Source: Acidilobus sp. 7A (GTDB lineage: Archaea > Thermoproteota > Thermoprotei_A > Sulfolobales > Acidilobaceae). Taken from it: a stretch of 64,000 bases of DNA. A program made the position numbers and the translations under genes. The first letter of the stretch is position 1. The number at the start of each line of letters is the position of its first letter. The DNA lies in assembly GCF_003431325.1 (NCBI RefSeq), contig NZ_CP010515.1, positions 1,302,001 to 1,366,000 on the forward strand. Direction: 5' to 3'. This document shows, one piece after another, positions 1-64,000 of the stretch. The notes beneath the pieces were generated by a model. It saw only the letters and a list, made by a program, of their open reading frames with translations, was not told where the DNA came from and searched no databases.

Positions 1-162
1 TATTCAAACAGCTTCACGGGCTCACCCGCGCAGCCTAGTTGCTGCTTTAATTAATAAGCGCTGAAGAGAGCGGCCTTTTGAGCGCTATTAATAGGACACA
101 AGGCCACAAACTGGTTTGGTCTGTTAAAAGCCAGAGGGCCTCTATGACGCAGGCGATAGGGC

Positions 163-2202
163 GTGTACATAAGCAGAAGACCAAGACTTGGCAAGTCGCG
201 CCTAGGCGAACCAGACCTTATCTTCAGCTACCCGTGGCCAGAAGTCGCTGAGAAGCTTCACATGTACTTGGTGTCTGAGTTCACGTCATACTTCCCTGGA
301 AGGGTGGAGCTCCTCAGGCGCGGGGATAGGGGCGTTGCTACGGTCCCTGTAAGGGAGGGGAAATATCATTATGCCTTCGTTGACAGCCTTTACAGGGTCT
401 ACCAGGACTACGAGAACCCTGCCCGCGAGGTCGTAGATTTAGGTCTAAACATAGGGAAGATCAGCGTAAGTGTTGCAGATGCAGGGCTTTCGGAGCTGCG
501 GGAAGCGCTCTCCGAAGGGGGCCTGCACGGTGAGCTGATACTTCACGACGAGAGGTGGCCGGGCTACTTCTCAGGCTATGGGGGCGCTACAGTTGTTAGG
601 CTGTTCACGCTGAGGGGGGAGGTCGACGAAGTAAGTGTTATTGCAAGGGCTAACAGCTCGTGGAGAACCTTCAGGGCAGCGCGCATGATGAGGGATGAGT
701 ACAGGGATTATTATGAAGCTAGGGTGCCTGACCGCGTTACAGCGTACTACTTTGTGCTGGGGGTCGACGGCAAGAACGTGCCCTTTGGAATCGACGGCCT
801 AGGCTCCCAGGAGCCGTGGGTGCCAGGCAGGGGCTATATAAATGACACCCCATGGTATCTCGGCACATCATATTACCTAGTGTTCCCTGACAGCTTCGCA
901 GGGTATAGCAAAGAGTACGCCTCAGCAACGTCAAGGCCTAGGACTAGCATAGGGGGCAACCTAAGAGCGCTCGCGGAGAGGTTAGATTACATAGCGGACT
1001 TGGGGGTTGAGGCCATTTACCTTACGCCGGTTTACGTCTCAAACTCTTACCATCACTACGACGTAATAGATCAGAGGCACGTTGACGAGTCCCTGGGGGG
1101 TGACGAGGCCCTTGAGAAGCTCATAACTAAGGCTCACAGCTTAGGGTTGAGAATAATAATGGACGTAGTTGTGCATCACACTTCACCCTGCGCTAAGGAG
1201 TTTAGGGACGTCCTGGCCAGCTGGAAGAGCTCAGCGTACTGGGGCTGGTATCGGATTCTTGTCGACTCCCCAATCGAGGTAGCCCAGGACTTGGAAGCGC
1301 TTAAGAGGTACACAGAGTCAGGCTGTAAGAACTTCCCTGAGCAGTTGCGCGGCAAGAAGCCTTTCTACGAGACCTTCGCTGGACTATGGGGGATGCCCAA
1401 GCTTAATGTCAGAAGCAGTGAGGTTCTTGATAATCTCTGTGACATTATGAGAGGGCTTACCCTGAGGGGTGTTGACGGCTTTCGCATAGATGTGGCTCAC
1501 GGCCTTCCTGATAGTAGTATGACAACACTGTATGAGTGCATCGCTAAGGACTCCGACGTGCCAGTTATAATGGAAATTATGGGTGAGCTCTCAAGCTTTC
1601 CTATGGGGGTTGTCGCCAACTCAGCTATGAATTATGAGGCCAGAGGACCAATAATAAGGTTCTTCAAGGGAGAGATAACCGCAGCCGAGCTCTCAGAGGC
1701 CCTCAATAGGCAGTACCTGAGGCTTCCATTGTATGTTGCAAACGCCCTTTATAACCTGCTAGGAAGCCATGATACTCCAAGAATATTAGACGTCCTAGGA
1801 TCGTCAGAGCTCGTCATCAGAGCCTTCGTGCTTCTGTCACTTCTTTACGGGTCGCCCAGCATATATTATGGGGATGAGATTGGCCTCAGGGGTGGCAAAG
1901 ACCCCGACAACAGGCTCCCCATGCCGTGGGATGAGGGCGCCTGGGACAAGGGCCTCAGGAGTCTGATGCGAGACCTGCTAAGCATAAGGAGGAGGGTGGC
2001 CGCGCTAAGGTACGGCTTCTTCAGGTCAGAGCCTTTAGGGGCTGACGCCATAGCTGTGGAGAGGAGCTACCAAGGCGACGAGGTCGTTGGCTACATCACC
2101 CGTGGTCCCGTTAGCATGGGTAACATAAAGTGTGGCGAGATACTGTTGGGGAGGGGGTTCAACGACAAGGTTCTCGACGGCTTTTTAATATGTAAGTCCT
2201 AG
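163..2202 (+). CDS. GH13 alpha-glucan hydrolase (neopullulanase/alpha-amylase type)
   Basis: A 679-aa glycoside hydrolase family 13 protein that should cleave alpha-1,4 (possibly alpha-1,6) glucosidic bonds in maltodextrin or glycogen. The four GH13 regions are visible: DVVVHH (about residues 334-339), GFRID with nucleophile D443, the acid/base region IMEIMGE (E471 or E475), and GSHD with D537. About 230 residues of beta-rich N-terminal domain precede the barrel, as in neopullulanase and cyclomaltodextrinase. There is no signal peptide, so it is probably cytosolic. The GTG start follows a TATA-like TTAAAA at about 124-129, implying a short leader. A glucan phosphorylase lies 81 nt downstream on the same strand. 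Substrate specificity cannot be read from the sequence. Confidence 0.85.
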   Translation: MYISRRPRLGKSRLGEPDLIFSYPWPEVAEKLHMYLVSEFTSYFPGRVELLRRGDRGVATVPVREGKYHYAFVDSLYRVYQDYENPAREVVDLGLNIGKISVSVADAGLSELREALSEGGLHGELILHDERWPGYFSGYGGATVVRLFTLRGEVDEVSVIARANSSWRTFRAARMMRDEYRDYYEARVPDRVTAYYFVLGVDGKNVPFGIDGLGSQEPWVPGRGYINDTPWYLGTSYYLVFPDSFAGYSKEYASATSRPRTSIGGNLRALAERLDYIADLGVEAIYLTPVYVSNSYHHYDVIDQRHVDESLGGDEALEKLITKAHSLGLRIIMDVVVHHTSPCAKEFRDVLASWKSSAYWGWYRILVDSPIEVAQDLEALKRYTESGCKNFPEQLRGKKPFYETFAGLWGMPKLNVRSSEVLDNLCDIMRGLTLRGVDGFRIDVAHGLPDSSMTTLYECIAKDSDVPVIMEIMGELSSFPMGVVANSAMNYEARGPIIRFFKGEITAAELSEALNRQYLRLPLYVANALYNLLGSHDTPRILDVLGSSELVIRAFVLLSLLYGSPSIYYGDEIGLRGGKDPDNRLPMPWDEGAWDKGLRSLMRDLLSIRRRVAALRYGFFRSEPLGADAIAVERSYQGDEVVGYITRGPVSMGNIKCGEILLGRGFNDKVLDGFLICKS

Positions 2203-2283
2203 AGCCTTTTAAAGAGCGTTAAATTAGCGAAGACTCGTAGACTTTATAACTAGTCAAGGGCCACAGCTCTAGGTGCAAGCCTA

Positions 2284-3861
2284 GTGAAGGACGTCATAGT
2301 TTCAGTGACGCCGGAGATAGCGCTGGACGAGCTGTACGGCTATGCTGGAGGCTTGGGGGTCCTGGAGGGCGACAAGTTTTACGCTATGTCAAGGAGAGGG
2401 GCCAAGTACTACGTAATAACCCTGCTCTATAGGCACGGGTACGTCGACTACTCCTTTAGTGATGATGACACACCAATACCTAAGGAGCAGGAGCAGCCAA
2501 TTAACATAGAGACCGTGCTTAGGCCTGAGAGGGAGTTTAAAGTAAAGGTTAAGGGCCACGAGATAATTGCTAGACCGTGGCTTTACGAGCGCGGCAACGC
2601 CAAGGTCGTGTTCATTGAGGCTGTGTGCCCTATCTGGGCTAGAAGGTACTGCGAGCAGGCCTACATAGAGAACAACTTTGAGGAGAACGCTTACAAGTAC
2701 GTATTCCTGGCCAAGGCTGCAGCGACCTACATAAGGGACTACATAGGCCTTGACAAGGTGCGTAACATAGACCTCCAGGAAGCATACACGGTGCTCGTTA
2801 TGCTGGCGCTACCGGAGTTCAAGGAGTATCGCTTCATAACTCACACGCCAGGGCCTTGGGGCCATCCCGTTTACCCCACGGCAATGTTGTCTGAGGAGTT
2901 CGGCTTTGGGTATCCAGAGCCCTACGTAGTGCTAACCAAGATAGGCATGGAGCGCGCCACCATAACTTACGCGGTTGCAGCTAAACATGAGGAGATAACT
3001 AAGAAGACGTTCCCAGGCTATGCCGAAAAGATCTCCCACATAACCAACGGCATAGACTTGGAGAGGTGGGTTCACCCCGCGCTTAAACAGCTCATAAACG
3101 CAAAGGGCCTGGAGAACTTAACAGAGGATGACTTGTGGGCTACTCATCAGCAGGCCAAGAAGGACTTCCTTAACTTTATAAAGGCGTACAAAGACGTGAA
3201 CGACGAGTACCTTGAGAGACCTATAGTTGTTTGGCTCAGGAGGAACACCCGCTACAAGAGGCCCTACTTCATAGCTAGGTTCATAGAGGAAAATAACCTG
3301 AAAGATGTACTCTTTGTGATAGGGGGCAAAGCACACCCAAGGGACGTGGACGGGCTATCGTTCATGAGGGAGTTCCACAAGCTCTCTAAGAAGTACCCCA
3401 ACGTGGTTCACATACACGACTATGATGTGACAAAGGCTAAGGTCCTTCAGACAGGGGGCGACGTACAGACATTTACGCCATTCAGCGGATGGGAGGCCAG
3501 TGGCACCAGCTTCATGAAGTCCCTCGCTAATGCCATACCTGTAGTGTCATCAAAGGATGGCGCCGTCGTTGAAGTAGTTCAGCATGGAGTTAATGGGTGG
3601 CTCTTTGGCGAGGACTTAAGGGAGCTAGTTAACATCTACACAGACCCCAAGGCCCAGGAGATAGACGAGAAAGATTACAGCGAGTTCTCTAAGTATCTCC
3701 TCGAGGCCATAAACATATATGGAACCGACAAGTACAGGACTATGTCGCTCTCGGCCCTAAAGACGTCGTATAAGTTCGTTGATATAAACAGGGCTCTCGA
3801 CGAATTCTACTTTAAGAAGCCCGAAGAGATCAAGAAGGAGCCTGAGAGACAAAAGCAATAA
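2284..3861 (+). CDS. Alpha-glucan phosphorylase-like glycosyltransferase, short archaeal form
   Basis: A 525-aa protein with GT35 (glycogen/maltodextrin phosphorylase) landmarks: YAGGLGVLEGD near residues 19-29 matches the phosphorylase N-terminal glycine loop, and EASGTSFMK near 404-412 matches the segment whose lysine (here K412) binds pyridoxal phosphate. It would release glucose-1-phosphate from alpha-glucans in the cytoplasm. It is far shorter than the ~800-aa bacterial, eukaryal and Pyrococcus enzymes but similar to the compact crenarchaeal form. The C-terminus (from about 505) is Lys/Glu-rich. GTG start at 2284; a TATA-like TTTATAA lies at about 2243-2249. It is probably co-expressed with the upstream GH13 enzyme. 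A GT5-type synthase is the main alternative, less likely given EASGTxxMK. Confidence 0.72.
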   Translation: MKDVIVSVTPEIALDELYGYAGGLGVLEGDKFYAMSRRGAKYYVITLLYRHGYVDYSFSDDDTPIPKEQEQPINIETVLRPEREFKVKVKGHEIIARPWLYERGNAKVVFIEAVCPIWARRYCEQAYIENNFEENAYKYVFLAKAAATYIRDYIGLDKVRNIDLQEAYTVLVMLALPEFKEYRFITHTPGPWGHPVYPTAMLSEEFGFGYPEPYVVLTKIGMERATITYAVAAKHEEITKKTFPGYAEKISHITNGIDLERWVHPALKQLINAKGLENLTEDDLWATHQQAKKDFLNFIKAYKDVNDEYLERPIVVWLRRNTRYKRPYFIARFIEENNLKDVLFVIGGKAHPRDVDGLSFMREFHKLSKKYPNVVHIHDYDVTKAKVLQTGGDVQTFTPFSGWEASGTSFMKSLANAIPVVSSKDGAVVEVVQHGVNGWLFGEDLRELVNIYTDPKAQEIDEKDYSEFSKYLLEAINIYGTDKYRTMSLSALKTSYKFVDINRALDEFYFKKPEEIKKEPERQKQ

Positions 3862-3863
3862 CC

Positions 3864-4697
3864 CTACTGCCTTGGGCTGAGGGCCTCCTTCACCTTATTA
3901 ATGAGGTCCTTAAGCGCGGAGAAGAAGCTAGGCCCATAGTGGGCTAAGCTATCATAGTCAAGTATAGCTATGCGGCCCTCCTTTACAGCCCTCAGATTGT
4001 CTAGTCCTCTCTCAGCGAACCTCCTCCTAACCTTATCAGGAGTCGCGTTCTCGCCCAGCTTCTGCTCATAAACTATGACGTCGGGGTCGAACTTAGCTAT
4101 GGCCGAGTTGTCAGGGTTCACTATGTACGGAACTCTAGCCTCTGAGAACGGATGGGAGGCGCCGAGGAGGTCAAGGGCGTCACCTATATAGCTGTGAGCG
4201 CCGACGCTGACAGGACCCCCCAGGTCGATCTCATAGTAAAGCTTAACACCGGTGAGGGCATCCTTGAGGTCCAAGACCTGCTTGACCAGGCTAAAGGCCA
4301 GTTCCCTAGCCTTCTGAAGTTCTCCTATTAGGATTCCTGTAACTATTACGTTATCTATTATGCCATAAATGCTCACAGGCAGTGGGATGGGATAGACCGT
4401 GTAGCCCTTAGTCTCAAGCTCAGCTATCCTGTCCCTCTGAGCGCCGGTAGTCACTAGGATGAGGTCTGGGTTGAGCTTCTGCAGGAGGCTGTAGTTAACG
4501 TTCAGGTAGGCGCCAACTCTGGGCTTCTTCGAAACCTCGGGTGGCTTATCACAGAAGAAGCTGACACCCACAACCCTATCTTCAGCCCCTAGCATGTAAA
4601 GGGTCTCGGTTATTGCAGGGGCAAGGCTCACTATCCTTGAGGGTCTCTCAGGGACCTCAACCTCCTTCCCGAGGATCTCAGAGAACAGCTTGACCAT
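3864..4697 (-). CDS. BtuF-like periplasmic-binding-fold protein without signal peptide
   Basis: A 277-aa protein of the helical-backbone metal-receptor superfamily (cobalamin BtuF / siderophore FhuD type). Family landmarks are RIVSLAPAITETLYMLGA near residue 20, NPDLIL near 75 and SYIGDALDLLGA in the C-terminal lobe. The protein starts directly with MVKLFSEILGKEV and has neither a signal peptide nor a lipobox, so it looks cytosolic or non-canonically exported. No ABC permease or ATPase is adjacent. The next genes on the other side of the intergenic region encode B12-dependent methylmalonyl-CoA mutase, which makes cobalamin a natural ligand guess (inference). It converges with the phosphorylase gene, 2 nt away. 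A perfect inverted repeat abuts the ATG. Confidence 0.75.
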   Translation of the reverse strand: MVKLFSEILGKEVEVPERPSRIVSLAPAITETLYMLGAEDRVVGVSFFCDKPPEVSKKPRVGAYLNVNYSLLQKLNPDLILVTTGAQRDRIAELETKGYTVYPIPLPVSIYGIIDNVIVTGILIGELQKARELAFSLVKQVLDLKDALTGVKLYYEIDLGGPVSVGAHSYIGDALDLLGASHPFSEARVPYIVNPDNSAIAKFDPDVIVYEQKLGENATPDKVRRRFAERGLDNLRAVKEGRIAILDYDSLAHYGPSFFSALKDLINKVKEALSPRQ

Positions 4698-4756
4698 ACG
4701 GCTTCCCTCTTTGAAGGCGTATTTTTAGCGCTATTATTGCTGTAATGGGAAGCCGT
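4698..4756 (-). promoter_or_regulatory. 10-bp perfect inverted repeat flanking the promoter of the BtuF-like gene
   Basis: ACGGCTTCCC at 4698-4707 is exactly complementary to GGGAAGCCGT at 4747-4756. The pair brackets an AT-rich TATA-like stretch (minus strand CTAAAAATACG, about 4719-4731), and the proximal arm touches the ATG at 4697. It could be an operator for a dimeric regulator or a leader stem that sequesters the start codon; the sequence does not decide between them. Confidence 0.55.
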
Positions 4757-4805
4757 TAATGTTGTCCGTCGCTAGGCGCGTTTGTTAGGAATACCTCCGG
4801 GTCTC

Positions 4806-4846
4806 TGACCCCTCCCCGCCCTAGAAGGGCGAGGCTTTCGGTTGTA
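4806..4846 (-). repeat. Solo IS605-type right-end hairpin, copy 1
   Basis: Read on the minus strand this is TACAACCGAAAGCC followed by an 8-bp G/C stem (CCTCGCCC / GGGCGGGG) and a trailing GAGGGGTCA. The loop is five bases here (four in the other copies). It belongs to a family of five dispersed copies in this window. Such hairpins are typical of the right ends of archaeal IS200/IS605-family elements, where they form the scaffold of the TnpB-associated RNA. No transposase gene is attached. Confidence 0.7.
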
Positions 4847-4900
4847 GCCCTGAGCTGGAAAGCTTTAGGTAGCTTGACAACAAATTGGCGCGCTAAGCCT

Positions 4901-5114
4901 AACGTAGCTGTTTTTGACTTTCATATATGACTAAAGGTATACCATCAGCCCAGAAGCAGTGCCGTGAGTCCCTGGAGGGGCGAGCCAGGCACTCAGGGCG
5001 TGGGGCCCCAGGTAACCCTGAGCGCCCCCAGGCCCTATGAGACCCCGAGCGGGGCGCGGGGGAACAAGGATGAGGCTATGAAGACAAGTCATGTAAATCT
5101 ATTTGAGAGCTGAA
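4901..5114 (+). mobile_element. 210-bp IS605/tnpB-derived remnant, copy 1
   Basis: It shares its left end (CGTAGCTGTTT ... ACTTTCATATA), a ~90-bp core and its right end (GAGAGCTGAA) with a second copy at 29364-29571. The core reads in one frame as a tail containing PSGARGNKDEAM before a stop, parallel to PSGVRGNKDEAM in the other copy; this looks like the 3' end of a tnpB gene with the rest deleted (inference from sequence style). The right end forms a small hairpin, GAGAGC-TGAA-GCTCTC, at 5105-5120. Together with copy 1 of the solo hairpin it fills the gap between the BtuF-like and mutase genes. Confidence 0.6.
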
Positions 5115-5163
5115 GCTCTCCGGCACTCCAGGCCAATATCTTAGCGTCTTTTTCCGGGGCTTG

Positions 5164-5196
5164 CTATAAAATGCTCTACTTGCTGCCTATAAAAAC
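5164..5196 (+). promoter_or_regulatory. Tandem TATA boxes of the mutase operon
   Basis: Two TATA-like boxes, CTATAAAATG (5164-5173) and CTATAAAAAC (5187-5196), precede the mutase gene. The first would place a transcription start near 5194, giving an 11-nt leader to the GTG at 5205. The second would start near 5217 and favour the in-frame GTG at 5229. Confidence 0.5.
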
Positions 5197-5204
5197 TTCG
5201 TAAA

Positions 5205-6929
5205 GTGAATAATACCGGGTGTCCGCTAGTGGGTACGATATTTAACGAAGATGAGGTAAAGAAAATAGGTGAGAAAGCAGAGCGGTGGAAGGTCGTAACT
5301 TTAAAGCAGTGGGTAGAGAGGCTGCCGGAGAGGCAGGAGTCCTTTACCACGCTTAGCGATATACCTATAAAGGAGGTCTACACGCCGGCCGACATACCTA
5401 ACTTTAGCTACGAGGAGAAGCTTGGCATGCCAGGCGAGTACCCCTTCACCAGGGGTATTCATGCAACTATGTATAGGGCCCGTCTCTGGACAATGAGGAT
5501 GTTCAGCGGCTACGGAGGCCCTGAGGAGACTAACAAGAGACTCAAGTTTCTGATAGAGCACGGTGAGACCGGCCTGAGCCTAGCCTTTGATTACCCCACG
5601 CTAGTAGGTGTCGACCCTGACGACCCGATGGCCGAGGGAGAGGTTGGAATAGTTGGCGTTAGCGTCCCGAGCGTTGTAGACATGGACGTAGTTTTCAATG
5701 GTATAGACATGAGCAAGGTAACCACGAACATGACCATAAACCCTCCCGCCCCCGCCCTCCTAGCCTTCTACGTAGCTGTGGCTGAGAAGCAGGGAGTCCC
5801 ATATACTCAGATAGGAGGGACCACCCAGAACGACCCTCTCAAGGAGTTCATGGCGCAGAAGAGCTATGTCTTCCCACCAGAGCCCGCAGTGAAGGTAGCC
5901 ATGGATCTCATAGAGTGGAGCGTCAAGAACCTGCCCAAGTGGAACCCAATAAGCATAAGCGGCTACCACATAAGGGAGGCCGGCGCAACGGCTGTCCAAG
6001 AGCTGGCGTTTACCTTAGCTGACGGCATAGAATATGTGAGGCAACTGAAGAACAGGGGGCTTGACGTTGACTCCTTCGCCCCAAGGCTCAGCTTCTTCTT
6101 CGATGCACACATTAACTTCTTTGAGGAGATAGCGAAGTTCCGCGCCGCTAGAAGGATGTGGGCCAAGATAATGAGGGACTGGTTCGGCGCCAAGAACCCG
6201 AGGAGCTGGTGGCTCAGGTTTCACACGCAGACGGCCGGCGTGTCACTGACAGCGCAGCAGCCCTGGAATAACATAGTTAGGACTGCAATTGAGGCCTTAG
6301 CTGCTGTGCTCGGCGGCACCCAGAGCCTTCACACAAACAGCTTTGACGAGCCCTTCAGGGTGCCGAGCGAGTTCGCGGCCAAGATAGCGCTGAGGACGCA
6401 GCAGATAATAGCGTATGAGACCGGCGTGGCGGACACCATAGATCCCTTGGCTGGGAGCTACTATGTTGAGTGGCTGACGGATGAGGTTGAGGAGCGCGCG
6501 TGGAAGTACATTGACAAGATAGAGGGCATGGGAGGCATGCTTGAGGCCGTCAAGAAGGGCTTTCCGCAGAGGGAGATAGCGGACGCCGCCTACAAGTTCC
6601 AGAAAGACGTCGATGAAGGCAGGAGGTTTATAGTTGGCGTTAACATATTTGCGGAGAACGAGGTAGAGGACATTAGGAAGGTGCCACTGTTGGAGTTTGA
6701 TCAGCAGGAGACGGAGAGGAGGCAGAAGCAGAGGATAGCGCAGGTAAGGTCAATGAGAGACCAGCAGAGGTGGGCCAGGTCCCTTGATGAGCTGAGGAGG
6801 GCCGCTGAGAAGGGTGAGAATATCATGCCTTACGTGCTTAATGCAGCTAAGGCTTACGCTACTCTTGGGGAGATCATGAATACCTTGAAGGAGGTGTATG
6901 GCGTCTATGTCGAGCCTCCAATATACTGA
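5205..6929 (+). CDS. mcmA1: Methylmalonyl-CoA mutase, large (catalytic) subunit
   Basis: A 574-aa TIM-barrel subunit of adenosylcobalamin-dependent methylmalonyl-CoA mutase, which interconverts (R)-methylmalonyl-CoA and succinyl-CoA. The substrate-channel motif [11 protein letters not shown] is at residues 81-91 (Y90 in the position of the active-site tyrosine), followed by [25 protein letters not shown] and the late [17 protein letters not shown] block. The length is normal for archaeal split-subunit enzymes, whose B12-binding domain is a separate gene. That gene starts 32 nt before this one ends. Start choice is uncertain between GTG 5205 and GTG 5229. No epimerase or propionyl-CoA carboxylase gene is present in the window. 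Confidence 0.95.
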
Positions 6930-7350
6930 GGAAAGGCCGTTCAAGGTGATAGTTGCTAAGCTAGGCCTTGACGGCCATGACAGGGGGGCCAAGGTCATAG
7001 CTAGGGCCTTGAAGGACGCAGGCTTCGAGGTTGTATACACAGGCATAAGGCAGACCCCTGAGCAGGTTGCAAGAGCTGCCATTGAGGAGGACGCCGACGT
7101 TATAGGTGTAAGCATACTCAGCGGTGCTCATATACACCACGTGAGGCTCCTGATGGAGAAGCTAAGTGAAATGGGAGGCTCCGACATCCCGGTGGTAGTT
7201 GGTGGCACCATACCAATAGTTGACGTTGATGAGCTGAAGAGGCTAGGGGTCAGGGATGTTTTTCTCCCAGGCGAAAGCCTGGGCAGGATAGTAGACGTAG
7301 TTAGAAAGCTTGCGGAGGAGAAGCGCCGTGCGGAGCTCAGCGGAGGCTGA
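6898..7350 (+). CDS. mcmA2: Methylmalonyl-CoA mutase, small B12-binding subunit
   Basis: A 150-aa cobalamin-binding domain that forms the active mutase with the upstream large subunit. The hallmark DxHxxG motif is D25-G-H27-D-R-G30, with H27 as the expected lower axial cobalt ligand; later [11 protein letters not shown] and VVVGGTIP complete the flavodoxin-like fold. The ATG overlaps the large-subunit gene by 32 nt, suggesting translational coupling; ATG 6907 is an alternative start. Its own end overlaps the meaB start. Gene order large-small-MeaB is the standard archaeal arrangement. Confidence 0.95.
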
Positions 7351-8341
7351 ACTTAGCTTGAGTGAAAAGGTTGACTTCAAGCAACTGCTCGAGAGCGCTG
7401 CCAAAGGGAACCTTAGGAGCATAGGCAGGCTGCTCACACTAATGGAGAACCCCTACAGGCTTCCGCCAGAGGTCTTCGACGGCATAGCGCGCATGGCCGG
7501 TAAAGCGCACATTATAGGAGTCACAGGAATACCTGGGGCTGGCAAGAGCACGCTCATCTCTAAGCTGATAACGGAGTTCAGAAGGCGGGGCAACAGGGTG
7601 GCTGTGGTAGCTATAGATCCTAGCTCGCCGTTGAGCGGTGGTGCCCTCCTGGGCGACAGGCTGAGGATGCAGGAGAAGGCCGAGGACCCCGGGGTCTTCA
7701 TAAGGAGCGTCTCGACTAGGGGGCTCAGGGGTGGCCTGAGCTTAGCGGCGCTTTCAATGGTGGAGGTCCTTGACGCGCTTGGGTATGACAAGGTTATAAT
7801 CGAGACTGTTGGCGTGGGACAAGCTGAGACTGACATAATGAACGCCGTGCACACTGTTGTTGTTGTGACAATGCCTGGCGTTGGTGACGACATTCAGGCC
7901 CTCAAGGCGGGAGTTATGGAGATAGGCAACATATATGTGCTCAACAAGAGCGACCTGCCAGGTGCCCAGGAGGCCTTTGAGTACATATCATTTGCACTTA
8001 GCAAGGGTGAGCTTGGACAGCGCACGGGCGACTGGTCTCCCAGGCTAATAAGGGCCAGTGCAGTGATGGGGTCCGGCGTAGAGGACGTGGCCAACGTCAT
8101 CGATGAGCACATAAGTTATCTCAGGTCTAACGGCCTAGCCTATGAAAAGGTGGCCGCCAGGAGGTTGACGCTTGTCAGGCTTATGGCTGAGCGTATGATA
8201 GCTGATAGCGTTGAGAGGGCTCTTCAGGTCAAGATTAATGACTTAAAGGAAAGGGTTGCTAGGGCTGAGGGCATTCTTGAGATATCTGCCGAGCTTGCTG
8301 ACGCTGCCTGCAAGCTCATGAGCTCGACGAAACCTAAATAA
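7328..8341 (+). CDS. meaB: MeaB/ArgK-type G-protein chaperone of methylmalonyl-CoA mutase
   Basis: A 337-aa P-loop GTPase that guards cofactor loading and protects methylmalonyl-CoA mutase. Visible motifs are Walker [10 protein letters not shown] (about residues 67-75), the [15 protein letters not shown] family block, IIETVGVGQ (switch II region) and NKSD for guanine recognition. I start at GTG 7328 because GGAGGAG lies eight bases upstream; an in-frame TTG at 7310 would add six residues. It overlaps the small mutase subunit gene by 23 nt, so all three genes form one coupled operon. A strongly AT-rich stretch (8338-8366) follows the stop and may end transcription. Confidence 0.95.
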
Positions 8342-9146
8342 ATATATTTTATAATTATAAATTAGGTAAAACATTGCCGCCGTAAGGTAACAGGGGGTCA
8401 GGCCCGCTCGGGAGGCCCAACAAGGGCGCTACCTGTCTGAGGGCTGACAACACTTTCTCCACACAAGTTTGTTGGGAAAGTGCTCAGGGACAGACACGGG
8501 CCTGTCAGGGCCTTGGCAGGAACGCGGAGGGCTTGTCCCTCGCTGACGCCAGGCAAGGCGTTTAGGCCCTGAAGGCAAGAGGAGACGTGAGGGCTGGGGA
8601 CCTCCTCCCGCCCCCGCGCCCACCTCCGCACCCCCAGCAAGGCCATGCCCGCGGCCAGCCCTCGCTTTTCTCAAATTTACGAAAAGCCAGGCAGGAGGCA
8701 GGCAGCTGGGCCGCCATGGAGGCGGTTCCTGTGAACCTCGAACCCCTCGTCTAACATTTCGTAAATTTGCGAAATTCGTTTAAGCGCCAGTCGCCTCCGC
8801 AGGCGTAAGTTCCCCCAGTCCAGAGGGCGCGGCCTCAGCCCTTACAGCCAGAGGCCTGCACATGTCTATTTCTTTTTGATATAAGAACTTTTCTATAGGG
8901 GGCTATCCTTCCCCCACCTCACGGAGGGGACTTTCGCCCCCTTAGCCCCCATAAAGTTAAACACTCCAGGTAAGCCTATAAGGCTAGTCGAAGTTTTTGT
9001 GAGTTACATCATGCATGAGAGGCTTTAGGACCATGCGCGCTTTATGGTATACTTAAAGGTAACGGGCGGGTTTCTGAGGCCATCGGGTAACACGGACTTT
9101 CATCGACGATAAGGGCCCTAAGGGAATTTTAAATTAAGGGTGGAGG
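8342..9146. other. Gene-less, dyad-rich 800-bp region
   Basis: No credible gene was found. It opens with an AT-rich run (to about 8375), then GC-rich sequence with many self-complementary segments: CACTTTC/GAAAGTG near 8450-8482, GAGGGCTGG/CCAGCCCTC (about 8589-8597 and 8655-8663), two copies of a 20-bp near-palindrome at 8666 and 8756, the dyad GGTTC-CTGT-GAACC near 8724-8737, and GGGGGCTA/TAGCCCCC at 8898-8950. It could be a replication origin, a structured RNA locus or a protein-loading site. It does not carry SRP or RNase P RNA motifs that I could recognise, and no orc1/cdc6 gene is in the window. Confidence 0.6.
8666..8775. repeat. Inverted pair of 20-bp near-palindromes
   Basis: TTTTCTCAAATTTACGAAAA (8666-8685) and ATTTCGTAAATTTGCGAAAT (8756-8775) are inverted copies matching at 17 of 20 positions, and each is itself nearly palindromic around AAATTT. 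They flank 70 bp containing a CCGCC/GGCGG stem and the GGTTCCTGTGAACC dyad. The arrangement suggests paired binding sites for a dimeric protein; the function is unknown. Confidence 0.6.
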
Positions 9147-9524
9147 ATGGGGAACTTGAGTTCGGCCTATGTTCAAAGCGTTGTAGAGGAGAGGCTCTTA
9201 GCCGCGGCTAAGTTAAGGAGCGGGCTTTCAGCTAACGTATTTAGCGCGTATGACTTCAGGCAGCTGCAGACAAACCTGCTGTCCTACGTTGGCGCGGTGA
9301 AGGCACTCTTGATAACTATACCCAGGGACGTGCTCGGTGATAGTTTTAACCTCCTTTATAGGAGGGTGAGCGGGCTTGAACCTCTAATACTTAGGGCCAC
9401 CGACACCACACAACTCTTGAAGTACTCTGACACCGCTGACGAGGTATTAGTTGATATAATTAATGCGCTGTTCAAGGCAGGCATTATAACAGAGCCTTCA
9501 GCCTCTTCGCTTGTTGGAAGGTGA
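9147..9524 (+). CDS. Conserved-looking hypothetical helical protein, 125 aa
   Basis: Not recognised. The translation is mostly amphipathic helix, without cysteine, signal peptide or membrane segment, and with two leucine-rich stretches (SAYDFRQLQTNLLSYV near 33-48 and LVDIINALFKAGI near 102-114). Start support is good: TATA-like TTTTAAATTAAG at about 9127-9138 and a GGTGGAGG ribosome site directly before the ATG. It lies 800 bp after the mutase operon and 209 bp before S28e, so it is its own transcript. No motif suggests a reaction or a partner. Confidence 0.6.
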   Translation: MGNLSSAYVQSVVEERLLAAAKLRSGLSANVFSAYDFRQLQTNLLSYVGAVKALLITIPRDVLGDSFNLLYRRVSGLEPLILRATDTTQLLKYSDTADEVLVDIINALFKAGIITEPSASSLVGR

Positions 9525-9691
9525 TGGTAGAGCTCTCTCAATTATGTGTAAACTTAAGAGTTGCGTCAAGACTTCATTATTCAGAACACAACCTCTATGC
9601 AATCTTTGGAGCTTGTAGCCTAGCTTGAAAAATACAGCAAGGGCTTCGTTTAGATGCTCCTTGACTAGAAGTCAAACGGTCAGCGGATAAA

Positions 9692-9702
9692 ATATTTAAA
9701 AG
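9692..9702 (+). promoter_or_regulatory. TATA box of rps28e
   Basis: ATATTTAAAAG lies about 25 nt before the expected start near 9720, upstream of the S28e ATG at 9734. A short perfect inverted repeat, TTGACT-AGA-AGTCAA (9661-9675), sits just upstream. Confidence 0.55.
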
Positions 9703-9733
9703 CGCGAAGGCCTCATGCTGCCTTGGGGAGAAC

Positions 9734-9982
9734 ATGAGCTCAGCTGGTGGAACTCAACAAGCTGCGCCAACCGAGGAGCTCGGCTTCCCAGCAGAGGTTA
9801 TACAGATAATAGGAAGGACAGGCGTGGCAGGTGAGGTAACTCAAGTAAGGGTAAGGATACTCGAGGGCAAGGATAAGGGCAGAATAATAACCAGGAACGT
9901 GATGGGTGCTGTGAGAGTGGGCGATATCATAATATTGAGGGAGACAGAAAGGGAGGCTAGGAAGCTGACGAGGAAGAGGTGA
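9734..9982 (+). CDS. rps28e: Small ribosomal subunit protein S28e
   Basis: An 82-aa protein with the S28e OB-fold signature: [20 protein letters not shown], then the conserved [26 protein letters not shown]-terminus. It binds 16S rRNA in the small subunit. The first ~17 residues (Ser/Gly/Gln-rich) extend beyond the core. A GGGGAG ribosome site precedes the ATG. The RNase P subunit Pop5 follows 111 nt downstream in the same reading frame as S28e, with only the TGA between them; see the Pop5 entry for the open hydrophobic frame in between. Confidence 0.95.
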
Positions 9983-10093
9983 AGCCTCATAAATAATGTT
10001 GCGCTACTCTACGCCTTAGTCGCGCTTATATCTGCGGCTGTCTCTGCACTAACTTCAGCCATTCTAGTAAAAGCGGTCATCCCTAAGCGTGTA

Positions 10094-10447
10094 GTGATAA
10101 CTAAGCCTTCGGGTAGGCCGGAGAGGAAGGCCAGAGTCAGGCGCAGGTATATAGTTTTCGAGGTTCTGACGGCGGCAGAACTCAAGGAGGACTCCGTGAG
10201 AAGAGCTCTTGAGAGTAAGTTCCAGGAGATCTTCGGCTCTGAGTCTTTAGTGCTGTCCAGCTTCAAAGTCATACATTACGACTCACGGCTCCATAGGGGT
10301 ATAGTTAGGGTTAAGTCCAAGTACACAGACTATGCTATGGCTGTAATGGGGTTGGTCAGAGAGATAGATGGTGTAGGGCTACTTATGTACCCTATTGCAA
10401 CGAGCGGAACTGTAAGGAGGGCCATGAGAAAGCTTCAGAAGTCTTAA
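10094..10447 (+). CDS. rnp2: RNase P protein subunit Pop5 (component 2)
   Basis: A 117-aa Rpp14/Pop5-family subunit of RNase P, which matures tRNA 5' ends. RRRYIVFEVLT near residues 16-26 and HRGIVRVKSKYTDYAMAVM with the late YPIATSGTVRRA block fit Pop5. The GTG at 10094 is the first conventional start in frame. The frame is open a further 37 codons upstream, back to the S28e stop, and encodes a typical membrane segment (VALLYALVALISAAV...) followed by basic residues, but without ATG, GTG or TTG. One missing base near 9996 would restore an ATG before it. The true N-terminus is therefore uncertain. Confidence 0.85.
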   Translation: MITKPSGRPERKARVRRRYIVFEVLTAAELKEDSVRRALESKFQEIFGSESLVLSSFKVIHYDSRLHRGIVRVKSKYTDYAMAVMGLVREIDGVGLLMYPIATSGTVRRAMRKLQKS

Positions 10448-10458
10448 GTGTCTAGCGC

Positions 10459-11682
10459 TTAACCCCTAGCGCCAGCTGCCACTATTTTAATTACATCATC
10501 ATCCCTCAACTCATAATCGGCGCCCACCCTTTGTTTTGTCTTAGCATTGATGGCATAAAGAAACGTGTCCCCAAGCTCTGTGTGGATTGTATATGCTAGC
10601 CTCTTAGCGGTGGTGCCTCTAGGCACCAATATCACATCTGGCAGCACGCGGCCTTTCCTGTCCGTGAACTTGTTGAAGTCCTCGACAGGGTAGACAGCTA
10701 TTAGGTTTAGCGCTTTGAAGAGGGCCTGGTTTATAGCCTGAACGACGCCGGTCCCTCCATAGCGTTCCATAAGCTCCCTTATCATATTAACTGCCTTCTG
10801 CGTCCTCTGATCAAGGACTCCCTTCACCTTAAACTCGGCGTCGCCAGGCAGGTACTCCACCAGGCCCTGCGTTGAGAGCCTCCTTAGTATAAGCTCGGCC
10901 AGCGCGCTGGCGGGCACGACGGGCACGTCGGAAAACGTTGACTTCAGTCGCTCTATGTTCTTAGCCGACTCGGGCACGTCGGCTTTATTGGCTACTATAA
11001 CCATAGGCTTTGTCATCTTTCTAAGCGTTATAACAAGGTTTCGTAGTGCATCATCTGATATCCTTGGAAGCTCAACATCATTAACATTAAGCTTCTCTAA
11101 CGCGGCCTCGACCTGAGGCCTGGTTATACCGAACCCGGAAACCCTCTGCGAAAACGCCCCCACAGGGTCCTTGAGGGCACCCACGGAGGCCAGCCTGACG
11201 AACTTGTCCCAGTCGCTCTTTATAGAGCTGTACATCCACTCATCAAGCTCAAAGGTGACGAAATTTACTTCCTCCACAGGGTCATAGGAGCCCGGCTCAG
11301 CAGGGGTCCCTTCAGACGTGGTTGAGCCGCTGGCGTCTACAATCAGCAGAAAGACGTCAGCCCTCCTCAGGTCATCAAGGAACTTGTTGCCTAGGCCCCT
11401 ACCTTCATGCGCGCCCGGTATGAGGCCGGCCACGTCCATTAACTTCACAGGTATGTAGCGGTAGCCCATTATGCAGGCGCTGTTGGAGGCGTCACATCTG
11501 GGTAGGCCGAGTTCTACGTGGACGCACTTTTTCCTGGCATAGCCTATCCCTACGTTGGGCTCTATTGTGACGAACGGCCTGTTCTCTATGGGCACCTGAA
11601 TGCCCGTGGCTGCGGAGAAGAACGACGACTTGCCGACGTTAGTCTTACCTACTATGCCTACGAGGGCGTTAGTAGGCTCCAC
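10459..11682 (-). CDS. ychF: YchF/Obg-family GTP/ATP-binding protein
   Basis: A 407-aa TRAFAC P-loop protein of the YchF group, associated with ribosomes and translation. G1 is GKTNVGKSS (about 12-20), the switch II block is DVAGLIPGAHEGRGLGNKFLDDLRRAD, and the fourth motif is NKAD, in which YchF proteins often deviate toward ATP preference. The last ~80 residues form a TGS domain (IAVYPVEDF ... IHTELGDTFLYAINAKT). Start is ATG 11682. It converges with Pop5 11 nt away. No cofactor genes are adjacent. Confidence 0.92.
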   Translation of the reverse strand: MEPTNALVGIVGKTNVGKSSFFSAATGIQVPIENRPFVTIEPNVGIGYARKKCVHVELGLPRCDASNSACIMGYRYIPVKLMDVAGLIPGAHEGRGLGNKFLDDLRRADVFLLIVDASGSTTSEGTPAEPGSYDPVEEVNFVTFELDEWMYSSIKSDWDKFVRLASVGALKDPVGAFSQRVSGFGITRPQVEAALEKLNVNDVELPRISDDALRNLVITLRKMTKPMVIVANKADVPESAKNIERLKSTFSDVPVVPASALAELILRRLSTQGLVEYLPGDAEFKVKGVLDQRTQKAVNMIRELMERYGGTGVVQAINQALFKALNLIAVYPVEDFNKFTDRKGRVLPDVILVPRGTTAKRLAYTIHTELGDTFLYAINAKTKQRVGADYELRDDDVIKIVAAGARG

Positions 11683-11777
11683 GGCCCTTCATCTAAATTA
11701 TATGGTTAGCCTTAGGGATCTTAAGGTTTCTAATCACGTTAGCCTGTTTACCGGTTTTTGCTAAAACTAACTTCAAG

Positions 11778-12260
11778 CTAACCCTCTTTCTTGGAGCTCT
11801 CAGCGGTCACGTTAAATTTTGAGAGATCGTCAATAGCTTTCTTGCACGACTCCACTACTTCTGGACAATTAGAGTACGCCTCAGACGCCTTAGAGAGTAG
11901 CATCAGTAGAGCGTCCTTAACAAGCCTTAACGCCTCAGGCGAGTCCTTTAGCTCGCTGAACGCCAGCTCAATTAGACTTCTCCACTCAGGGCTCTCTAAG
12001 TACTTTGCAAGGTTTGCAGGATTGCCCCCATAGACGCTGAAGTCATACTTTATCTCACCGTTAATTATATTCTCCTTTATGTTAAGTAGCACCGTAATAG
12101 CTTTCTGTTGTAACCTCTTCAGCTCATCGGCGTTCTTCGCCGTTATAGGCGCTTTACCGCTATCTATGTTGCTCATAGCTGTCGCTAGGACAGGGTTAGC
12201 TACGTGTCTAAGGAAGTCCAGTTTAGCCTTACACTCACTCACAGGCGCTCCCTGTTTCAC
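11778..12260 (-). CDS. Hypothetical helical protein, 160 aa
   Basis: Not recognised. The translation is soluble and strongly alpha-helical, with a Leu/Ala heptad-like stretch (ELAFSELKDSPEALRLVKDALLMLLSKA, residues about 96-123) and a Lys/Ser-rich C-terminus ending KKEG. Four cysteines do not form a clear metal site. It is monocistronic, between ychF and a divergent membrane glycosyltransferase. The upstream AT-rich tract around 12315-12355 can serve promoters in both directions. Confidence 0.5.
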   Translation of the reverse strand: MKQGAPVSECKAKLDFLRHVANPVLATAMSNIDSGKAPITAKNADELKRLQQKAITVLLNIKENIINGEIKYDFSVYGGNPANLAKYLESPEWRSLIELAFSELKDSPEALRLVKDALLMLLSKASEAYSNCPEVVESCKKAIDDLSKFNVTAESSKKEG

Positions 12261-12408
12261 TGTCAGGCAAGGGCTCTTTAAGAGCGCAGGAGTTGTTCTC
12301 TGGGGAAGGCTCTATAATTTTATTAAAAATATTTATATAAAATTATTTTTAAAGGATAGCGCAAGTTCTAAAAGCCTTCCGGCCTAGAGGACCAAAGGGC
12401 CAGGAAGC

Positions 12409-13590
12409 TTGGGCTTAAGTGGTTCTGAGGGGAGGCGGGATCAGCGCGCTAGGGCGCTCAGCGACCCTAAGGTTAGGGTTGCACTGTTCCTCGTAGGCCT
12501 AGCAGTTGTGGCCCTCGGGTCCTATTATGTTGCTGCTAAGGCCACATGGAACGCCTCTCACATAGGGGGAGGAGGCTATGACAACGCCTATATAAGTGAT
12601 GAGATATACTATGTTGACGCGGCCAGAAGAATTCTCGTAAACGTTTTTGGATATCATGGAGAGCTGTTCCCATACAGCGGCGAGACGGCCTCTAATTATT
12701 ACAACTTCGAGCATCCGCCCCTGGGGAAGTATATAATAGCTCTGTCTATGGCGCTTTTGGGTGACAAGCCGTTCAACTGGAGGGTTCCAAGTATAGTTAT
12801 GGCTTCCTTAATACCGTTGATAATCTACGTTGGGCTGGCGTGGGGCAGGGACACAAGGTGGATAGTAATAGGAACGGTAGCAGGCCTTGCAGCGTCGGCG
12901 GACCATATACTTATAGTGATGGGATCAGTAGCCATGTTGGACATATACGCAGCCTTCTTCCTGTCATTGGCTATCGTGAGTGCGTTTAGAGAGCGCTTCT
13001 ACCTCTCAGCGGTTTTTGAGGGGCTGGCTTGGGCTTCAAAAGAGACTGCGCTGCCCGGGGCCCTGGCCCTTCTAATTCTCATATTGGCGCGCAGCCCCAA
13101 CAGGGCTGGTGTCATAAAGTTCCTAAAGGCTTTCATAATAGTTCTTGGAGTATTTATAGTGGCATATATACCACTCTTTGCACACTTCGGAGTTATGTAT
13201 GTTATTCAACAGACCCTGGGAGGCTATAAATGGGACCTCGTAAGCCGTCCTCCAGGGCCGCCTGCAAGCGCCCCAAGCGGCTGGTTCTTTAACGTGAACC
13301 CCTTCGTGCTCTCGTACTCGCCGCTCCTAGAGGCCTCAATGACAGTTCCCCTAGAGCTTACAGCCCTCGGGGCCGCGATTGCTATCTTCGTCGTAGGCCT
13401 GGGCAGGGATAGGAGGCTCCTGCGGGCCGGAAGCACCTTCTTCGTATCGGAGTTCGTGGGGCTTTGGGCGGTTTACCTAGCTGGTAATCATACGCTCTAC
13501 AGCTTTTACTCAGTAGTCTTTACACCAGCGATGGCTGTTACCTTAGCTGAAGTCCTGGACATATTATCAAATCAAATAAAATTATTTTAG
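12409..13590 (+). CDS. Membrane glycosyltransferase of the PMT/ArnT (GT39/GT83) type
   Basis: A 393-aa polytopic membrane protein with about nine hydrophobic segments. The first long extracytoplasmic loop carries SDEIYYVDAAR near residues 63-73 (the acidic pair typical of GT39/GT83 catalysis) and EHPPLGKYIIA near 102-112. Proteins of this type move a sugar from a polyprenyl-phosphate donor to protein or lipid on the outer face of the membrane; donor and acceptor are unknown. A TTG start follows an AGGAAG ribosome-site-like run. The promoter region is very AT-rich (about 12318-12355). The C-terminus lacks the large extra domain of bacterial ArnT. Confidence 0.75.
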   Translation: MGLSGSEGRRDQRARALSDPKVRVALFLVGLAVVALGSYYVAAKATWNASHIGGGGYDNAYISDEIYYVDAARRILVNVFGYHGELFPYSGETASNYYNFEHPPLGKYIIALSMALLGDKPFNWRVPSIVMASLIPLIIYVGLAWGRDTRWIVIGTVAGLAASADHILIVMGSVAMLDIYAAFFLSLAIVSAFRERFYLSAVFEGLAWASKETALPGALALLILILARSPNRAGVIKFLKAFIIVLGVFIVAYIPLFAHFGVMYVIQQTLGGYKWDLVSRPPGPPASAPSGWFFNVNPFVLSYSPLLEASMTVPLELTALGAAIAIFVVGLGRDRRLLRAGSTFFVSEFVGLWAVYLAGNHTLYSFYSVVFTPAMAVTLAEVLDILSNQIKLF

Positions 13591-13664
13591 ATTTGTTCTA
13601 TATATAATACGTGTTACTGCTTATAAACTCTCAGAGTCTATAATAATGTAAGAGGCGACCTACT

Positions 13665-14081
13665 GTGGTAAATCCTAGCGTTGTCAAAAGGGAGCCGCTA
13701 GTACAGAAGGTAAGGGCAAGGATACTAAAGGAATATGATAATATGAAGATACAGCTGATAAACGAGGGTGAGCTGCTTGTAATAACTGCCCTTGACGACT
13801 CAGACGTAGAGAGGCTTGTGCTAATTGCCCTTGACGAGGCTAAGTCCCCTGTGAGCTGGAGGGAGCTTAAGGCGATATTCCAGGGCATAGTAGGTGAGGA
13901 CAGGCTGAGGAGAATTCTGGGCAGCCTTAAGGCAAGGAATGCGATAGCCGAGTTAACTCATACAAGGTACAGCCTACCCAACTACGTGCCTGAGCTTGAG
14001 ATGAACAAGGTCAAGAACCCGTTAGTCTTCAGGCGCGCCAACGAGGAGCAGGAAGATGATATTCACGACAACAATAACTAA
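13665..14081 (+). CDS. Hypothetical winged-helix-like protein, 138 aa
   Basis: Not firmly recognised. The middle (SPVSWRELKAIFQGIVGEDRLRRILGSLKARNAIAEL..., residues about 60-100) has the helix-turn-helix and wing pattern of a winged-helix domain, including a Tyr-containing wing (THTRYSLP). The N-terminal third is a beta/alpha segment and the C-terminus is an acidic, Asn-rich tail (EEQEDDIHDNNN). It may be a transcription factor or a complex-assembly module. GTG start after GAGGCGA. A zinc-finger gene follows 77 nt downstream, possibly co-transcribed. Confidence 0.55.
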   Translation: MVNPSVVKREPLVQKVRARILKEYDNMKIQLINEGELLVITALDDSDVERLVLIALDEAKSPVSWRELKAIFQGIVGEDRLRRILGSLKARNAIAELTHTRYSLPNYVPELEMNKVKNPLVFRRANEEQEDDIHDNNN

Positions 14082-14158
14082 GGAAAACAGCCTATCCTAG
14101 GCCCTTATTTATGGCAGCCGTTATACGTGGAGAAACCTGAGGAGGCCTCTGAGGGCGC

Positions 14159-14494
14159 TTGAGCGAGCTCTGCGAGGTATGTGGGGAAGCTGAGGCTACG
14201 CATACATGTAGGCTCTGCGGCAGGAAGGTCTGTGACAAGCACTTTGACAGTAAAACAGGACTATGTGCTATCTGCTCTGGCGCGCTCTGTGAGATTTGTC
14301 ATGAGAAGCTGGCAGTGACTTTTTGCCCCTCATGCGGCAGGCTCGTCTGCTATGATGACAGCGTCCAAATAGACGAGGTCAGGAGAGTCTGCAAGGAGTG
14401 TTATGCCAAAGGATTTAGGGGCCCTAACGTCCAGCTGGAGGCCCCTTACATAGGTGGGGCAATTAAACTAGCTAGGAGAACCCTGCACGTCTAG
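14159..14494 (+). CDS. B-box-like multi-zinc-finger protein
   Basis: A 111-aa protein with about fourteen cysteines arranged as consecutive CxxC pairs: CEVCGEAEATHTCRLCGRKVCDKH, CAICSGALCEICHEKLAVTFC and CPSCGRLVCYDD...CKEC. The first unit resembles a B-box, the rest FYVE/RING-like treble-clef pairs, so three or four Zn ions are expected. Function unknown; such small archaeal proteins are probably adaptors for proteins or RNA. The TTG start is preceded by GGAGG at about 14139-14143 and GAGGGCGC directly before the codon. Confidence 0.65.
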   Translation: MSELCEVCGEAEATHTCRLCGRKVCDKHFDSKTGLCAICSGALCEICHEKLAVTFCPSCGRLVCYDDSVQIDEVRRVCKECYAKGFRGPNVQLEAPYIGGAIKLARRTLHV

Positions 14495-14631
14495 GGGCTA
14501 AAGAGGAAGCCACAGCTAGCCATTAAGGCGGCAGAGCTAATGCGATCCTTGGGAGTTAAGAAAGCTGCCAGGAGTTAAGAGATAATAGTTAAAGCCTCTC
14601 ACAGCAAACAAGTCACAGGGGCCGCAAGTTA

Positions 14632-15201
14632 ATGTCTCAGGAGAACAGGGTCTCCCTGCAGATAGATAACATGAAGCTTAACCTTGACGGAAGGGTCTAT
14701 GAGAGCTCTCACATGATAGTCGTCGGGCTCAAAAGGCTCTCAGGCGAGGTTTCGTTTGGCACAGTCAAGGTTAAAGGTGAATTTGACTTATTGCCGCAGG
14801 CCAGTACGGTCGAGGACGTTGTTGAGGTCTCCGCAGGCGGAACATTTGAGTCGGACACTTATGGAGGCTCTGTGGCCATAAATGAGCTCGAGGACGGGTA
14901 TTTGATAGAGTTTAATAAGCTTACAATAAAGTTTGACGTGGACGAGTCAACAGGCAAAGTCAGCGTAAAGATACCTAGGCTTGAGCCAATAAAGGCCTCA
15001 AAGCTGTTGTTTGACATTAAAGGTACCATTTCGCTGAACATGATCGTAAGCCCTTTTGTTGTGGGCGCCATGACTTTAGTTAATGATGGCAAAATTAAGA
15101 TAACTGCTGGTGACGAAGTTAAGATAACTACCGAACCTGAGGAGGGCGGCGCTAATAAGTCTAAGGAGCTTCAGATTCAGAGAGCTCAAGGTAGAGCTTA
15201 G
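14632..15201 (+). CDS. Hypothetical beta-rich protein, 189 aa
   Basis: Not recognised. The sequence alternates short beta strands with acidic turns (VSLQIDNMKLNLDGRVY, VSFGTVKVKGEFDL, IKFDVDESTGKVSVKI) and ends in a charged tail; no cysteine, signal peptide or transmembrane helix. It has the look of a jelly-roll or carbohydrate/phosphate-binding scaffold, but nothing catalytic is visible. A 10-bp direct repeat, GGAGTTAAGA at 14552 and 14571, and a TATA-like GTTAAAG near 14588 lie upstream and may control it. Confidence 0.55.
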   Translation: MSQENRVSLQIDNMKLNLDGRVYESSHMIVVGLKRLSGEVSFGTVKVKGEFDLLPQASTVEDVVEVSAGGTFESDTYGGSVAINELEDGYLIEFNKLTIKFDVDESTGKVSVKIPRLEPIKASKLLFDIKGTISLNMIVSPFVVGAMTLVNDGKIKITAGDEVKITTEPEEGGANKSKELQIQRAQGRA

Positions 15202-15307
15202 CTGTCTGTTGCTTTCAGCTCTAACTCTAGCCGGCCCTCAACGCGTTAACTACGCTTATGAGATCATATTAAATCGAACAGACATTATGGTTAGCTGTTA
15301 ACGAGGC

Positions 15308-15613
15308 TTAGAGGGAGGACTGAGCCCTTACTAGTCCTATCTTAGAAATTATTCTGTCGGCAGCCTCCTTTTCACTGTGTGCCAATACGTAAAGCCCCCT
15401 CGGCGAATACAACGCGTCGTCGCAGCCGCTAGATGCCATGGAAGTCAACTTCACTAGTATCAGGTCACCATACCTAGGCCTTAAGAACAGCAGCCTTATC
15501 ACAGACCCATTAACCTCCAGGTAGCTCTCCTCGCAGTCGTCCAGGCCCTCAGGCTTTGAGCACCTAAGGCCTCTCCTCTTAAGCTCATTAACTACCTCCT
15601 CAGCTCTCGTCAT
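15308..15613 (-). CDS. Hypothetical protein, 101 aa
   Basis: Not recognised. It begins MTRAEEVVNELKRRGLRCS and resembles a small alpha/beta protein (VIRLLFLRPRYGDLILVKL, GLYVLAHSEKEAADRIISKIG). I start at ATG 15613, which overlaps the stop of the upstream 77-aa gene by 14 nt; starting further up would overlap that gene much more. The tight overlap indicates a two-gene operon with coupled translation. Three cysteines are present without a motif. Confidence 0.5.
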   Translation of the reverse strand: MTRAEEVVNELKRRGLRCSKPEGLDDCEESYLEVNGSVIRLLFLRPRYGDLILVKLTSMASSGCDDALYSPRGLYVLAHSEKEAADRIISKIGLVRAQSSL

Positions 15614-15833
15614 ACTCGTCCTCTTCGACATCTGACTCCACCTCCTCAGCATGAGGTTTATACTCCACGCACCTGGGCATCTGTCCTCCCTCAACCGAAG
15701 AGACTTCGAGGTGATACCTTGCTATAAACGAGCACAGGGAGTCCCACGGTATTACAGCCTTCTGCCCAAGCTCCGTCTCCACAAACGCTAGGCTGCCTCT
15801 TTTAGTAACCTTAGCCCTCACGCGGTGTCCCAA
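15600..15833 (-). CDS. Hypothetical small protein with acidic tail, 77 aa
   Basis: Not recognised. The first ~60 residues are a compact beta/alpha domain (HRVRAKVTKRGSLAFVETELGQKAVIPW resembles a small beta barrel of nucleic-acid-binding type), followed by a strongly acidic tail (EEVESDVEEDEYDES). Its 3' end overlaps the start of the 101-aa gene. Basic head plus acidic tail would suit an RNA- or ribosome-associated factor, but that is only a guess. Confidence 0.5.
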   Translation of the reverse strand: MGHRVRAKVTKRGSLAFVETELGQKAVIPWDSLCSFIARYHLEVSSVEGGQMPRCVEYKPHAEEVESDVEEDEYDES

Positions 15834-16038
15834 CTATTATGAAGAAGGGTGAACCTTAAGGGTCTTCTCGCGTCGAGACGTTCTTTGCTGTGGCCATTAT
15901 TACAATGTCCAAAGCATTGTCCTAGTTATTGATAACATTTTTAGTCATTCAGGTAAAGCTTTCATCTCCGAGCTATATAGCTACGAATGAATACCGCTAC
16001 TCATTTTAAAGAGGGCTAAGCAACGGCTCTGCGTGTTT

Positions 16039-17280
16039 CTAGCATTTAAGAACCTCCTTACTGCTTACGTCCCTCTTAACGACGCAGCCAGGGTATATTA
16101 TGGCATATGATCCTATCTTAACTCCTGGCATGAGAGACACGTTTATCCCCGTCTGGGAGTGTCCTCCCATTATGGCGCCCAACTTGTTTATGCCCGTATC
16201 TATGACGGCGTCCTTGACTCTCATCTTAACCGTGGCATGATCAAACCTCAAGTTAGCTGTTATGGTTCCGGCGCCCAGGTTCACGTCCTCCCCAATGACG
16301 CTGTCTCCAACATAGTTGAAGTGCGGCGCCCTGGCTTCCTCCATGAGTACAGACGCTTTCACTTCAACTGCGTAGCCTGCCTTAGCGCCTCTAAGCAACA
16401 CCGTGTCAGGCCTTATGTGTGTCGAGGGCCCGACCTTTGCGTCGTCCCCTATATATGCAGGGCCTTCAATGACTGCGTAGGGGCCTACATCAGCCCTCTC
16501 CCCTATATATGCAGGGCCTTCAACTATGGCAGTGCTGTGCACCTCACCCTTTATTATTAGCCCCCTTACCTCCTGCTGTAGCGCCCTCCTGTTGGCTAAC
16601 AGGTACTCCCAGGGCCTTCCTATGTCTAGCCAGTCCTCCATGTCTATAGCGACTGTTTCAATGCTGCTGTTCCTGGCCAACATGTTTATGGCGTCAGTCA
16701 CCTCAAACTCACCCCTAGGTGACGGCTTAAGGGCCTCGAGGTAGCGAGTGAAGTCATAGTCTACAGCGAGCGCTCCGGAGTACACTAGGTTGCCTGTGAC
16801 CTCCTCCCTGGGCGGCTTTTCGACCACTTTCTCTACAAACCCTCCGCGGAGGATCACGACGCCGTAGTTCCAAGGCTCTGAAGCCTTAGCCGTCAGTATA
16901 GTATATGGCTTCATGGTAGATATGACGTCATAGGCCCTGTCCGTAAGAAACAGGTCACCATAGACTATTAGGTAGCGCCCTGGCCCCCCAGTCTCTAAGG
17001 CTTTCTTAATAGCGTCGCCTGTCCCAAGTTCACTGCCCTGTTCAACAGGCTTGACCTTAAGGCTAAGGTCCTTCGCGCACCTGTCCACGGCACTTATGAT
17101 CTCCTCTTTCATGTAAGATACTACAACTAAAACCTCCTCTGGGTTCACGCGCGCTGACAGCTTCCTCAGGTGACGGCATACGAGAGGCTCACCAAGGATT
17201 GGAAGCAGAGGCTTAGGCCTGGTTTCAGTCAGGGGCCGAAGCCTTGTCCCCTCCCCAGCTGCCAGAATCACGAGCTTCAT
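16039..17280 (-). CDS. Bifunctional sugar-1-phosphate nucleotidyltransferase/acetyltransferase (GlmU-like)
   Basis: A 413-aa two-domain enzyme. Residues 1-230 form a nucleotidyltransferase (LAAGEGTRLRPLT...RPKPLLPI pyrophosphorylase loop, then VYGDLF with the metal-binding Asp), and 240-400 form a left-handed beta-helix of hexapeptide repeats ending in NLGAGTITANLRFDH...GGHSQTGINVSLMPGVKIG. This architecture matches archaeal enzymes that make UDP-GlcNAc or dTDP-sugars by acetylating glucosamine/galactosamine-1-phosphate and then activating the product. The exact sugar cannot be read. An MBL hydrolase gene ends 2 nt upstream in the same operon. Confidence 0.88.
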   Translation of the reverse strand: MKLVILAAGEGTRLRPLTETRPKPLLPILGEPLVCRHLRKLSARVNPEEVLVVVSYMKEEIISAVDRCAKDLSLKVKPVEQGSELGTGDAIKKALETGGPGRYLIVYGDLFLTDRAYDVISTMKPYTILTAKASEPWNYGVVILRGGFVEKVVEKPPREEVTGNLVYSGALAVDYDFTRYLEALKPSPRGEFEVTDAINMLARNSSIETVAIDMEDWLDIGRPWEYLLANRRALQQEVRGLIIKGEVHSTAIVEGPAYIGERADVGPYAVIEGPAYIGDDAKVGPSTHIRPDTVLLRGAKAGYAVEVKASVLMEEARAPHFNYVGDSVIGEDVNLGAGTITANLRFDHATVKMRVKDAVIDTGINKLGAIMGGHSQTGINVSLMPGVKIGSYAIIYPGCVVKRDVSSKEVLKC

Positions 17281-17282
17281 TC

Positions 17283-18194
17283 CTACGACCCTTTAGCCCT
17301 TATCATCCAGGGTGAGGAGTCTGTTTTTAACTCTGCCATGCCGAGCTGCTCCAGGGAGAAGGCATAGCCTAGCAGGCTCCTGGCCCCTATCCACTTGGCC
17401 ACAGGCCCAGCCTCGGGGTAAAGCATGTCGAGGTACTCCTCTAGGGGCCTCCACTCTGGGCTCAGGGATGACCTGAGTTTAAGCAGCTTGCCTATCTTCC
17501 CCCTTATGAGCTCTGAGGCCCAGCTGGAAGCCTCATTTCTGTCTATATCAGGGCCGTGGCCAGGGTGCGCCACCCTCCATGAGTTGTCAGCCATCAGGGT
17601 CATAATCGAACTTATATAATCTGGCACGCTGAGTAGCGTGAGGCCCTCGCCAGGATTTACAGAGTCTCCAACAAAGGCATGATCGTCAACTATGTAACAT
17701 ACGTGGTCGTCTGAGTGCCCAGGGCATGAAATAACTTTTACTAGGCTCAGCCTCACAGGTTCACAGTCGCTTAGCTTGATAAGCCAGTCCTTTCTTGCAG
17801 AAAAGAACCTTAGGATCTCCGAGGTGTTTGAAAACGACGCTTTGGCTATGCTAAGGAGCTCTGGCGGAACTCTGCTAAAAGCCTTGACTAGCGCCCCATA
17901 GCCTTCATAGCTGGGCGCGGACTCCGATATGTACTTTATAGTCCTCTCAGAGGCGCAGACCCTGGCCTGAAGGGGCATCCTGACTATACTGAGCACGTGG
18001 TCCCAGTGCCAGTGGGTTAAGAGCACGTAGTCTACTTTCTCCTCCCTAAGTTCAAGAGGGGGGCCTGACCCTCCATCTATCAGCAGCGTGTAACCGGCTA
18101 TATTAACAAGGTAGCTGTTGGCCGCCTTATCAAGCGGCCTTCCCATGGTCTCCAGCTTCCTTACCTTTATGGTCTCCTGCATTATTGCGCTCAC
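17283..18194 (-). CDS. Metallo-beta-lactamase-fold hydrolase
   Basis: A 303-aa MBL-superfamily protein. The dinuclear metal motif HxHxDH is THWHWDHV near residues 81-88, the third ligand is in CPGHSDDH, and the bridging Asp is in FVGDSVNPGEG. A ~90-residue helical C-terminus follows, as in glyoxalase II and LACTB2-like proteins. It probably hydrolyses a thioester, phosphoester or RNA in the cytosol; the substrate is unknown. It lies directly upstream of the GlmU-like gene (2-nt gap), so the two are co-transcribed. Confidence 0.85.
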   Translation of the reverse strand: MSAIMQETIKVRKLETMGRPLDKAANSYLVNIAGYTLLIDGGSGPPLELREEKVDYVLLTHWHWDHVLSIVRMPLQARVCASERTIKYISESAPSYEGYGALVKAFSRVPPELLSIAKASFSNTSEILRFFSARKDWLIKLSDCEPVRLSLVKVISCPGHSDDHVCYIVDDHAFVGDSVNPGEGLTLLSVPDYISSIMTLMADNSWRVAHPGHGPDIDRNEASSWASELIRGKIGKLLKLRSSLSPEWRPLEEYLDMLYPEAGPVAKWIGARSLLGYAFSLEQLGMAELKTDSSPWMIRAKGS

Positions 18195-18344
18195 AAATGA
18201 CGCTGTTCCAGCGCATTAATACATTAATTTCTGCTCGGTATTTATGCTTCGCCTTAACAGTACTGAAAAGGTGTCAATGTAAGAAATCTAAAAGGCTGCT
18301 GTAGACCTAAAACGTCACTGATAGTCATTTCTGCGGGCACTTTG

Positions 18345-18355
18345 CTTTTAAATAG
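18345..18355 (+). promoter_or_regulatory. TATA box of ndk
   Basis: CTTTTAAATAG ends 32 nt before the TTG start of ndk; initiation about 25 nt downstream would leave a leader of roughly a dozen bases. Confidence 0.55.
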
Positions 18356-18387
18356 CAACCCTAAGAACTGCTCACTAGGGCTCAACC

Positions 18388-18810
18388 TTGATTGAAAGGA
18401 CCCTGGTGTTGGTGAAGCCGGACGGCGTCAGGAGAGGTCTGATAGGCGAGGTCATATCGCGCTTCGAGAGGAAAGGCTTCAGAATAGTTGCTCTAAAGAT
18501 GACCAGGATGTCACGTGAGAAGGCCATGGATTTCTACTCGGTTCACAAAGATAAGCCCTTCTTCAAGGACCTTGTAGAGTTCATGACAAGTGGACCTATC
18601 GTTGCAATGATATTAGAGGGAGACTCTGCTGTCTCAGTTGTGAGGGAGATTATAGGCACTACAGACGGCAGAAAGGCGTCGCCTGGCACAATAAGGGGCG
18701 ACTTCGCTCTCTCAATACAGGAGAACGTTGTCCATGCAAGCGACTCGCCTGAAAGCTTTGAGAGAGAGTCAAAGGTAATCTTCAGCGACGAGGATTACAT
18801 AACCTATTAA
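18388..18810 (+). CDS. ndk: Nucleoside diphosphate kinase
   Basis: A 140-aa NDP kinase that transfers the gamma phosphate of NTPs to NDPs through a phosphohistidine. The N-terminal [19 protein letters not shown] and the catalytic NVVHASDS (H116) are present; the family usually has NVxHGSDS, so Ala117 replaces the common Gly. [12 protein letters not shown] supplies the base-binding loop. TTG start, short leader behind a clear TATA box. Single-gene unit converging with infB. Confidence 0.95.
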
Positions 18811-18963
18811 TTTCTTTTATGAGATATTAACGAGCCCAGAGCGCCTTTACTTGAGCACATTCATTGATGCTGGAATAAAGAGGCGCGTTGTAGACTTCAG
18901 GACGTAGTTGTGTCACGTTAGCTTGCCTGGGTCTTAGATTGGAACGCCCGTTCATTAAGCACT

Positions 18964-20799
18964 TCATCCAGTGGCGCCAAGCTTGTTAAGGACAAGCGAG
19001 TACTCTTTCTGCCCGAGCTTCTTCTTCAGCTCCGCTATCTCCTTAAGCACTAAGACCTCGTCATCGCTTATGAACTTCCTAAAGTTAGTTAAGAGTTTAG
19101 TTGCGTGGTCAGCGGGCACGTCAGTATAAATGATATCCCCCTCCTCTATGTGTCTGCCAACCATGATTTTGCCCTCTATAGAGATAGCTACCTTACTGCC
19201 AGTCCTGACTATGTCTAGGCTCTTATCGTTATCCTTTATTGCAAGTATTCTTCCAACCTCCCTCCCCTTGGCGCTCAGCAGTGGGTACCCTGGGCGCAGG
19301 ACGCCCCCTAGGACCTCTATGCCAACTATTGCAGGGTCGCTCCTCCTGAAGACAAAGCCGGGCAACACCATGAACTTGCCAGGCCTGACGAGTTGGTTAA
19401 GCTGTGACATTATCTCCTCTTCTTTCAGCTTCTCCCTCCACTCAGTGTACTGGTCAAGCAGGTGGTATATTATGTTGTCCTGGAATATCTTAACGCCGCT
19501 CCTCAGGGCCTCCTCTTCGGCCTCTGGCAGCACCTTCACGTTAAACGCTAGTATGACGCCCAGGCTTCTGTCGGTCTTAGCTGTGAGGCTGGCCTCTAGA
19601 ACGTCGTTCTTCGTCACGTTGCCCACGTCAGCTAACCTCACGGGGATATTGAGCCTCCTCAGGGCCTCAAGCAGCGCTTCAATCGTTCCAAGGGTGTCAG
19701 CCTTCACTATTACTCCGAGGTTCTCGCCCTTGAATATGAGCTCCTTGACCTCTCCCTTTAACTTCTCGGCGATTTCTTTCGCCTCCTCATAACTGGTGGC
19801 CACGTAGAGCGACGAGCCTGCCAGGGCGTCGTCGAGACCTGCGGCGGATATCCTGATGCCTGCGGCCGCCTGTACCTCTGGCACTGAGATGAACTTGACG
19901 CCCTTTGCCCTCATGTCGCTTAGGGGCGCTGGCATCAGAAGGGATCTGACAGTAGTTATTATTGGGCCGTTCTTTCCATTAAGGACTATTATATCACCCT
20001 CCTTAATGACCCCATCGTAGATAATGGCATCTACGGCGGTGCCAAGCCCGGGTATCTCCTTCACCTCCAGCACTGAGCCCTTAGCAGGCCCCTCAGCGTA
20101 TATTAGCCTCTTCTTAAGGTATTGTTGCGTGAGGCCAGCAAGGACTGCTAGGAGGTCGGGTATTCCCTCGCCCGTCTTTGCTGAGACAGGCACTATAGCC
20201 ACGGTCCTTGTGAAGTCCCTTATCCTTGTGAAGAGGTCGGCGCTGAACCCCTGCTCTGACAGGCTGAGCGCTATCTTGCCGTATATCACTTCCTCAAGGT
20301 TCCTCTTGACATCCTCGCTCTGTTTTTCGTAGGATAGGACAAAGGGCTCGTCAGGGTAGGAGACCCAGCCAGGGATCCGATCTATCTTGTTAGCTGCGAC
20401 CAGGAAAGGCACCTTGCGCGACTTAAGCAGGTCGAGGCTCTCATAGGTCTGGTTCTGGAACCCCTTCGTAACGTCAACAACAAGTATTGCGAAGTCGGCG
20501 ACACTGCCGCCCCTCCTTCTCAAGTTTGAGAAGAGCTCATGCCCTGGGGTGTCTATGAATAGCAGGCCTGGTATCGTCAGTTTTACGGGTATGATCTTCT
20601 TAAGGGGCTCTGCCAGCTTCTCTATAACGTCAGCTGGCACAACGCTGGCCCCTATGTGCTGCGTTATGCCGCCGGCCTCCTTGGCAGCAACAGCGGTGCT
20701 CCTTATCTTATCCAGCAGGGAAGTCTTTCCATGGTCCACGTGACCTAGGACTACCACTATGGGTTGGCGCAGTCTCGCCTGTTGCGGCTGGGCTGACAT
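18964..20799 (-). CDS. infB: Translation initiation factor aIF5B (IF-2 family)
   Basis: A 611-aa translational GTPase promoting subunit joining and initiator tRNA positioning. G1 GHVDHGKT (about 19-26), G3 DTPGHE, G4 NKID and G5 SAKTGEGI are all present, followed by domain II (GTAVDAIIYDGVIKEGD), a domain III Rossmann fold (GVIVKADTLGTIEALLEALRR) and a C-terminal barrel. The length is standard for archaeal aIF5B without the eukaryal N-terminal extension. It is transcribed leftward after the sugar nucleotidyltransferase gene, 151 nt away. Confidence 0.96.
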   Translation of the reverse strand: MSAQPQQARLRQPIVVVLGHVDHGKTSLLDKIRSTAVAAKEAGGITQHIGASVVPADVIEKLAEPLKKIIPVKLTIPGLLFIDTPGHELFSNLRRRGGSVADFAILVVDVTKGFQNQTYESLDLLKSRKVPFLVAANKIDRIPGWVSYPDEPFVLSYEKQSEDVKRNLEEVIYGKIALSLSEQGFSADLFTRIRDFTRTVAIVPVSAKTGEGIPDLLAVLAGLTQQYLKKRLIYAEGPAKGSVLEVKEIPGLGTAVDAIIYDGVIKEGDIIVLNGKNGPIITTVRSLLMPAPLSDMRAKGVKFISVPEVQAAAGIRISAAGLDDALAGSSLYVATSYEEAKEIAEKLKGEVKELIFKGENLGVIVKADTLGTIEALLEALRRLNIPVRLADVGNVTKNDVLEASLTAKTDRSLGVILAFNVKVLPEAEEEALRSGVKIFQDNIIYHLLDQYTEWREKLKEEEIMSQLNQLVRPGKFMVLPGFVFRRSDPAIVGIEVLGGVLRPGYPLLSAKGREVGRILAIKDNDKSLDIVRTGSKVAISIEGKIMVGRHIEEGDIIYTDVPADHATKLLTNFRKFISDDEVLVLKEIAELKKKLGQKEYSLVLNKLGATG

Positions 20800-20950
20800 C
20801 TTTGTTTGACCCCCACTACTTGTTTGGGTTTTACCGTTAAGAGTTAATTAGGCTGCTTACTAGTAAGGCCTTCATCGAATGTACTTAATTGGAGGGCCAT
20901 GGAAAGAACTTCTCGCGAGGCCTAGGCGCTTAGCTTAACCTTAAGCTTCC

Positions 20951-21679
20951 CTAGGCAGCGACTTTTGCTAGCGCCTTCAGCTCCTCTGAGGCCTCTTCCA
21001 GGTCCTTGAAGGTGTCTATGCTCCTCCAGTAGAACTTATCTAGAGTGTACTTCACGGCAAGTAGCCTGCCTTCAGATGCGAGCCTTGGGAAGGTCGTCCT
21101 CTCCACGTCGCCCTTCTCGGGCAGGTGGTCCACTATCGAGGGCCTCATTACGTAAACTCCGGCATTTATCCAGTAGTCCCCAAGTACGGGCTTCTCCTTG
21201 AAGGCTTTAATGCGTCCGCTACCGTCGACCTCGACTATACCGTAGGGGCTCTTGAGCTGGACAAGGGCCATGGCGGCCACGGCGTCGCTGTTAGAGTTAA
21301 GGGTCTCAAAGAGCGGCTTAACGTCAACGTTGGTTATTATATCGCCGTTGACTACAACAAAGGCGTCTTGGGACGAGTATGTAAGCCTCGCATTCCTTAT
21401 GGCCCCTCCAGTGCCTAGCGGCTCATCCTCGACAACGTACGAGACTGAGACCCCAAGCTTCGACCCGCTGCCCAGGTACTCAATGATCTTTTCCTTATGG
21501 TATCCTGCGAGGACGACTATATTAGCTATGCCGTTGTTCTTCAGCCAGTCTATCTGCCATGCTATAATTGGCCTCCCAGCGACCTCAACCAGTGGTTTAG
21601 GCCTGTCATCCGTGAGCGGCCTAAGCCTCTTCCCATACCCTCCTGCAAGTATTAGGGCTACGGCCAAGTTCTTCACCAT
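20951..21679 (-). CDS. Sugar-1-phosphate nucleotidyltransferase (mannose-1-P guanylyltransferase-like)
   Basis: A 242-aa single-domain nucleotidyltransferase making NDP-sugars. ALILAGGYGKRLRPLTDDRPKPL carries the signature loop and catalytic Lys; VVNGDIITN carries the metal-binding Asp. There is no beta-helix domain. I start at ATG 21679. A longer in-frame reading (to 21778) would translate the tRNA-Phe gene (its AVAQWESARL-like stretch is the usual product of reading a tRNA) and is wrong. The gene begins 15 nt after the tRNA 3' end and is probably co-transcribed with it. Sugar specificity is not resolved. Confidence 0.88.
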   Translation of the reverse strand: MVKNLAVALILAGGYGKRLRPLTDDRPKPLVEVAGRPIIAWQIDWLKNNGIANIVVLAGYHKEKIIEYLGSGSKLGVSVSYVVEDEPLGTGGAIRNARLTYSSQDAFVVVNGDIITNVDVKPLFETLNSNSDAVAAMALVQLKSPYGIVEVDGSGRIKAFKEKPVLGDYWINAGVYVMRPSIVDHLPEKGDVERTTFPRLASEGRLLAVKYTLDKFYWRSIDTFKDLEEASEELKALAKVAA

Positions 21680-21694
21680 ACCGTCTGAGGCAGG

Positions 21695-21766
21695 TGCCGC
21701 CGCGGGGACTTGAACCCCGGACCACCCGGTCTTCAGCCGGGCGCTCTCCCACTGAGCTACGGCGGC
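21695..21766 (-). tRNA. tRNA-Phe (GAA), no intron, CCA not encoded
   Basis: A complete cloverleaf on the minus strand: acceptor GCCGCCG/CGGCGGC, D-arm GCTC...GAGC, anticodon stem CCCGG-CTGAAGA-CCGGG with anticodon GAA, and T-arm CGGGG-TTCAAGT-CCCCG. 71 nt plus discriminator A. The following bases are CCT, so CCA must be added by the CCA enzyme encoded at 44766-46130. Confidence 0.97.
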
Positions 21767-22049
21767 TTCTTTTTTCATATCTCCCCTTGGCCTTTTAAGT
21801 TCTCATCATTTTTAGCTACATACGCAGAAGTTATGACACCTTGAAGGTAGCTAAGGAGGCTGCCGGGGCTTTTGGGGGTATTCCCAAAGCTTCATAGAAT
21901 TTTAATTAAAATAGTAAATTTAATGAGAGAAAGGTGGACGGCCATTATGGTAAAGGTCGCTCCTTATGTAGCGGCGTGGAGGACCTAGGGATGCCTCAAA
22001 GTAAAAGGGGGTTGTGGTATTTGTTGATGAGGGTGGGCTTGGTCTAACG

Positions 22050-22457
22050 TCAAACGGTCCAGCTCAGCTCCAGCCTTTTGCCTCTACCCCTAACGGTGAG
22101 GCATGGCACTCCCTCCTTTTTGAGCCTCCTGCGGAGCTCCTTGTCAAGGGTTGCTACAACGACGGCGTTGCCTGAAGCCTTCAAGTCACCGGCGAGCTTC
22201 ACTATTGACTCGTCCCCATTTACAGCTGCAGTGCTGACCACTTTTACGTTAAGCCTCCGAATTATGATAGCAGCCTCGGAGGCCCTTTTAGAGAGCTCAT
22301 CGCCGTGCATCGCCATTTCACTAAGCTCGTCAACGACGTTTGTGGTCGTCAGAAGCTCATAGCCGTAGCTTATGGCCTCGTCTATCATGGAGGGCGCTAT
22401 GTTTCCTTTGGCCATCTCTATGAGGAAATTGGCGTCAAGTATAACCTTTATCCTCAA
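22050..22457 (-). CDS. PIN-domain protein
   Basis: A PIN-like nuclease-fold protein of about 135 aa. VILDANFLIEM carries the first catalytic Asp, VVDEL the Glu and ATLDKELRRRLKKEGV the late Asp, as in the archaeal Fcf1/VapC9-like PIN group. The TTG at 22457 overlaps the aIF2-gamma stop as TTGA, which I prefer; an ATG at 22490 would add 11 residues and overlap more. No antitoxin gene is present. Coupling to an initiation factor suggests an RNA-processing or ribosome-quality role rather than a toxin module (inference). Confidence 0.8.
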   Translation of the reverse strand: MRIKVILDANFLIEMAKGNIAPSMIDEAISYGYELLTTTNVVDELSEMAMHGDELSKRASEAAIIIRRLNVKVVSTAAVNGDESIVKLAGDLKASGNAVVVATLDKELRRRLKKEGVPCLTVRGRGKRLELSWTV

Positions 22458-23734
22458 ACCTTCGCTAGCCCCCACCCTATGAGGCGCCACCTGCCAGCTA
22501 TGCGCCTGCTTATTGCGATCCTGACACCTTTCCAGGCTGCAACGGGCCTCCTAAGCCTAACAGTTGCAACGTCCTTGCTGAGGGACACTACGTCCCCCAG
22601 GGTCAGCGCTGGCCCTACCGCGAGCAGGAGGGACTCCCCCTTCGCCAGGGGCTCCACCTTTACCATCTCCTTCATACCAACAACGGTCTCAAAGAGGTGG
22701 TGTTCAATAGTGAGCGTGTCGAACACCTCGGGCATGTGTCCTGCCCTTCCAACTACGTTGCCGGCCAAGTTGTCATTCTTGGTGAGCGAGGGGTCAAGCT
22801 TTGTGCCCACCGCGACAAGGCCGCCAGGCTTGGCCTCCTTTACTTCGTACTTTCCAAAGTGCAGGCTCGCTACCTCCGATATCAGGGGCTCGTACTTTAC
22901 TTTGCCCCCCTCCTTAACCTGGATCCCAGGGCGTATCTCTATTTCATCGCCCACCTTAAGGGTTCCAGAGACCAGGGACCCGCCTATAACGCCGCCCGCC
23001 AGATCATCAGGCGATGTGCCAGGCCTATTGACGTCAAAGCTCCTGATTGCGTACATTAGCGGGGGGCTCGAGAGGTCCCTCTCGGGGGTGGGCACGTACT
23101 CCTGTATCGCGGCCAGGACTGCATCTACGTTAACGCGCTTGAGCGCGCTGACAGGTATTATAGGCGCATCTTCAGCCCAGGTGCCCTCAAGGAACTTCTT
23201 GATTTCCTTATAGTTCTCGTGAGCCCTTTCAGGTGAGACTACGTCAACTTTGTTCTGGATCACTATCAAGTTCTTTATACCTAGGATGGAGAGCGCGAGG
23301 AAGTGCTCCCGCGTCTGTGGCTGCGGGGTCGGCTCGTTAGCGGCCACTACCAGCAGTGCCCCATCCATCAGCGTTGCCCCTGATAACATGGTAGCCATCA
23401 ATATCTCATGACCAGGCGCGTCTATGAACGAGATCCTCCTAAGCAGCCTCGGCTTTGCGCCTGGGTTACACTCACAGACGGGCTCCGTCGAGTAGCGCTC
23501 AGGGAACTCGCAGCCCTCGCATTCCCAAATTTCGCCGTCAGCATAACCCAGCTTTATTGTCATGCTTCTCTTCACTTCCTCGCTGTGTCTCATGGTCCAG
23601 ACACCTGTTAGGGCCTGGACGAGGGTGGTCTTGCCGTGGTCTACATGGCCCACAATGCCTATGTTTACCTCTGGCTGAAGCTTCTCCTCTATGTTAGTCT
23701 CAGCTGCGCGCTCTGTCAACTTTAAAGCCACCAC
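22454..23734 (-). CDS. eif2g: Translation initiation factor aIF2 subunit gamma
   Basis: A 426-aa GTPase that delivers initiator Met-tRNA to the small subunit. GHVDHGKTTLVQALTG is G1, the zinc knuckle CEGCEF...CECN lies near residues 59-77, followed by DAPGHE (G3), QNKVDVV (G4) and domains II/III. The GTG start (GTGGTGGCT) lies about at the expected transcription start behind the TATA-like CTTAAAAAG at about 23755-23765, so the mRNA is probably leaderless. The PIN gene overlaps its stop. Confidence 0.97.
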   Translation of the reverse strand: MVALKLTERAAETNIEEKLQPEVNIGIVGHVDHGKTTLVQALTGVWTMRHSEEVKRSMTIKLGYADGEIWECEGCEFPERYSTEPVCECNPGAKPRLLRRISFIDAPGHEILMATMLSGATLMDGALLVVAANEPTPQPQTREHFLALSILGIKNLIVIQNKVDVVSPERAHENYKEIKKFLEGTWAEDAPIIPVSALKRVNVDAVLAAIQEYVPTPERDLSSPPLMYAIRSFDVNRPGTSPDDLAGGVIGGSLVSGTLKVGDEIEIRPGIQVKEGGKVKYEPLISEVASLHFGKYEVKEAKPGGLVAVGTKLDPSLTKNDNLAGNVVGRAGHMPEVFDTLTIEHHLFETVVGMKEMVKVEPLAKGESLLLAVGPALTLGDVVSLSKDVATVRLRRPVAAWKGVRIAISRRIAGRWRLIGWGLAKV

Positions 23735-23813
23735 AAGTCTAGCTGATTCATACCTCTTTTTAAGCTAGGTGGCCTAAAGGCTGTCACTAAAGAGGGACTG
23801 CTGAAGTAGAAGG

Positions 23814-24547
23814 TTACTGCTGCGGAGTGGCGACCTGCTGGACGGCCGGCCTACTTATAATAACGTTGAGCTGGGCCAGCGACGTCTTTCTCCTCTCAGC
23901 CCTGGGATCTGGGATCCTGTTGCCGCGTACGTCTTCTTCATCTTCTCCCCCTTCTTTGTTGGGTGGAAGCCCGGCGGCCCGCTCAGGAGCACCTTCCTCC
24001 TGACGGACCCAGGCAGGCCTGGGTGCATGGGGAAGCCCGAGGCGTCTGTGCCTCCTGTTATCTTCATTGTGACGCCTGGCATGCCGAGCAGAACACCGTC
24101 GAATTCGTCGCCTATCTTGAGACCAGCGAGCCTTATGGCGACATCGTCAGGGACCGCTATCTGCCAGGCCTTAGCCTTGAACGCAATGGCATCAGACTCG
24201 TCGGCGCCTGCGACTTCGTTGACTAACGCCTTGTGGGCCCACACTTCACCCTCAGGCACGGAGTCGTCAACTATTATCTTGGCTGAGACGTTGGTCTTGC
24301 TGCCCTCAGACCTGAAGGAGAGTGTTATAACGCCTACGCTGTCAAGGCCCAACCTCTGCGCTAGCTTGGAGCTCAGCTTGACCTTAGGCAGCTCAGTCCT
24401 CTCCTGCTCTTTGGTCTTTTTCATGGAGTCCGTGTAGGCTATGCTGTCGTCCTCTACGCCCTTCACCTTAACCTTTACCTCAGGCCCCTTTGCCGAGGGG
24501 TCCGATATCACTACCCTTAACGGGGGCCTTTCCTCCCTACCTGGCAA
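23814..24547 (-). CDS. rps6e: Ribosomal protein S6e, with apparent frameshift near the C-terminus
   Basis: The first ~205 residues are a clear S6e (RVVISDPSAKGPEVKVKV, FPMHPGLPGSVRRKVLLSGPPGF, KKGEKMKKT). Read without correction the frame then ends in an unrelated RRRWPSSTLL. One base inserted near 23928-23935 switches to a frame reading VRGNRIPDPRAERRK and on to a stop at 23814, which is the expected S6e continuation (KTVRGN...). A single G is probably missing (sequencing error or true mutation). The TTG start has GAGGTG eight bases upstream and a TATA box at 24597-24607. Confidence 0.88.
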
Positions 24548-24632
24548 CTTCAGCGCACCTCAGCGCCAAGTCTCCCTTGGGCTCGGAAGGGAAAAGGCTT
24601 AAAAAGCTAATACGTCCTTGGGCCTACCTAAT

Positions 24633-24675
24633 CTGGCCTCCTCCCCGCCCTGAAGGGCGAGGCTTTCGGTTGTAA
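24633..24675 (-). repeat. Solo IS605-type right-end hairpin, copy 2
   Basis: Minus strand TTACAACCGAAAGCC, then stem CCTCGCCC-TTCA-GGGCGGGG and GAGGAGGCCAG. It lies between the S6e promoter and the 3' end of the phosphoglycerate mutase gene. Same family as copies at 4806, 38711, 41191 and 55957. Confidence 0.75.
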
Positions 24676-24690
24676 ATGCCTGTACGGCTA

Positions 24691-25983
24691 TTAGCTCTGC
24701 AGGCCCTTCATTATGCTTAACGCGGTTGGAACTATCTTAGTGCCGCTCTCTATAATGCCTAAAGAGCCTTTAGAGCAGGCAGCCTCGTCAAATTTCTCGT
24801 AGCTCTCCCTTATTGAGGTGTTTGAAAACATTATTGGCACCGGGTCATCGCTGTGGCTCTTAAGGTACCAGGGTGTCGCGTGGTCGGAGGTCACGATTAT
24901 GAGGACATTGCTTAGGTCTATGTGGCTTAGCAGGCGCGAGAAGAAGAACTTGTCTATAGCCTCGATAGAGGCCCTCTTGGCCTCATAGTTACCATCGTGA
25001 CCTGGTTCGTCAGGGCCCTTGAGGTGCACGTAGAAGGCGTCATATTTGTCCAGACTATTAATAACAAGGTCCGCCTCCTCGCTCAGAACCTGCTCCAGAC
25101 TTTTGCCCTCTCTCTCATAATGAAGGTCGTTAAGCCCAAAGGTTATAGCTATGCCCCTCTCGACGGGCATCTCAGTCACGCTGGCGAAGTTGAGCCCAAA
25201 GACTCTGCTTATAGCTGGCGCGTTGGGTAGCCTGTCGCCGGCGTCCCTTGAGAGTATGGCATTAGCTGGCAGCTTGCCCGCCCTTCTCCTGGCCTCGTTA
25301 ACAGGGTGACCGTCAAGGACCTTTATGGCCCTCTCTGTGAACTCGTTAAGCAGTTCCGCGGCCTTGACGGCACCCCTGTCAGAGGGGTCCAGCGGCCTAC
25401 TCCTCTGAACGAAGGGCTCAAAGCTGGGCTTCGCCTTGCTTATGAGGCCCTCCCTCTCATACGCAGGGTCCGTGTTGCTTATGTTGGCGCTAAGCTTAAC
25501 TTCATCGTGGCTGAGCACGAGGACCCCGCGATGCGCCACTGTGTGAACGAAGTGAGCAAGCCCGTGGCCGTTGTCCAGCCTCATGCCGTCTATGGCCTTA
25601 GCGAGCTCGGCTCCCTCCTCATCAGTTACGTTCCTTCCGGCCCTCCTGTCTATTATCCTCATGGTTGTTGGGTCTACAGTGGCCATGTCCGACCTAAGAG
25701 CGACCTCACCCTCTCTGAAGCTCACTCCTGCGCCCACGGCCTCCAGGGGGCCACGGCCAGTGTAGTACTTATGAGGATCATAGCCAAGGATGCTTATCAC
25801 AGCTTCGTCGCTCTCGGGGGCTATGCCCTTCCCAACCGTGTAGACAAGGCCACACCTTGCACTCCTTGCCAACTTGTCTATATTTGGTTTGTATGCTGTC
25901 CCAAGCGAGCTCTTCGGCGGGTTAAGCCCGTCAGCAGCCCCGTCGAGGACTATGTAAAGCAGCTTGTTGATCATCCCAACCAT
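24691..25983 (-). CDS. apgM: 2,3-bisphosphoglycerate-independent phosphoglycerate mutase, archaeal type
   Basis: A 430-aa alkaline-phosphatase-superfamily enzyme interconverting 3- and 2-phosphoglycerate in glycolysis/gluconeogenesis. LYIVLDGAADG gives the first metal ligand, APESDEAVISILGYDP the phosphorylated Ser, and KGPDEPGHDGNYEAK plus VTSDHATPW the remaining metal ligands. YTGRGPLEAVGAGV is diagnostic of the archaeal group. GTG/ATG-rich N-terminus MVGMINK; ATG at the fourth codon is an alternative start. A solo hairpin lies 15 nt past the stop. Confidence 0.94.
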   Translation of the reverse strand: MVGMINKLLYIVLDGAADGLNPPKSSLGTAYKPNIDKLARSARCGLVYTVGKGIAPESDEAVISILGYDPHKYYTGRGPLEAVGAGVSFREGEVALRSDMATVDPTTMRIIDRRAGRNVTDEEGAELAKAIDGMRLDNGHGLAHFVHTVAHRGVLVLSHDEVKLSANISNTDPAYEREGLISKAKPSFEPFVQRSRPLDPSDRGAVKAAELLNEFTERAIKVLDGHPVNEARRRAGKLPANAILSRDAGDRLPNAPAISRVFGLNFASVTEMPVERGIAITFGLNDLHYEREGKSLEQVLSEEADLVINSLDKYDAFYVHLKGPDEPGHDGNYEAKRASIEAIDKFFFSRLLSHIDLSNVLIIVTSDHATPWYLKSHSDDPVPIMFSNTSIRESYEKFDEAACSKGSLGIIESGTKIVPTALSIMKGLQS

Positions 25984-26043
25984 CCATGCGTCCTAAGAGT
26001 CAACCGGGTTAAAATGGTAACGCTAGATAGGCCTTGACTGGGG

Positions 26044-26331
26044 TCAACAGCTCTCCTTTGAAACCCTCTCTAGCGTTTTTACAGAGGCTTCAACGTTAAT
26101 CAAGAGGTCGTCAATGGTGTTTTTTACTCTAAGGAGCGCGAGCGGCCCCTCTTCAAGATCAGTAGTCAAGTAGCAGGTGAGCGTATGTTTATTGTCTGCA
26201 TGGCACGAAATATTAAGGCCCTTAGGCGCCGTGAGGTTATCTACATTAATGGCGCTAGCGACAGCGTTGGCATCCACGCAGCTCAAGCTGATAGTTAAGC
26301 GTAACTTCACTTCTGGCTGCGAGGGAGCCAC
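26044..26331 (-). CDS. Pcc1-family protein (KEOPS subunit, paralogue A)
   Basis: A 95-aa CTAG/Pcc1-like protein: a strand, then a Ala-rich helix, NLTAPKGLNISCHADNKHTLTCYL, and ALLRVKNTIDDLLINVEASVKTLE. The pattern 'P.GL...L...L..TIDDLL..I.......L' fits Pcc1, the dimerising KEOPS subunit that supports threonylcarbamoyl-adenosine modification of tRNA. It overlaps the RecJ/Cdc45-like gene by 25 nt. A second Pcc1-family gene lies in the exosome operon (50914-51216). One of the two may be the Pcc1 paralogue Pcc2 known from other archaea. Confidence 0.72.
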   Translation of the reverse strand: MAPSQPEVKLRLTISLSCVDANAVASAINVDNLTAPKGLNISCHADNKHTLTCYLTTDLEEGPLALLRVKNTIDDLLINVEASVKTLERVSKESC

Positions 26332-27590
26332 AGCCTAACGCCCCTTACCTCTGCGCCCTCGAACTCCGAGAGCCTCTGGAGAACAAGGTGGCCTGTGCTC
26401 TCGTAGACCTGTGGCATTGAGAGCAGCAGCCCTCCCTCACTCTCAACTGCAATGTATGAGTGCTGGTCCACGTAGCCCAGCAACTTTAGGGCCCTCCACA
26501 GCAGCTGTAGGGGGGCCCGCTCGCTCAGGTCCTTAATTGAGTATACCTTAACACCGTTAAGAGGACCTAGGTCTACGAGCCTCGCATTGTCAATGGTCTC
26601 GGTCAACGTCTCTGCTACGGCCTTTAGCTGGGACGCGGCCTGCGGATACTCTTCATCGTAATTTGAGGTCAAGGCTATGGCTGACTGCAACCCCCAGGTG
26701 TCGCTGGCGAACTCAACTAAGTTCAGGGCCTCCTTGGGATCGGTTATTATGAGCTTCTCAGACGCCAGGTAAACGCCGCCCACGAAGTCCTTTACATCGA
26801 GCTGCCTCTTAAGGCGATCCTTTAAATATGAGAGCATTATCTTGGCCGCCACTCCTAGCTCCTCTTCGTCCATGGAGGATGGCTTCTTCATAGCCAGCTC
26901 CCCAGCGCCATTGGACTCTAGCAGTTCCACGCAGTAGTTTGTGCCCGTGAGCCCTGGATAAAAGGGGTCTACGGTTATCTTTATGGACTCGCAGAGGTCA
27001 AGTATGTGGGCCCTGTAGCCCTTAAGCGACGTCAGCATAAAGAGCGAGACCTTCTCATCTGCGGCTAAAGATGACGTTAAAATCTTGTCTAAGCCCGAGA
27101 CCTTGCCGGCCTTGTCCATGTAGTTGCTGGCATAGGAGGAGGATATCGATAGTACGGCATACTCAGGCTCTATAGAGAACTGATTAGCCCCCTTAAGTAT
27201 CATGTAGGCGCAGGCACCAATACTGCCGTCGCATGACACATAGGAGGCGTTGAGCGGTGGTGGCTCGACAGTCCCCTGAGATATCAAGACCAGCTGATCC
27301 TTAACCGTGTCGTTAGTGTATCCCAGGGGCGAAGGGAACCCGAGCAGAAGGGTAGGTTCATATATTGTTGAGGGTGGCTTTGGCGACACTGACGCTACGA
27401 CGTTTACACCTCGCCTGCTCAATATAGAGAATACCATGAGAAGCGACATTATGGACTCAGAGCTTGGAGCTGCAACAATCCTAAGTATACCCTCGTCTGA
27501 CGCTGCCTTAATCAGCGCTTTCAGTGAGGACGAGGCCGAAGCTAGCGACTTGTCGAGGTTCTGGCCCGGTTCCACCCTTATGGCTAACAA
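26307..27590 (-). CDS. RecJ/Cdc45-like DHH-superfamily protein lacking catalytic motifs
   Basis: A 427-aa protein with RecJ-like layout: N-terminal Rossmann-type lobe (ILRIVAAPSSESIMSLLMVFSILSRRGVNVVASVSP) where active DHH enzymes carry DxDG and DHH, and a C-terminal DHHA1-like lobe (QLLWRALKLLGYVDQHSYIAV...EGGLLLSMP). The Asp/His motifs are not visible, so nuclease activity is unlikely. Degenerate RecJ homologues of this kind serve as Cdc45-like partners of GINS and MCM in Crenarchaeota. The gene order S15, this gene, Pcc1-like, S3Ae on the other strand supports the assignment. Identification rests on fold pattern and context. Confidence 0.6.
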   Translation of the reverse strand: MLAIRVEPGQNLDKSLASASSSLKALIKAASDEGILRIVAAPSSESIMSLLMVFSILSRRGVNVVASVSPKPPSTIYEPTLLLGFPSPLGYTNDTVKDQLVLISQGTVEPPPLNASYVSCDGSIGACAYMILKGANQFSIEPEYAVLSISSSYASNYMDKAGKVSGLDKILTSSLAADEKVSLFMLTSLKGYRAHILDLCESIKITVDPFYPGLTGTNYCVELLESNGAGELAMKKPSSMDEEELGVAAKIMLSYLKDRLKRQLDVKDFVGGVYLASEKLIITDPKEALNLVEFASDTWGLQSAIALTSNYDEEYPQAASQLKAVAETLTETIDNARLVDLGPLNGVKVYSIKDLSERAPLQLLWRALKLLGYVDQHSYIAVESEGGLLLSMPQVYESTGHLVLQRLSEFEGAEVRGVRLWLPRSQK

Positions 27591-27683
27591 CTTTTGGTCA
27601 CCTTTTCGCTAGCTTACCTTGCTCTCAGCTGTTTCAGAATATTTTAGCGCACTTTTCATCAGAATACAGGCTCTAAGAACGTA

Positions 27684-28142
27684 TCAAGATGACCCTGCAA
27701 CGAGCAGCTTTGCCCTCTCTGGGTCGTACTCCCAGTCCTGCGGGATCTTGCCAACGGTCTTGTAGTACCTTACAAGTCTCCTTATCTTTGACTCCGTCAG
27801 TACAAGGCCGCGCTTGCTGTCAAAGTCCTTTGGGTGCTCCTGGAGGTGCCTCCTTAGGTTGACAGCCTTCTTCATCAAGTTAAAGAGGTCTTCAGGTATC
27901 TTCGGTTCCAACCCCTTCTCGCTTAGGGCGTCAGTTATACTCTTTCCTAGTATTGGCTTTACAAGGGGGACTCCGAACTGATCCCTTAGTATAAGCCCTA
28001 TCTGGCTTGGCGTGTACCCCTTCTGCGCCAGCTGCTCTATTATGATCTCTATCTCGTCAGGAGTCAGCGAGAGCCACGAGGGTGGCCTGGGATGTGCGGG
28101 CCTAGTCGAGTGTGACTGACCTCTCCTGCTCTTCTTGTGCAT
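27684..28142 (-). CDS. rps15: Small ribosomal subunit protein S15 (S13e)
   Basis: A 152-aa archaeal S15: long N-terminal extension (MHKKSRRGQSHSTRPAHPRPP, WLSLTPDEIEIIIEQLAQKGYTPSQIGLILRDQFG), then the conserved three-helix core NLRRHLQEHPKDFDSKRGLVLTESKIRRLVRYYK. It binds the central domain of 16S rRNA. It is transcribed divergently from S3Ae; the start codons are 113 nt apart. The RecJ/Cdc45-like gene follows 93 nt downstream. Confidence 0.96.
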   Translation of the reverse strand: MHKKSRRGQSHSTRPAHPRPPSWLSLTPDEIEIIIEQLAQKGYTPSQIGLILRDQFGVPLVKPILGKSITDALSEKGLEPKIPEDLFNLMKKAVNLRRHLQEHPKDFDSKRGLVLTESKIRRLVRYYKTVGKIPQDWEYDPERAKLLVAGSS

Positions 28143-28214
28143 AGCTCAGCCCTGCGAACAGAAAGCCTATGCTGGCTTTAAAACTCTTAGCAGCGAGTTG
28201 GGCCTTCCATGAAC

Positions 28215-28225
28215 GTTTTATAATC
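28215..28225 (+). promoter_or_regulatory. TATA box of rps3ae
   Basis: GTTTTATAATC lies about 35 nt upstream of the ATG at 28256, giving a predicted transcript start near 28245 and excluding the longer upstream in-frame ATG at 28169. Confidence 0.55.
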
Positions 28226-28255
28226 CCTCCAGGGAGAGGTTTCGGGGAGCTTACG

Positions 28256-28909
28256 ATGCCAAGACCTAAAGTAGCTGCCAGGGAGGCCTGGAGACTAAAG
28301 AAGTGGTACGATGTTGTGGCGCCCGAGACGCTTGGAGGTGTGGTAATAGCATCTGTGCCAGCGCTCGACCCATCATACTTGCCTGGGAGGACCGTAGAGA
28401 TAACGCTTTATGATATAACCGGTGATTATACTCATGTAAACACTAAGCTCAAGTTCCAGATATACAAGGTCGACGGCTCAAGCGCTCTCACCTACGTGAA
28501 GGGCGTAGAGCTTATGAGGGACTACCTGAGAAGCCTGACTAGGAGGAGGAGCAGTAAGATAGCGTTGATATACAAGCTTAACACAAAAGATGGCGTGACC
28601 GTCAGGGTAACAGCAGTCACGTGGACACAGTTCAGGTGCAAGAACAGCCAGAAGCACACTATAAGGCTCCTAATGAGGGAAGTCCTAGATTCAAAGGTAC
28701 CTCAGATGTCGTTTGACGACTTTGTGAAGGCTGCCGTGTTCAGCGACCAGGAGGGTAGCCTTGCTCAGGAAATGGCTGCCAGGGTTAGGAAGATTTGCTC
28801 AATTAGAAAGGTTGAGATAGCGAAGGTGAAGACACTGACGCCGCCTCCTTATGCAGTGTCAGGAGGCGCTACAGCGACGCAGGCGGAGAGCCAAGTAGCC
28901 AGCGCTTAA
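28256..28909 (+). CDS. rps3ae: Small ribosomal subunit protein S3Ae
   Basis: A 217-aa S3Ae (S1e) protein, starting MPRPKVAAREAWRLKKWYDVVAPETLG, with the conserved TLYDITGDYTHVNTKLKFQ-type block and VTAVTWTQFRCKNSQKHTIRLLMREV. It sits on the platform of the small subunit. I use ATG 28256 rather than the in-frame ATG 28169 because the TATA box lies between them and the family starts here. The C-terminal ~20 residues are Ala/Ser/Gln-rich and poorly conserved. Confidence 0.95.
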   Translation: MPRPKVAAREAWRLKKWYDVVAPETLGGVVIASVPALDPSYLPGRTVEITLYDITGDYTHVNTKLKFQIYKVDGSSALTYVKGVELMRDYLRSLTRRRSSKIALIYKLNTKDGVTVRVTAVTWTQFRCKNSQKHTIRLLMREVLDSKVPQMSFDDFVKAAVFSDQEGSLAQEMAARVRKICSIRKVEIAKVKTLTPPPYAVSGGATATQAESQVASA

Positions 28910-28972
28910 GCGCCATCAACTTCTGTTGGTCGCTGGTACCATTTGGCCCTACTGCAAATTCGTACTTCTGAG

Positions 28973-29263
28973 TCATGAAGTTTGGTCTCCGTATTCGCCC
29001 ATCTCATCAAGTACAAGCTCATAGTAGTCCTCCTTGGCCTGCTCAAGCTCCTTCTCTTTCTCCTCCTTGTTTACTTGAACTTCCTTACTTACAACTGTCG
29101 TGGTCAGGACCCTCTTCTCGTCAGCCTTAGAGGTGCCCTTGTAGTCCTTCTCGGCACTCTTGTCGAGCTCCATCTCATAGCCGCATCTAGTACATCTAAG
29201 GACGACCTTATCGCCCTTCTTCACTGGTACCATAACTCCCCCACACCTAGGGCAGAACTTCAT
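28973..29263 (-). CDS. TFS/RpoM-like protein with only the N-terminal zinc ribbon
   Basis: A 96-aa protein whose first 30 residues are an Rpb9/TFS-type zinc ribbon: CPRCGGVMVPVKKGDKVVLRCTRCGYEMEL. Residues 60-96 are a charged helical or coiled-coil segment (KEEKEKELEQAKEDYYELVLDEMGEYG) in place of the second, catalytic zinc ribbon with its acidic finger found in TFS. It therefore could not stimulate RNA polymerase cleavage as TFS does, but could occupy the same polymerase site. No remnant of the second ribbon is seen past the stop. Single-gene unit. Confidence 0.72.
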   Translation of the reverse strand: MKFCPRCGGVMVPVKKGDKVVLRCTRCGYEMELDKSAEKDYKGTSKADEKRVLTTTVVSKEVQVNKEEKEKELEQAKEDYYELVLDEMGEYGDQTS

Positions 29264-29363
29264 ACGCGCATCACTTCCAGTTCCTCACAGGCTTAAGTAG
29301 AAGATCTTGTAGGGGTAATAACACTTTCTACCGAAGAGTCCATTGATGTCCCAAGGAAGCGCC

Positions 29364-29571
29364 CTACGTAGCTGTTTCAACTTTCATATAGTTTTACAAG
29401 TTGTCACCGCAATCAGCATATACAACAGGAGGTACGTAACCGAGCACTCAAGGTGTGGGGCCCCTGGGGTGGCCCTGAACGCCCCCAAGCCCGATGAAAT
29501 CCCGAGCGGGGTGCGGGGGAACAAGGATGAGGCGATGACCGTAAGGCAACATGAACCTATATGAGAGCTGA
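29364..29571 (+). mobile_element. 210-bp IS605/tnpB-derived remnant, copy 2
   Basis: Second copy of the element at 4901-5114. The left end TTTCAACTTTCATATA and the right end TATATGAGAGCTGAA are inverted repeats that pair at 14 of 15 positions counting one G-U pair. The core reads GAPGVALNAPKPDEIPSG and then VRGNKDEAM up to a TGA at 29562-29564, in the style of an archaeal TnpB C-terminal tail. The hairpin expected after GAGAGCTGAA is missing. It occupies the gap between the TFS-like and radical-SAM genes. Confidence 0.62.
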
Positions 29572-29575
29572 ACCC

Positions 29576-30667
29576 CTAAAGCAGCGAGATAGGCGCGGGC
29601 CCCGTCTTATTCCTAAAGGTTCCAACTATATCTATCTTAGCTCCGCACCTGGGGCACCTATTGTCCTTGGTGAGGCGCCACGCCGTCACATAGAAGCCGT
29701 ACCTCTCTATCACAGGGTAGCCGCAGTTGGGGCAGTACGTGTGCTCGAGCGGGTGGCCTGGCACGTTGCCTATGTACACATACTTGAGGCCCTCGCCCTT
29801 GGCAACCTTTGCAAGCTTCTCAAGCGTCTTAACGGGCGTGCTCTCTAAGTCTATCATCTTATATGCAGGGTAGAACTTGAGCAGATGGAACGGGACCCTG
29901 TCACCCAGGTTGTCCACTACCCATCTGGCTAGCTTCCTTATATCGTCCTCGCTGTCGCCATACCTTGGCACCACAAGGTTAGTGATCTCTATCCAGATGC
30001 CCTTCTGCTTCATGGCCTTAAGGGTTTCAAATATGGGCTCAGGGTCGGGGACCCCCATGTGCTTTCTGTAGAACTCCCTGTTACCGCCTCCCTTGAAGTC
30101 AACGGTGGCGGCGTCCATGTAGTTCCCTAGCTCGTCTATGGCCTCGGGCGTGATATAGCCGTTAGTCACCATAGTGTTAAATAGGCCCGCTTTCCTTGCC
30201 CTCACTGCGGCGTCGTACATGAACTCATACATTATGGTTGGCTCATTGTAAGTGTACGAGATACCATCAGCGCCAACGTTCAGGGCGTCTTTTACCACCT
30301 CGTCAGGCGAATGATACTCTCCATAGAGGCCTTTCTCAAGCCTGCTCTGGCTTATCTCCCAGTTTTGGCAGAACTGACAGAAGAAGCTGCACCCAACAGT
30401 TGATATGCTGAGGACCTGACTGCCTGGGTTAAAGTGGCTCAGGGGCTTCTTTTCTATTGGGTCAATGTTGTAGGACGTCAGCAGGCCATAGACGTAAGTG
30501 TAGAGCTTCCCATCAACGTTCTTCCTGACTCCGCACACGCCCCACCTGCCTGGGGCTATGAGACAGCGCCTGTGACAGAGGTTGCACTTGACCCAGCCCG
30601 GCTTATCCTTCAGAGGCTCCCAAAACTTCGCCTCCCTCACGTAGGCATTCCGCTTACTCTCACTCAC
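29576..30667 (-). CDS. amrS: AmmeMemoRadiSam-system radical SAM enzyme
   Basis: A 363-aa radical SAM protein of the pyruvate-formate-lyase-activase-like group used in the AMMECR1/Memo/RadiSAM system. The [4Fe-4S] motif is C93-x3-C97-x2-C100 (VGCSFFCQFCQNWE). An N-terminal cysteine set (CNLCHRRC...C, residues 28-45) and a C-terminal zinc ribbon (TYCPNCGYPV...CPRCGAKI) flank the barrel. The substrate is unknown, and neither memo nor AMMECR1 is in the window. Its GTG start overlaps the stop of the upstream paralogue by one base (TAGTG). Confidence 0.9.
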   Translation of the reverse strand: MSESKRNAYVREAKFWEPLKDKPGWVKCNLCHRRCLIAPGRWGVCGVRKNVDGKLYTYVYGLLTSYNIDPIEKKPLSHFNPGSQVLSISTVGCSFFCQFCQNWEISQSRLEKGLYGEYHSPDEVVKDALNVGADGISYTYNEPTIMYEFMYDAAVRARKAGLFNTMVTNGYITPEAIDELGNYMDAATVDFKGGGNREFYRKHMGVPDPEPIFETLKAMKQKGIWIEITNLVVPRYGDSEDDIRKLARWVVDNLGDRVPFHLLKFYPAYKMIDLESTPVKTLEKLAKVAKGEGLKYVYIGNVPGHPLEHTYCPNCGYPVIERYGFYVTAWRLTKDNRCPRCGAKIDIVGTFRNKTGPAPISLL

Positions 30668-31542
30668 TAAATTATCACCGCCCTAGGGTCGTACCACCTA
30701 GTCCCTCTGCCACTTAGAGCTAGTGCCTGGGCAGAGGTTTTGTTCGATACTACGAAACGGAAGGGTAGCTCAAGGCCGCACCTCCAACACTTAGTGCCAT
30801 CCCTTAGCTCAAGCGACCTCAGCGTGGCGCCCTCCCTATAGGCGACCGGGCTACCACACCTAGGGCAGTAAGTGTTAAGCTGCTCGTAGAGGTCTACGTG
30901 AATGTAAACATAAGGGTTAGCCTTTCTGAGCACATCATACATATGCCTGACGGGACCCCCTCCTTCATGGTCTAAAAGGTGTACATGAATAGGGAAGCCA
31001 TAACTGGCTGTTATGGAGACCTCTCCCATCACATCCTCGGCTCTGGGCTTCTCGACGTACGTGTTAACTTCAACCCAAGCATCATTTTCTTTGGCTAGGC
31101 GTAACAGCGCGTCCAAATCGATGCCGCTGTAGCTGTAGTTCCCTGAACAGTGTCTGAAGTAGTCTACTAGAAGAAAGTCAACCCGCGGGAGGTCGCCCTC
31201 TATTGCAGGCGTCCTGAGACCCACCTTAAGTCCCGCGCGCCTCGCAGCACCTACAGCTTCGCTGAGTATAGGGTCCTTATGATATGACGTCTCCAGTATG
31301 ACTCCTGAAGCCCTCCACCTTCTCGCAAGGCCGAGCAGCTTTTCTGGTTCAACCTCCTTGAGAGGGGGCCCTTCCTCGGAGAGCCTGTAAACCTCTTCAA
31401 CATCACTAAAGCCCTCGCACATATCAAAGTTCAGGGGCCTACCAGAGTAAATGACGACCCTAACGACCGATCCGCCGCTCAGCGCGTGAAATAGGGGCAG
31501 GGACTCTGAAGTGGCGTATCCAAGGCCTGCGACCTGCACCAT
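30667..31542 (-). CDS. Cysteine-less paralogue of the AmmeMemoRadiSam enzyme
   Basis: A 291-aa protein without family recognition by name, but aligned by eye with its downstream neighbour: GVILETSYHKDPILSEAVGAARRAGLKVGLRT parallels GISYTYNEPTIMYEFMYDAAVRARKAGLFNTMVTN, VDFLLVDY parallels AATVDFKG, and the terminal zinc ribbon NTYCPRCGSPV...CWRCGLEL parallels TYCPNCGYPV...CPRCGAKI. The CxxxCxxC cluster motif is absent, so it cannot bind the radical SAM iron-sulfur cluster. It is probably a regulatory or scaffold partner of AmrS, coupled to it by a one-base stop/start overlap. Confidence 0.7.
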   Translation of the reverse strand: MVQVAGLGYATSESLPLFHALSGGSVVRVVIYSGRPLNFDMCEGFSDVEEVYRLSEEGPPLKEVEPEKLLGLARRWRASGVILETSYHKDPILSEAVGAARRAGLKVGLRTPAIEGDLPRVDFLLVDYFRHCSGNYSYSGIDLDALLRLAKENDAWVEVNTYVEKPRAEDVMGEVSITASYGFPIHVHLLDHEGGGPVRHMYDVLRKANPYVYIHVDLYEQLNTYCPRCGSPVAYREGATLRSLELRDGTKCWRCGLELPFRFVVSNKTSAQALALSGRGTRWYDPRAVII

Positions 31543-31603
31543 TGACCTTTACCTTGAATAGCTTAGCAGAACTTGGGCTAAGAACCCTTTTCTCTTTGTC
31601 TCC

Positions 31604-32260
31604 TTACTTGCGCTCGGCTGCAGCTTTGGCGTCCTCGATAGACCTCTTCAGCTCCTCCCTAGACTGAATGTCCACAAGCATGGCCTTGGTATCGTCTATT
31701 AGGCCCCTAGCCACGTCAACCTTGTGCCTAACGCCCGGTAGCACAGAGTCTGGGTAGTCAAGCGACCTCATGGACGTATAAATGGACTCCATGATTTCGA
31801 GCGCGGCCCACGCCTCGCTCATATAGCCCTGCCTGACCTTTTCAAGTGCGTACCTCCTCAGTTCCCCAACGACGTCTCCAAGGCCCTGCAGGTAGGGGAC
31901 GGGGTGAACGTTCAGCTCTTCAAAGGCTGGAACCCTGCCCTCAACAACTATAGAGTAGAGGAGCTTGGCTTCGACATACTCGCTAACGGCATTATACACA
32001 AGGCCTGAGTGAGCCAGCTCTGGATGCCTTGAGGCGACCTCCAGCATCTTCCTTGCAAGCTTCTCACATTCGTCAAGGTTTTCCTTGGCCTTCCCGAGGT
32101 CGCCCTGGTGAAGGTAAGTTATGCTCCAGCCGCTAAACCTTATAACATCTCTTGATATTTTAGCTATCTCCTCCCTGTCAGAGTCCAACGCCTTAAGGAG
32201 TCGGTCCACTCTGTCAACTGTGGAAGCTATGGCCTCCTTCAGACTTACGCTCTGCAACAT
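31604..32260 (-). CDS. Translin-family protein
   Basis: A 218-aa all-helical protein matching archaeal translin: ISRDVIRFSGWSITYLHQGDLGKAKENL near the N-terminus, SGLVYNAVSEYVEAKLLY in the middle and PYLQGLGDVVGELRRYALEKVRQG, the most conserved translin block. Translins form octameric barrels that bind single-stranded RNA or DNA; with a TRAX-like partner they cleave RNA, but no partner is present. tRNA-Ile lies immediately upstream on the same strand (25 nt), so both may share a transcript. Confidence 0.85.
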   Translation of the reverse strand: MLQSVSLKEAIASTVDRVDRLLKALDSDREEIAKISRDVIRFSGWSITYLHQGDLGKAKENLDECEKLARKMLEVASRHPELAHSGLVYNAVSEYVEAKLLYSIVVEGRVPAFEELNVHPVPYLQGLGDVVGELRRYALEKVRQGYMSEAWAALEIMESIYTSMRSLDYPDSVLPGVRHKVDVARGLIDDTKAMLVDIQSREELKRSIEDAKAAAERK

Positions 32261-32285
32261 CTGGGCACCTCCATCAATTGGTAAG

Positions 32286-32380
32286 TGGGCCCGGGGGGAT
32301 TTGAACCCCCGACCGCCCGGTCTCTGACCTACACCTGGCGGATATCAGCCGGGCGCTCCACCGAGCTGAGCTACGGGCCC
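32286..32380 (-). tRNA. tRNA-Ile (GAT) with 21-nt intron; CCA not encoded
   Basis: Minus-strand cloverleaf with acceptor GGGCCCG/CGGGCCC, anticodon stem CCCGG/CCGGG, and T-arm CGGGGG..TTCAAAT..CCCCCG type pairing. The anticodon loop reads CTGATA, then an intron at 32322-32342 (21 nt, position 37/38), then A. Removing it leaves a normal 73-nt body plus discriminator A. The following bases are CTT, so CCA is added enzymatically. Confidence 0.95.
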
Positions 32381-32427
32381 TTCACGAAAAAGGGTGTAGG
32401 CTTTGGGCTTTAAAACACTAGCTTCCC

Positions 32428-33057
32428 TCACTGGGGCGGCAGGGAGAGCTTAAGCAGGTTAGCGTGCTCGTCGGTTATGTCTACATCCATATACTTCGAC
32501 AAACTCACGTTGCCCTCTGGAGTCACCTTTACGGCTTGGAAGAAGAACTTCTTAGCGTTTGCATCAGCTGTGAAGAGCCTGATCTCCTTGAGGGAGGTGA
32601 TGTATTCCTTGAGCGCTGGGTCCGAGAGAAGCGCCGAGAGCTGCTTGGTTGCCAGCCACGCTCTCACGTGAATTAGGAGGGCCCCCTTAAAGCCAGCCGA
32701 CCTCAGCGCCTTTAAAGTCTTCGCGGTGGCCTCGGAGACTAAGCTCATCCTCTGCTCACCTCCAAACGCGATGTAAACTGCTTCAGGATCCCATGAAACG
32801 ACTCTCCTTGCTACGTCATCCATGTTGTCCGAGTAGTCAAAGAACGCGACCTTGCCAGGGCCATATCCATATGCGTCTAGGTAGGCAACTGCAGCTGCAG
32901 CAGCGACTGACTCGCATATCCTGTCAGGGTAGGGTATAACAGCCACCTTGTTAAAGCCCTTAAACAGGCCTATGCCGACCAGCCTGCCCGTGAGCGCTCT
33001 CAGGTAGGCCTCCTCCCCTATTGAGAGCTTCCCAGAGCTCGCGTACATGGCAATCAC
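32428..33057 (-). CDS. Hypothetical alpha/beta protein, 209 aa
   Basis: Not recognised. The sequence alternates beta strands and helices like a Rossmann-type fold (KVAVIPYPDRICESVAAAAAVAYLDAYG, KVAFFDYSDNMDDVARRVV, GALLIHVRAW). No P-loop, metal-binding cluster, signal peptide or membrane helix is visible. Start probably ATG 33057, or the ATG three codons later. It is divergent from the L40e gene (100 nt between starts) and followed by the tRNA-Ile gene on the same strand. Confidence 0.55.
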   Translation of the reverse strand: MIAMYASSGKLSIGEEAYLRALTGRLVGIGLFKGFNKVAVIPYPDRICESVAAAAAVAYLDAYGYGPGKVAFFDYSDNMDDVARRVVSWDPEAVYIAFGGEQRMSLVSEATAKTLKALRSAGFKGALLIHVRAWLATKQLSALLSDPALKEYITSLKEIRLFTADANAKKFFFQAVKVTPEGNVSLSKYMDVDITDEHANLLKLSLPPQ

Positions 33058-33115
33058 ACTTGTTGAAATGTTATTCTTAGTATAAAAGTTTTTCTTTTGG
33101 CTAGTCTCTTTAAAT

Positions 33116-33127
33116 GCTTAAAAAGGG
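33116..33127 (+). promoter_or_regulatory. TATA box of rpl40e
   Basis: GCTTAAAAAGGG lies about 30 nt upstream of the L40e ATG; an overlapping CTTTAAATG (33108-33116) is an alternative box. Confidence 0.45.
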
Positions 33128-33157
33128 CAGGTCTAGGCTAGCTCCTAGGCATCGAGG

Positions 33158-33331
33158 ATGCCTGTGACAGACCCCGAGCTGGTGAAGATAGTACAGGATA
33201 GGGTGTTCAACGTACTTATATGCAGGAAGTGCGGGGCACACAACCCTCCAGGGGCCAAGAAGTGCAGGAGATGCCATAGCACGGACCTCAGACCTAAGAG
33301 GAAAGAGCTGGCTAAGGTCAAAACTGCATGA
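33158..33331 (+). CDS. rpl40e: Large ribosomal subunit protein L40e
   Basis: A 57-aa protein, too short for routine gene finding but unmistakable: it starts [18 protein letters not shown] and carries the L40e zinc finger [18 protein letters not shown], ending [12 protein letters not shown]. It is the archaeal counterpart of the ribosomal part of the ubiquitin-L40 fusion. GAGG directly precedes the ATG. S26e follows 136 nt downstream. Confidence 0.94.
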
Positions 33332-33467
33332 CATTCTATCTATAGTGATTACACTGAATGACATTGCCATAACTATAAAGTTGGTAAATAATATTGGTCA
33401 AAGGCTTCCCTAGTCTCGCAGAAGAGCTTAATAATGCCGCTATGCAACCGGGTAGAGGTGCTAGCTA

Positions 33468-33755
33468 ATGCCAAAGAAGAGGGAGAGCAGAGGCAGGAGG
33501 AAGGGCGATAAGGGCAAGTCCAGGATGATTCAGTGCGATAACTGCGGCAGGCTCGTGCCGGAGGACAAGGCAATATGTGTCACAAGAAGCTACACGCCAG
33601 TTGACCCCCAGCTGGCCGCGGAACTCGAGAAGAAGGGCGCCATAATACCTAGGTACCCCGTAACCAAGTGCTACTGCATAAGCTGCGCTATACACTACGG
33701 TCTTGTAAAGATAAGGGCTGAAGATGAGAGAAAGCCCAGGTTAAACATCATCTGA
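33468..33755 (+). CDS. rps26e: Small ribosomal subunit protein S26e
   Basis: A 95-aa S26e: basic N-terminus MPKKRESRGRRKGDKG, CDNCGRLVPEDKAICVTRSYTP and the second metal pair CYCISCAIHYGLVKIRAEDERK. It contacts mRNA at the exit channel in archaea and eukaryotes; S26e is confined to a subset of archaea including Crenarchaeota, which supports the taxonomic call. A GAGGTG ribosome site lies 8 nt before the ATG. Confidence 0.95.
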   Translation: MPKKRESRGRRKGDKGKSRMIQCDNCGRLVPEDKAICVTRSYTPVDPQLAAELEKKGAIIPRYPVTKCYCISCAIHYGLVKIRAEDERKPRLNII

Positions 33756-34095
33756 AAGCCTTGACATATTAACTATGAACTTTTAACAACCCGGATTTAA
33801 AGCAGACCATGATTTAAGTTAGCATGATAGTTAACGGTTAGGCGTATAGGGTTTATTGAAGCTTTATATCAACATGGGGTGGCGTAAGGCTCAACACGGT
33901 GAGCTCTAGGACCGTGCATGTAAATGCTTTCTGAAAGGATGTGATCGAGGGCTCGTCTTAACATAGACTAAGAAGTCGCGCTGACAGGTTAGAGCCCTTG
34001 CTGGACACTTAGGTTAGGAAGGGCCTCAGGGTTGAAGAACTGCACAAATACTTTTAAGCGAAGTCTATAGGCTAAGCACCAATGGGGGCCTGGCT
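33756..34095. other. Gene-less interval with one clear stem
   Basis: 340 bp without a credible gene. AGGGCTC at about 33947-33953 pairs with GAGCCCT at about 33991-33997 across a 37-nt loop, and shorter self-complementary pieces (GGTGAGCTC region near 33900) occur upstream. The TATA box of rpl18ae, ACTTTTAAGCG, is at 34050-34060. A C/D- or H/ACA-type RNA could not be confirmed: box motifs are incomplete. Confidence 0.4.
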
Positions 34096-34362
34096 ATGAG
34101 CGAGGCAGCAAAAGTAAAAGTATTCGTAGTCGAGGGGCGGATGCTGCTGTCACATGACAAGTTCCCAGAGTGGCATAAGTTTAAGGTGTTTGTGACAGCG
34201 CTTAAAGAGAAGGACGCTCTTGAGAAGGTCTACTCTGATCTCGGCAGCCGGCATAAGCTAAAGAGGTACCACATAAAGGTACAAAACGTTCGGGAGGCCT
34301 CACTTGATGAGGTGACTGACGCGCACATACTGTCGATCCTTGGTGCAACTAGGGTGAAGTGA
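34096..34362 (+). CDS. rpl18a: Large ribosomal subunit protein L18Ae (LX)
   Basis: An 88-aa protein with the LX pattern: KVKVFVVEGRM, WHKFKVFVTALKEKDALEKVYSDLGSRHKLKRYHIKVQNVREASLDE. Archaeal LX equals the N-terminal half of eukaryal L18a/L20e. It is followed with a 1-nt gap by prefoldin alpha and then FtsY, the standard archaeal L18a-pfdA-ftsY operon. The usual upstream partner aIF6 is elsewhere in this window (42282). Confidence 0.94.
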   Translation: MSEAAKVKVFVVEGRMLLSHDKFPEWHKFKVFVTALKEKDALEKVYSDLGSRHKLKRYHIKVQNVREASLDEVTDAHILSILGATRVK

Positions 34363-34363
34363 G

Positions 34364-34822
34364 ATGGCTGGCGAACAGCAGGGGCGCGCGGTGACCTTAG
34401 ATGAGCTCGTGGCGCAACTAGACGCCATAAGGAGCCAGGCGAACAACCTGAGGAGCCTGCTAGATAGCCTGACGGAGGAGAGGGGCTCCGTTGTAAGGTC
34501 AAAGGATGGGTTAGACGCTATAGCTAGGTCATCCCAGGGCTCTGTGGTCCTATTCCCCCTCAGCGATAACTATGAGGTGCTCGTAGAGGCCATACCTCAG
34601 AACAAGGACAAGGTTCTGGTTCACCTAGGAGCGGACGTCTACGCAAAGTTGGACGTCTCAGAGGGCCTCAAGATACTAAGCGAGAGGGAGGGCGAGCTTA
34701 ACAAGGCTATAGGCGAGGTCAGCCAGAGGCTCGCCCAGCTGGAGAGCCTGGAGGCTCAGTACGAGAGCGTTATACAGCAAGCGCTGGCGTCAGCCCAGCG
34801 TGCTAAGGGCGCGCAGGGCTGA
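34364..34822 (+). CDS. pfdA: Prefoldin subunit alpha
   Basis: A 152-aa prefoldin alpha: N-terminal coiled-coil (LDELVAQLDAIRSQANNLRSLLDSL), the beta-hairpin core with VLFPLSDNYEVLVEAIPQNKDKVLVHLGADVYAKLDVSEGLKIL, and a C-terminal coiled-coil (EVSQRLAQLESLEAQYESVIQQAL). With beta subunits it forms the jellyfish-shaped hexamer that passes unfolded proteins to the thermosome. Five nucleotides separate it from ftsY. The beta subunit gene is not in the window. Confidence 0.95.
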   Translation: MAGEQQGRAVTLDELVAQLDAIRSQANNLRSLLDSLTEERGSVVRSKDGLDAIARSSQGSVVLFPLSDNYEVLVEAIPQNKDKVLVHLGADVYAKLDVSEGLKILSEREGELNKAIGEVSQRLAQLESLEAQYESVIQQALASAQRAKGAQG

Positions 34823-34827
34823 GTGTC

Positions 34828-35745
34828 TTGTTTGATAAGCTTAAGAACGCGTTCAAGGGGTTTGCCTCTTCAATAGCTGAATCCGTAGAGAAGAAGGAAC
34901 TGAGCGAGAAAGATATAGAAGGCCCACTTCAGGAGCTTTTCATGAACCTTATAGAGGCCGACGTCGCATATGATGTTGCCGACGCTTTGATGTCAGAGCT
35001 GAAGTCAAGGCTTATAGGCGCCAAGGTCAGGAGGGGCACGGACCTAGAGGCATATGTGGCGGAGACTTTGAAGTCCTACCTGTCTTCAACATTCAGCGTC
35101 ATGGGTGAGGAGCTTCCCCAGCTGGTTAAGGGGAAGTGCAGCGGCAGTGGCACACCTTATGTGATAACCTTCTTCGGTGTCAACGGTGTCGGCAAAACAA
35201 CTACGATAGCTAAGGTGGCTTACCTACTTAAGAGCCATGAACTGAGCCCCGTGATAGCCGCTGCTGACACATTCAGGGCAGGCGCCCAAGAGCAACTCAG
35301 GCTTCACGCCGAAAGGCTGGGCGTGTACTTCATAGGGGGGTCCTACGGAGCTGACCCAGCTAGTGTGGCGTTTAATGCCATAAGCTATGCGAAAAGCAAG
35401 CACGCCTGTGCGGTTCTGATAGACACCGCTGGAAGAATGCACGTGGACGCTGACCTTATGGGGGAGCTTAAGAAGATAGTTAGGGTTGCAAACCCTGATC
35501 TTAGGGTTCTAGTAGTAGATGCTCTTACAGGTAACGACGCAGTTGAGCAGGCTAGGACGTTCAATGAGAACATAGGCATAGACGCCATCATACTTACTAA
35601 GCTCGACGCTGATGTGAAAGGTGGCGTGGCAATCTCAGTAGCCGCTATAACAAAGAAGCCCATAGCATATGTCGGCGTTGGCCAAAACTATGGCGACCTT
35701 AAGCCTTTTAGTCCAGACTATATAATCAAGCTTCTTTTTAGCTAA
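34828..35745 (+). CDS. ftsY: SRP receptor FtsY
   Basis: A 305-aa SRP-type GTPase that docks the signal-recognition particle at the membrane. It has the N domain (residues 1-95), GVNGVGKTTTIAKVAYLL (G1, about 113-130), DTFRAGAQEQL (the SRP-GTPase insertion motif), DTAGRMH (G3), TKLDADVKGG (G4) and GVGQNYGDLKPF at the end. The acidic N-terminal A domain is nearly absent, as in most archaea. TTG start. Last gene of the L18a-pfdA-ftsY operon. Confidence 0.96.
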   Translation: MFDKLKNAFKGFASSIAESVEKKELSEKDIEGPLQELFMNLIEADVAYDVADALMSELKSRLIGAKVRRGTDLEAYVAETLKSYLSSTFSVMGEELPQLVKGKCSGSGTPYVITFFGVNGVGKTTTIAKVAYLLKSHELSPVIAAADTFRAGAQEQLRLHAERLGVYFIGGSYGADPASVAFNAISYAKSKHACAVLIDTAGRMHVDADLMGELKKIVRVANPDLRVLVVDALTGNDAVEQARTFNENIGIDAIILTKLDADVKGGVAISVAAITKKPIAYVGVGQNYGDLKPFSPDYIIKLLFS

Positions 35746-35834
35746 ACGACCCTTAGCACTAATTGAAGCCTGGAAAAGGCCTATGCAAGAAACTCTAACT
35801 TTGGTGAGAAGGGGCCAGAGAAGGCCTTCGCTAG

Positions 35835-36698
35835 CTAAAAAATCCTTGTAGCGAGTTGAACTATGTCTTGCTTAGTTACAATGCCGATGGCTCTTCCGGT
35901 ACTGTCGATCACGGGGGTGCAGCCTATTCTCTCGGCTGCCATGGTACTTGCCACAGTGGCTAGGTCATCATCTTCTTTTGCTACTATTACGTCTCGTGAC
36001 ATTATATCCTCTGCTATAGGGACCAGATAGTTTCTGATGCCCACCACTTTGTCTTTCAGCGGGTCCACCACTTTGCTCTTGACATATCTGTCCTTCCCTC
36101 TCGCGGTTAGCAGCGCTGACGGGATATGCGCGAAAGCTATGTCCTTCTTAGCAACTACACCCACGGGCTTTCCGTCGTTGTCGACTATTACGACCTTCTT
36201 TACAGGGCTTGACTCTATCAGCTTAGCTAGGTAGTATATGCTGTGAGTGGGGCTAGCGCTGGGGAAGTCTGTTCTCATAGCTTCTGAAACCTTTACCTTG
36301 CCAGCGTACTTCTCACCGTACGCTCTAACAATGTCCGTTCTAGTTATTATTCCGACTAGCTTGCCATTCTTATCAACTACCGGCAGACCTCCTACCTTGT
36401 GTTTTATCATAAGGCTTGCGACAGTCCTGAGGCTCTTATTTAAATCTACAGTTATAACTTCTTTTGACATGACCTCAGAGACTTTGATCTCGTCGAGGGG
36501 CCTATAGTAGTTGGAGCCGTAGAGCGAGTCTATTATATCAGTCAGGGATAGCACGCCAACCGGCCTCTCAGACTCGTCAATGACTACGAGCCTTCCTATG
36601 TCCTTTTTTAACATGAGGTTCCTAGCATGTGCAAGCGTGTCGCTCTGTTTGACGACGTAGACAGGAGAATTCATATAGCTTGAGACCCTAGGAGCCAT
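35835..36698 (-). CDS. Four-CBS-domain protein (third of three)
   Basis: A 287-aa protein made of four CBS motifs (two Bateman modules) and nothing else: units start at about MNSPVYVV, VSEVMSKEVITV, VSEAMRTDFPSA and AEDIMSRDVIVA, each ending in a GVLSLTDI / GIITRTDI / GVVAKKDI / GIVTKQDI-type strand-helix. CBS pairs bind adenine nucleotides or related ligands and regulate partner proteins. I prefer ATG 36698, preceded by GGTGATG; a GTG at 36707 overlaps the upstream stop. Last gene of a three-gene CBS operon. Confidence 0.85.
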   Translation of the reverse strand: MAPRVSSYMNSPVYVVKQSDTLAHARNLMLKKDIGRLVVIDESERPVGVLSLTDIIDSLYGSNYYRPLDEIKVSEVMSKEVITVDLNKSLRTVASLMIKHKVGGLPVVDKNGKLVGIITRTDIVRAYGEKYAGKVKVSEAMRTDFPSASPTHSIYYLAKLIESSPVKKVVIVDNDGKPVGVVAKKDIAFAHIPSALLTARGKDRYVKSKVVDPLKDKVVGIRNYLVPIAEDIMSRDVIVAKEDDDLATVASTMAAERIGCTPVIDSTGRAIGIVTKQDIVQLATRIF

Positions 36699-36703
36699 AG
36701 TCA

Positions 36704-37687
36704 TCACCTTAGGGCCACTGAGAGCAGGATATCCCTCTCTGTTATGATCCCTTTCACTTCGTTATTCTTATCTACAACAATAAGGCTATTGGTGTTATGC
36801 GAGTTCATTATTGACGCCGCTGCTCCTACGTCTTCATCCTCATCTGTGGTGACCACGTCACGGCTCATAATATCTGACACCTTAGTGGAGAGCACTTCCT
36901 CTATGTCATAACTTGAAAGCTTCTTTAGGGCTTCATGGGATCCAAAGAACGCTATGAAGTCCATGGCGCTTACAATGCCCACAACGTAAGTGCCGTCGGC
37001 AGACAGCACAGGCACCCTCCTGAAACCATAAAGCGACATGAGTTGTGCGGCCCTCTTTATAGTGTCACTCTCATAAGTTACCACTAAATTCGAAGTCATG
37101 ACATCCTTCACTTTTATACCGAGATCCTTATTAACAAGGTACCTCACTATGTCATGCTCTGTCACGACACCGTATGGCGTGCCGTCAGCTGCAACTATCG
37201 GCACGAGGCCCATCCCGTTGAGAACCATCAGTTTGAGCGTCTCAGAGATCTTCGATGACACCGTGGCATAAAGGGGCGTGGGGTTCATGATGCTTTCGAC
37301 TTTCTCTGACCTCAGCGCACCAAATATATCATGGCCGTGACGCTGCTCAACAATAGTGTAGAGTGAGCCGCCTCCCAGGTAGTTAACGACGTCAGTGGCC
37401 ATTATTGTGCCCTTCAGCTTGTCGGAGGAGTCAACAACGACAAGGCCCCTAACCCTTTTCTCATACATGCGTTCAACGGCCTCCAGTACTGTGCTCGTTG
37501 AAGTTATGGTTACGGCCGGCTTTGAAGCTATGAGAGTTATGTCACCCTCCTTCTCCTTAATCCTTTGGCTCCAGTTGGGCTCGGCGTCAGCTCTTAGGTA
37601 CTTGGTGCCCTCCCACCTTCTCACCGCCACGTTAGAGACTATCTTAGCCTTGTTTGACACCTTGAGGCCAGCCCTTTTAGCGCTCAT
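36704..37687 (-). CDS. Four-CBS-domain protein with basic N-terminal extension (second of three)
   Basis: A 327-aa protein with a ~50-residue N-terminal extension (MSAKRAGLKVSNKAKIVSNV..., basic and Trp-containing) followed by four CBS motifs: ITLIASKPAVTIT, VESIMNPTPLYATV, VKDVMTSNLVVTYE and VSDIMSRDVVTTDE. The extension resembles the N-terminus of archaeal CBS proteins that associate with nucleic acid or ribosomes, but no named domain is visible. ATG 37687 has GGTGA five bases upstream, and the TGA inside that ribosome site is the stop of the preceding gene. GTG 37696 is the alternative start. Confidence 0.85.
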   Translation of the reverse strand: MSAKRAGLKVSNKAKIVSNVAVRRWEGTKYLRADAEPNWSQRIKEKEGDITLIASKPAVTITSTSTVLEAVERMYEKRVRGLVVVDSSDKLKGTIMATDVVNYLGGGSLYTIVEQRHGHDIFGALRSEKVESIMNPTPLYATVSSKISETLKLMVLNGMGLVPIVAADGTPYGVVTEHDIVRYLVNKDLGIKVKDVMTSNLVVTYESDTIKRAAQLMSLYGFRRVPVLSADGTYVVGIVSAMDFIAFFGSHEALKKLSSYDIEEVLSTKVSDIMSRDVVTTDEDEDVGAAASIMNSHNTNSLIVVDKNNEVKGIITERDILLSVALR

Positions 37688-37692
37688 TGCAA

Positions 37693-38559
37693 TCACCTGA
37701 CCAACGATTTCACTACGTCTTCCCTATCAACTATGCCAACGAGCTTAAGTTCCTTACTGTTGTTAACTATTGGAACTCTGCCATAGCTGTGCTTAGCCAT
37801 AAGGGAGGCGACCTCGTAGAGGGACGACCATGGGTAAAGGTAGGTGACGCTCCTACTCATGACATCCTTGACGCGAGGCCCCCTGGAAGCTCCTCCCTCG
37901 CTTTCCAGGTGAATTCTGCTGTAGCCCTTTGCTATTAGGTCGTACTGCGTTATCATGCCTACAAGCCTTCCGCTGCTGTCAACCACCGGCAGCCCTGCAT
38001 ACCTTAGCTCCCGCATTCTGTTCCATATTTTTGATATGAAGTCCTCCTCACTTACAGCGACTACGTTTGTTGACATGACATCGCTTACGCTGACGCTCTT
38101 GAGGTTTTCCGCGCAACAATTTATCATGAGCTGAACTATATCATCGAATGTGAGGAATCCTAGGAACCTTCCGTTACTGTCAACCACAGGGGAAGCCCAC
38201 TCATCGGCCTTCAGCATAGATTTTATGGCCTCGCCTAGGGTGACGTCAGGCCTAAGTATAACCATGGGAGGCTCCGCCACCGAGGACGCCATGGCCTCAC
38301 TCTTAGAAGAGGCGACGCTGAGTACGGAGCCCCTTGTTATTATGCCTATCAGCTTACCGTCAGAGTCAACGACAGCGATGCTTCTCAAAGCTTCATCTCT
38401 TATAATTTTTCTAACCTCTACGAGCCTTGTATCTGGGCTCACAAAGGCCTTAGAGATCTTGCTTTTGCCTATAATATCTACTACGCGAAGCTTGACAAGG
38501 GAGCCTGTGGAACGGTCTTTATTTACAACATCTTTAAGCTCCACACAACAGCCCCACAT
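37693..38559 (-). CDS. Four-CBS-domain protein (first of three)
   Basis: A 288-aa protein with a short cysteine-containing N-terminus (MWGCCVELKDVV) and four CBS motifs: SKISKAFVSPDTRL, VAEPPMVILRPDVT, VSDVMSTNVVAVSE and VKDVMSRSVTYLYP. It starts the operon; the TATA-like stretch on the minus strand is the AT-rich run at about 38565-38590. The three CBS genes have only partly similar sequences and are tandem paralogues, not recent duplicates. No enzyme, channel or transporter gene lies next to them. Confidence 0.85.
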   Translation of the reverse strand: MWGCCVELKDVVNKDRSTGSLVKLRVVDIIGKSKISKAFVSPDTRLVEVRKIIRDEALRSIAVVDSDGKLIGIITRGSVLSVASSKSEAMASSVAEPPMVILRPDVTLGEAIKSMLKADEWASPVVDSNGRFLGFLTFDDIVQLMINCCAENLKSVSVSDVMSTNVVAVSEEDFISKIWNRMRELRYAGLPVVDSSGRLVGMITQYDLIAKGYSRIHLESEGGASRGPRVKDVMSRSVTYLYPWSSLYEVASLMAKHSYGRVPIVNNSKELKLVGIVDREDVVKSLVR

Positions 38560-38710
38560 TTAATATATGTTTGGAAGTATTAAAAGTGTAGCATATCATG
38601 GCTGCGCTCTTTCTCACAACATCGTAATCTTTCATAAGAGCTTACGTTAAGGAAAACCAAGTTAAGTCTTAAAGGTTTAATGGCATCAACCATATGCGCT
38701 GCGTAAGATC

Positions 38711-39596
<886 letters not shown>

Positions 39597-39630
39597 AGGC
39601 TCTCTGACAGTCGAACCAGGCACTCTTATG

Positions 39631-39640
39631 CTTAAAAGTT
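39631..39640 (-). promoter_or_regulatory. TATA box of the GfcR-like gene
   Basis: Minus strand AACTTTTAAG, about 35 nt before ATG 39596. It lies inside the longer alternative reading frame, arguing against ATG 39659. Confidence 0.5.
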
Positions 39641-39675
39641 GTTGTACTCTAAAAATCATAAGGCAAAAAGCCTTT

Positions 39676-39846
39676 TTAAAACTCCTCCTCCTCGCTCTCC
39701 TCTTCCTCGCCTTCCTCTTCGCTCTCCTCTTCCTCGCCTTCCTCTTCGTCGCCTATGTACTCTTCGTCCCACTCCTCCTCTTCGCTCTCCTCTTCCTCGC
39801 CTTCCTCTTCCTCCTCCGGCTCCTCATACTCTAGGTCTTTGGGCAT
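39676..39846 (-). CDS. 56-aa poly-glutamate protein
   Basis: An open frame starting MPKDLEYEEP with a GAGGTGA ribosome site six bases upstream, ending at TAA 39676. Of 56 residues, 36 are Glu and 3 Asp, with one Lys, one Trp and two Tyr (besides Ser/Gly). Units of EEGEEEES recur three times and are encoded by a ~24-nt tandem repeat. A small stem (AAGGC-TTTTT-GCCTT, about 39660-39674) follows the stop. No family known to me; such polyanions can mimic nucleic acid, bind basic proteins or cations. Located upstream of the GfcR-like gene on the same strand, but with its own spacing. Confidence 0.7.
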   Translation of the reverse strand: MPKDLEYEEPEEEEEGEEEESEEEEWDEEYIGDEEEGEEEESEEEGEEEESEEEEF

Positions 39847-40018
39847 CGATCTTCACCTCGTCCACTAGACGGTTATCACCTGTTGATCTTATGCAATTAT
39901 ATGAATCTCTACCTCTAAGATGCTACAGTAATCTTAACGATATTCATAAACTAATAACAACCTGTAGAAACAGCACTTGAAACCACCTCTAGACTAAATT
40001 GAAGCCTTTGTAGATGCC

Positions 40019-40029
40019 AACTTTTAAGC
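40019..40029 (+). promoter_or_regulatory. TATA box of spt4
   Basis: AACTTTTAAGC; initiation about 25 nt downstream would give a leader of about a dozen bases to the TTG at 40061. Confidence 0.5.
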
Positions 40030-40060
40030 TCAGCTTCTTAGAGAGGTCTAGGTGTGAGAG

Positions 40061-40291
40061 TTGCCAGCCAGGGCCCCCACCAAGAGGATGCCATACAAGG
40101 CGTGTAAGAGCTGTGGCGCCTTGGTTCCAAAAGACGCAACCGTATGCCCTGTGTGCGGCGGAACCTCGTTCGTTGATGACTGGGATGGCATAGTTGTGAT
40201 ACTAGATAACTCTGAGCTCGCAAGCAGGCTTAAGTTCTCAAAGAAGGGCACTTTCGCGCTTAAAGTTGCTGGCTCCTACACCTTTAAGTGA
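40061..40291 (+). CDS. spt4: Transcription elongation factor Spt4 (RpoE'')
   Basis: A 76-aa zinc protein: CKSCGALVPKDATVCPVCGG then FVDDWDGIVVILDNSELASRLKFSKKGTFALKV, the archaeal Spt4 core that pairs with Spt5 on RNA polymerase. TTG 40061 follows GGTGTGAGAG; ATG 40088 (MPYKACKSC) is equally compatible with the family. It is followed 28 nt later by dephospho-CoA kinase, a conserved archaeal neighbour. Spt5 and RpoE' are not in the window. Confidence 0.93.
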   Translation: MPARAPTKRMPYKACKSCGALVPKDATVCPVCGGTSFVDDWDGIVVILDNSELASRLKFSKKGTFALKVAGSYTFK

Positions 40292-40319
40292 AGGCCTTAG
40301 GCCCAGAAAGTGACGTGCC

Positions 40320-40871
40320 TTGAATGGCAGCACAATAATAAGTTACTACATACCCCCTGAGCTTAGGGAAGACTTCTCAAACCCCAGGGGGGTCCTCGTT
40401 GCCGGCTCGCTCAAGGAATTCATAGAGCTTCGGCAGTGGACTAAGGTTATATGCTTGGGTGACGTAGTCACAGCCTATTGCATGGAGGCTTCAAGGCTTC
40501 CTGACGTTGTAGCATTCGATGGGAAGACGCAGCGCGCCGAACTGAAGATTGTTAGCGAGGAGGACCTTAAACTAAAGGGCTTCAGGTTAGTAACAGCTGT
40601 GAATCCCCCTGGAGGGTTGAGCTTGAGCTCCATTGACGCCATGTGCCGTGCCATTAGCGAGAGTAGTAAAGGGGAAAGAGTCGCAATAAAGGTTCAGGGA
40701 GAGGAGGACATGCTTACCTTGGCGACGCTCTCCTGTGCGCCGACAAATAGCCTGGTGATCTATGGCATACCTAACAGGGGTGCCGCGCTCGTTGTCGTAG
40801 ACACGTTAATATCCCGTGAGCTGCAAACAAAGCTGTTAAGGCTGAGGCCTATTACGAAGGCTATTTCTTGA
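40320..40871 (+). CDS. GTP-dependent dephospho-CoA kinase (DUF359 family)
   Basis: A 183-aa archaeal dephospho-CoA kinase catalysing the last step of CoA synthesis with GTP. Family blocks are VICLGDVVTAYCM (about 43-55), the TQRAELKI region, VKVQGEEDMLTLATLSCAP and VIYGIPNRGAALVVV. It is unrelated to bacterial CoaE. TTG start. Position after spt4 is the usual archaeal order. Confidence 0.9.
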   Translation: MNGSTIISYYIPPELREDFSNPRGVLVAGSLKEFIELRQWTKVICLGDVVTAYCMEASRLPDVVAFDGKTQRAELKIVSEEDLKLKGFRLVTAVNPPGGLSLSSIDAMCRAISESSKGERVAIKVQGEEDMLTLATLSCAPTNSLVIYGIPNRGAALVVVDTLISRELQTKLLRLRPITKAIS

Positions 40872-40930
40872 GCCCCTCTAGAAGGTCCAGCCAAGGTCTG
40901 TTTAGTGAGGCTTACCGTGTTAAACTTGGG

Positions 40931-41128
40931 CTAGGCTGTGTAGTCCCTGAGGAGCCATGCTGGCACGCTCTTGATAAGATCGTATGCCTCCTCCCATCCA
41001 TTGAGTGAGAGCTCGCTAGCAAGCTCTTCAAGCGTCATGTTAGTCTTAACGTACTTTCTCAGCACTTTTATGATCTCATTCGTAAGCTCTAACTCCTTAT
41101 CGCCAACCTTAACCTTGGGCCTCTCCAA
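40931..41128 (-). CDS. Small helical protein, 65 aa
   Basis: Not recognised by name. MERPKVKVGDKELELTNEIIKVLRKYVKTNMTLEELASELSLNGWEEAYDLIKSVPAWLLRDYTA gives four helices, the central pair (TLEELASELSLNGWEEAYDLIKSV) resembling a helix-turn-helix. The ending PAWLL resembles the C-terminal tails of small archaeal wHTH proteins. TTG start. It converges with the dephospho-CoA kinase gene. Confidence 0.6.
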   Translation of the reverse strand: MERPKVKVGDKELELTNEIIKVLRKYVKTNMTLEELASELSLNGWEEAYDLIKSVPAWLLRDYTA

Positions 41129-41190
41129 GCCTCGTCCCCTAAAATCCCGCGCTCAGGAATTTTAAAGCGCTTGCTGTCCGTTAATTACAT

Positions 41191-41233
41191 TTACAGCTGA
41201 AAGCCTCGCCCTTTAAGGCGGGGAGGAGGTCAG
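41191..41233 (+). repeat. Solo IS605-type right-end hairpin, copy 4
   Basis: TTACAGCTGAAAGCC, stem CCTCGCCC-TTTA-AGGCGGGG (one mismatch at the loop), GAGGAGGTCAG. Its GCTGAA prefix matches the right end (GAGAGCTGAA) of the 210-bp elements, linking the two repeat types. Confidence 0.75.
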
Positions 41234-41301
41234 ATTTGCGATGAGACTACATTGACATGCGCCAGCTCTCAGGAGCACTTTTCATGGCTTTTAAACAGGG
41301 A

Positions 41302-41409
41302 TGGTGGGGCCGCGGGGATTTGAACCCCGGACCACCAGCGATCCAGGCAGGCCTGGCATAGGGGACCTGCTCCCCAGGCTGGCATCCTACCAGGCTAGAC
41401 GACGGCCCC
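41302..41409 (-). tRNA. tRNA-Pro (GGG) with 31-nt intron; CCA encoded
   Basis: Minus-strand cloverleaf: acceptor GGGGCCG/CGGCCCC, anticodon stem CCAGC/GCTGG, T-arm CGGGG-TTCAAAT-CCCCG. The loop reads CTGGGG, then an intron at 41341-41371 (31 nt, position 37/38), then C. Discriminator A is followed by a genomic CCA (41302-41304). Confidence 0.94.
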
Positions 41410-41570
41410 ACCAGCACGCGTTTTACTCAACTATGGGTTTAAAACTCTTCAGTTGAACAAACTTGAAGTACCTCTCTTGACCCTTCAGAGCTATGCTAAA
41501 CTAGGCCCTTCAGGTTTAAGACCCCCATATAGTCTACAATATACCAGGGTCTGCAATAGAGCTCCTAAAG

Positions 41571-42020
41571 GTGGCAGAGGCGTGCAAGGAGTCCCGGGAC
41601 GCCTGTCACCAGGAAGCCGAGGCTCTACTTAAGAGACTCTGCCCCGACCCGGGCTTTTGTAGCCTAGCTAATGAGGCCAGACGGGACTATTCTTGGATTG
41701 AGGTCGCTCTTAAGCGCGGGGTCCCCGATGGCAGGCATAGACTGATCCTGTACGTCCTTTCGAGGTACCTTGTCAATGTAAAGGGCCTCAGCACTAGTGA
41801 TGCAATCGAGGAGGTCAGAGGCTTCCTTGACAGGTGCTGCAAGAACTACGGCAACTGCAGCAAGGTTTACGACTCCTGGATAAGGAACGTGCTGGAGAAG
41901 GTTAAAACTGGCGGGTGGAAGCCCTGGACCCTAGAAAGGGTAAAGGAGAAGGACCCAGACCTCTATGGGATTATAGTCAAGGTTTTAGGAGGTCCTGAGC
42001 AGGCTAAGGGGGATAATTAG
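41571..42020 (+). CDS. Probable PriX-like primase accessory subunit
   Basis: A 149-aa helical protein. The central GVPDGRHRLILYVLSRYLVNVKGLSTSDAIEEVRGFLDRCC and the later SWIRNVLEKVKTGGWKPWTLERVK resemble the primase C-terminal (PriL-CTD/PriCT-like) helical domain, and the length fits PriX, the non-catalytic third primase subunit described in Sulfolobus. Seven cysteines occur, including pairs CC and CxxxxxC, but no PriL-type iron-sulfur ligand set is evident. GTG start with GGTG overlapping. PriS and PriL are not in the window; the assignment is by eye. Confidence 0.5.
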   Translation: MAEACKESRDACHQEAEALLKRLCPDPGFCSLANEARRDYSWIEVALKRGVPDGRHRLILYVLSRYLVNVKGLSTSDAIEEVRGFLDRCCKNYGNCSKVYDSWIRNVLEKVKTGGWKPWTLERVKEKDPDLYGIIVKVLGGPEQAKGDN

Positions 42021-42101
42021 GCTCAAGACATATTGTTACGTGGTATGAACATAAAACACTGGACAACACTTTTAAACCCGCATAGAAGATTCACCTTGGG
42101 T

Positions 42102-42212
42102 AGCCGGGTCGTCTAGCGGCCAAGGATGCGGGGCTCTGGACGACCAGGCCGCTAGGTGCGGGAGGCCGGGAGATCCCCCGTGACCGGGGTTCGAATCCCC
42201 GCCCGGCTACCA
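42102..42212 (+). tRNA. tRNA-Gln (CTG) with 35-nt intron; CCA encoded
   Basis: Acceptor AGCCGGG/CCCGGCT, anticodon stem CGGGG/CCCCG, T-arm CCGGGG..TTCGAAT..CCCCG. The loop reads CTCTGG, then an intron at 42140-42174 (35 nt, position 37/38), then C. Discriminator A at 42209 and genomic CCA at 42210-42212. A TTTTAAA TATA-like box lies at about 42070-42076. Confidence 0.95.
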
Positions 42213-42281
42213 CACTTACCGGCCGCCCCAATCAGCCTTTTAACTTCAAGCCTGCAATCGTAAATATGAAGAGGGAGAGTC

Positions 42282-42962
42282 TTGGCCTTTAACGTGGCTA
42301 AGTTGCAGGTTTACGGCAACAACAATATTGGGGTTTACGCGTTTGCCAACGACAAGATAGCGCTGGTGCCACCTGACGTCGACCAGAAGGATAGGCAGGT
42401 CATAGAGGAGGTGCTAGGTGTGGACACCTATGAGACCACAATTATGGGCACGAGACTGCTGGGAGTTCTTGTTGCAGGTAACGACAGCGGCCTTCTAGTG
42501 CCTAGTACTATAAATGATGATGAGCTCAGGAAGCTCAAGGAAAACGTTGGTGGCGACATGAATATAGGGGTCCTTCCCACTACGAACAATGCCATAGGGA
42601 ACCTGGTGGCTGCTAATAATCATGGAGCGCTCGTGTATCCTGGGCTCGATGACAGCGCCACAAAGATAATCTCAGACGTCCTTGGGGTGGAGGTTGTGAA
42701 GAGAGCTATTTCAGGCATAAGCACAGTTGGCGCAATCATAGCTGTTACGGACATTGGAGGTCTCTCCCACCCAGACACCTCTGACGAGGAGCTGAAGTTT
42801 CTGAGTGACCTATTCAAGGTACCCTTTAGGACGGGTACTGTAAACTTCGGTGTCTCGTTTATAAGGACTGGCATAGTCGTCAACACTAAGGGAGCCATAG
42901 TGGGTGCGAGCACAAGCGGTCCTGAGATAGCAAGGATACAGATGGTGTTCTCAGGCCTTTGA
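42282..42962 (+). CDS. eif6: Translation initiation factor aIF6
   Basis: A 226-aa anti-association factor that binds the 50S subunit and blocks premature subunit joining. The five-fold pseudo-repeat is visible through recurring NNxxGxL units: NNNIGVYAFAND, AGNDSGLLVP, TTNNAIGNLVAANNHGALV, TDIGGLSHP and TGIVVNTKGAIVGASTSGPE. TTG start. In many archaea it is in an operon with L31e, L39e and L18a; here L31e/L39e converge on it from the opposite strand and L18a is 8 kb away. Confidence 0.96.
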   Translation: MAFNVAKLQVYGNNNIGVYAFANDKIALVPPDVDQKDRQVIEEVLGVDTYETTIMGTRLLGVLVAGNDSGLLVPSTINDDELRKLKENVGGDMNIGVLPTTNNAIGNLVAANNHGALVYPGLDDSATKIISDVLGVEVVKRAISGISTVGAIIAVTDIGGLSHPDTSDEELKFLSDLFKVPFRTGTVNFGVSFIRTGIVVNTKGAIVGASTSGPEIARIQMVFSGL

Positions 42963-43116
42963 TAATGGCTTAGGGCCGAACTAACAGCGGATGTTACGTT
43001 TGGAGCGCACTTCGTGAGTTCAAAGGGCTGGTGGCTCTTGAAGCCTTCTCCTAAAGATCTCACTATATCATCACTTTAATGGGCATACCAAAAGTAATGT
43101 TCTTAGAGATTTTAAC

Positions 43117-43431
43117 TTAAGAGGTCTTGAGTTCGACCTTTCCAGGCTTCATTTTCTTATTAGCAAGCATGACCACAGCCTTTACATTGCCCTCCTCGTC
43201 CTTAACAACTCTCACTAGCACCTTAACTCTCCTAGGCGGCCTCTGGATCCCCCTACTCCAAATGTAGTTGTTGACTTCATCCATTATTTTTATGGCTTCT
43301 GGCGGCACCTTGGTATGTCTCGAGACCAAGCTCCTTAAGAGGTCAACAGCCCTCTTGGCCCTGTTCGTTCTACGACCGAAGTATACACTCTTTAGGTTAA
43401 AGGTGTAAACGAATGCCTCCCCAGGTTCCAT
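43117..43431 (-). CDS. rpl31e: Large ribosomal subunit protein L31e
   Basis: A 104-aa L31e: FVYTFNLKSVYFGRRTNRAKRAVDLLRSLVSRHTK, then EVNNYIWSRGIQRPPRRVKVLVRV. It lines the peptide exit tunnel rim. ATG 43431 is preceded by GAGGTGG; a GTG at 43440 is an alternative. Third gene of the PDCD5-L39e-L31e operon, 10 nt after L39e. Confidence 0.95.
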   Translation of the reverse strand: MEPGEAFVYTFNLKSVYFGRRTNRAKRAVDLLRSLVSRHTKVPPEAIKIMDEVNNYIWSRGIQRPPRRVKVLVRVVKDEEGNVKAVVMLANKKMKPGKVELKTS

Positions 43432-43441
43432 GGCCCCCACC

Positions 43442-43597
43442 TCACACCTTCAGCTTTGAGACCCTCCACTGCCTCCTCTTCGGGTTAAATGTGAACTTCC
43501 TTAAGGTCTTTACTACAACCCACGCTGGCACTGCCTGGTTACTCTTAAAGGCCTTGGCAAGACGAAGCTTCCTTGCAAGGGGCTTGTGCCTTGACAT
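43442..43597 (-). CDS. rpl39e: Large ribosomal subunit protein L39e
   Basis: A 51-aa, very basic protein missed by length cut-offs: [18 protein letters not shown], then [19 protein letters not shown] and [11 protein letters not shown]. This is the full-length L39e that lines the exit tunnel. GAGGTG lies six bases before the ATG, next to the PDCD5 stop. Confidence 0.95.
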
Positions 43598-43607
43598 CTG
43601 GTACACC

Positions 43608-43979
43608 TCACTTCCGCTTGAACTTTATCTCGTACTCCCTACGGGACCTGCTGTCCAGCTGTATTAAAATGTTTTTCACGGTCTCATCGTCAACCGGAGG
43701 CGTCAGCCTTCCGGCCTGAACTAGTGATATAATGGCCTGGATAGCTGCGTCAGCCAGCTCAGGTCTGACGAGCTTCAGGTTGGATATTCTGTTAAGTGCG
43801 TCTGGCTCCAACATAGTCCTAAGGACTGCCATCACCTCGGCCTCGCGCTTAGCGGCCTCCTCCTGCTGCCTCCGCTTAGCCTCGGCCTCTCTTCTTAGCT
43901 CCTCTAGCCTCCTCCTCTTTAGCTCCTCTAGCTCCTCGTCATATTCGTCAGAATCGTCGTAGTCCGAGTAGCCGCTCAT
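43608..43979 (-). CDS. PDCD5-family DNA-binding protein
   Basis: A 123-aa protein with an acidic start ([16 protein letters not shown]), a long charged helix ([29 protein letters not shown]) and the three-helix PDCD5 core ([49 protein letters not shown]). Archaeal members bind DNA weakly and may assist the thermosome or prefoldin. First gene of the operon with L39e and L31e, a conserved archaeal arrangement. Confidence 0.94.
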
Positions 43980-44211
43980 AGCCTGTTCCCGGGGGTTCTT
44001 AGCCTGGAGGCCTAATAAAATATCTTAAGCTCAAGCGCCGCTAGCGCCTTGTTCCGCTCTTTGCCCCAGCCCAAAAGTAGGCAGATGCTCAGGGCTCACA
44101 TTAGCTGTCGATTCCATAGCATTGAGTTACGCAGATCTACAGAACTAATTAAACTAATATAAAGCCTTACAATAGCCATGAAAAAGGGGCCGCTCAGCAG
44201 GGGAGAAGGCT

Positions 44212-44769
44212 ATGAGAACATTTATAGCAGTTGACGTAGATGAGCCGAACATAGTTGCCAAGCTCCGCGAGATTGAGCAGGAGTTGAACATGGTCAAGGC
44301 TAGGATGAAGCTCGTCGAACCTGAGAACTTTCACATAACGCTGAGGTTCCTCGGAGAGGTGCCAGACCATGTTGTAAGCGACATACGGTCACAGGTCTTG
44401 CTCAAGATAAAGTTCAAGCCATTCACGCTAAAGCTTTCAGGTATTGGCGCGTTTCCCTCCCCTACCTCTGCGAGGGTGATATGGGTCGGAGTAGTGCAGG
44501 GGTTTGACGAACTTAAGAGGATAAGGGAGCAACTCGACTTACTGCTTAAGGATGTGGGGGTTAGGTACGAGAAGGATGAGGAGTTCACGCCTCACATAAC
44601 CCTGGCAAGGCTAAAGGAGCGCCCAAGCCCAGAAGTAGCGAGGTTCATTGTAGAGCACTCCTCTTATGACATTGGAGAGATGACGATCAAGGCTGTGAGG
44701 CTTAAGAAGAGCACCTTGACCCCAAGAGGGCCAATATATGAAACCATAGCGGAGGCTCGCGTTGAATGA
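44212..44769 (+). CDS. thpR: RNA 2',3'-cyclic phosphodiesterase (LigT/ThpR)
   Basis: A 185-aa 2H phosphoesterase opening 2',3'-cyclic phosphates on RNA ends. Both catalytic HxT motifs are present: FHITLRFLGEV (about residues 42-52) and FTPHITLARLK (about 125-135). ATG follows a GGGAGAAGG ribosome site. The stop overlaps the CCA enzyme start as ATGA, a pairing known in archaea that links tRNA end processing functions. Confidence 0.94.
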   Translation: MRTFIAVDVDEPNIVAKLREIEQELNMVKARMKLVEPENFHITLRFLGEVPDHVVSDIRSQVLLKIKFKPFTLKLSGIGAFPSPTSARVIWVGVVQGFDELKRIREQLDLLLKDVGVRYEKDEEFTPHITLARLKERPSPEVARFIVEHSSYDIGEMTIKAVRLKKSTLTPRGPIYETIAEARVE

Positions 44770-46130
44770 GCTGTGACGATGTGCGAGCGCCATTAGAGGA
44801 GGAGGTCTTAAGCAAGCTAAGACCGTCAAAGGTTCAACTTAGGACCCTTTCAAACCTCTATGAACTACTAAAGTCTCGTCTAGCTTCATACCTGGGCTCT
44901 GAGGGCCTTAGCTTCGTCGTAGAGCCTGAGGGCAGCTTTGCGAAGGGGACCCTTCTCTCTGACCACTGGGAGCTCGACGTCTTCGTCTTGTTCAAGGACG
45001 TTGATGAGGCTTGGATCAAGGCTAAGGCCAGGAAGGAGCTGGAGCGTGCTCTTGAAGGGCTGCCCCTTCTTATAAAGTATAGCGAGCACCCCTACGTGAC
45101 AGTGTCTCTTATGGGCCTTGAGGCTGACGTCGTGCCTGTAAGGTATCTAGAGAAGCCCACGCGCAACATGATGGGGGTCAGCAGGACTCCATTCCACACG
45201 AGCTACGTCAGGTCTAGGCTTAACGATTGCATGGCTGATGACGTCAGGCTCCTTAAGTCCTTGTTTAAGGGCATAGGTGCCTATGGAGCTGAGGCGCACG
45301 TAGGAGGCTTCTCCGGCTACTTAAGCGAGCTCCTGATAATAACATATGGCAGCTTTCATAAGGCCATAGAGGCCATCTCTAAGTGGAAGCCGCCTGTCTT
45401 CATAGATCCTGAGAGCGTTGGCGACAGAAGGGACCTTGAGGAAAGGTACTGCAACACCCCCTTGATAGTTGTGGATCCCGTGGATCCTGCGAGGAACGCT
45501 GCAGCCGCCGTGACTGCAGAAAAGCTTAACTTAGCAATAACCGCAGCTAAGCTCTATCTAAGGAGGCCTAGGAGGGAGTTCTTTCACATGTTCAGTAGGT
45601 ATGTGACGCTAGGGGTAGGGGTCCCCGCGGCGCTCCTGCTGTGCAGGGGCGACTACTCAAACAGCCCGCCGGGCGACGTGTGGGGCAGACTTGCAAGGGC
45701 GTCTAAGTCGTTAAGCAGCATAATGGCAGGCTATGGCTTCAACGTGCTGAGGACATCATTTTACACAGATGAGCACTCGGTGGCAGCTGTAGGATTGCTC
45801 CTTGATACGTTAAGGCTTCCCGCTATTGAAGCTGTGAGGGGCCCTCAGCCTTATGTAAGCAGCGAGCAGATAGAGAGCTTCGCTTCGAGCAGGTCCAGCG
45901 AGGGCCTATGGTTTGAGGAAGGCCTTATAGGGGTCAGAAGGAGGAAGATAGACAGCGCCCAGCGCGCTTTAACAGAGGCCGCGGAGCAGGCTCCGCTGCC
46001 AGAGGGCACAAGTGGTTGCGAAGTCATAGTGTTTGATGACGTAAGGGATGCTGCTAAGATTAGCTGGGTGCTGAGGGATTGGATTTCAAGGGAGCTGGCT
46101 TCAACGCCTGCCTGGCTTCTGCAGGGCTAG
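44766..46130 (+). CDS. cca: Archaeal (class I) CCA-adding tRNA nucleotidyltransferase
   Basis: A 454-aa enzyme adding or repairing CCA at tRNA 3' ends. PEGSFAKGTLLSDHWELDVFVLF (about 48-72) carries the nucleotidyltransferase GS and DxD, and GLEADVVPVRY the third carboxylate. GGFSGYLSELLIITYGSF and DPVDPARNAAAAV are further class I landmarks. It is required here because tRNA-Phe and tRNA-Ile lack an encoded CCA. ATG overlaps the thpR stop; the next gene starts inside its 3' end. Confidence 0.95.
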   Translation: MSCDDVRAPLEEEVLSKLRPSKVQLRTLSNLYELLKSRLASYLGSEGLSFVVEPEGSFAKGTLLSDHWELDVFVLFKDVDEAWIKAKARKELERALEGLPLLIKYSEHPYVTVSLMGLEADVVPVRYLEKPTRNMMGVSRTPFHTSYVRSRLNDCMADDVRLLKSLFKGIGAYGAEAHVGGFSGYLSELLIITYGSFHKAIEAISKWKPPVFIDPESVGDRRDLEERYCNTPLIVVDPVDPARNAAAAVTAEKLNLAITAAKLYLRRPRREFFHMFSRYVTLGVGVPAALLLCRGDYSNSPPGDVWGRLARASKSLSSIMAGYGFNVLRTSFYTDEHSVAAVGLLLDTLRLPAIEAVRGPQPYVSSEQIESFASSRSSEGLWFEEGLIGVRRRKIDSAQRALTEAAEQAPLPEGTSGCEVIVFDDVRDAAKISWVLRDWISRELASTPAWLLQG

Positions 46131-46894
46131 ACTCGCCTATAGCCAGGCTGCTGTTCTGCTATCCGCTTGACTACGAAGGCGCCTGTGACTTTCATAAGCT
46201 GGCTTCAGAGGCCCTCTCAATAGGCGTTGAAAGCATATGCGTAGGTGGGCCTGTGAGGCTTGACTTTGTGTCAAAGGACCTCAGGGTCCTCGGTAAAGGA
46301 CACGCTGGGCTTGTGGTGGCTGTGAATGCTGAGGGTGCTCTTAAGGCCCTCAAGGTGAGGAGACAGGACAGCAAGAGAGCGAGCATAGCCGTAGAGGCTG
46401 AAAGGTTGATAATTGGATCGAGGGTTGGCGCCACTCCAGCTGTTTATGGGTATACCGATAACATGATTCTAATGGACTTCGCGGGCTCCTTCACTTTAGG
46501 ATCAGCCATGCAGCTTAGCTCGGTTGAACTCATGGATGCCATACTTGGGGCCTTAAGGGCCGCGCGCGCACTTGACACAGTTAATATTCTGCATGCAGAG
46601 ATTCACAGGCCCTTTAAGAATGTGCTGTATCCAAATCCAGCGAGGCTCAGCACGGCGCTCATAGTTGACCTTGACTCTGCAGCTAATGACTGTGGGAATG
46701 CCAGCAGAATAGCAGGGTCCCTCCTTGTAAGGCTGTGCGGCTTCGTACCGGCTGAGCTGCGCCACTCGTTGTCGCGCTATTCAAGGGGCTGCGAGCAGTC
46801 AGAATACAGGGACTTAGAGAGGTTAGTGCTTGAAGCCTTTGCCCATGGATGCAAGCTAGCGGACGACAATAAAGGCTCTCAAGAGCGCAGTTAA
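46079..46894 (+). CDS. Predicted archaeal Ser/Thr protein kinase-like protein (COG2112 type)
   Basis: A 271-aa kinase-fold protein. LGKGHAGLVVAVNAEGALKALKVRR (about 77-101) is a glycine loop plus the ATP-binding Lys; AERLIIGSRVGATPAVYGYTDNMILMDF covers the hinge; the catalytic and metal loops are divergent (ILHAEIHRPFKNVLY and IVDLDSA). This fits the RIO/Bud32-like archaeal group. It starts at TTG 46079, overlapping cca by 52 nt; no later conventional start precedes the glycine loop. Operon thpR-cca-kinase. Substrates unknown. Confidence 0.75.
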   Translation: MDFKGAGFNACLASAGLDSPIARLLFCYPLDYEGACDFHKLASEALSIGVESICVGGPVRLDFVSKDLRVLGKGHAGLVVAVNAEGALKALKVRRQDSKRASIAVEAERLIIGSRVGATPAVYGYTDNMILMDFAGSFTLGSAMQLSSVELMDAILGALRAARALDTVNILHAEIHRPFKNVLYPNPARLSTALIVDLDSAANDCGNASRIAGSLLVRLCGFVPAELRHSLSRYSRGCEQSEYRDLERLVLEAFAHGCKLADDNKGSQERS

Positions 46895-46988
46895 AATATG
46901 GTCTAGAGGCTTCCTCATAATTGACCATCATTTAGTTGGGGAAAAGCCAAAGCAAACTGTAGTAAGAAAGTAATTTGATGAAAAAGGC

Positions 46989-47312
46989 TCACTCGTCGAT
47001 TTCGGCGAGACCCTTGGCGGAGGGAGTCTCTCCAAGTACGCTGCTTGAGATGGAGCTCCTTAGCAGTAGCCTGTACTTGTCCTCAACATATAGCTTGGTA
47101 AAGTCGCTTGTGCTTAGGAACCTCAGGCTAACGGGCCTAAAAGAAAGCCGCGCTCCGCAGACAGGACATGTCATGCCGTCAAAGCCGCTCAGGGCCTTCT
47201 TAGGAAGCGGGGGGCCGTTAAACTTATTTCTGTCATTCTTGTCGCCTATAGCATACCTGTAAAGTATGGCACCGCAGTTGTGGCATCTTATTAGAATTCT
47301 TCCAACACTCAT
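46989..47312 (-). CDS. Zinc-ribbon protein, 107 aa
   Basis: Two cysteine pairs, CHNCGAIL near residue 10 and CPVCGARL near 48, form one zinc ribbon with a ~36-residue insert (YRYAIGDKNDRNKFNGPPLPKK...). The C-terminal half is a helix plus a Ser-rich tail. No known family. ATG 47312 is used; a GTG at 47327 would add five residues. It may be a small RNA-polymerase- or ribosome-associated factor, but nothing in the context says which. Confidence 0.55.
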   Translation of the reverse strand: MSVGRILIRCHNCGAILYRYAIGDKNDRNKFNGPPLPKKALSGFDGMTCPVCGARLSFRPVSLRFLSTSDFTKLYVEDKYRLLLRSSISSSVLGETPSAKGLAEIDE

Positions 47313-47327
47313 TCCATCGGTGTTCAC

Positions 47328-47684
47328 GGTCTCACCAGCACGCCAAGGTATTACTTGGCTTAACCTGGTACTAATAGTAAGCGCAGGCTGGTCTACCAGT
47401 CAAAGGGTTTATTAACAGGGTTCATTCATATAGTAAGCGAGTTGAAATGTTCGTTAAGTCAAGCTATAAAACCATATGAAAAAGGTTTTAGATAAGGGTA
47501 TACCTTTGGTAACTTAAGCTGCTGTTTAGCAGTCCTTTGAGAGAAATTTAATACAAAGGTCAGTACAGACAACATTTCACATTCCTTAATGTAAGCTTAG
47601 CCTGCCACCTCTAAGGGACATAAAAATAGCTAGGGTTCGGGCTTCTGTATTATAAGCTCAGCGCTGAAACTAGCACAGGGGGCC
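47328..47684. other. AT-rich gene-less interval
   Basis: About 357 bp without a coding frame of note. Several TATA-like runs, and AGCTGCTGTTTAGCAG gives a CTGCT/AGCAG stem near 47517-47532. Probably promoter regions of the zinc-ribbon gene (leftward) and thyX (rightward). Confidence 0.4.
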
Positions 47685-48671
47685 TTGAGCACTACTGACG
47701 ATATAGGGATAACTGTCAGGCTTGCCCAGTATACGCCGGACGCTCCAAGGATCGTCGCAGCTGCGTCTAAGATGAGCGTGTCAAGGAAGGGCTCTTCAGA
47801 ACTCCTCAAGATAGACGATGCCGAGGTAGAGCTGTGGATAAGGGAGACCCTAAAGAGAGGGCACCTAAGTCCCTGGGAGCACTCGAGCTATACATTTATA
47901 GTTGAGGGGTGCTCAAGGGTGTGCTCTCATCAGCTAGTCAGACACAGGATAGCCAGCTTTACGCAGCAAAGCATGAGGTACACCGAGGCCTCGCTAAGGG
48001 ACATGGCGCTGAGGGCTGCAGGTCTAGTTGGCTTAAGGTGTCCTGAGAGGCCCAAGGGAGACGCCGCTAGGGATGCGTATATGTGCTACTCTGAGGCGCT
48101 GAGGCATGGATCTGAGGCCCTAGGCCCAGACGAAGTTGCTAGGCTAGCGTCAATAGCGTATGTCGTACCGCCATCCATGTCGTCAGATAAGAGGCTTGAG
48201 GAGTACGCCAGGGGGCTTTTGGCTACAACCGCCCTATACTATAGGCTACTCTCCACGGGGGCCCCAAAGGAGGATTCAAGGTTTATTATACCAATGGCTG
48301 TGAGAACGAAGATTGCCTTTACAATGAATGGCAGGGAGCTGATAGCGTCATTCCTGCCGCTCAGGATGTGCTCCCATGCCCAGTGGGAGATAAGGCACGT
48401 GGCCTGGCTTACGTGGAGGGAGCTCATGAAGGTCCACCCTCAGCTGTTTAAATATGCCGGCCCCAGCTGCGTGTTCATCAACAACGCTCAGCTCAGCGAG
48501 CCTGCAGCCCTTGAGGACTACTTGAGCGGGAAGACGGGGTTCATCATACCTAAGTGCCCTGAGCTCGTAGAGGGCCCTAAGATAAGGAGCTGCCTGCTCT
48601 TCGCCTCACGCTCGCTTACAGGTAACCCGCTGGTTCCAGAGACCTCTACGGGAGACGACGAAGCCAGGTGA
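47685..48671 (+). CDS. thyX: Flavin-dependent thymidylate synthase ThyX
   Basis: A 328-aa FAD-dependent enzyme making dTMP from dUMP with methylene-THF-type cofactor and NAD(P)H. The signature RHR-x7-S is R86-H87-R88...S96 in QLVRHRIASFTQQSMRY. LSPWEHSSYTF precedes it; the C-terminal RMCSHAQWEIRHVAW block holds further flavin and nucleotide contacts. It is longer than the usual 210-260 aa because of an insert and a ~55-residue tail. TTG start after a GGGGG run. Its last 66 nt overlap the convergent Rpp30 gene. Confidence 0.95.
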   Translation: MSTTDDIGITVRLAQYTPDAPRIVAAASKMSVSRKGSSELLKIDDAEVELWIRETLKRGHLSPWEHSSYTFIVEGCSRVCSHQLVRHRIASFTQQSMRYTEASLRDMALRAAGLVGLRCPERPKGDAARDAYMCYSEALRHGSEALGPDEVARLASIAYVVPPSMSSDKRLEEYARGLLATTALYYRLLSTGAPKEDSRFIIPMAVRTKIAFTMNGRELIASFLPLRMCSHAQWEIRHVAWLTWRELMKVHPQLFKYAGPSCVFINNAQLSEPAALEDYLSGKTGFIIPKCPELVEGPKIRSCLLFASRSLTGNPLVPETSTGDDEAR

Positions 48672-49253
48672 ACTCGTTAGGGTTGAAATCGCGTAGTCCT
48701 TAGGTACCCCAAGCGTCGTGAGGAGCCCTATTACTTCAAGTGGGTGCCACAGCTCAGCGGCGCTCTCGGCATCGCTCACTATCACAGCCCTGAGTCCGAC
48801 TCTGTAACACCTCCTCAGCGTGTCGTATAGGAACCGCAGCTCGCTGACACTGTGTAGGAGCGGCCTTAGTGGGATCTCAACGGCACCCCCACCCCTCTGC
48901 ACCATGAGATTCAGGGTCTCACGGTCAGGCTTAACCTCACTGTCTGGCATAAACCTTATCATGTCAACTCGGCTACTCTTTGCAGCCCTCCTATAGGCGA
49001 CGTAGTCGAATGGCACCACCACGACTATGGACTCCCTATCAGCCTTCCTCAGGGCTCCCTCAATGTCAGTGCCTTTATCGGCCTCTATGGTGACCCTCTT
49101 TATGATCGTGGCCTCAGCTGAGCCGTTCAGGGACCCGGTAGTAGTATCTTCAAGTCCTAGCACTTTGATGCCAAGCTTTGACGCAGCCTTTATTAAGCTC
49201 TCGGTCCCCCCCTTGGGTCTGACCGAAAGATCAGCAAAGCAGGGGCTCGTCAC
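48606..49253 (-). CDS. rnp3: RNase P protein subunit Rpp30 (component 3)
   Basis: A 215-aa TIM-barrel-like RNase P subunit, partner of Pop5 (encoded at 10094). The N-terminal FADLSVRPKGGTESLIKAASKLGIKVLGLED, central VVVVPFDYVAYRRAAKSSRVDMIRF and GGGAVEIPLRPLL...RAVIVSDAESAAELWHPLEVIGLL fit Rpp30. It overlaps the upstream RNA-binding gene by 4 nt and lies in the conserved L15e - RNA-binding - Rpp30 order. Its 3' end overlaps thyX by 66 bp, antisense. Confidence 0.93.
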   Translation of the reverse strand: MTSPCFADLSVRPKGGTESLIKAASKLGIKVLGLEDTTTGSLNGSAEATIIKRVTIEADKGTDIEGALRKADRESIVVVVPFDYVAYRRAAKSSRVDMIRFMPDSEVKPDRETLNLMVQRGGGAVEIPLRPLLHSVSELRFLYDTLRRCYRVGLRAVIVSDAESAAELWHPLEVIGLLTTLGVPKDYAISTLTSSPGFVVSRRGLWNQRVTCKRA

Positions 49254-49678
49254 CTTCTGAGGCCCTCTACAGCCTCCCTTATCTCAGAGATAAGCGCACT
49301 CCTGCTCTCGTGCTGAAACCTTACCTTAACCTTTATTACGTCATCCTCTTCTGATAGGACCAGCTTACCATTGTAGGCCTTCTGTTTGTCAAATCTTAGG
49401 TATAGTGACCCCTCCTCGCTTAGCCTCTCCTCCAACGTTGACGTTAGAAGCTTTCTATCAGGCTCGGTGAGGAGGGAGACTATCTTATTAAAGGCCTCTT
49501 GAGCCTCCTCCTTCTCCTTTGAGGCGGAGACTACTATGATTGGGTTGCCGAAGTATCCACTGAGCTCCTCCTCAACTATTTTTGACTCACCTATAACATT
49601 ACGTAGGGCCTGAAGCACCTTCTCCCTGACCTCGGTTGTGTGTATGTAAACCCTGGCCTCTATGAACCTGACTTGCAT
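49250..49678 (-). CDS. RNA-binding protein of the exosome-associated COG1325 type
   Basis: A 142-aa RL5-like/dimerisation domain protein: VRFIEARVYIHTTEVREKVLQALRNVIG at the start, YFGNPIIVVSASKEKEEAQEAFNKIVSLL in the middle and LYLRFDKQKAYNGKLVLSEEDDVIKVKVRF. The group is predicted to bind RNA and occurs with L15e and Rpp30, as here. It overlaps Rpp30 by 4 nt. Confidence 0.85.
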   Translation of the reverse strand: MQVRFIEARVYIHTTEVREKVLQALRNVIGESKIVEEELSGYFGNPIIVVSASKEKEEAQEAFNKIVSLLTEPDRKLLTSTLEERLSEEGSLYLRFDKQKAYNGKLVLSEEDDVIKVKVRFQHESRSALISEIREAVEGLRR

Positions 49679-49720
49679 GTTAAGGTCCCATCGTGTCCCG
49701 TATTAATTCTTTTTTGTCTC

Positions 49721-50386
49721 TCACTTATTTTCCTCACTCTTCTCATGAGGGACTATCAGTCTGGCTCCCCTGCTAGCCTCATGCCTGAGGCCCTTGGCGC
49801 GCTCCTTGGCCTTCTTCTTCCACTTGTGTATGTGGGTGCCCCTCAGCCCTCTGCCGCTCAGCAGCCCCCTGGACCTCTTCCCAGCCTCAGTGAGCCCCCT
49901 GAAGGGCCTTCCCTTAGCGCTGGCGCTGGTGATGACCCACTTGAGCTGCGGGTCCAACTTTATGGTAGGCGCGTTGGGATCGACCATTATTACCTCAAAC
50001 CACTTGTGCTGGCCATCCTCGGCCAGGTAGTAGCTCCCAAGCACGACCAGGTTCGGGTAGGTTCTCTGCGCCTTCTCCTCAGCGACCTGCTGGAGGCTCT
50101 TGGCCAGGGTGTACCCTTCGACGCCCATCCTCTTAGGCCTCCTGCCTGACCTGGGCCTGAGCTTCCTCTGACCGCCCTTCCTCACTCTGACTCTGACGAC
50201 GACGAAGCCCTGCTTTGCCTTATAGCCTATCTGGCGGGCTCTGTTAAGCCTTAAGGGCTTCTCAACCCTGACTACTGCTGGATCGTTCCTCCACTCTATT
50301 AGCCTCTCCTTCATCAGCTTGCCGTGGTCACCCTCGTATGGTTTTTCCCATGTCTCTGCAATGTAATGGTACATGCCGTATGCCAC
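49721..50386 (-). CDS. rpl15e: Large ribosomal subunit protein L15e
   Basis: A 221-aa L15e: [56 protein letters not shown] and the long basic tail [20 protein letters not shown]. Start ATG 50386 with GGAGGTCA upstream; the TATA box (minus strand CTTTTAAACC, 50421-50432) gives a ~20-nt leader. It heads the L15e-COG1325-Rpp30 operon. Confidence 0.96.
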
Positions 50387-50478
50387 TTGCGGTGACCTCC
50401 TGCCTCCTTAAGAGTGCTTGGGTTTAAAAGCGCTGAGGGATTGCGTGAGGGCGGGACTCTGAGAAGTCCGCGTTATGC

Positions 50479-50582
50479 AAAGGAGCGGCGAGCGCGAGCT
50501 GAAGGGCTGTAGTTTTAGCGATTGCGGCGGTCCTATCATGTGCCTGTTAGATCCTTGGCTTAACAGCCCTTGGGACTCCTTT
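50479..50582 (+). ncRNA. Candidate structured RNA upstream of a small gene
   Basis: Two nested perfect stems: outer AAAGGAG (50479-50485) with CTCCTTT (50576-50582), inner AAGGGCTGT (50502-50510) with ACAGCCCTT (50563-50571). The 5' side between them is 16 nt and the 3' side 4 nt, an asymmetric internal loop; 52 nt lie inside the inner stem. A small hairpin GGACT..AGTCC precedes at about 50453-50468. A TTTAAAA box at 50423-50429 is correctly spaced for a rightward transcript. The strand is not certain, and no known RNA family was recognised. Confidence 0.5.
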
Positions 50583-50642
50583 CATCGGGGTCTAAACCAC
50601 AGGCTTTTATCGCTGCTACGTGTATAGGGACCGTGAAGAACA

Positions 50643-50936
50643 ATGAATCTAGAGAAGCTTCTGCAGGCCCTCTCAGGTAACCCTATGTATAGAATTAGCG
50701 TGACAGGCGACACTGTAGAATTAATAGCTGTGACTCCAAGCATGGGTGAAGCTGCCTCTGATGTCGAGGCGGAGCCCTCGGAGTCGCGGCACATGATCAT
50801 TATATTTAAAATTAAAGAAGGAAATGAGCTGGAGCCTATTAATGCTTACGTTGAGGATAGCCGGGGTCAGAGAAGAAGCGTTGGGCTAGACGAGATAAGA
50901 TGGTGGCTTGACATCATTGATCAGACGAGCGGCTAG
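50643..50936 (+). CDS. Hypothetical protein, 97 aa
   Basis: Not recognised. A small alpha/beta protein: MNLEKLLQALSGNPMYRISVTGDTVELIAVTPSM, an acidic linker (EAASDVEAEPSESRH), MIIIFKIKEGNELEPINAYVED and a C-terminal helix RRSVGLDEIRWWLDIIDQ. A TATA-like TTTTATCG lies at about 50605. Its end overlaps the Pcc1 gene on the other strand by 23 nt. Confidence 0.5.
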   Translation: MNLEKLLQALSGNPMYRISVTGDTVELIAVTPSMGEAASDVEAEPSESRHMIIIFKIKEGNELEPINAYVEDSRGQRRSVGLDEIRWWLDIIDQTSG

Positions 50937-51216
50937 AGCCCTGACGACTCGCATAGGTGTCCCCTTCGCGAGTTTTAAGGCTGAGGAGCACCGAATATGC
51001 AGCGTGAAGTAGTTGCAGGTAAGAGTTGAGCAGGGCCCTGGCGTCACCAACGTCTCTGGCGCTTATGACAAGGCTTACGCAGTCAGGGTTGACTATGACG
51101 TCGACTGCGCCCTTCTTTGGCGTGCCAGGCTGGGCGGCCTCGGCCCTGAAGGCGTCATAAAGATTTCCTGCTAAAGGTGTGCAGATGTCAAGTTGAGCCT
51201 TCACAGCAACCTGCAA
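50914..51216 (-). CDS. pcc1: Pcc1-family KEOPS subunit (paralogue B, exosome operon)
   Basis: A 100-aa CTAG/Pcc1 protein: VDVIVNPDCVSLVISARDVGDARALLNSYLQLLHAAYSVLLSL is the Pcc1 strand-helix core with the NSYL motif. Pcc1 dimerises and organises the KEOPS tRNA-modification complex. Its position at the end of the proteasome/exosome superoperon, after Brix, is the conserved archaeal location, so this copy is the more likely canonical Pcc1. Start TTG 51216, or GTG 51204. It overlaps the Brix gene by 29 nt. Confidence 0.78.
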   Translation of the reverse strand: MQVAVKAQLDICTPLAGNLYDAFRAEAAQPGTPKKGAVDVIVNPDCVSLVISARDVGDARALLNSYLQLLHAAYSVLLSLKTREGDTYASRQGSSRSSDQ

Positions 51217-51778
51217 GAGGCCTCACCCTGAGGACTGGGCCTAGGAGCTTGCCCTCGCGCCCTCTGGCCACTATTGATACACTTCCATCCTCAGATAGCG
51301 TGACGTCTACATAGTTGTCAGTGGGCTTCTCGACGAGCTTTAGCTGAAACGACTCTGAGAGGAACTCAGCAACGCCCTTGGCAAGGATGCCACCTGTAAA
51401 GGCAACGTACCTGCAGCTCCCTGTGGCCCTTGAGCCAAGCTCCCTCCTTAGCGTCACGCCAACTATACTTAGCTTTCCTACTTCAACCAGGCCGGAGCTT
51501 GAGGGTGAGTAAGCAACTAAAAGTCCTGGGTTACCCTTCCACTCCCCAATTATCACAACCCTTTTGAGGCCGTTTGACGCAGCTAAGGCGTTGAGGTCCT
51601 TGAGGGACTCATGTCCCCTTGTCAGCCTTACGACGCTGTAAATAGTCAGCTCCAGGTCCTTGAGCAGGGCCCTAGTCCTCCTGCTGGGCCTCCTGCTGCT
51701 TGTGAGCAGCACTGAGGCTTCAGGCCCCTTGGTCGAGAGCTCCCTGATAAACCTGAGCGGCTGTCCGCTCACAAACAT
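51188..51778 (-). CDS. Brix-domain (Imp4-like) ribosome biogenesis protein
   Basis: A 196-aa Brix protein: VLLTSSRRPSRRTRALLKDLELTIYSVVRLTRGHESLKDLNALA, VVIIGEWKGNPGLLVAYSP and the C-terminal LKLVEKPTDNYVDVTL, all typical of archaeal Imp4/Brix. It assists rRNA folding and assembly. I start at ATG 51778, sharing one base with the L37Ae stop (TGATG); a longer frame would overlap most of L37Ae's zinc domain and is not credible. Confidence 0.88.
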   Translation of the reverse strand: MFVSGQPLRFIRELSTKGPEASVLLTSSRRPSRRTRALLKDLELTIYSVVRLTRGHESLKDLNALAASNGLKRVVIIGEWKGNPGLLVAYSPSSSGLVEVGKLSIVGVTLRRELGSRATGSCRYVAFTGGILAKGVAEFLSESFQLKLVEKPTDNYVDVTLSEDGSVSIVARGREGKLLGPVLRVRPLAGCCEGST

Positions 51779-52050
51779 CACATCTCTGATGTTGAGAAGT
51801 AGGGCGGGAGGTACGTGGCCAGCTCCGTACGGGGCACATACGCGCCTCCTGCCCAGCTCCTGCCACACTTGGTGCAGGTCCAGACGCCTACTGACAGCCT
51901 CTTAACAGTGCCCACGCTGCCGCAGAATGGGCACCTGTGTTCCTGGTACCTCTTTTCAAGCACAGCCTTGACTCTCTTCCTCAGCGTGGAGCCATACCTG
52001 GCGCCGTACCTGCCAGTTATACCAACGTTCTTTGTGTGGCTGTACACCAC
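51778..52050 (-). CDS. rpl37ae: Large ribosomal subunit protein L37Ae (L43e)
   Basis: A 90-aa zinc ribosomal protein: RYGARYGSTLRKRVKAVLEKRYQEHRCPFCGSVGTVKRLSVGVWTCTKCGRSWAGGAYVP with the C-x2-C...C-x2-C finger. GTG start (minus strand GTGGTGTAC) seven bases after the Rrp42 stop. RpoP, which often follows L37Ae in euryarchaea, is absent here. Confidence 0.95.
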   Translation of the reverse strand: MVYSHTKNVGITGRYGARYGSTLRKRVKAVLEKRYQEHRCPFCGSVGTVKRLSVGVWTCTKCGRSWAGGAYVPRTELATYLPPYFSTSEM

Positions 52051-52056
52051 GTGCCC

Positions 52057-52902
52057 TCACCTCTGCTGGCTTCCGGCGTTCTGGAGTGCTTGGTCCAGCA
52101 ATTTAAAGTAAACTTGCGAAACCTTCCTCGACATGTCTATTATCTTCATCAGCTCATCCCTAGTGTAGCCCCCGAGGCCCGTCTTCTGCATCCCAACTAC
52201 GGTTCCCTGCTCGTCGAACGCTAAGACCATTCTGCTGTCAGCAAGCAGCTCCTCGTCAAGGTTAGGATCTATCAGTATAATATCGCCGATCTTGGCACTT
52301 GTGACGAGCACCACGCGCCTGTTGAGCTTAAGCGGCGAGCCCTTGGTTCTATCTATTATTATCTCGCCCGACTCCGTCTCCTCATAATCTGGAACCTTAG
52401 TGTTCATGAGCGCTGCCAACACTCCAAGCATGCTTGCGTCAAAGTAATTGCCGTCATAGTCCAGCACGTAGACATCTATCCACAGCACCCACGCTCTCTC
52501 GCCAGGCCTTATTATTAGCGAGCCTAGGTCGACAGCCTTGGGATCTCTGAGGCTCCTATCAATAACCCTTGACAGCTCTATGGCGTTCTCATCCGGCGGC
52601 CCCGGCTCGAAGGTAGGCGAGGCCACTGGTGCGAGCTCAGAGTTAACCTGGAGGACGCCCTCATTGGGAGTGTCCCTATAGGGAGTACCGACCTCAAGTT
52701 TGATGCCGACGAGCACCTGAGTGTTTCCTAGCCTGACCCACGCAGAGCCGTCAGCCTTGTCTATAACGCCTAGCTGCACTGAGATGTTCCTTGGCGTCAT
52801 GAAGTCGCGCTGGTCGCTCCTTATGCCCTTCTTGTAGAGGCTTATGAGGTTCCTGCTCCTTATTTTGGACAGCACTGGCACCCTGTATGGCGTGTAGCTC
52901 AC
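52057..52902 (-). CDS. rrp42: Exosome core subunit Rrp42 (non-catalytic RNase PH-like)
   Basis: A 281-aa RNase PH-fold subunit that alternates with Rrp41 in the hexameric exosome ring. [44 protein letters not shown] and [37 protein letters not shown] are conserved. As expected for Rrp42 it lacks the catalytic Asp pair of Rrp41. GTG start overlapping the Rrp41 TGA (GTGA). Confidence 0.95.
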
Positions 52903-53627
52903 TCTACCTCTACCTCCTCCACAGAGCTTCTCAGCGTCTGCTTCTCCTTTTCAACAACCTCACTTATAGCTTTGAGTGCCATATCAAGACCCCTCTGAAC
53001 ATCCTCAGCTGTCATAACGCCGTTAAGCTGAAAGAGCGTTATGAGGCCTAGGTCAGGCGCAGCCACGACCGGCATGTCAGCTTCACCAAAGTTGTCTTCA
53101 GGCTCGTTGATGTCTAACACGACAACGTTATCTACCTTGCCGACGGCTACCCCCGCCACGAGACCCCTCATCGGGATTCCGGCATCGGCTAGAGCTAGTG
53201 AGGCTGCCGTAGCGCTCGCAGTCCTAGTGCCCCCGTCGGATTGGAGAACCTCTATGTAGACCTCTATTGCGGTGCGTGGGAAGAGGTCAGTTATGACGAC
53301 AGGCTCTAGGGCCTCCCTTAGAACCTTTGATATCTCCGTCTCTCTTCTTGTTGGCACCGGGCTCTTGCGCTCCTCTGTCGAGAAGGGGGCCATATGGTAC
53401 CTGACAAAGAGGGAAGCTCTGTCTGGCAGCACAGTGTATCTCTGTGAAGGTTCCCTAGGACCGTAGACTGCCGCTAGTACCTTCGTCTTGCCGTACGACA
53501 CTAGGGCTGAGCCATCAGCGTTTCTTAAGACGCCGACCTTCATTTCGACAGGCCTCATTTCATCTGGGAGCCTGCCGTCCAGCCTCCTTCCGTTCTCATC
53601 GAAGAACTTGGCCGGTCTTACGTGCAT
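52899..53627 (-). CDS. rrp41: Exosome catalytic subunit Rrp41
   Basis: A 242-aa RNase PH-like phosphorolytic exoribonuclease. [45 protein letters not shown] is the family N-terminus; [25 protein letters not shown] carries the phosphate-binding region and [14 protein letters not shown] the catalytic Asp. It degrades RNA from the 3' end and can add A-rich tails. Four bases after the Rrp4 gene, overlapping Rrp42 by 4 nt. Confidence 0.96.
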
Positions 53628-53631
53628 GTGC

Positions 53632-54336
53632 TCATATCCCTCTGACCTTCCTCTCCTCCTCTATAAATTCTTTAATTCTGTTCGTGAGGCCTGACGTGTG
53701 CGACTGTTCCTCAATAATATTGATAGCCTCAGCCACTATCTCCTCTAGCACGTCATTCTGGCATGTTATGTGGACCCTTCCATTGACTGCGACGAAGAGA
53801 TCGCAGCCGCTGGCCTTCTTGATGGTCTCGATCATTGAGCCCTTCTTTCCAATGATCCTTGGAACCTTGACAGGCCTGACGGTGACAACGGTGCCCTCTG
53901 TTATCCTCCCGAGCCCCTTGTCCTGCACCGTCAGCATGGGGCTTCTGACTCTGTCAAATGCAACGATCTTGGCCTTCACATAGTCACCTATCTTGAGGTA
54001 GGTAAATGGGTCCTCAGGCACCTGCCCGCCCTGCTTTACGCCAAAGAAGTCCTGGACACTTAGCACGGCCTGGTAGGGGGAGTTTATGTCAAGGAACCAG
54101 TTGGCGGCCGCGTGTGACATGACAAGCCCTATAACTATGTCGCCCTCGCTGGGGAAGTAGAAGCCCTTAAGCGGAACGAAATCTGTGCCTTCCTCCCTGA
54201 AGTTCACTAGTCCCAACACAGCGGCCCTCTTCTCACCGTTGTAGTCAAAGACGTAGATGCTCTGTTGCTTAAGTCCCTCAATTTTGTCGCCTGGGAGCAC
54301 CAGGACTTTCTTTGAAGCCTTCTCCTCCTGGCTCAC
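53632..54336 (-). CDS. rrp4: Exosome cap subunit Rrp4
   Basis: A 234-aa cap protein with N-terminal, S1 ([28 protein letters not shown]) and KH ([31 protein letters not shown]) domains. It binds and guides RNA into the Rrp41/42 ring. GTG start with GGTGAGC upstream, whose TGA is the SBDS stop. The C-terminus ([22 protein letters not shown]) is a normal helical tail. Confidence 0.95.
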
Positions 54337-55037
54337 TGCGAGCTCACCTTGACGTTCACCTGGGCCTGTCCCCTTGCAAGTCCCTGTATTTTATCTATAA
54401 CCTCGAGCTGCATGCCCGCGGGAATCTCAAGCTCCACCTTAAGGCTCCCGTCGTCAAGCCACGTAGTCCTCTTAACGTCCCCGAGCCTCTTTACCTCGCC
54501 AACAGCCCTTCCAGCGTACTCAGGGGGTATCGTGACCTCTATAAGGGCCCTGGCAACCTTTATTGGTATCACCATGGCTAACCTCTTAATGGCTTCCAGG
54601 GCCTGCTGTTCAACGGGCTTGAAGGGGTCGACTCCTATCCTAAGCTCCTCAAAGAGGTTCTCTATCCTTTGCTCAGGTATTGGGGAGCCGCTCTTTGGGT
54701 CTACGGCGTTTCTAGCTATGTAGGTTATGATCTGTCTCCTCTTCATCTCTATGATCCTCCTGCGCTCCTCCTCAGTTATCTGTATCTGGCCCTCCTTGAG
54801 TATGCGCTCAGCTATGGCGTTAATGTCGTCTGTTCCAAAGGCCTTCCTTATCGCGTCAGGGCTCGCCTTCAGGCCCCTCCTCACGTCCTTATAGATGGTG
54901 TCAGACCACAGCACGTCGGAGATGGAGACCTTCTCGCCCTCCTTGAACTTAAAGGCCTCGTCAGGCTTGACTAGTATTTCAAAGTGCTGACCCTTCAGGT
55001 CTATCCACGCTATCACATACTCCTGTCTTTTAGGCAA
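54333..55037 (-). CDS. sdo1: Ribosome maturation protein SBDS (Sdo1)
   Basis: A 234-aa three-domain SBDS protein: YVIAWIDLKGQHFEILVKPDEAFKFKEGEKVSISDVLWSDTIYKDVRRGLKAS is the N-terminal domain, RRRIIEMKRRQIITYIARNAVDPKSGSPIPEQRIENLFEE the helical domain II, and a ferredoxin-like domain III follows. With EF-2-type GTPase it releases aIF6 (encoded at 42282) from the 50S subunit. TATA box GGCTTTTATAGCC at about 55084-55096. Confidence 0.96.
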   Translation of the reverse strand: MPKRQEYVIAWIDLKGQHFEILVKPDEAFKFKEGEKVSISDVLWSDTIYKDVRRGLKASPDAIRKAFGTDDINAIAERILKEGQIQITEEERRRIIEMKRRQIITYIARNAVDPKSGSPIPEQRIENLFEELRIGVDPFKPVEQQALEAIKRLAMVIPIKVARALIEVTIPPEYAGRAVGEVKRLGDVKRTTWLDDGSLKVELEIPAGMQLEVIDKIQGLARGQAQVNVKVSSQ

Positions 55038-55125
55038 AACTCTCTCGCCCCAGTAGCTTAATCAAGATAGGTTACGCCTTAATGGCTATAAAAGCCTTAA
55101 GATAGCTAACAAGGTATGGAGTGCT

Positions 55126-55899
55126 TCACGACTGCAGCATCTCGTTCTTGCTGGACTTCACTAGATCCTTTATGACGTCACGGCTCACCTTCTTGAAGGT
55201 CCTCTCCTTGGTATCTATGTAGGCTATCTCTGTGTACTCATCAAAGCTGCTGGCCAGATCCTCCTTCTTCTCATCGGACGACGCTATTCTTCCCTTAAAG
55301 AGCGCCACTATGGCTAGCTTGATGGCATCGTCTAAGCTTAGGTCCTTCCTATAAGTTTTCTCTAAGTAGCTGTTGGCGGCGTCGCCTCCGAGACCTATTG
55401 CTATGGCGTAGTAGCTGAAGTATTGGCCTCCAGGCTCCGTCCTTAAGAGCTTAGGCGCGCCGTCAGCGTCCACCCCGCCAAAGACCAGCGCGACGCCGAA
55501 GGGCCTAACACCTCCGTGCTGGGTGTAGAGCTGCTTAAGGTCAGCTACCGACTTGGCCACATACTCTGTAGTTGGCGCCTCGCCGTAGGTCAACCTGTGC
55601 CTCACGGCTATTAACCTGGCATAGTCTATGAGGACCCTTCCGTCACTGCCCATGCCGGCGAATGTGACCCCTATATGATCATCGACCTTATAGATCTTCT
55701 CTATGCCGTTTAAGTCAAGTAGCGGCGTCATCTTCCTCTTCTCGGCGGCTAGCACAACGCCGCTGTCAGTGAGAATTCCAAGGCTTGTCCAGCCCTTTCT
55801 GACCGCTTCAAAAGCGTACCTCACCTGGTACAGCTCGCCGTCCGGTGAGAATATAGTTATGGCGCGATCGTAAGCCGAAGGCGGTGCGGCCATTGCCAT
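55126..55899 (-). CDS. psmA: Proteasome alpha subunit
   Basis: A 257-aa 20S proteasome alpha subunit: AYDRAITIFSPDGELYQVRYAFEAVRKG is the proteasome alpha signature, with the N-terminal gating residues before it. No catalytic N-terminal Thr, as expected. I start at ATG 55899 because GGAGGGT lies seven bases upstream; TTG 55917 and ATG 55893 are alternatives. Separated from SBDS by 88 nt with an SBDS promoter between, so the superoperon may have two transcripts. Beta subunits are elsewhere. Confidence 0.95.
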   Translation of the reverse strand: MAMAAPPSAYDRAITIFSPDGELYQVRYAFEAVRKGWTSLGILTDSGVVLAAEKRKMTPLLDLNGIEKIYKVDDHIGVTFAGMGSDGRVLIDYARLIAVRHRLTYGEAPTTEYVAKSVADLKQLYTQHGGVRPFGVALVFGGVDADGAPKLLRTEPGGQYFSYYAIAIGLGGDAANSYLEKTYRKDLSLDDAIKLAIVALFKGRIASSDEKKEDLASSFDEYTEIAYIDTKERTFKKVSRDVIKDLVKSSKNEMLQS

Positions 55900-55956
55900 T
55901 ACAGGTACCCTCCTCAAGAGAAGCTGTGCGTGCGACCTTTTTTAAATGTCCATCAT

Positions 55957-55993
55957 TACAACCGAAGACCTCGCCCTTCAGGGCGGGGGTCAG
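55957..55993 (+). repeat. Solo IS605-type right-end hairpin, copy 5 (shortened)
   Basis: TACAACCGAAGACC, stem CTCGCCC-TTCA-GGGCGGG, then GGTCAG; it lacks the GAGGA spacer of the other copies. Located between the psmA promoter and the 3' end of rpl24e. Confidence 0.65.
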
Positions 55994-55999
55994 CCTGGG

Positions 56000-56191
56000 T
56001 TAGGCCAACAACCTAAGAGTCCAAGGTCTGGCCCACTTCAGCTTCCTTGGGTTGCGCCTCAGCTTTATGGCGCTCTTGTAACACTTGCTGCTGCAGTACC
56101 AGACTATCTCGCCCCTCTCGGTGATATACATCCTTCCTGTTCCGGGCTCTACGGGCCTCCCGCAGAACGCGCATGTGGCCTCCTTTGGCAT
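56000..56191 (-). CDS. rpl24e: Large ribosomal subunit protein L24e
   Basis: A 63-aa L24e with the zinc finger CAFCGRPVEPGTGRMYITERGEIVWYCSSKC and the following KYKSAIKLRRNPRKLKWARPW-type tail. It sits at the subunit interface. TATA box CTTTAAAAGAGG on the minus strand at about 56223-56234. It is not in the usual S28e-L24e pair; S28e is at 9734. Confidence 0.95.
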   Translation of the reverse strand: MPKEATCAFCGRPVEPGTGRMYITERGEIVWYCSSKCYKSAIKLRRNPRKLKWARPWTLRLLA

Positions 56192-56233
56192 GGCAGCCTC
56201 CCTTCAGGCTGTGGGGGTAACCTCTTTTAAAGC

Positions 56234-57070
56234 TTAAGTCTCCTCGGGCTCAACGTGAACGACAAGCCTCATGTTATATTTTGTGAGCGCTAGGCTCTCT
56301 ATTCTGTCAGCAAGCTCGTGGGCAGCCTTCACGCTCTCCGCTGGCGGAACCTCGACAACAATGTAGCCAGACACATAGTTATCGCCTACGCTCCTGAGCT
56401 TAAGGTCCTTAACCTTGACACCTAAGGACTTCACATCATTCAGTAGCCCACTGTAAACTTTAGGAGGCGGGGCGGGGCCCGTTACCTTGTATATGACCCC
56501 CTTTGAATTGATGGCCACCTGATACGCCAGGTACGATAACATCCCAGCGGCCGCTGCCCTGTCTATCTCAAATGAGAACGCATGAGCGAAGGGCAGGGCT
56601 ACGAGTGCCACAAGGCTCTCGGCTATCTCGCTCGTCGTCACGTTTGAGTAAACCAGGAACCCGCCGCTTAGCCTCCTTGACATCAGAACGCTCGCGCTGT
56701 ACATGAGCGCCACCACCAGCGGGACTATCCACGCGCTGCCTGAAACTGAGTAGGAGGACGGGTTGAGGACCTCATCAATACCAAGGCCAAGCACGAAGGC
56801 GTACACTAAGAGCGTCGTGACTGAGGCGCTGAGCGAGTAGCCGGCATGCCCCATCGGGTGATCTATGTCCTCAGGTTCAAGCTGCCTCCTGTAGAAATAA
56901 ACGTTTGCAATAGCCACAAGGAAGTTGGCTATGCACGTGAGGCCATTAACTATGAGGAGCCTGCTGTTGAATATGAGTCCTCCTGCAGTATTGAGAACAG
57001 AGGCCAGGAGAGCCACAAGTACCACGGTTGCGACATACCTCCGCGTTTCCGCGTCCTTCTCCCTGCCCAT
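56234..57070 (-). CDS. Cation-diffusion-facilitator-like membrane protein, metal site degenerate
   Basis: A 278-aa protein with six hydrophobic segments followed by a ~85-residue cytosolic domain (VKSLGVKVKDLKLRSVGDNYVSGYIVVEVPP...RLVVHVEPEE), the CDF layout. The HPxGH after segment 2 (DIDHPMGHAGYSLSA) is kept. The transport-site motifs are not: segment 2 reads IVNGLTCIANFLVAI where H/DxxxD is expected, and segment 5 reads TTSEIAESLVALVAL. It may move another substrate or act as a sensor. Standalone gene. Confidence 0.7.
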   Translation of the reverse strand: MGREKDAETRRYVATVVLVALLASVLNTAGGLIFNSRLLIVNGLTCIANFLVAIANVYFYRRQLEPEDIDHPMGHAGYSLSASVTTLLVYAFVLGLGIDEVLNPSSYSVSGSAWIVPLVVALMYSASVLMSRRLSGGFLVYSNVTTSEIAESLVALVALPFAHAFSFEIDRAAAAGMLSYLAYQVAINSKGVIYKVTGPAPPPKVYSGLLNDVKSLGVKVKDLKLRSVGDNYVSGYIVVEVPPAESVKAAHELADRIESLALTKYNMRLVVHVEPEET

Positions 57071-57200
57071 ATTGCCTCACTTATATCGAATAACCGAACA
57101 AAATTTAAGCCTTCAAATGGATGCACGCTTCTTAGCTATTTCATAAGGTAGCTGATCGAGGAAAATAAGGAGTAGTGATTTTAGCTTAATCTAAATGAGC

Positions 57201-58397
57201 TCAGCGGGACCTCTTGAAGAAGACCACATAGATGAACGCTATCGTAACTATGATCATTACAGCCATCATGAAGCTTGTGAAGAACTGGCCAAACGATGCA
57301 GCTGCCAGCGTATTGTAGTTGGTGAGGTTGTTGTAATTAGTCAATATTACGTTCCATGGCTTAGGATATGAAAGCGCCTGCGTTGCATTAAGCGACGCTA
57401 TGAAGTTGGGGAACTGAGCAAAGGCATTCAACATCTCACCAGCCTCTATGGTTCCAAGGGCTGAGGCCCCGCCTACTATTGACCACAGGGCTGTTGACCT
57501 GGTCACCAGGTTGCCCTTGAACGCGGCGTAGGCTATGTAGAGCAGCGCTATGAACTGGATTGCCACGAGGGCCAGGTGCAGCACAAATATCCACGTGAAG
57601 TTATATGATGCGTCGCCTCCTATTGTGACGCCGAACCCGACCATTATGTTGTTGAACTTGTAGGGCACGCCAGTGAGTGACATGAGGTAGGAGAACATCA
57701 GGGGTACCATGAGTAGCAGGCCCACGAGCGACGGTATGAAGAACTTCCTGACAGCCGCCTCAAAGTAGCTCCTCTCAGCCTCAGGGTTCCTCACGTAGGC
57801 TATTGCAAAGCCAGCCATTATTGCGATCATAGTGGCTGTCAGAGCGCCAACTATGCTGGAGATGTAGAGGGGCCAGAACGTGGGGTTTGCGTAGGCCTGA
57901 GCCACGTTAAGGGTGACGCTACCTGTTGGCGTGAAGCGCAGTCCTACAGGCTCATTAAGGAACGCGAAGACCTGCCTGAAGCCGAACGGTATGAGGAGCG
58001 CTGAGGCCCCCATGAGAAAGCCTATAAAGTTGTGCGTCCTCGGGCTCCACCTATCCCAGCCGTACCAGTAGGCTATGAGGCTGAAGAAGTTCAGGGCCAC
58101 CATTGCTATTGCTATTGCGAAGGGCACTATGTTAACAGTGCCTATGAAGAGCGTCATGAAGGGGTAGTATGAGAACAGGAAGACCGTGAAAGCTGTGCCG
58201 AACACGCCAGCTACACCATAGGTCACAGCGTAGTACTTCATCAGTCTCCTGGCCATGTTAACTGTCAGCTGGTCGTTGCGTTTCATGCCAAGGTACTTGA
58301 GCAGCGGTACGAGCACCGCGAGCCCTATGACAAGGTTTACCATGACTATGTGGATGCCAAAGTTGAAGGCAAGCCAGAACACAGAGCTGTAGAACAT
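57201..58397 (-). CDS. CydA'-like subunit of bd-type oxidase
   Basis: A 398-aa membrane protein with about nine helices. FGIHIVMVNLVIGLAVLVPLL (H16) and AYWYGWDRWSPRTHNFIGFLMG parallel the neighbouring CydA, not CydB. It lacks the Q-loop and the GRxPW motif, so it cannot hold the quinol site or full heme set. A CydA-CydA' pair without CydB matches the oxidase type reported for some thermoacidophilic archaea. It follows the CydA gene by 14 nt and must be co-expressed with it. Confidence 0.8.
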   Translation of the reverse strand: MFYSSVFWLAFNFGIHIVMVNLVIGLAVLVPLLKYLGMKRNDQLTVNMARRLMKYYAVTYGVAGVFGTAFTVFLFSYYPFMTLFIGTVNIVPFAIAIAMVALNFFSLIAYWYGWDRWSPRTHNFIGFLMGASALLIPFGFRQVFAFLNEPVGLRFTPTGSVTLNVAQAYANPTFWPLYISSIVGALTATMIAIMAGFAIAYVRNPEAERSYFEAAVRKFFIPSLVGLLLMVPLMFSYLMSLTGVPYKFNNIMVGFGVTIGGDASYNFTWIFVLHLALVAIQFIALLYIAYAAFKGNLVTRSTALWSIVGGASALGTIEAGEMLNAFAQFPNFIASLNATQALSYPKPWNVILTNYNNLTNYNTLAAASFGQFFTSFMMAVMIIVTIAFIYVVFFKRSR

Positions 58398-58411
58398 GCC
58401 CCCTCACCTCC

Positions 58412-60112
58412 TCAATAACTCACCTCGTCGAGGACCTCCCTTCTGCCTGGCACCCATAGGAACTTGTAGACTGCGTAGATCAGCGCAGCCCCAATTACCA
58501 GGTAGAAGAGGCTGAACAGAGCCTCACCCCAGGCAGGCGGCTGGTTAACCGTTACGGTGTCGCTGAGGGTCATAACTCCGTAGACAACCCAGGGTAGCCT
58601 CCCCATCTCCCTCGCGGCCCAACCCATGTAGCTTGCAAGCTGAGCCAGCACGGCGGCTGGCACCAGCAGGTACATCCAGAACTTATGTATCCTGTCGGCC
58701 CTGTGGGCCGCTATGTATCCCGTCAGTATAAGCGCGTAGAGGCCTAGGGCGATGCCAAGTATCACCATGGCGTAGTAGGCGTAGTCGACTATAAGCGGCG
58801 GCAGGTATGTAGAGGTGCCCGGTACCCCCAGCGTAGATGAGAGGTTGCCCCAGCCGCTGTAATATTTCATAAGCTCGCCGTAATTGGGCAGGTGGGCGCT
58901 CAGGGTGCCATATGCCAGCAGCTTCTCTATGGGCTCCGTGTGAAATATTTCAGCAATCGACGTGAAGCCTGGGACGCCGAGGCCCTCAAAGGCGGCGAAC
59001 TTCTCAGGCTGATAGTGGGCGACCGTGACGCCCATCTCATGGCCAGCTACGAGGCCCTGGTATATTATGATTATGAGTGAGAATATCACTGAGAACTTGA
59101 ACGCCTTGAGCAGGTACTCCTTGTACCTTCTGTCCTTGACCTTCATCAGTCTCGTGCCAAAGCCGGCCATTGCTGTAAACCCGGACACCGTCAGGCCGGC
59201 CCCTATAGAGTGCATTACTGAGGGGGCGAAGTCAGGACTCTTGAATAGGTAAAGGTAAATGTTATAGTGCTCTACCGTGGCATCCATTATGGAGTTTAAG
59301 ACGTTTAACACGGGCACGGCCGCTAGGCCTGGGTCGCTAAGCGCGCCCTGCTTCAGCACCAACTTCAGTATGCTCTGGTTTAATGTGTACCCTGCGAATG
59401 ACTCATAGACGAGCCTGTCAACTATCGTTATGGGCACGGCGGCTATTACCGCGTTGCTAGTGGCATCCATTATCTGCACGTGGAGGGACTGCAGGGTCGT
59501 TATGTTGAGGAGCGAGGCTATGTTATTTGGTATTGCTAGGATTAGCTTGGGGTAGCCCTCGGCGTAGAGCCACTGACCTGTCGTCGCGTTGTAGTCAGGC
59601 ATGAGTCCTGTGGGCACCTGCATATAAGCGTTGGCACCTACTATCATGGCGCCAGAGTACCAGGGGCCCACGAAGGCGAAGAACGTAAGCACAAGCCTCG
59701 CCTTGGGCGACAGCCTGTCCCAGCCGTACCAGAGCATGTAGATTACGAGGACCTCCATTATGAACGCGAATACCTCCGCGTACATTGGGAAGTACAGCCA
59801 CTTGCCAACGGCCGTCAGGACTCTCGGCCAGACAGTTATGAGGCCGAACTCCACAAGCGTGCCAGTGGCGGCGCCAACTGCAAACACTATTGCAGTGCCC
59901 TTCACGAGGACCTTAGCTATCCTCATCCAGTCAGGGTCCTTGGTCTTGAAGTATATGAGCTCAGCTATGAAGGCCATGAAGGGCAGCCCCAGGACGTACT
60001 GTAGGATCCCCCAGTGCATGCCTATGCCAACAATTGACATGGCCCTGGTGCTCCAGTCCCCATAACTGACAAGCTGCTGCCACACATTGAGGCCAGACAC
60101 GCGCCGCACCAC
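58412..60112 (-). CDS. cydA: Cytochrome bd-type oxidase subunit I (CydA)
   Basis: A 566-aa quinol oxidase subunit reducing O2 to water. H33 in GMHWGILQYVLGLPFMA matches the first heme-ligand helix; MHSIGAGLTVSGF holds the second His; QPEKFAAFEG (368-377) is the quinol-loop motif; GRLPWVVYGVMTLSDTVT (504-521) corresponds to GRQPW. Cysteines for covalent heme are absent, as expected. GTG start immediately after a TATA box. No CydB or CydX nearby. It would give microaerobic respiration or O2 scavenging. Confidence 0.9.
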   Translation of the reverse strand: MVRRVSGLNVWQQLVSYGDWSTRAMSIVGIGMHWGILQYVLGLPFMAFIAELIYFKTKDPDWMRIAKVLVKGTAIVFAVGAATGTLVEFGLITVWPRVLTAVGKWLYFPMYAEVFAFIMEVLVIYMLWYGWDRLSPKARLVLTFFAFVGPWYSGAMIVGANAYMQVPTGLMPDYNATTGQWLYAEGYPKLILAIPNNIASLLNITTLQSLHVQIMDATSNAVIAAVPITIVDRLVYESFAGYTLNQSILKLVLKQGALSDPGLAAVPVLNVLNSIMDATVEHYNIYLYLFKSPDFAPSVMHSIGAGLTVSGFTAMAGFGTRLMKVKDRRYKEYLLKAFKFSVIFSLIIIIYQGLVAGHEMGVTVAHYQPEKFAAFEGLGVPGFTSIAEIFHTEPIEKLLAYGTLSAHLPNYGELMKYYSGWGNLSSTLGVPGTSTYLPPLIVDYAYYAMVILGIALGLYALILTGYIAAHRADRIHKFWMYLLVPAAVLAQLASYMGWAAREMGRLPWVVYGVMTLSDTVTVNQPPAWGEALFSLFYLVIGAALIYAVYKFLWVPGRREVLDEVSY

Positions 60113-60133
60113 TACATATATTATGCTCTAAGT

Positions 60134-60168
60134 CTTTTATAAAAGCTTTTCACTCAGTTAACGTTAAC
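60134..60168 (-). promoter_or_regulatory. Promoter and palindromic operator candidate of the cyd operon
   Basis: The TATA box CTTTTATAAAAG (60134-60145, itself palindromic) lies about 27 nt before the GTG at 60112, implying a near-leaderless mRNA. Eleven bases further upstream is the perfect 12-bp palindrome GTTAACGTTAAC (60157-60168), placed where an activator or a repressor would bind. Confidence 0.55.
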
Positions 60169-60447
60169 ATATAATAGAGTCTTTTAATGAAAGCCTTCTG
60201 CGAGCTCCTAAGAAGATAGTAAGCTGATTTGCGAAAAGTAGTTGTATTAAGCGCCAGCTCTTTTACAAGCGAAGCGCGATAAGGTTTAAGGCCTTCAGCT
60301 TTACTCGCTTATGCAAGTTATCTCAAGACCTGGCTCCGCTGGTCCCTGCGCATAGAGTAGGATTTGACTAAGGAGGGCCCATCGTCGTACAGCAGAGCCG
60401 AAAACGCATAATAAGTCTGCCAAGGACTAGCACGTTAGGCGTCTAGC

Positions 60448-60777
60448 TTGAGTGAGGAGAAGCCTGAAATTGTAAAGCGCGTCGAGGCTGAGGCCAAGGT
60501 TGGTAAGGCACTTAAGAATATCGCAATGGTGAGCCTTCGCCCTGAAGATCTCTCAAGCCCAGCGTCCTTCCAGATGGCCATATCAAGGCTCTACGAGTCT
60601 ATAATGAAAATGATGGAGTCAGGAGGCCCAGAGCAGACTTACATAGCGGAAGTCAAGTTCACCGATGATCTAGGCAACCCTGTAAGCATAGCAATAGATC
60701 TTGGCAAAGGGACGCCCCCCTTCTCGTCCCAGAAGGTGAAGGCTGAGGTAACTATAAGGCTGTACGAAGAGGAGTAG
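60448..60777 (+). CDS. Hypothetical protein, 109 aa
   Basis: Not recognised. MSEEKPEIVKRVEAEAKVGKALKNIAMVSLRPEDLSSPASFQMAISRLYESIMKMM is helical; the second half is a strand pair (YIAEVKFTDDLGNPVSIAIDLGKG, KVKAEVTIRLYEEE). No cysteine, signal or membrane segment. TTG start. The 335 bp upstream, shared with the divergent cyd promoter, hold no other gene. It converges with the 167-aa gene 31 nt away. Confidence 0.5.
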   Translation: MSEEKPEIVKRVEAEAKVGKALKNIAMVSLRPEDLSSPASFQMAISRLYESIMKMMESGGPEQTYIAEVKFTDDLGNPVSIAIDLGKGTPPFSSQKVKAEVTIRLYEEE

Positions 60778-60808
60778 CCTTCTATCAAGGCTCCCCAAGA
60801 CGTCGCAG

Positions 60809-61312
60809 CTAAGGCTCCGAGACCCTACCCGCGAGCTCCTCAAGCCATTTATTTATGGCAGCAGCGAAAGACACCATGACGGCCGCGCCCCTCTGCTCAT
60901 CGCTGACCATCCTGTCAGGCATCACAAGCCACCCGGCGCAGTCGGCAAAGAGCTCCAGGTCCTTTTCAAGGCCATCCATGGCGTCGCCCTCAAGGGCTCT
61001 GGCAGCGGCGTCCAAGAGTGAGGCAACCCTCTGGTCGCCCAGGCAGTCAACTATGTCGGCGGCACTGGCCAACGGGGCGCCTGTGAGCTCTGCAATGCCG
61101 CTGGCGTGGTCTCTCAGGCCAACCCTTGCCATTATGTCGTCAAACATGAGGGAAGCATATATGGACAGCTGGATTGCAACTTCATCCTTCGCAGAGCCAG
61201 CGATGTAAAGGAGCCTCGTAACCTCCTTAAAAAGCTCGCTGGCGTCCTCACTATAGCCCTTTATTTCAACGCCGCTCTGGCCGTGAAGGTTAAACGTCGC
61301 GTCACTTGACAC
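60809..61312 (-). CDS. Hypothetical protein, 167 aa
   Basis: Not recognised. After MSSDATFNLHGQSGVEIKGYSEDASELFKEV the protein is almost entirely helical with Ala/Asp-rich repeats of about 35 residues (AIQLSIYASLMFDDIMARVG, AELTGAPLASAADIVDCLGDQRVASLLDAAARALEG, LELFADCAGWLVMPDRMVS), reminiscent of small helical-repeat scaffolds. Two cysteines. It stands alone on the minus strand beside a 680-bp gene-less region. Confidence 0.5.
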   Translation of the reverse strand: MSSDATFNLHGQSGVEIKGYSEDASELFKEVTRLLYIAGSAKDEVAIQLSIYASLMFDDIMARVGLRDHASGIAELTGAPLASAADIVDCLGDQRVASLLDAAARALEGDAMDGLEKDLELFADCAGWLVMPDRMVSDEQRGAAVMVSFAAAINKWLEELAGRVSEP

Positions 61313-61993
61313 TCAATAGCACCCATGTGAGGTTACTATGAGTCTTAAGCATTATTCCAGAAAGAGACCAGGTTACCCGGCTAAACACCTAATATATACG
61401 CTAGGCCTTCTTAAGGGCCTGTTCACAGGAAGTTAAATTGGGTCCTGTGACCTTAATACTCCCTAGGCAGCTCTGAAATCCTGGGATGAGGAGAGGAACC
61501 CGGACAACAGAGGCATTGGCCTGTGACGAGTCCTAGTCCATCCGACCCTTCGTTTAACTTAACTATCACGTAATTGCATGCCTAAGTCAGGGTAGAGAGC
61601 TCGGCCCTCATCGTGGCTATTAGCCGCTCGGCCTCATCACTCCTCCTCCCCTCCCCGCGCCTAGGTTAGGGAGTATGGCTCCCAGCCACGACGTGGGGAG
61701 TTTCACTGGGCGCCCTCCTCCGCCTCGCGACTGCTCATCGACTTCACGTGGCGCCCTCCGATCTAATGTCAGCATAAAAGCTCATAAAAATTGATTAGGC
61801 ATGCAGCCTCAGCCTGCTTAATAGCATTAAGGGTTAGAAGTGATTAAAATAACGAATAGTTACGTAAAAAGTTACAGACTGAAGGGTTCTTGCGGGGGGC
61901 CTTTGCAAATACATAAGCGGAGGCCGCGCCTAGAAGAGGGGTCGTGATGAACTTTAAATTAGCAGCTCAAAACGCGATAGAAGGTGCAAAAGG
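61313..61993. other. Gene-less region upstream of leuS
   Basis: No credible gene. It contains the stem CACAGGA/TCCTGTG (about 61422-61448), a partial palindrome AGGCCTTCTTAAGGGCCT nearby, a direct repeat CTCGGCC(C)TCATC near 61601-61612 and 61629-61640, a second direct repeat GGCGCCCTCC near 61707 and 61750, and the leuS TATA box. A short leftward frame (about 26 codons, DEAERLIATMRAELS) has no start codon. It may be a decayed insertion or gene, or leader RNA. Confidence 0.45.
61952..61962 (+). promoter_or_regulatory. TATA box of leuS
   Basis: CTTTAAATTAG about 32 nt upstream of the TTG start at 61994; an in-frame TAA overlaps this box, so the gene cannot start earlier. Confidence 0.5.
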
Positions 61994-64000
61994 TTGCCAT
62001 TGATTAAAAACGTTAAGGCAGCCGAGGGGCTAAAGCTTATAGAGCTCAAGTGGCAGGACGAGTGGGATAAGGCCAAAGTATATGAGGCTAACGTGGACCC
62101 CTCAAGGCCTAAGTTCTTCGTGACCTTCCCCTTCCCATACATGAACGGCCTCCCTCACCTCGGCAGCGCCTTCACTATACTGAGGGTTGACATAGCTGCA
62201 AGGTACAAACGCATGAGGGGCTACAACGTTCTCTTCCCCCAGGGCTGGCACGCCACTGGAGGACCAATAGTCGCAGCTGCAAGGAGGCTCAACGAGGGTG
62301 ACAAGAAGATAATTGATGACCTGAAGTCCATGGGTGTTCCAGAGGACGCCATACCCCAGTTCAAGGACCCCGCAACGTGGGTGAGGTACTTCACTCAGGA
62401 GTGGAAGAAGGACCTTAAGAGGTACGGGCTCAGCATAGACTGGAGGAGGGAGTTCTTCACTACCAGCCTCAACCCCTACTTCAGCAAGTTCGTAGAGTGG
62501 CAGTACCTGAGACTGAGGGATGCAGGCTATGTGAGAAGGGGTAGCCACCCAGTAGTCTGGTGCCCTAGGGAGAAGAAGGTCGTTGGTGACCACGACAGGC
62601 CTGACGAGTACGCTGGCATAGGTCCTGTGGAGGCCACGGTCATACTCTTCAAGTTGGCTGAGGAGGAGCGCTACCTGGCGGCCCTAACCTACAGGCCGGA
62701 GACCATATTTGGGGTTACTAACGTCTGGGTTCACCCAGACTCCACTTACTTAGTTGTGGAGCTTGACGGAAGGACGGTTGTAATGAATGACTACATGTCA
62801 GAGGAGCTGGCTGACCAGGGTCATACCATTAAGGTTGTAGGCTCCGTGAAAGGTCACGAGCTCGTCGGGAGAAAGGTAGTAGTGCCTATAGTTAACAGGG
62901 AAGTCCTTGTCCTGCCGGCTAGGTTCGTGATACCTGACGAGGGCACTGGGATAGTTATGAGCGTGCCAGCCCACGCGCCATACGATTATGCTGCCCTCAT
63001 GGACCTGAGGAGGGCCAGCGACGAGGAGCTGAAGTCCTATGGTCTTGATCCAACCGAGGTGAGGTCGATAGAGGTGAGGAAGATAATAGAGGCTCCTGGC
63101 CTGAAGGGGGTTCCGGCGGACGACATAATAAGGAGGCTTGGCGTTAAGAGCCAGGATGACAAGGAGCTGCTGGAGAAGGCCACAAAGGAGCTCTACTCTA
63201 AGGAGTACTACATGGGCGTTATGTTAAGCGACGTCGGTGCGTATGGCGGTCTAAAGGTAATAGAGGCAAGGCAGAGGATCGAGGGAGATCTAATAAAGGC
63301 GGGCCAGGCGCTTAAGGTCTATACATTGCCCTCAAAGGTCTACTGCAGGTGCGGCGCTAGGACTCACGTGAAGTTTGTCGAGAACCAGTGGTTCCTAACA
63401 TACAGCGACAAGGGGTGGAAGGAGAAGGCCAAGCGCCTCCTGTCTAACATGAATATATACCCGCCCTACCTTAAATCGAACTTCATGGAGCTTATAGACT
63501 GGCTCAATGACTGGGCCTGCACGCATCAGAATGAGCTTGGCACCCCACTTCCATGGGACAGTGAGTGGGTTATAGAGAGCCTAAGCGACTCAACCATATA
63601 CATGGCGTACTACGCTATAGACTACCTGATACAGGGCAAGGTCAGCCCCGAACAGCTAAAGCCAGAGTTCTTTGACTATGTCTTCCTTGGCAGGGGCAGC
63701 GCTGAGGGGGTCTCAAAGGTAACGGGCCTGCCGGTTGACCTAATAGATGCTGCCAGAAAGGAGTTTCTCTACTGGTACCCTGTGGACCTAAGGATAAGCG
63801 GCAAGGACCTAATGCAGAACCACCTCCTGTTCTTCATATTCCACCATGCCGCGATCTTTGATGAGCAGCGCTGGCCGCGCGGCATAGGGATAAACGGCTG
63901 GGCCCTCCTAAATGGGGCCAAGATGAGCAAGTCCACCGGGAACTTCATAACACTCCGTCAGATGCTCGACGAGGCGGGCGCTGACGCCACCCGCATCGCC
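61994..64000 (+). CDS. leuS: Leucyl-tRNA synthetase, archaeal type (5' 669 codons; runs off the window)
   Basis: A class I aminoacyl-tRNA synthetase charging tRNA-Leu. The HIGH-type motif is in YMNGLPHLGSA near residues 48-58; a CP1 editing domain follows (TYRPETIFGVTNVWVHP, then GTGIVMSVPAHAPYD); the KMSKS loop is KMSKS at 643-647 (about 63920-63934). The window ends in frame before the anticodon-binding domain. Archaeal LeuRS is ~940-970 aa, so ~300 residues are missing. Start is TTG 61994 (AAGGTG upstream) or TTG 62000. It is complete at the 5' end, not disrupted. Confidence 0.95.
   Translation, partial: MPLIKNVKAAEGLKLIELKWQDEWDKAKVYEANVDPSRPKFFVTFPFPYMNGLPHLGSAFTILRVDIAARYKRMRGYNVLFPQGWHATGGPIVAAARRLNEGDKKIIDDLKSMGVPEDAIPQFKDPATWVRYFTQEWKKDLKRYGLSIDWRREFFTTSLNPYFSKFVEWQYLRLRDAGYVRRGSHPVVWCPREKKVVGDHDRPDEYAGIGPVEATVILFKLAEEERYLAALTYRPETIFGVTNVWVHPDSTYLVVELDGRTVVMNDYMSEELADQGHTIKVVGSVKGHELVGRKVVVPIVNREVLVLPARFVIPDEGTGIVMSVPAHAPYDYAALMDLRRASDEELKSYGLDPTEVRSIEVRKIIEAPGLKGVPADDIIRRLGVKSQDDKELLEKATKELYSKEYYMGVMLSDVGAYGGLKVIEARQRIEGDLIKAGQALKVYTLPSKVYCRCGARTHVKFVENQWFLTYSDKGWKEKAKRLLSNMNIYPPYLKSNFMELIDWLNDWACTHQNELGTPLPWDSEWVIESLSDSTIYMAYYAIDYLIQGKVSPEQLKPEFFDYVFLGRGSAEGVSKVTGLPVDLIDAARKEFLYWYPVDLRISGKDLMQNHLLFFIFHHAAIFDEQRWPRGIGINGWALLNGAKMSKSTGNFITLRQMLDEAGADATRIA

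Follow-up and report, generated by a model that had tools for sequence, protein, structure and literature searches.

A cluster-less paralogue encoded directly upstream of the radical-SAM enzyme AmrS in Acidilobus sp. 7A: a candidate pseudoenzyme partner

AmrS is a partner of the widely conserved proteins AMMECR1 and Memo, and no description of its reaction was found in the literature that we searched. In Acidilobus sp. 7A, which belongs to a group of heat-loving archaea, its gene is directly preceded by a second gene whose product resembles AmrS and has no CxxxCxxC motif, which raises the question of what such a protein does beside a radical-SAM enzyme. We addressed it starting from a stretch of 64,000 nucleotides (the window), whose relevant features are given in Table 1. 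A first-pass annotation of this DNA had placed both reading frames, with their lengths and strand, exactly where Table 1 has them, and had rightly seen that the stop of the first and the start of the second overlap at a single base; the codons are TAG and GTG. Families are labelled f below (f1 being that of the window), genera g, genomes G and loci L.

Table 1. Features of the AmrS locus (positions are those of the window)
Feature	Position	Strand	Remarks
Cluster-less AmrS paralogue (candidate pseudoenzyme)	30667..31542	-	291 aa, ATG start; directly upstream of AmrS
Lost cluster loop site of paralogue (residues 31-46)	31405..31452	-	Single Cys, C42
Four-Cys ribbon of paralogue (C226, C229, C252, C255)	30778..30867	-	Invariant in 39/39 aligned family rows
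GGTGAT hexamer, Shine-Dalgarno-like	30674..30679	-	6 nt before AmrS GTG, inside paralogue gene
TAG/GTG stop-start overlap, one base	30665..30669	-	Base 30667 common to both
AmrS, AmmeMemoRadiSam-system radical SAM enzyme	29576..30667	-	363 aa, GTG start
N-terminal four-Cys motif of AmrS (C28, C31, C35, C45)	30533..30586	-	Absent from window paralogue
CxxxCxxC of AmrS (C93, C97, C100)	30368..30391	-	Invariant in 56/56 AmrS rows
C-terminal four-Cys ribbon of AmrS (C312, C315, C338, C341)	29645..29734	-	
Small RPB9/TFS-like N-ribbon protein	28973..29263	-	PF02150 31.8 bits; relatives' gene order

The downstream protein scores 339.8 bits against the AmrS family TIGR04337 (cut-off 220) and 85.1 bits against Radical_SAM (PF04055) of Pfam, and its AlphaFold model (pLDDT 94.4) has pyruvate formate-lyase activating enzyme (3c8f, 3cb8) as its top Foldseek matches (E 3.7e-14). 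The hexamer ahead of its start may act as its ribosome site; GGTGAT-N6-GTG occurs once in the window, against 0.17 expected from shuffles. Overlap is common in the family: taking candidate starts for AmrS, 23 of the 25 tandem pairs have one that overlaps the paralogue stop by 1-58 nt, and in the other two (G398 and G060) no overlapping candidate was found within the 60 nt examined.

The upstream protein is related to AmrS, a relation visible to profile-profile and fold comparison and not to sequence searches of the PDB, where the protein alone or as a profile yielded nothing credible (lowest E 1.6 and 0.12, respectively). BLASTP aligns it with AmrS at E 4e-10 (27% identity over the C-terminal half), and hhalign of 39 family paralogues against 26 AmrS sequences gives a probability of 99.4 and E 2.6e-21 over 252 columns, residues 9-272 matching 68-358 in a colinear alignment that runs from the PLYHxxPG motif through the ribbon. 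These two values rule out a chance likeness. Approximately the first 60 residues of AmrS, including their four-Cys motif, have no counterpart in the paralogue. The AlphaFold model of the window paralogue, run with 21 sequences, predicts an intact barrel (pLDDT 89.1, pTM 0.89) that resembles the partial TIM barrel of radical-SAM type; its best match in the PDB by VIA-align is pyruvate formate-lyase activating enzyme (Z 14.9, 2.8 A over 197 residues, 12% identity), followed by QueE and viperin (top matches Z 14.9 to 11.5), so that an unrelated fold, on which the earlier proposal would have fallen, is ruled out. In Foldseek its best matches are weaker (1.7e-4), with radical-SAM enzymes mixed with other TIM barrels. 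No Pfam family matched it over the cut-off, and TIGR04337 gives 23.4 bits through the ribbon only, which places it below the AmrS family threshold of 220. On sequence and predicted fold, common descent of the window paralogue and AmrS over barrel and ribbon is thus shown, in agreement with the annotation's description of a 291-aa protein that mirrors the barrel and ribbon of AmrS without CxxxCxxC, and the profile-profile comparison that it had suggested finds the two homologous.

The two proteins share the colinear barrel, the C-terminal four-Cys ribbon, a motif of PLYHxxPG type and a gene cluster; they differ in that AmrS has CxxxCxxC, the N-terminal four-Cys motif, TYNEP and K192, none of which is found in the paralogue. 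Pyruvate formate-lyase activating enzyme, its best structural match, likewise carries the cluster that the paralogue lacks, and we take this enzyme to be without a C-terminal ribbon. In the window paralogue a single Cys stands where AmrS has three cluster ligands, and CxxxCxxC is found neither in it nor in any of the 40 family paralogues. Two Cys remain at the old site in 34 of them, one in four (all four genomes of the window's genus), none in one (G414) and three, without the CxxxCxxC spacing, in the last; the spacing varies widely. Among 31 sampled family rows the equivalent of C93 is lost in all 31, while 30 still have the second Cys and 25 the third. K192, presumably the counterpart of the SAM-binding Lys of pyruvate formate-lyase activating enzyme, is replaced in 53/53 paralogue rows. 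Many family paralogues retain DGxEP or EGxEP, similar to the GGE motif; the window protein has no EP. In genus g6 (L114, L115, L116) the paralogue, divergent from AmrS, is rich in Cys, with 11-15 in the open frame.

What is retained lies elsewhere in the protein. Eleven residues are invariant in 39 family paralogues (E13, H19, E158, H186, Y213, T224, C226, C229, R236, C252 and C255), and their AmrS counterparts (E72, H78, E227, H261, Y298, T310, C312, C315, R322, C338 and C341) are fully conserved, or conserved to 90% or more, across 56 AmrS rows; none of the eleven is a cluster ligand. We infer that E13, H19, E158 and H186 would line a substrate pocket. As the standard cluster ligands are missing, the window paralogue is probably no catalyst of radical chemistry.

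A paralogue match (E up to 0.01) was obtained in 39 of 48 family genomes, which rules out a one-genome oddity. TIGR04337 matched in 47/48 (37/48 over the cut-off), AMMECR1 was found in 44/48 and Memo in 46/48; each of the four matched in 25/25 good genomes, AmrS in G408 and G416 falling below its cut-off. The genome survey proposed in the first-pass annotation therefore finds the pair conserved, both genes being matched in every good genome, and the idea of an active and an inactive paralogue has the support of the profile comparison, the fold and the conservation together. The window's own genome encodes AMMECR1, Memo and AmrS, and so the complete AmmeMemoRadiSam system, with the genes unlinked to each other; the paralogue-AmrS pair is far from both AMMECR1 and Memo. 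Six genomes (G385, G412, G411, G408, G404 and G407) have extra AmrS-like proteins of approximately 178-212 bits, below the TIGR04337 cut-off, which in most of them come in addition to a main AmrS.

We sampled 40 family loci with a paralogue, from 39 genomes. The paralogue precedes AmrS in tandem in 25 of these; AmrS is a divergent neighbour in three (G282, G429 and one of two in G430) and not adjacent in 12, all in genera g4 and g7. The RPB9/TFS-like gene is beside the pair in most family loci, often coming next after it. Several g4 and g7 genomes still have the paralogue directly beside this gene and AmrS elsewhere, which suggests that there AmrS departed from an older three-gene cluster. The RPB9/TFS-like protein itself consists of an N-terminal ribbon only and a conserved C-terminal tail (of EEYYELVLDQMGEYGE type), and the TFIIS-type ribbon (PF01096) of the same genome is encoded away from it. 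Just upstream of the pair, 31604-32260 on the minus strand encodes a Translin-family protein (PF01997, NF011161), for which the NCBIfam name, haloacid dehalogenase, disagrees with Pfam.

The paralogue extends to other families of the order and to one beyond it, which is new. When 197 genomes of the order were searched with a profile, long matches appeared outside the family, of which we took 30 for analysis; HMM scores assigned 26 to the paralogue and four to AmrS itself. In many genomes of the order that do have AmrS, this search returned no full-length match to the paralogue. CxxxCxxC is present in 11 of the 26 (f9 3/3, f7 8/8) and absent from 15 (11 f3, three f68 and one f10). Seven stand in tandem upstream of AmrS (three f9, three f68 and one f3), and 10/11 f3, 8/8 f7 and the sole sampled f10 relative are unlinked to it. 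The f9 relatives, directly upstream of AmrS, retain both CxxxCxxC and a GGE-type motif, and one of them (L213) is Radical_SAM by Pfam at 34.7 bits (cut-off 29.5); among the relatives, L216 (28.8) and L250 (25.4) stay below that cut-off. A search of 398 genomes of the phylum added G369 (f12; same class, another order), again in tandem with AmrS and with CxxxCxxC and GGE present. Acidilobaceae, Caldisphaera and Candidatus Hestiella are among the tandem carriers. In the f68 rows the first cluster Cys is Tyr, and in 10 f3 rows Ser, Gly, Ala, Pro or Val; the second and third are kept in 10/10 f3 and 2/2 f68 rows without the first. The motif-bearing f7 paralogues have lost H78 and H261 in 7/7 rows, and so probably have a different role. 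Family paralogues align with these relatives at hhalign E 1e-44, and the relatives with AmrS at 1.3e-34. Two further arrangements were seen. In a further Thermoprotei genome AmrS is directly preceded by a very divergent 287-aa reading frame (L177:3154-4017, plus strand) that matches the paralogue profile weakly (38 bits), has no CxxxCxxC and is possibly a further eroded copy; and L251 (925-2001, 1949-3052) and L252 (315-1382, 1330-2433), from other families of the phylum (G216, G246), each hold two intact tandem AmrS genes, both with CxxxCxxC.

Trees built with the cluster columns removed place the paralogue clade apart from AmrS with support 100/100, both with 72 rows and with 63, and every family with at least two paralogue rows forms one clade. 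The first tree leaves out 9/40 family loci, which are near-copies or the broken G425, as well as L212, L214, L226 and L229 of the 26 non-family paralogues; for the second, 12 further rows were thinned and three added. Of f3 and f7+f10, the two trees do not place the same one closer to f1. A single ancestral cluster loss is disfavored, in that the AU test (63 rows) speaks against the cluster-less paralogues as one clade at p 0.013, for a group named after the motif was seen and with long branches present; cluster loss was probably not one event. How many losses are counted varies with the tree: unordered motif changes number two in the first and three in the second, and irreversible losses, counted by hand, four and three. 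Motif loss is the natural direction of change, since AmrS, f9, f12 and f7 all have the motif, and a loss followed by regain in f7 is possible. Because relatives upstream of AmrS in f9 and f12 retain CxxxCxxC and a GGE-type motif, the window protein looks, by its sequence, like a decayed radical-SAM enzyme, and the survival of CxxxCxxC in the paralogue's relatives makes it probable that both members of the pair were radical-SAM enzymes in the past and that the second then lost its cluster.

These observations lead us to a reading in which we place about even confidence, from sequence and predicted models: the paralogue would be a pseudoenzyme that descends from a second radical-SAM enzyme, AmrS-like and upstream of AmrS, and is now a non-catalytic partner of AmrS. 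The ancestor would have been encoded directly upstream of AmrS and would later have lost its cluster; its descendant would be made in step with AmrS through overlapping translation, and would either form a heterodimer with it or meet it on a common substrate. The pocket (E13, H19, E158, H186) and the ribbon would hold substrate or stabilize AmrS, with cluster-based SAM cleavage in AmrS only. The retained barrel residues and ribbon, the gene pair, the shared presence, and the fact that all 25 good genomes match paralogue, AmrS, AMMECR1 and Memo alike argue for this partner role. A heterodimer is argued by linkage (25/40 loci tandem, three divergent), with AmrS elsewhere in 12/40. Against the partner role we count these 12 non-adjacent and three divergent loci, the mostly unlinked f3, f7 and f10 relatives, and the much faster evolution of the paralogue (mean column identity 37%, against 79% for AmrS); AmrS needs no paralogue in general, given the many AmrS-bearing genomes of the order without a full-length match.

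The same linkage data bear on a different reading, that of a stand-alone protein that binds substrate, nucleic acid or AMMECR1/Memo and whose adjacency to AmrS was merely inherited from duplication. Loss of linkage in 12/40 family loci, in most f3 and in all sampled f7 relatives would fit it, as would the g4 and g7 paralogues that stay by the RPB9-like gene with AmrS elsewhere; however, the AmrS barrel residues E72, H78, E227 and H261 are kept in 31/31 sampled family rows and both genes are matched in 25/25 good genomes, and we regard it as rather unlikely, at a little over one chance in four. The fast divergence could in turn be taken for that of a decaying pseudogene, a reading that we hold to be extremely improbable, as the frame is open in 39/40 loci (the exception is the tandem copy in G425, which unread bases break up), dN/dS is well below 1 and eleven residues are invariant. 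By NG86 the paralogue gives dN/dS of 0.10-0.17 in six pairs with dS <1, four further pairs being saturated or not computable. The corresponding AmrS values are 0.03-0.05 for four of these pairs; a fifth, with a truncated AmrS, gives 0.16. The paralogue is under purifying selection, weaker than that on AmrS, and with the invariant residues this rules out the pseudogene.

Two other proposals concern the old cluster site. The two Cys there in 34/40 family paralogues (equivalents of C97 and C100) make another metal or redox role possible, in which they would bind a cluster or a metal with some other ligand in a redox or electron-relay subunit, much as Dph2 serves Dph1. That second and third Cys are kept in 10/10 f3 and 2/2 f68 rows without the first is in line with this, as is the diphthamide precedent itself: in the accessible part of PMC8153317, Dph1-Dph2 is a paralogous pair of radical-SAM type with asymmetric roles, like AmrS and its paralogue, which differs in that both subunits hold [4Fe-4S] clusters and the chemistry is non-canonical. 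Nevertheless, the site has one Cys in all four genomes of the window's genus and none in G414, and its Cys spacing varies widely, which makes such a role improbable, at roughly one chance in eight. Less probable still, and to our mind very improbable, is a radical-SAM enzyme of unusual ligation. The intact predicted barrel and the GGE-like DGxEP or EGxEP of many family members would be expected of one, but the first Cys is gone in 31/31 family rows, the K192 equivalent in 53/53 paralogue rows and EP in the window protein as well, and known radical-SAM enzymes use three Cys, nearly always as CxxxCxxC, according to the accessible part of PMC10470005.

With respect to known systems, NCBIfam holds a radical-SAM-like family named pseudo (TIGR04347, pseudo-SAM/SPASM), by its name of another type (SPASM); L228 and L218 match it weakly, and the window paralogue gave no match at E up to 1. 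The accessible part of PMC7159879 mentions a radical-SAM domain related to Memo-AMMECR1 systems, and the paralogue is not among what is mentioned there. Our literature searches on the pair, on AmrS and on inactive radical-SAM proteins, whose coverage was mostly of papers outside subscription, found no description of the pair.

In a broader reading of pseudoenzyme and partner, which we hold tentatively and at somewhat less than even confidence, a second radical-SAM subunit upstream of AmrS would be ancestral in Thermoproteota and would have lost its cluster more than once, leaving a dead partner with pocket and ribbon and catalysis wholly to AmrS. If this is true, the steps are still to be seen in living genomes, from the intact motif (f9, f12) through loss of the first Cys (f68, f3) to the eroded site (f1), and such graded cluster sites offer a rare view of a radical-SAM enzyme becoming a pseudoenzyme. 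For AmrS itself, a natural dead subunit in which only some of the invariant AmrS residues persist would set cluster-independent residues (E72, H78, E227, H261 and the ribbon) apart from cluster-bound ones, and the paralogue would be a partner protein that could trap the AmrS substrate.
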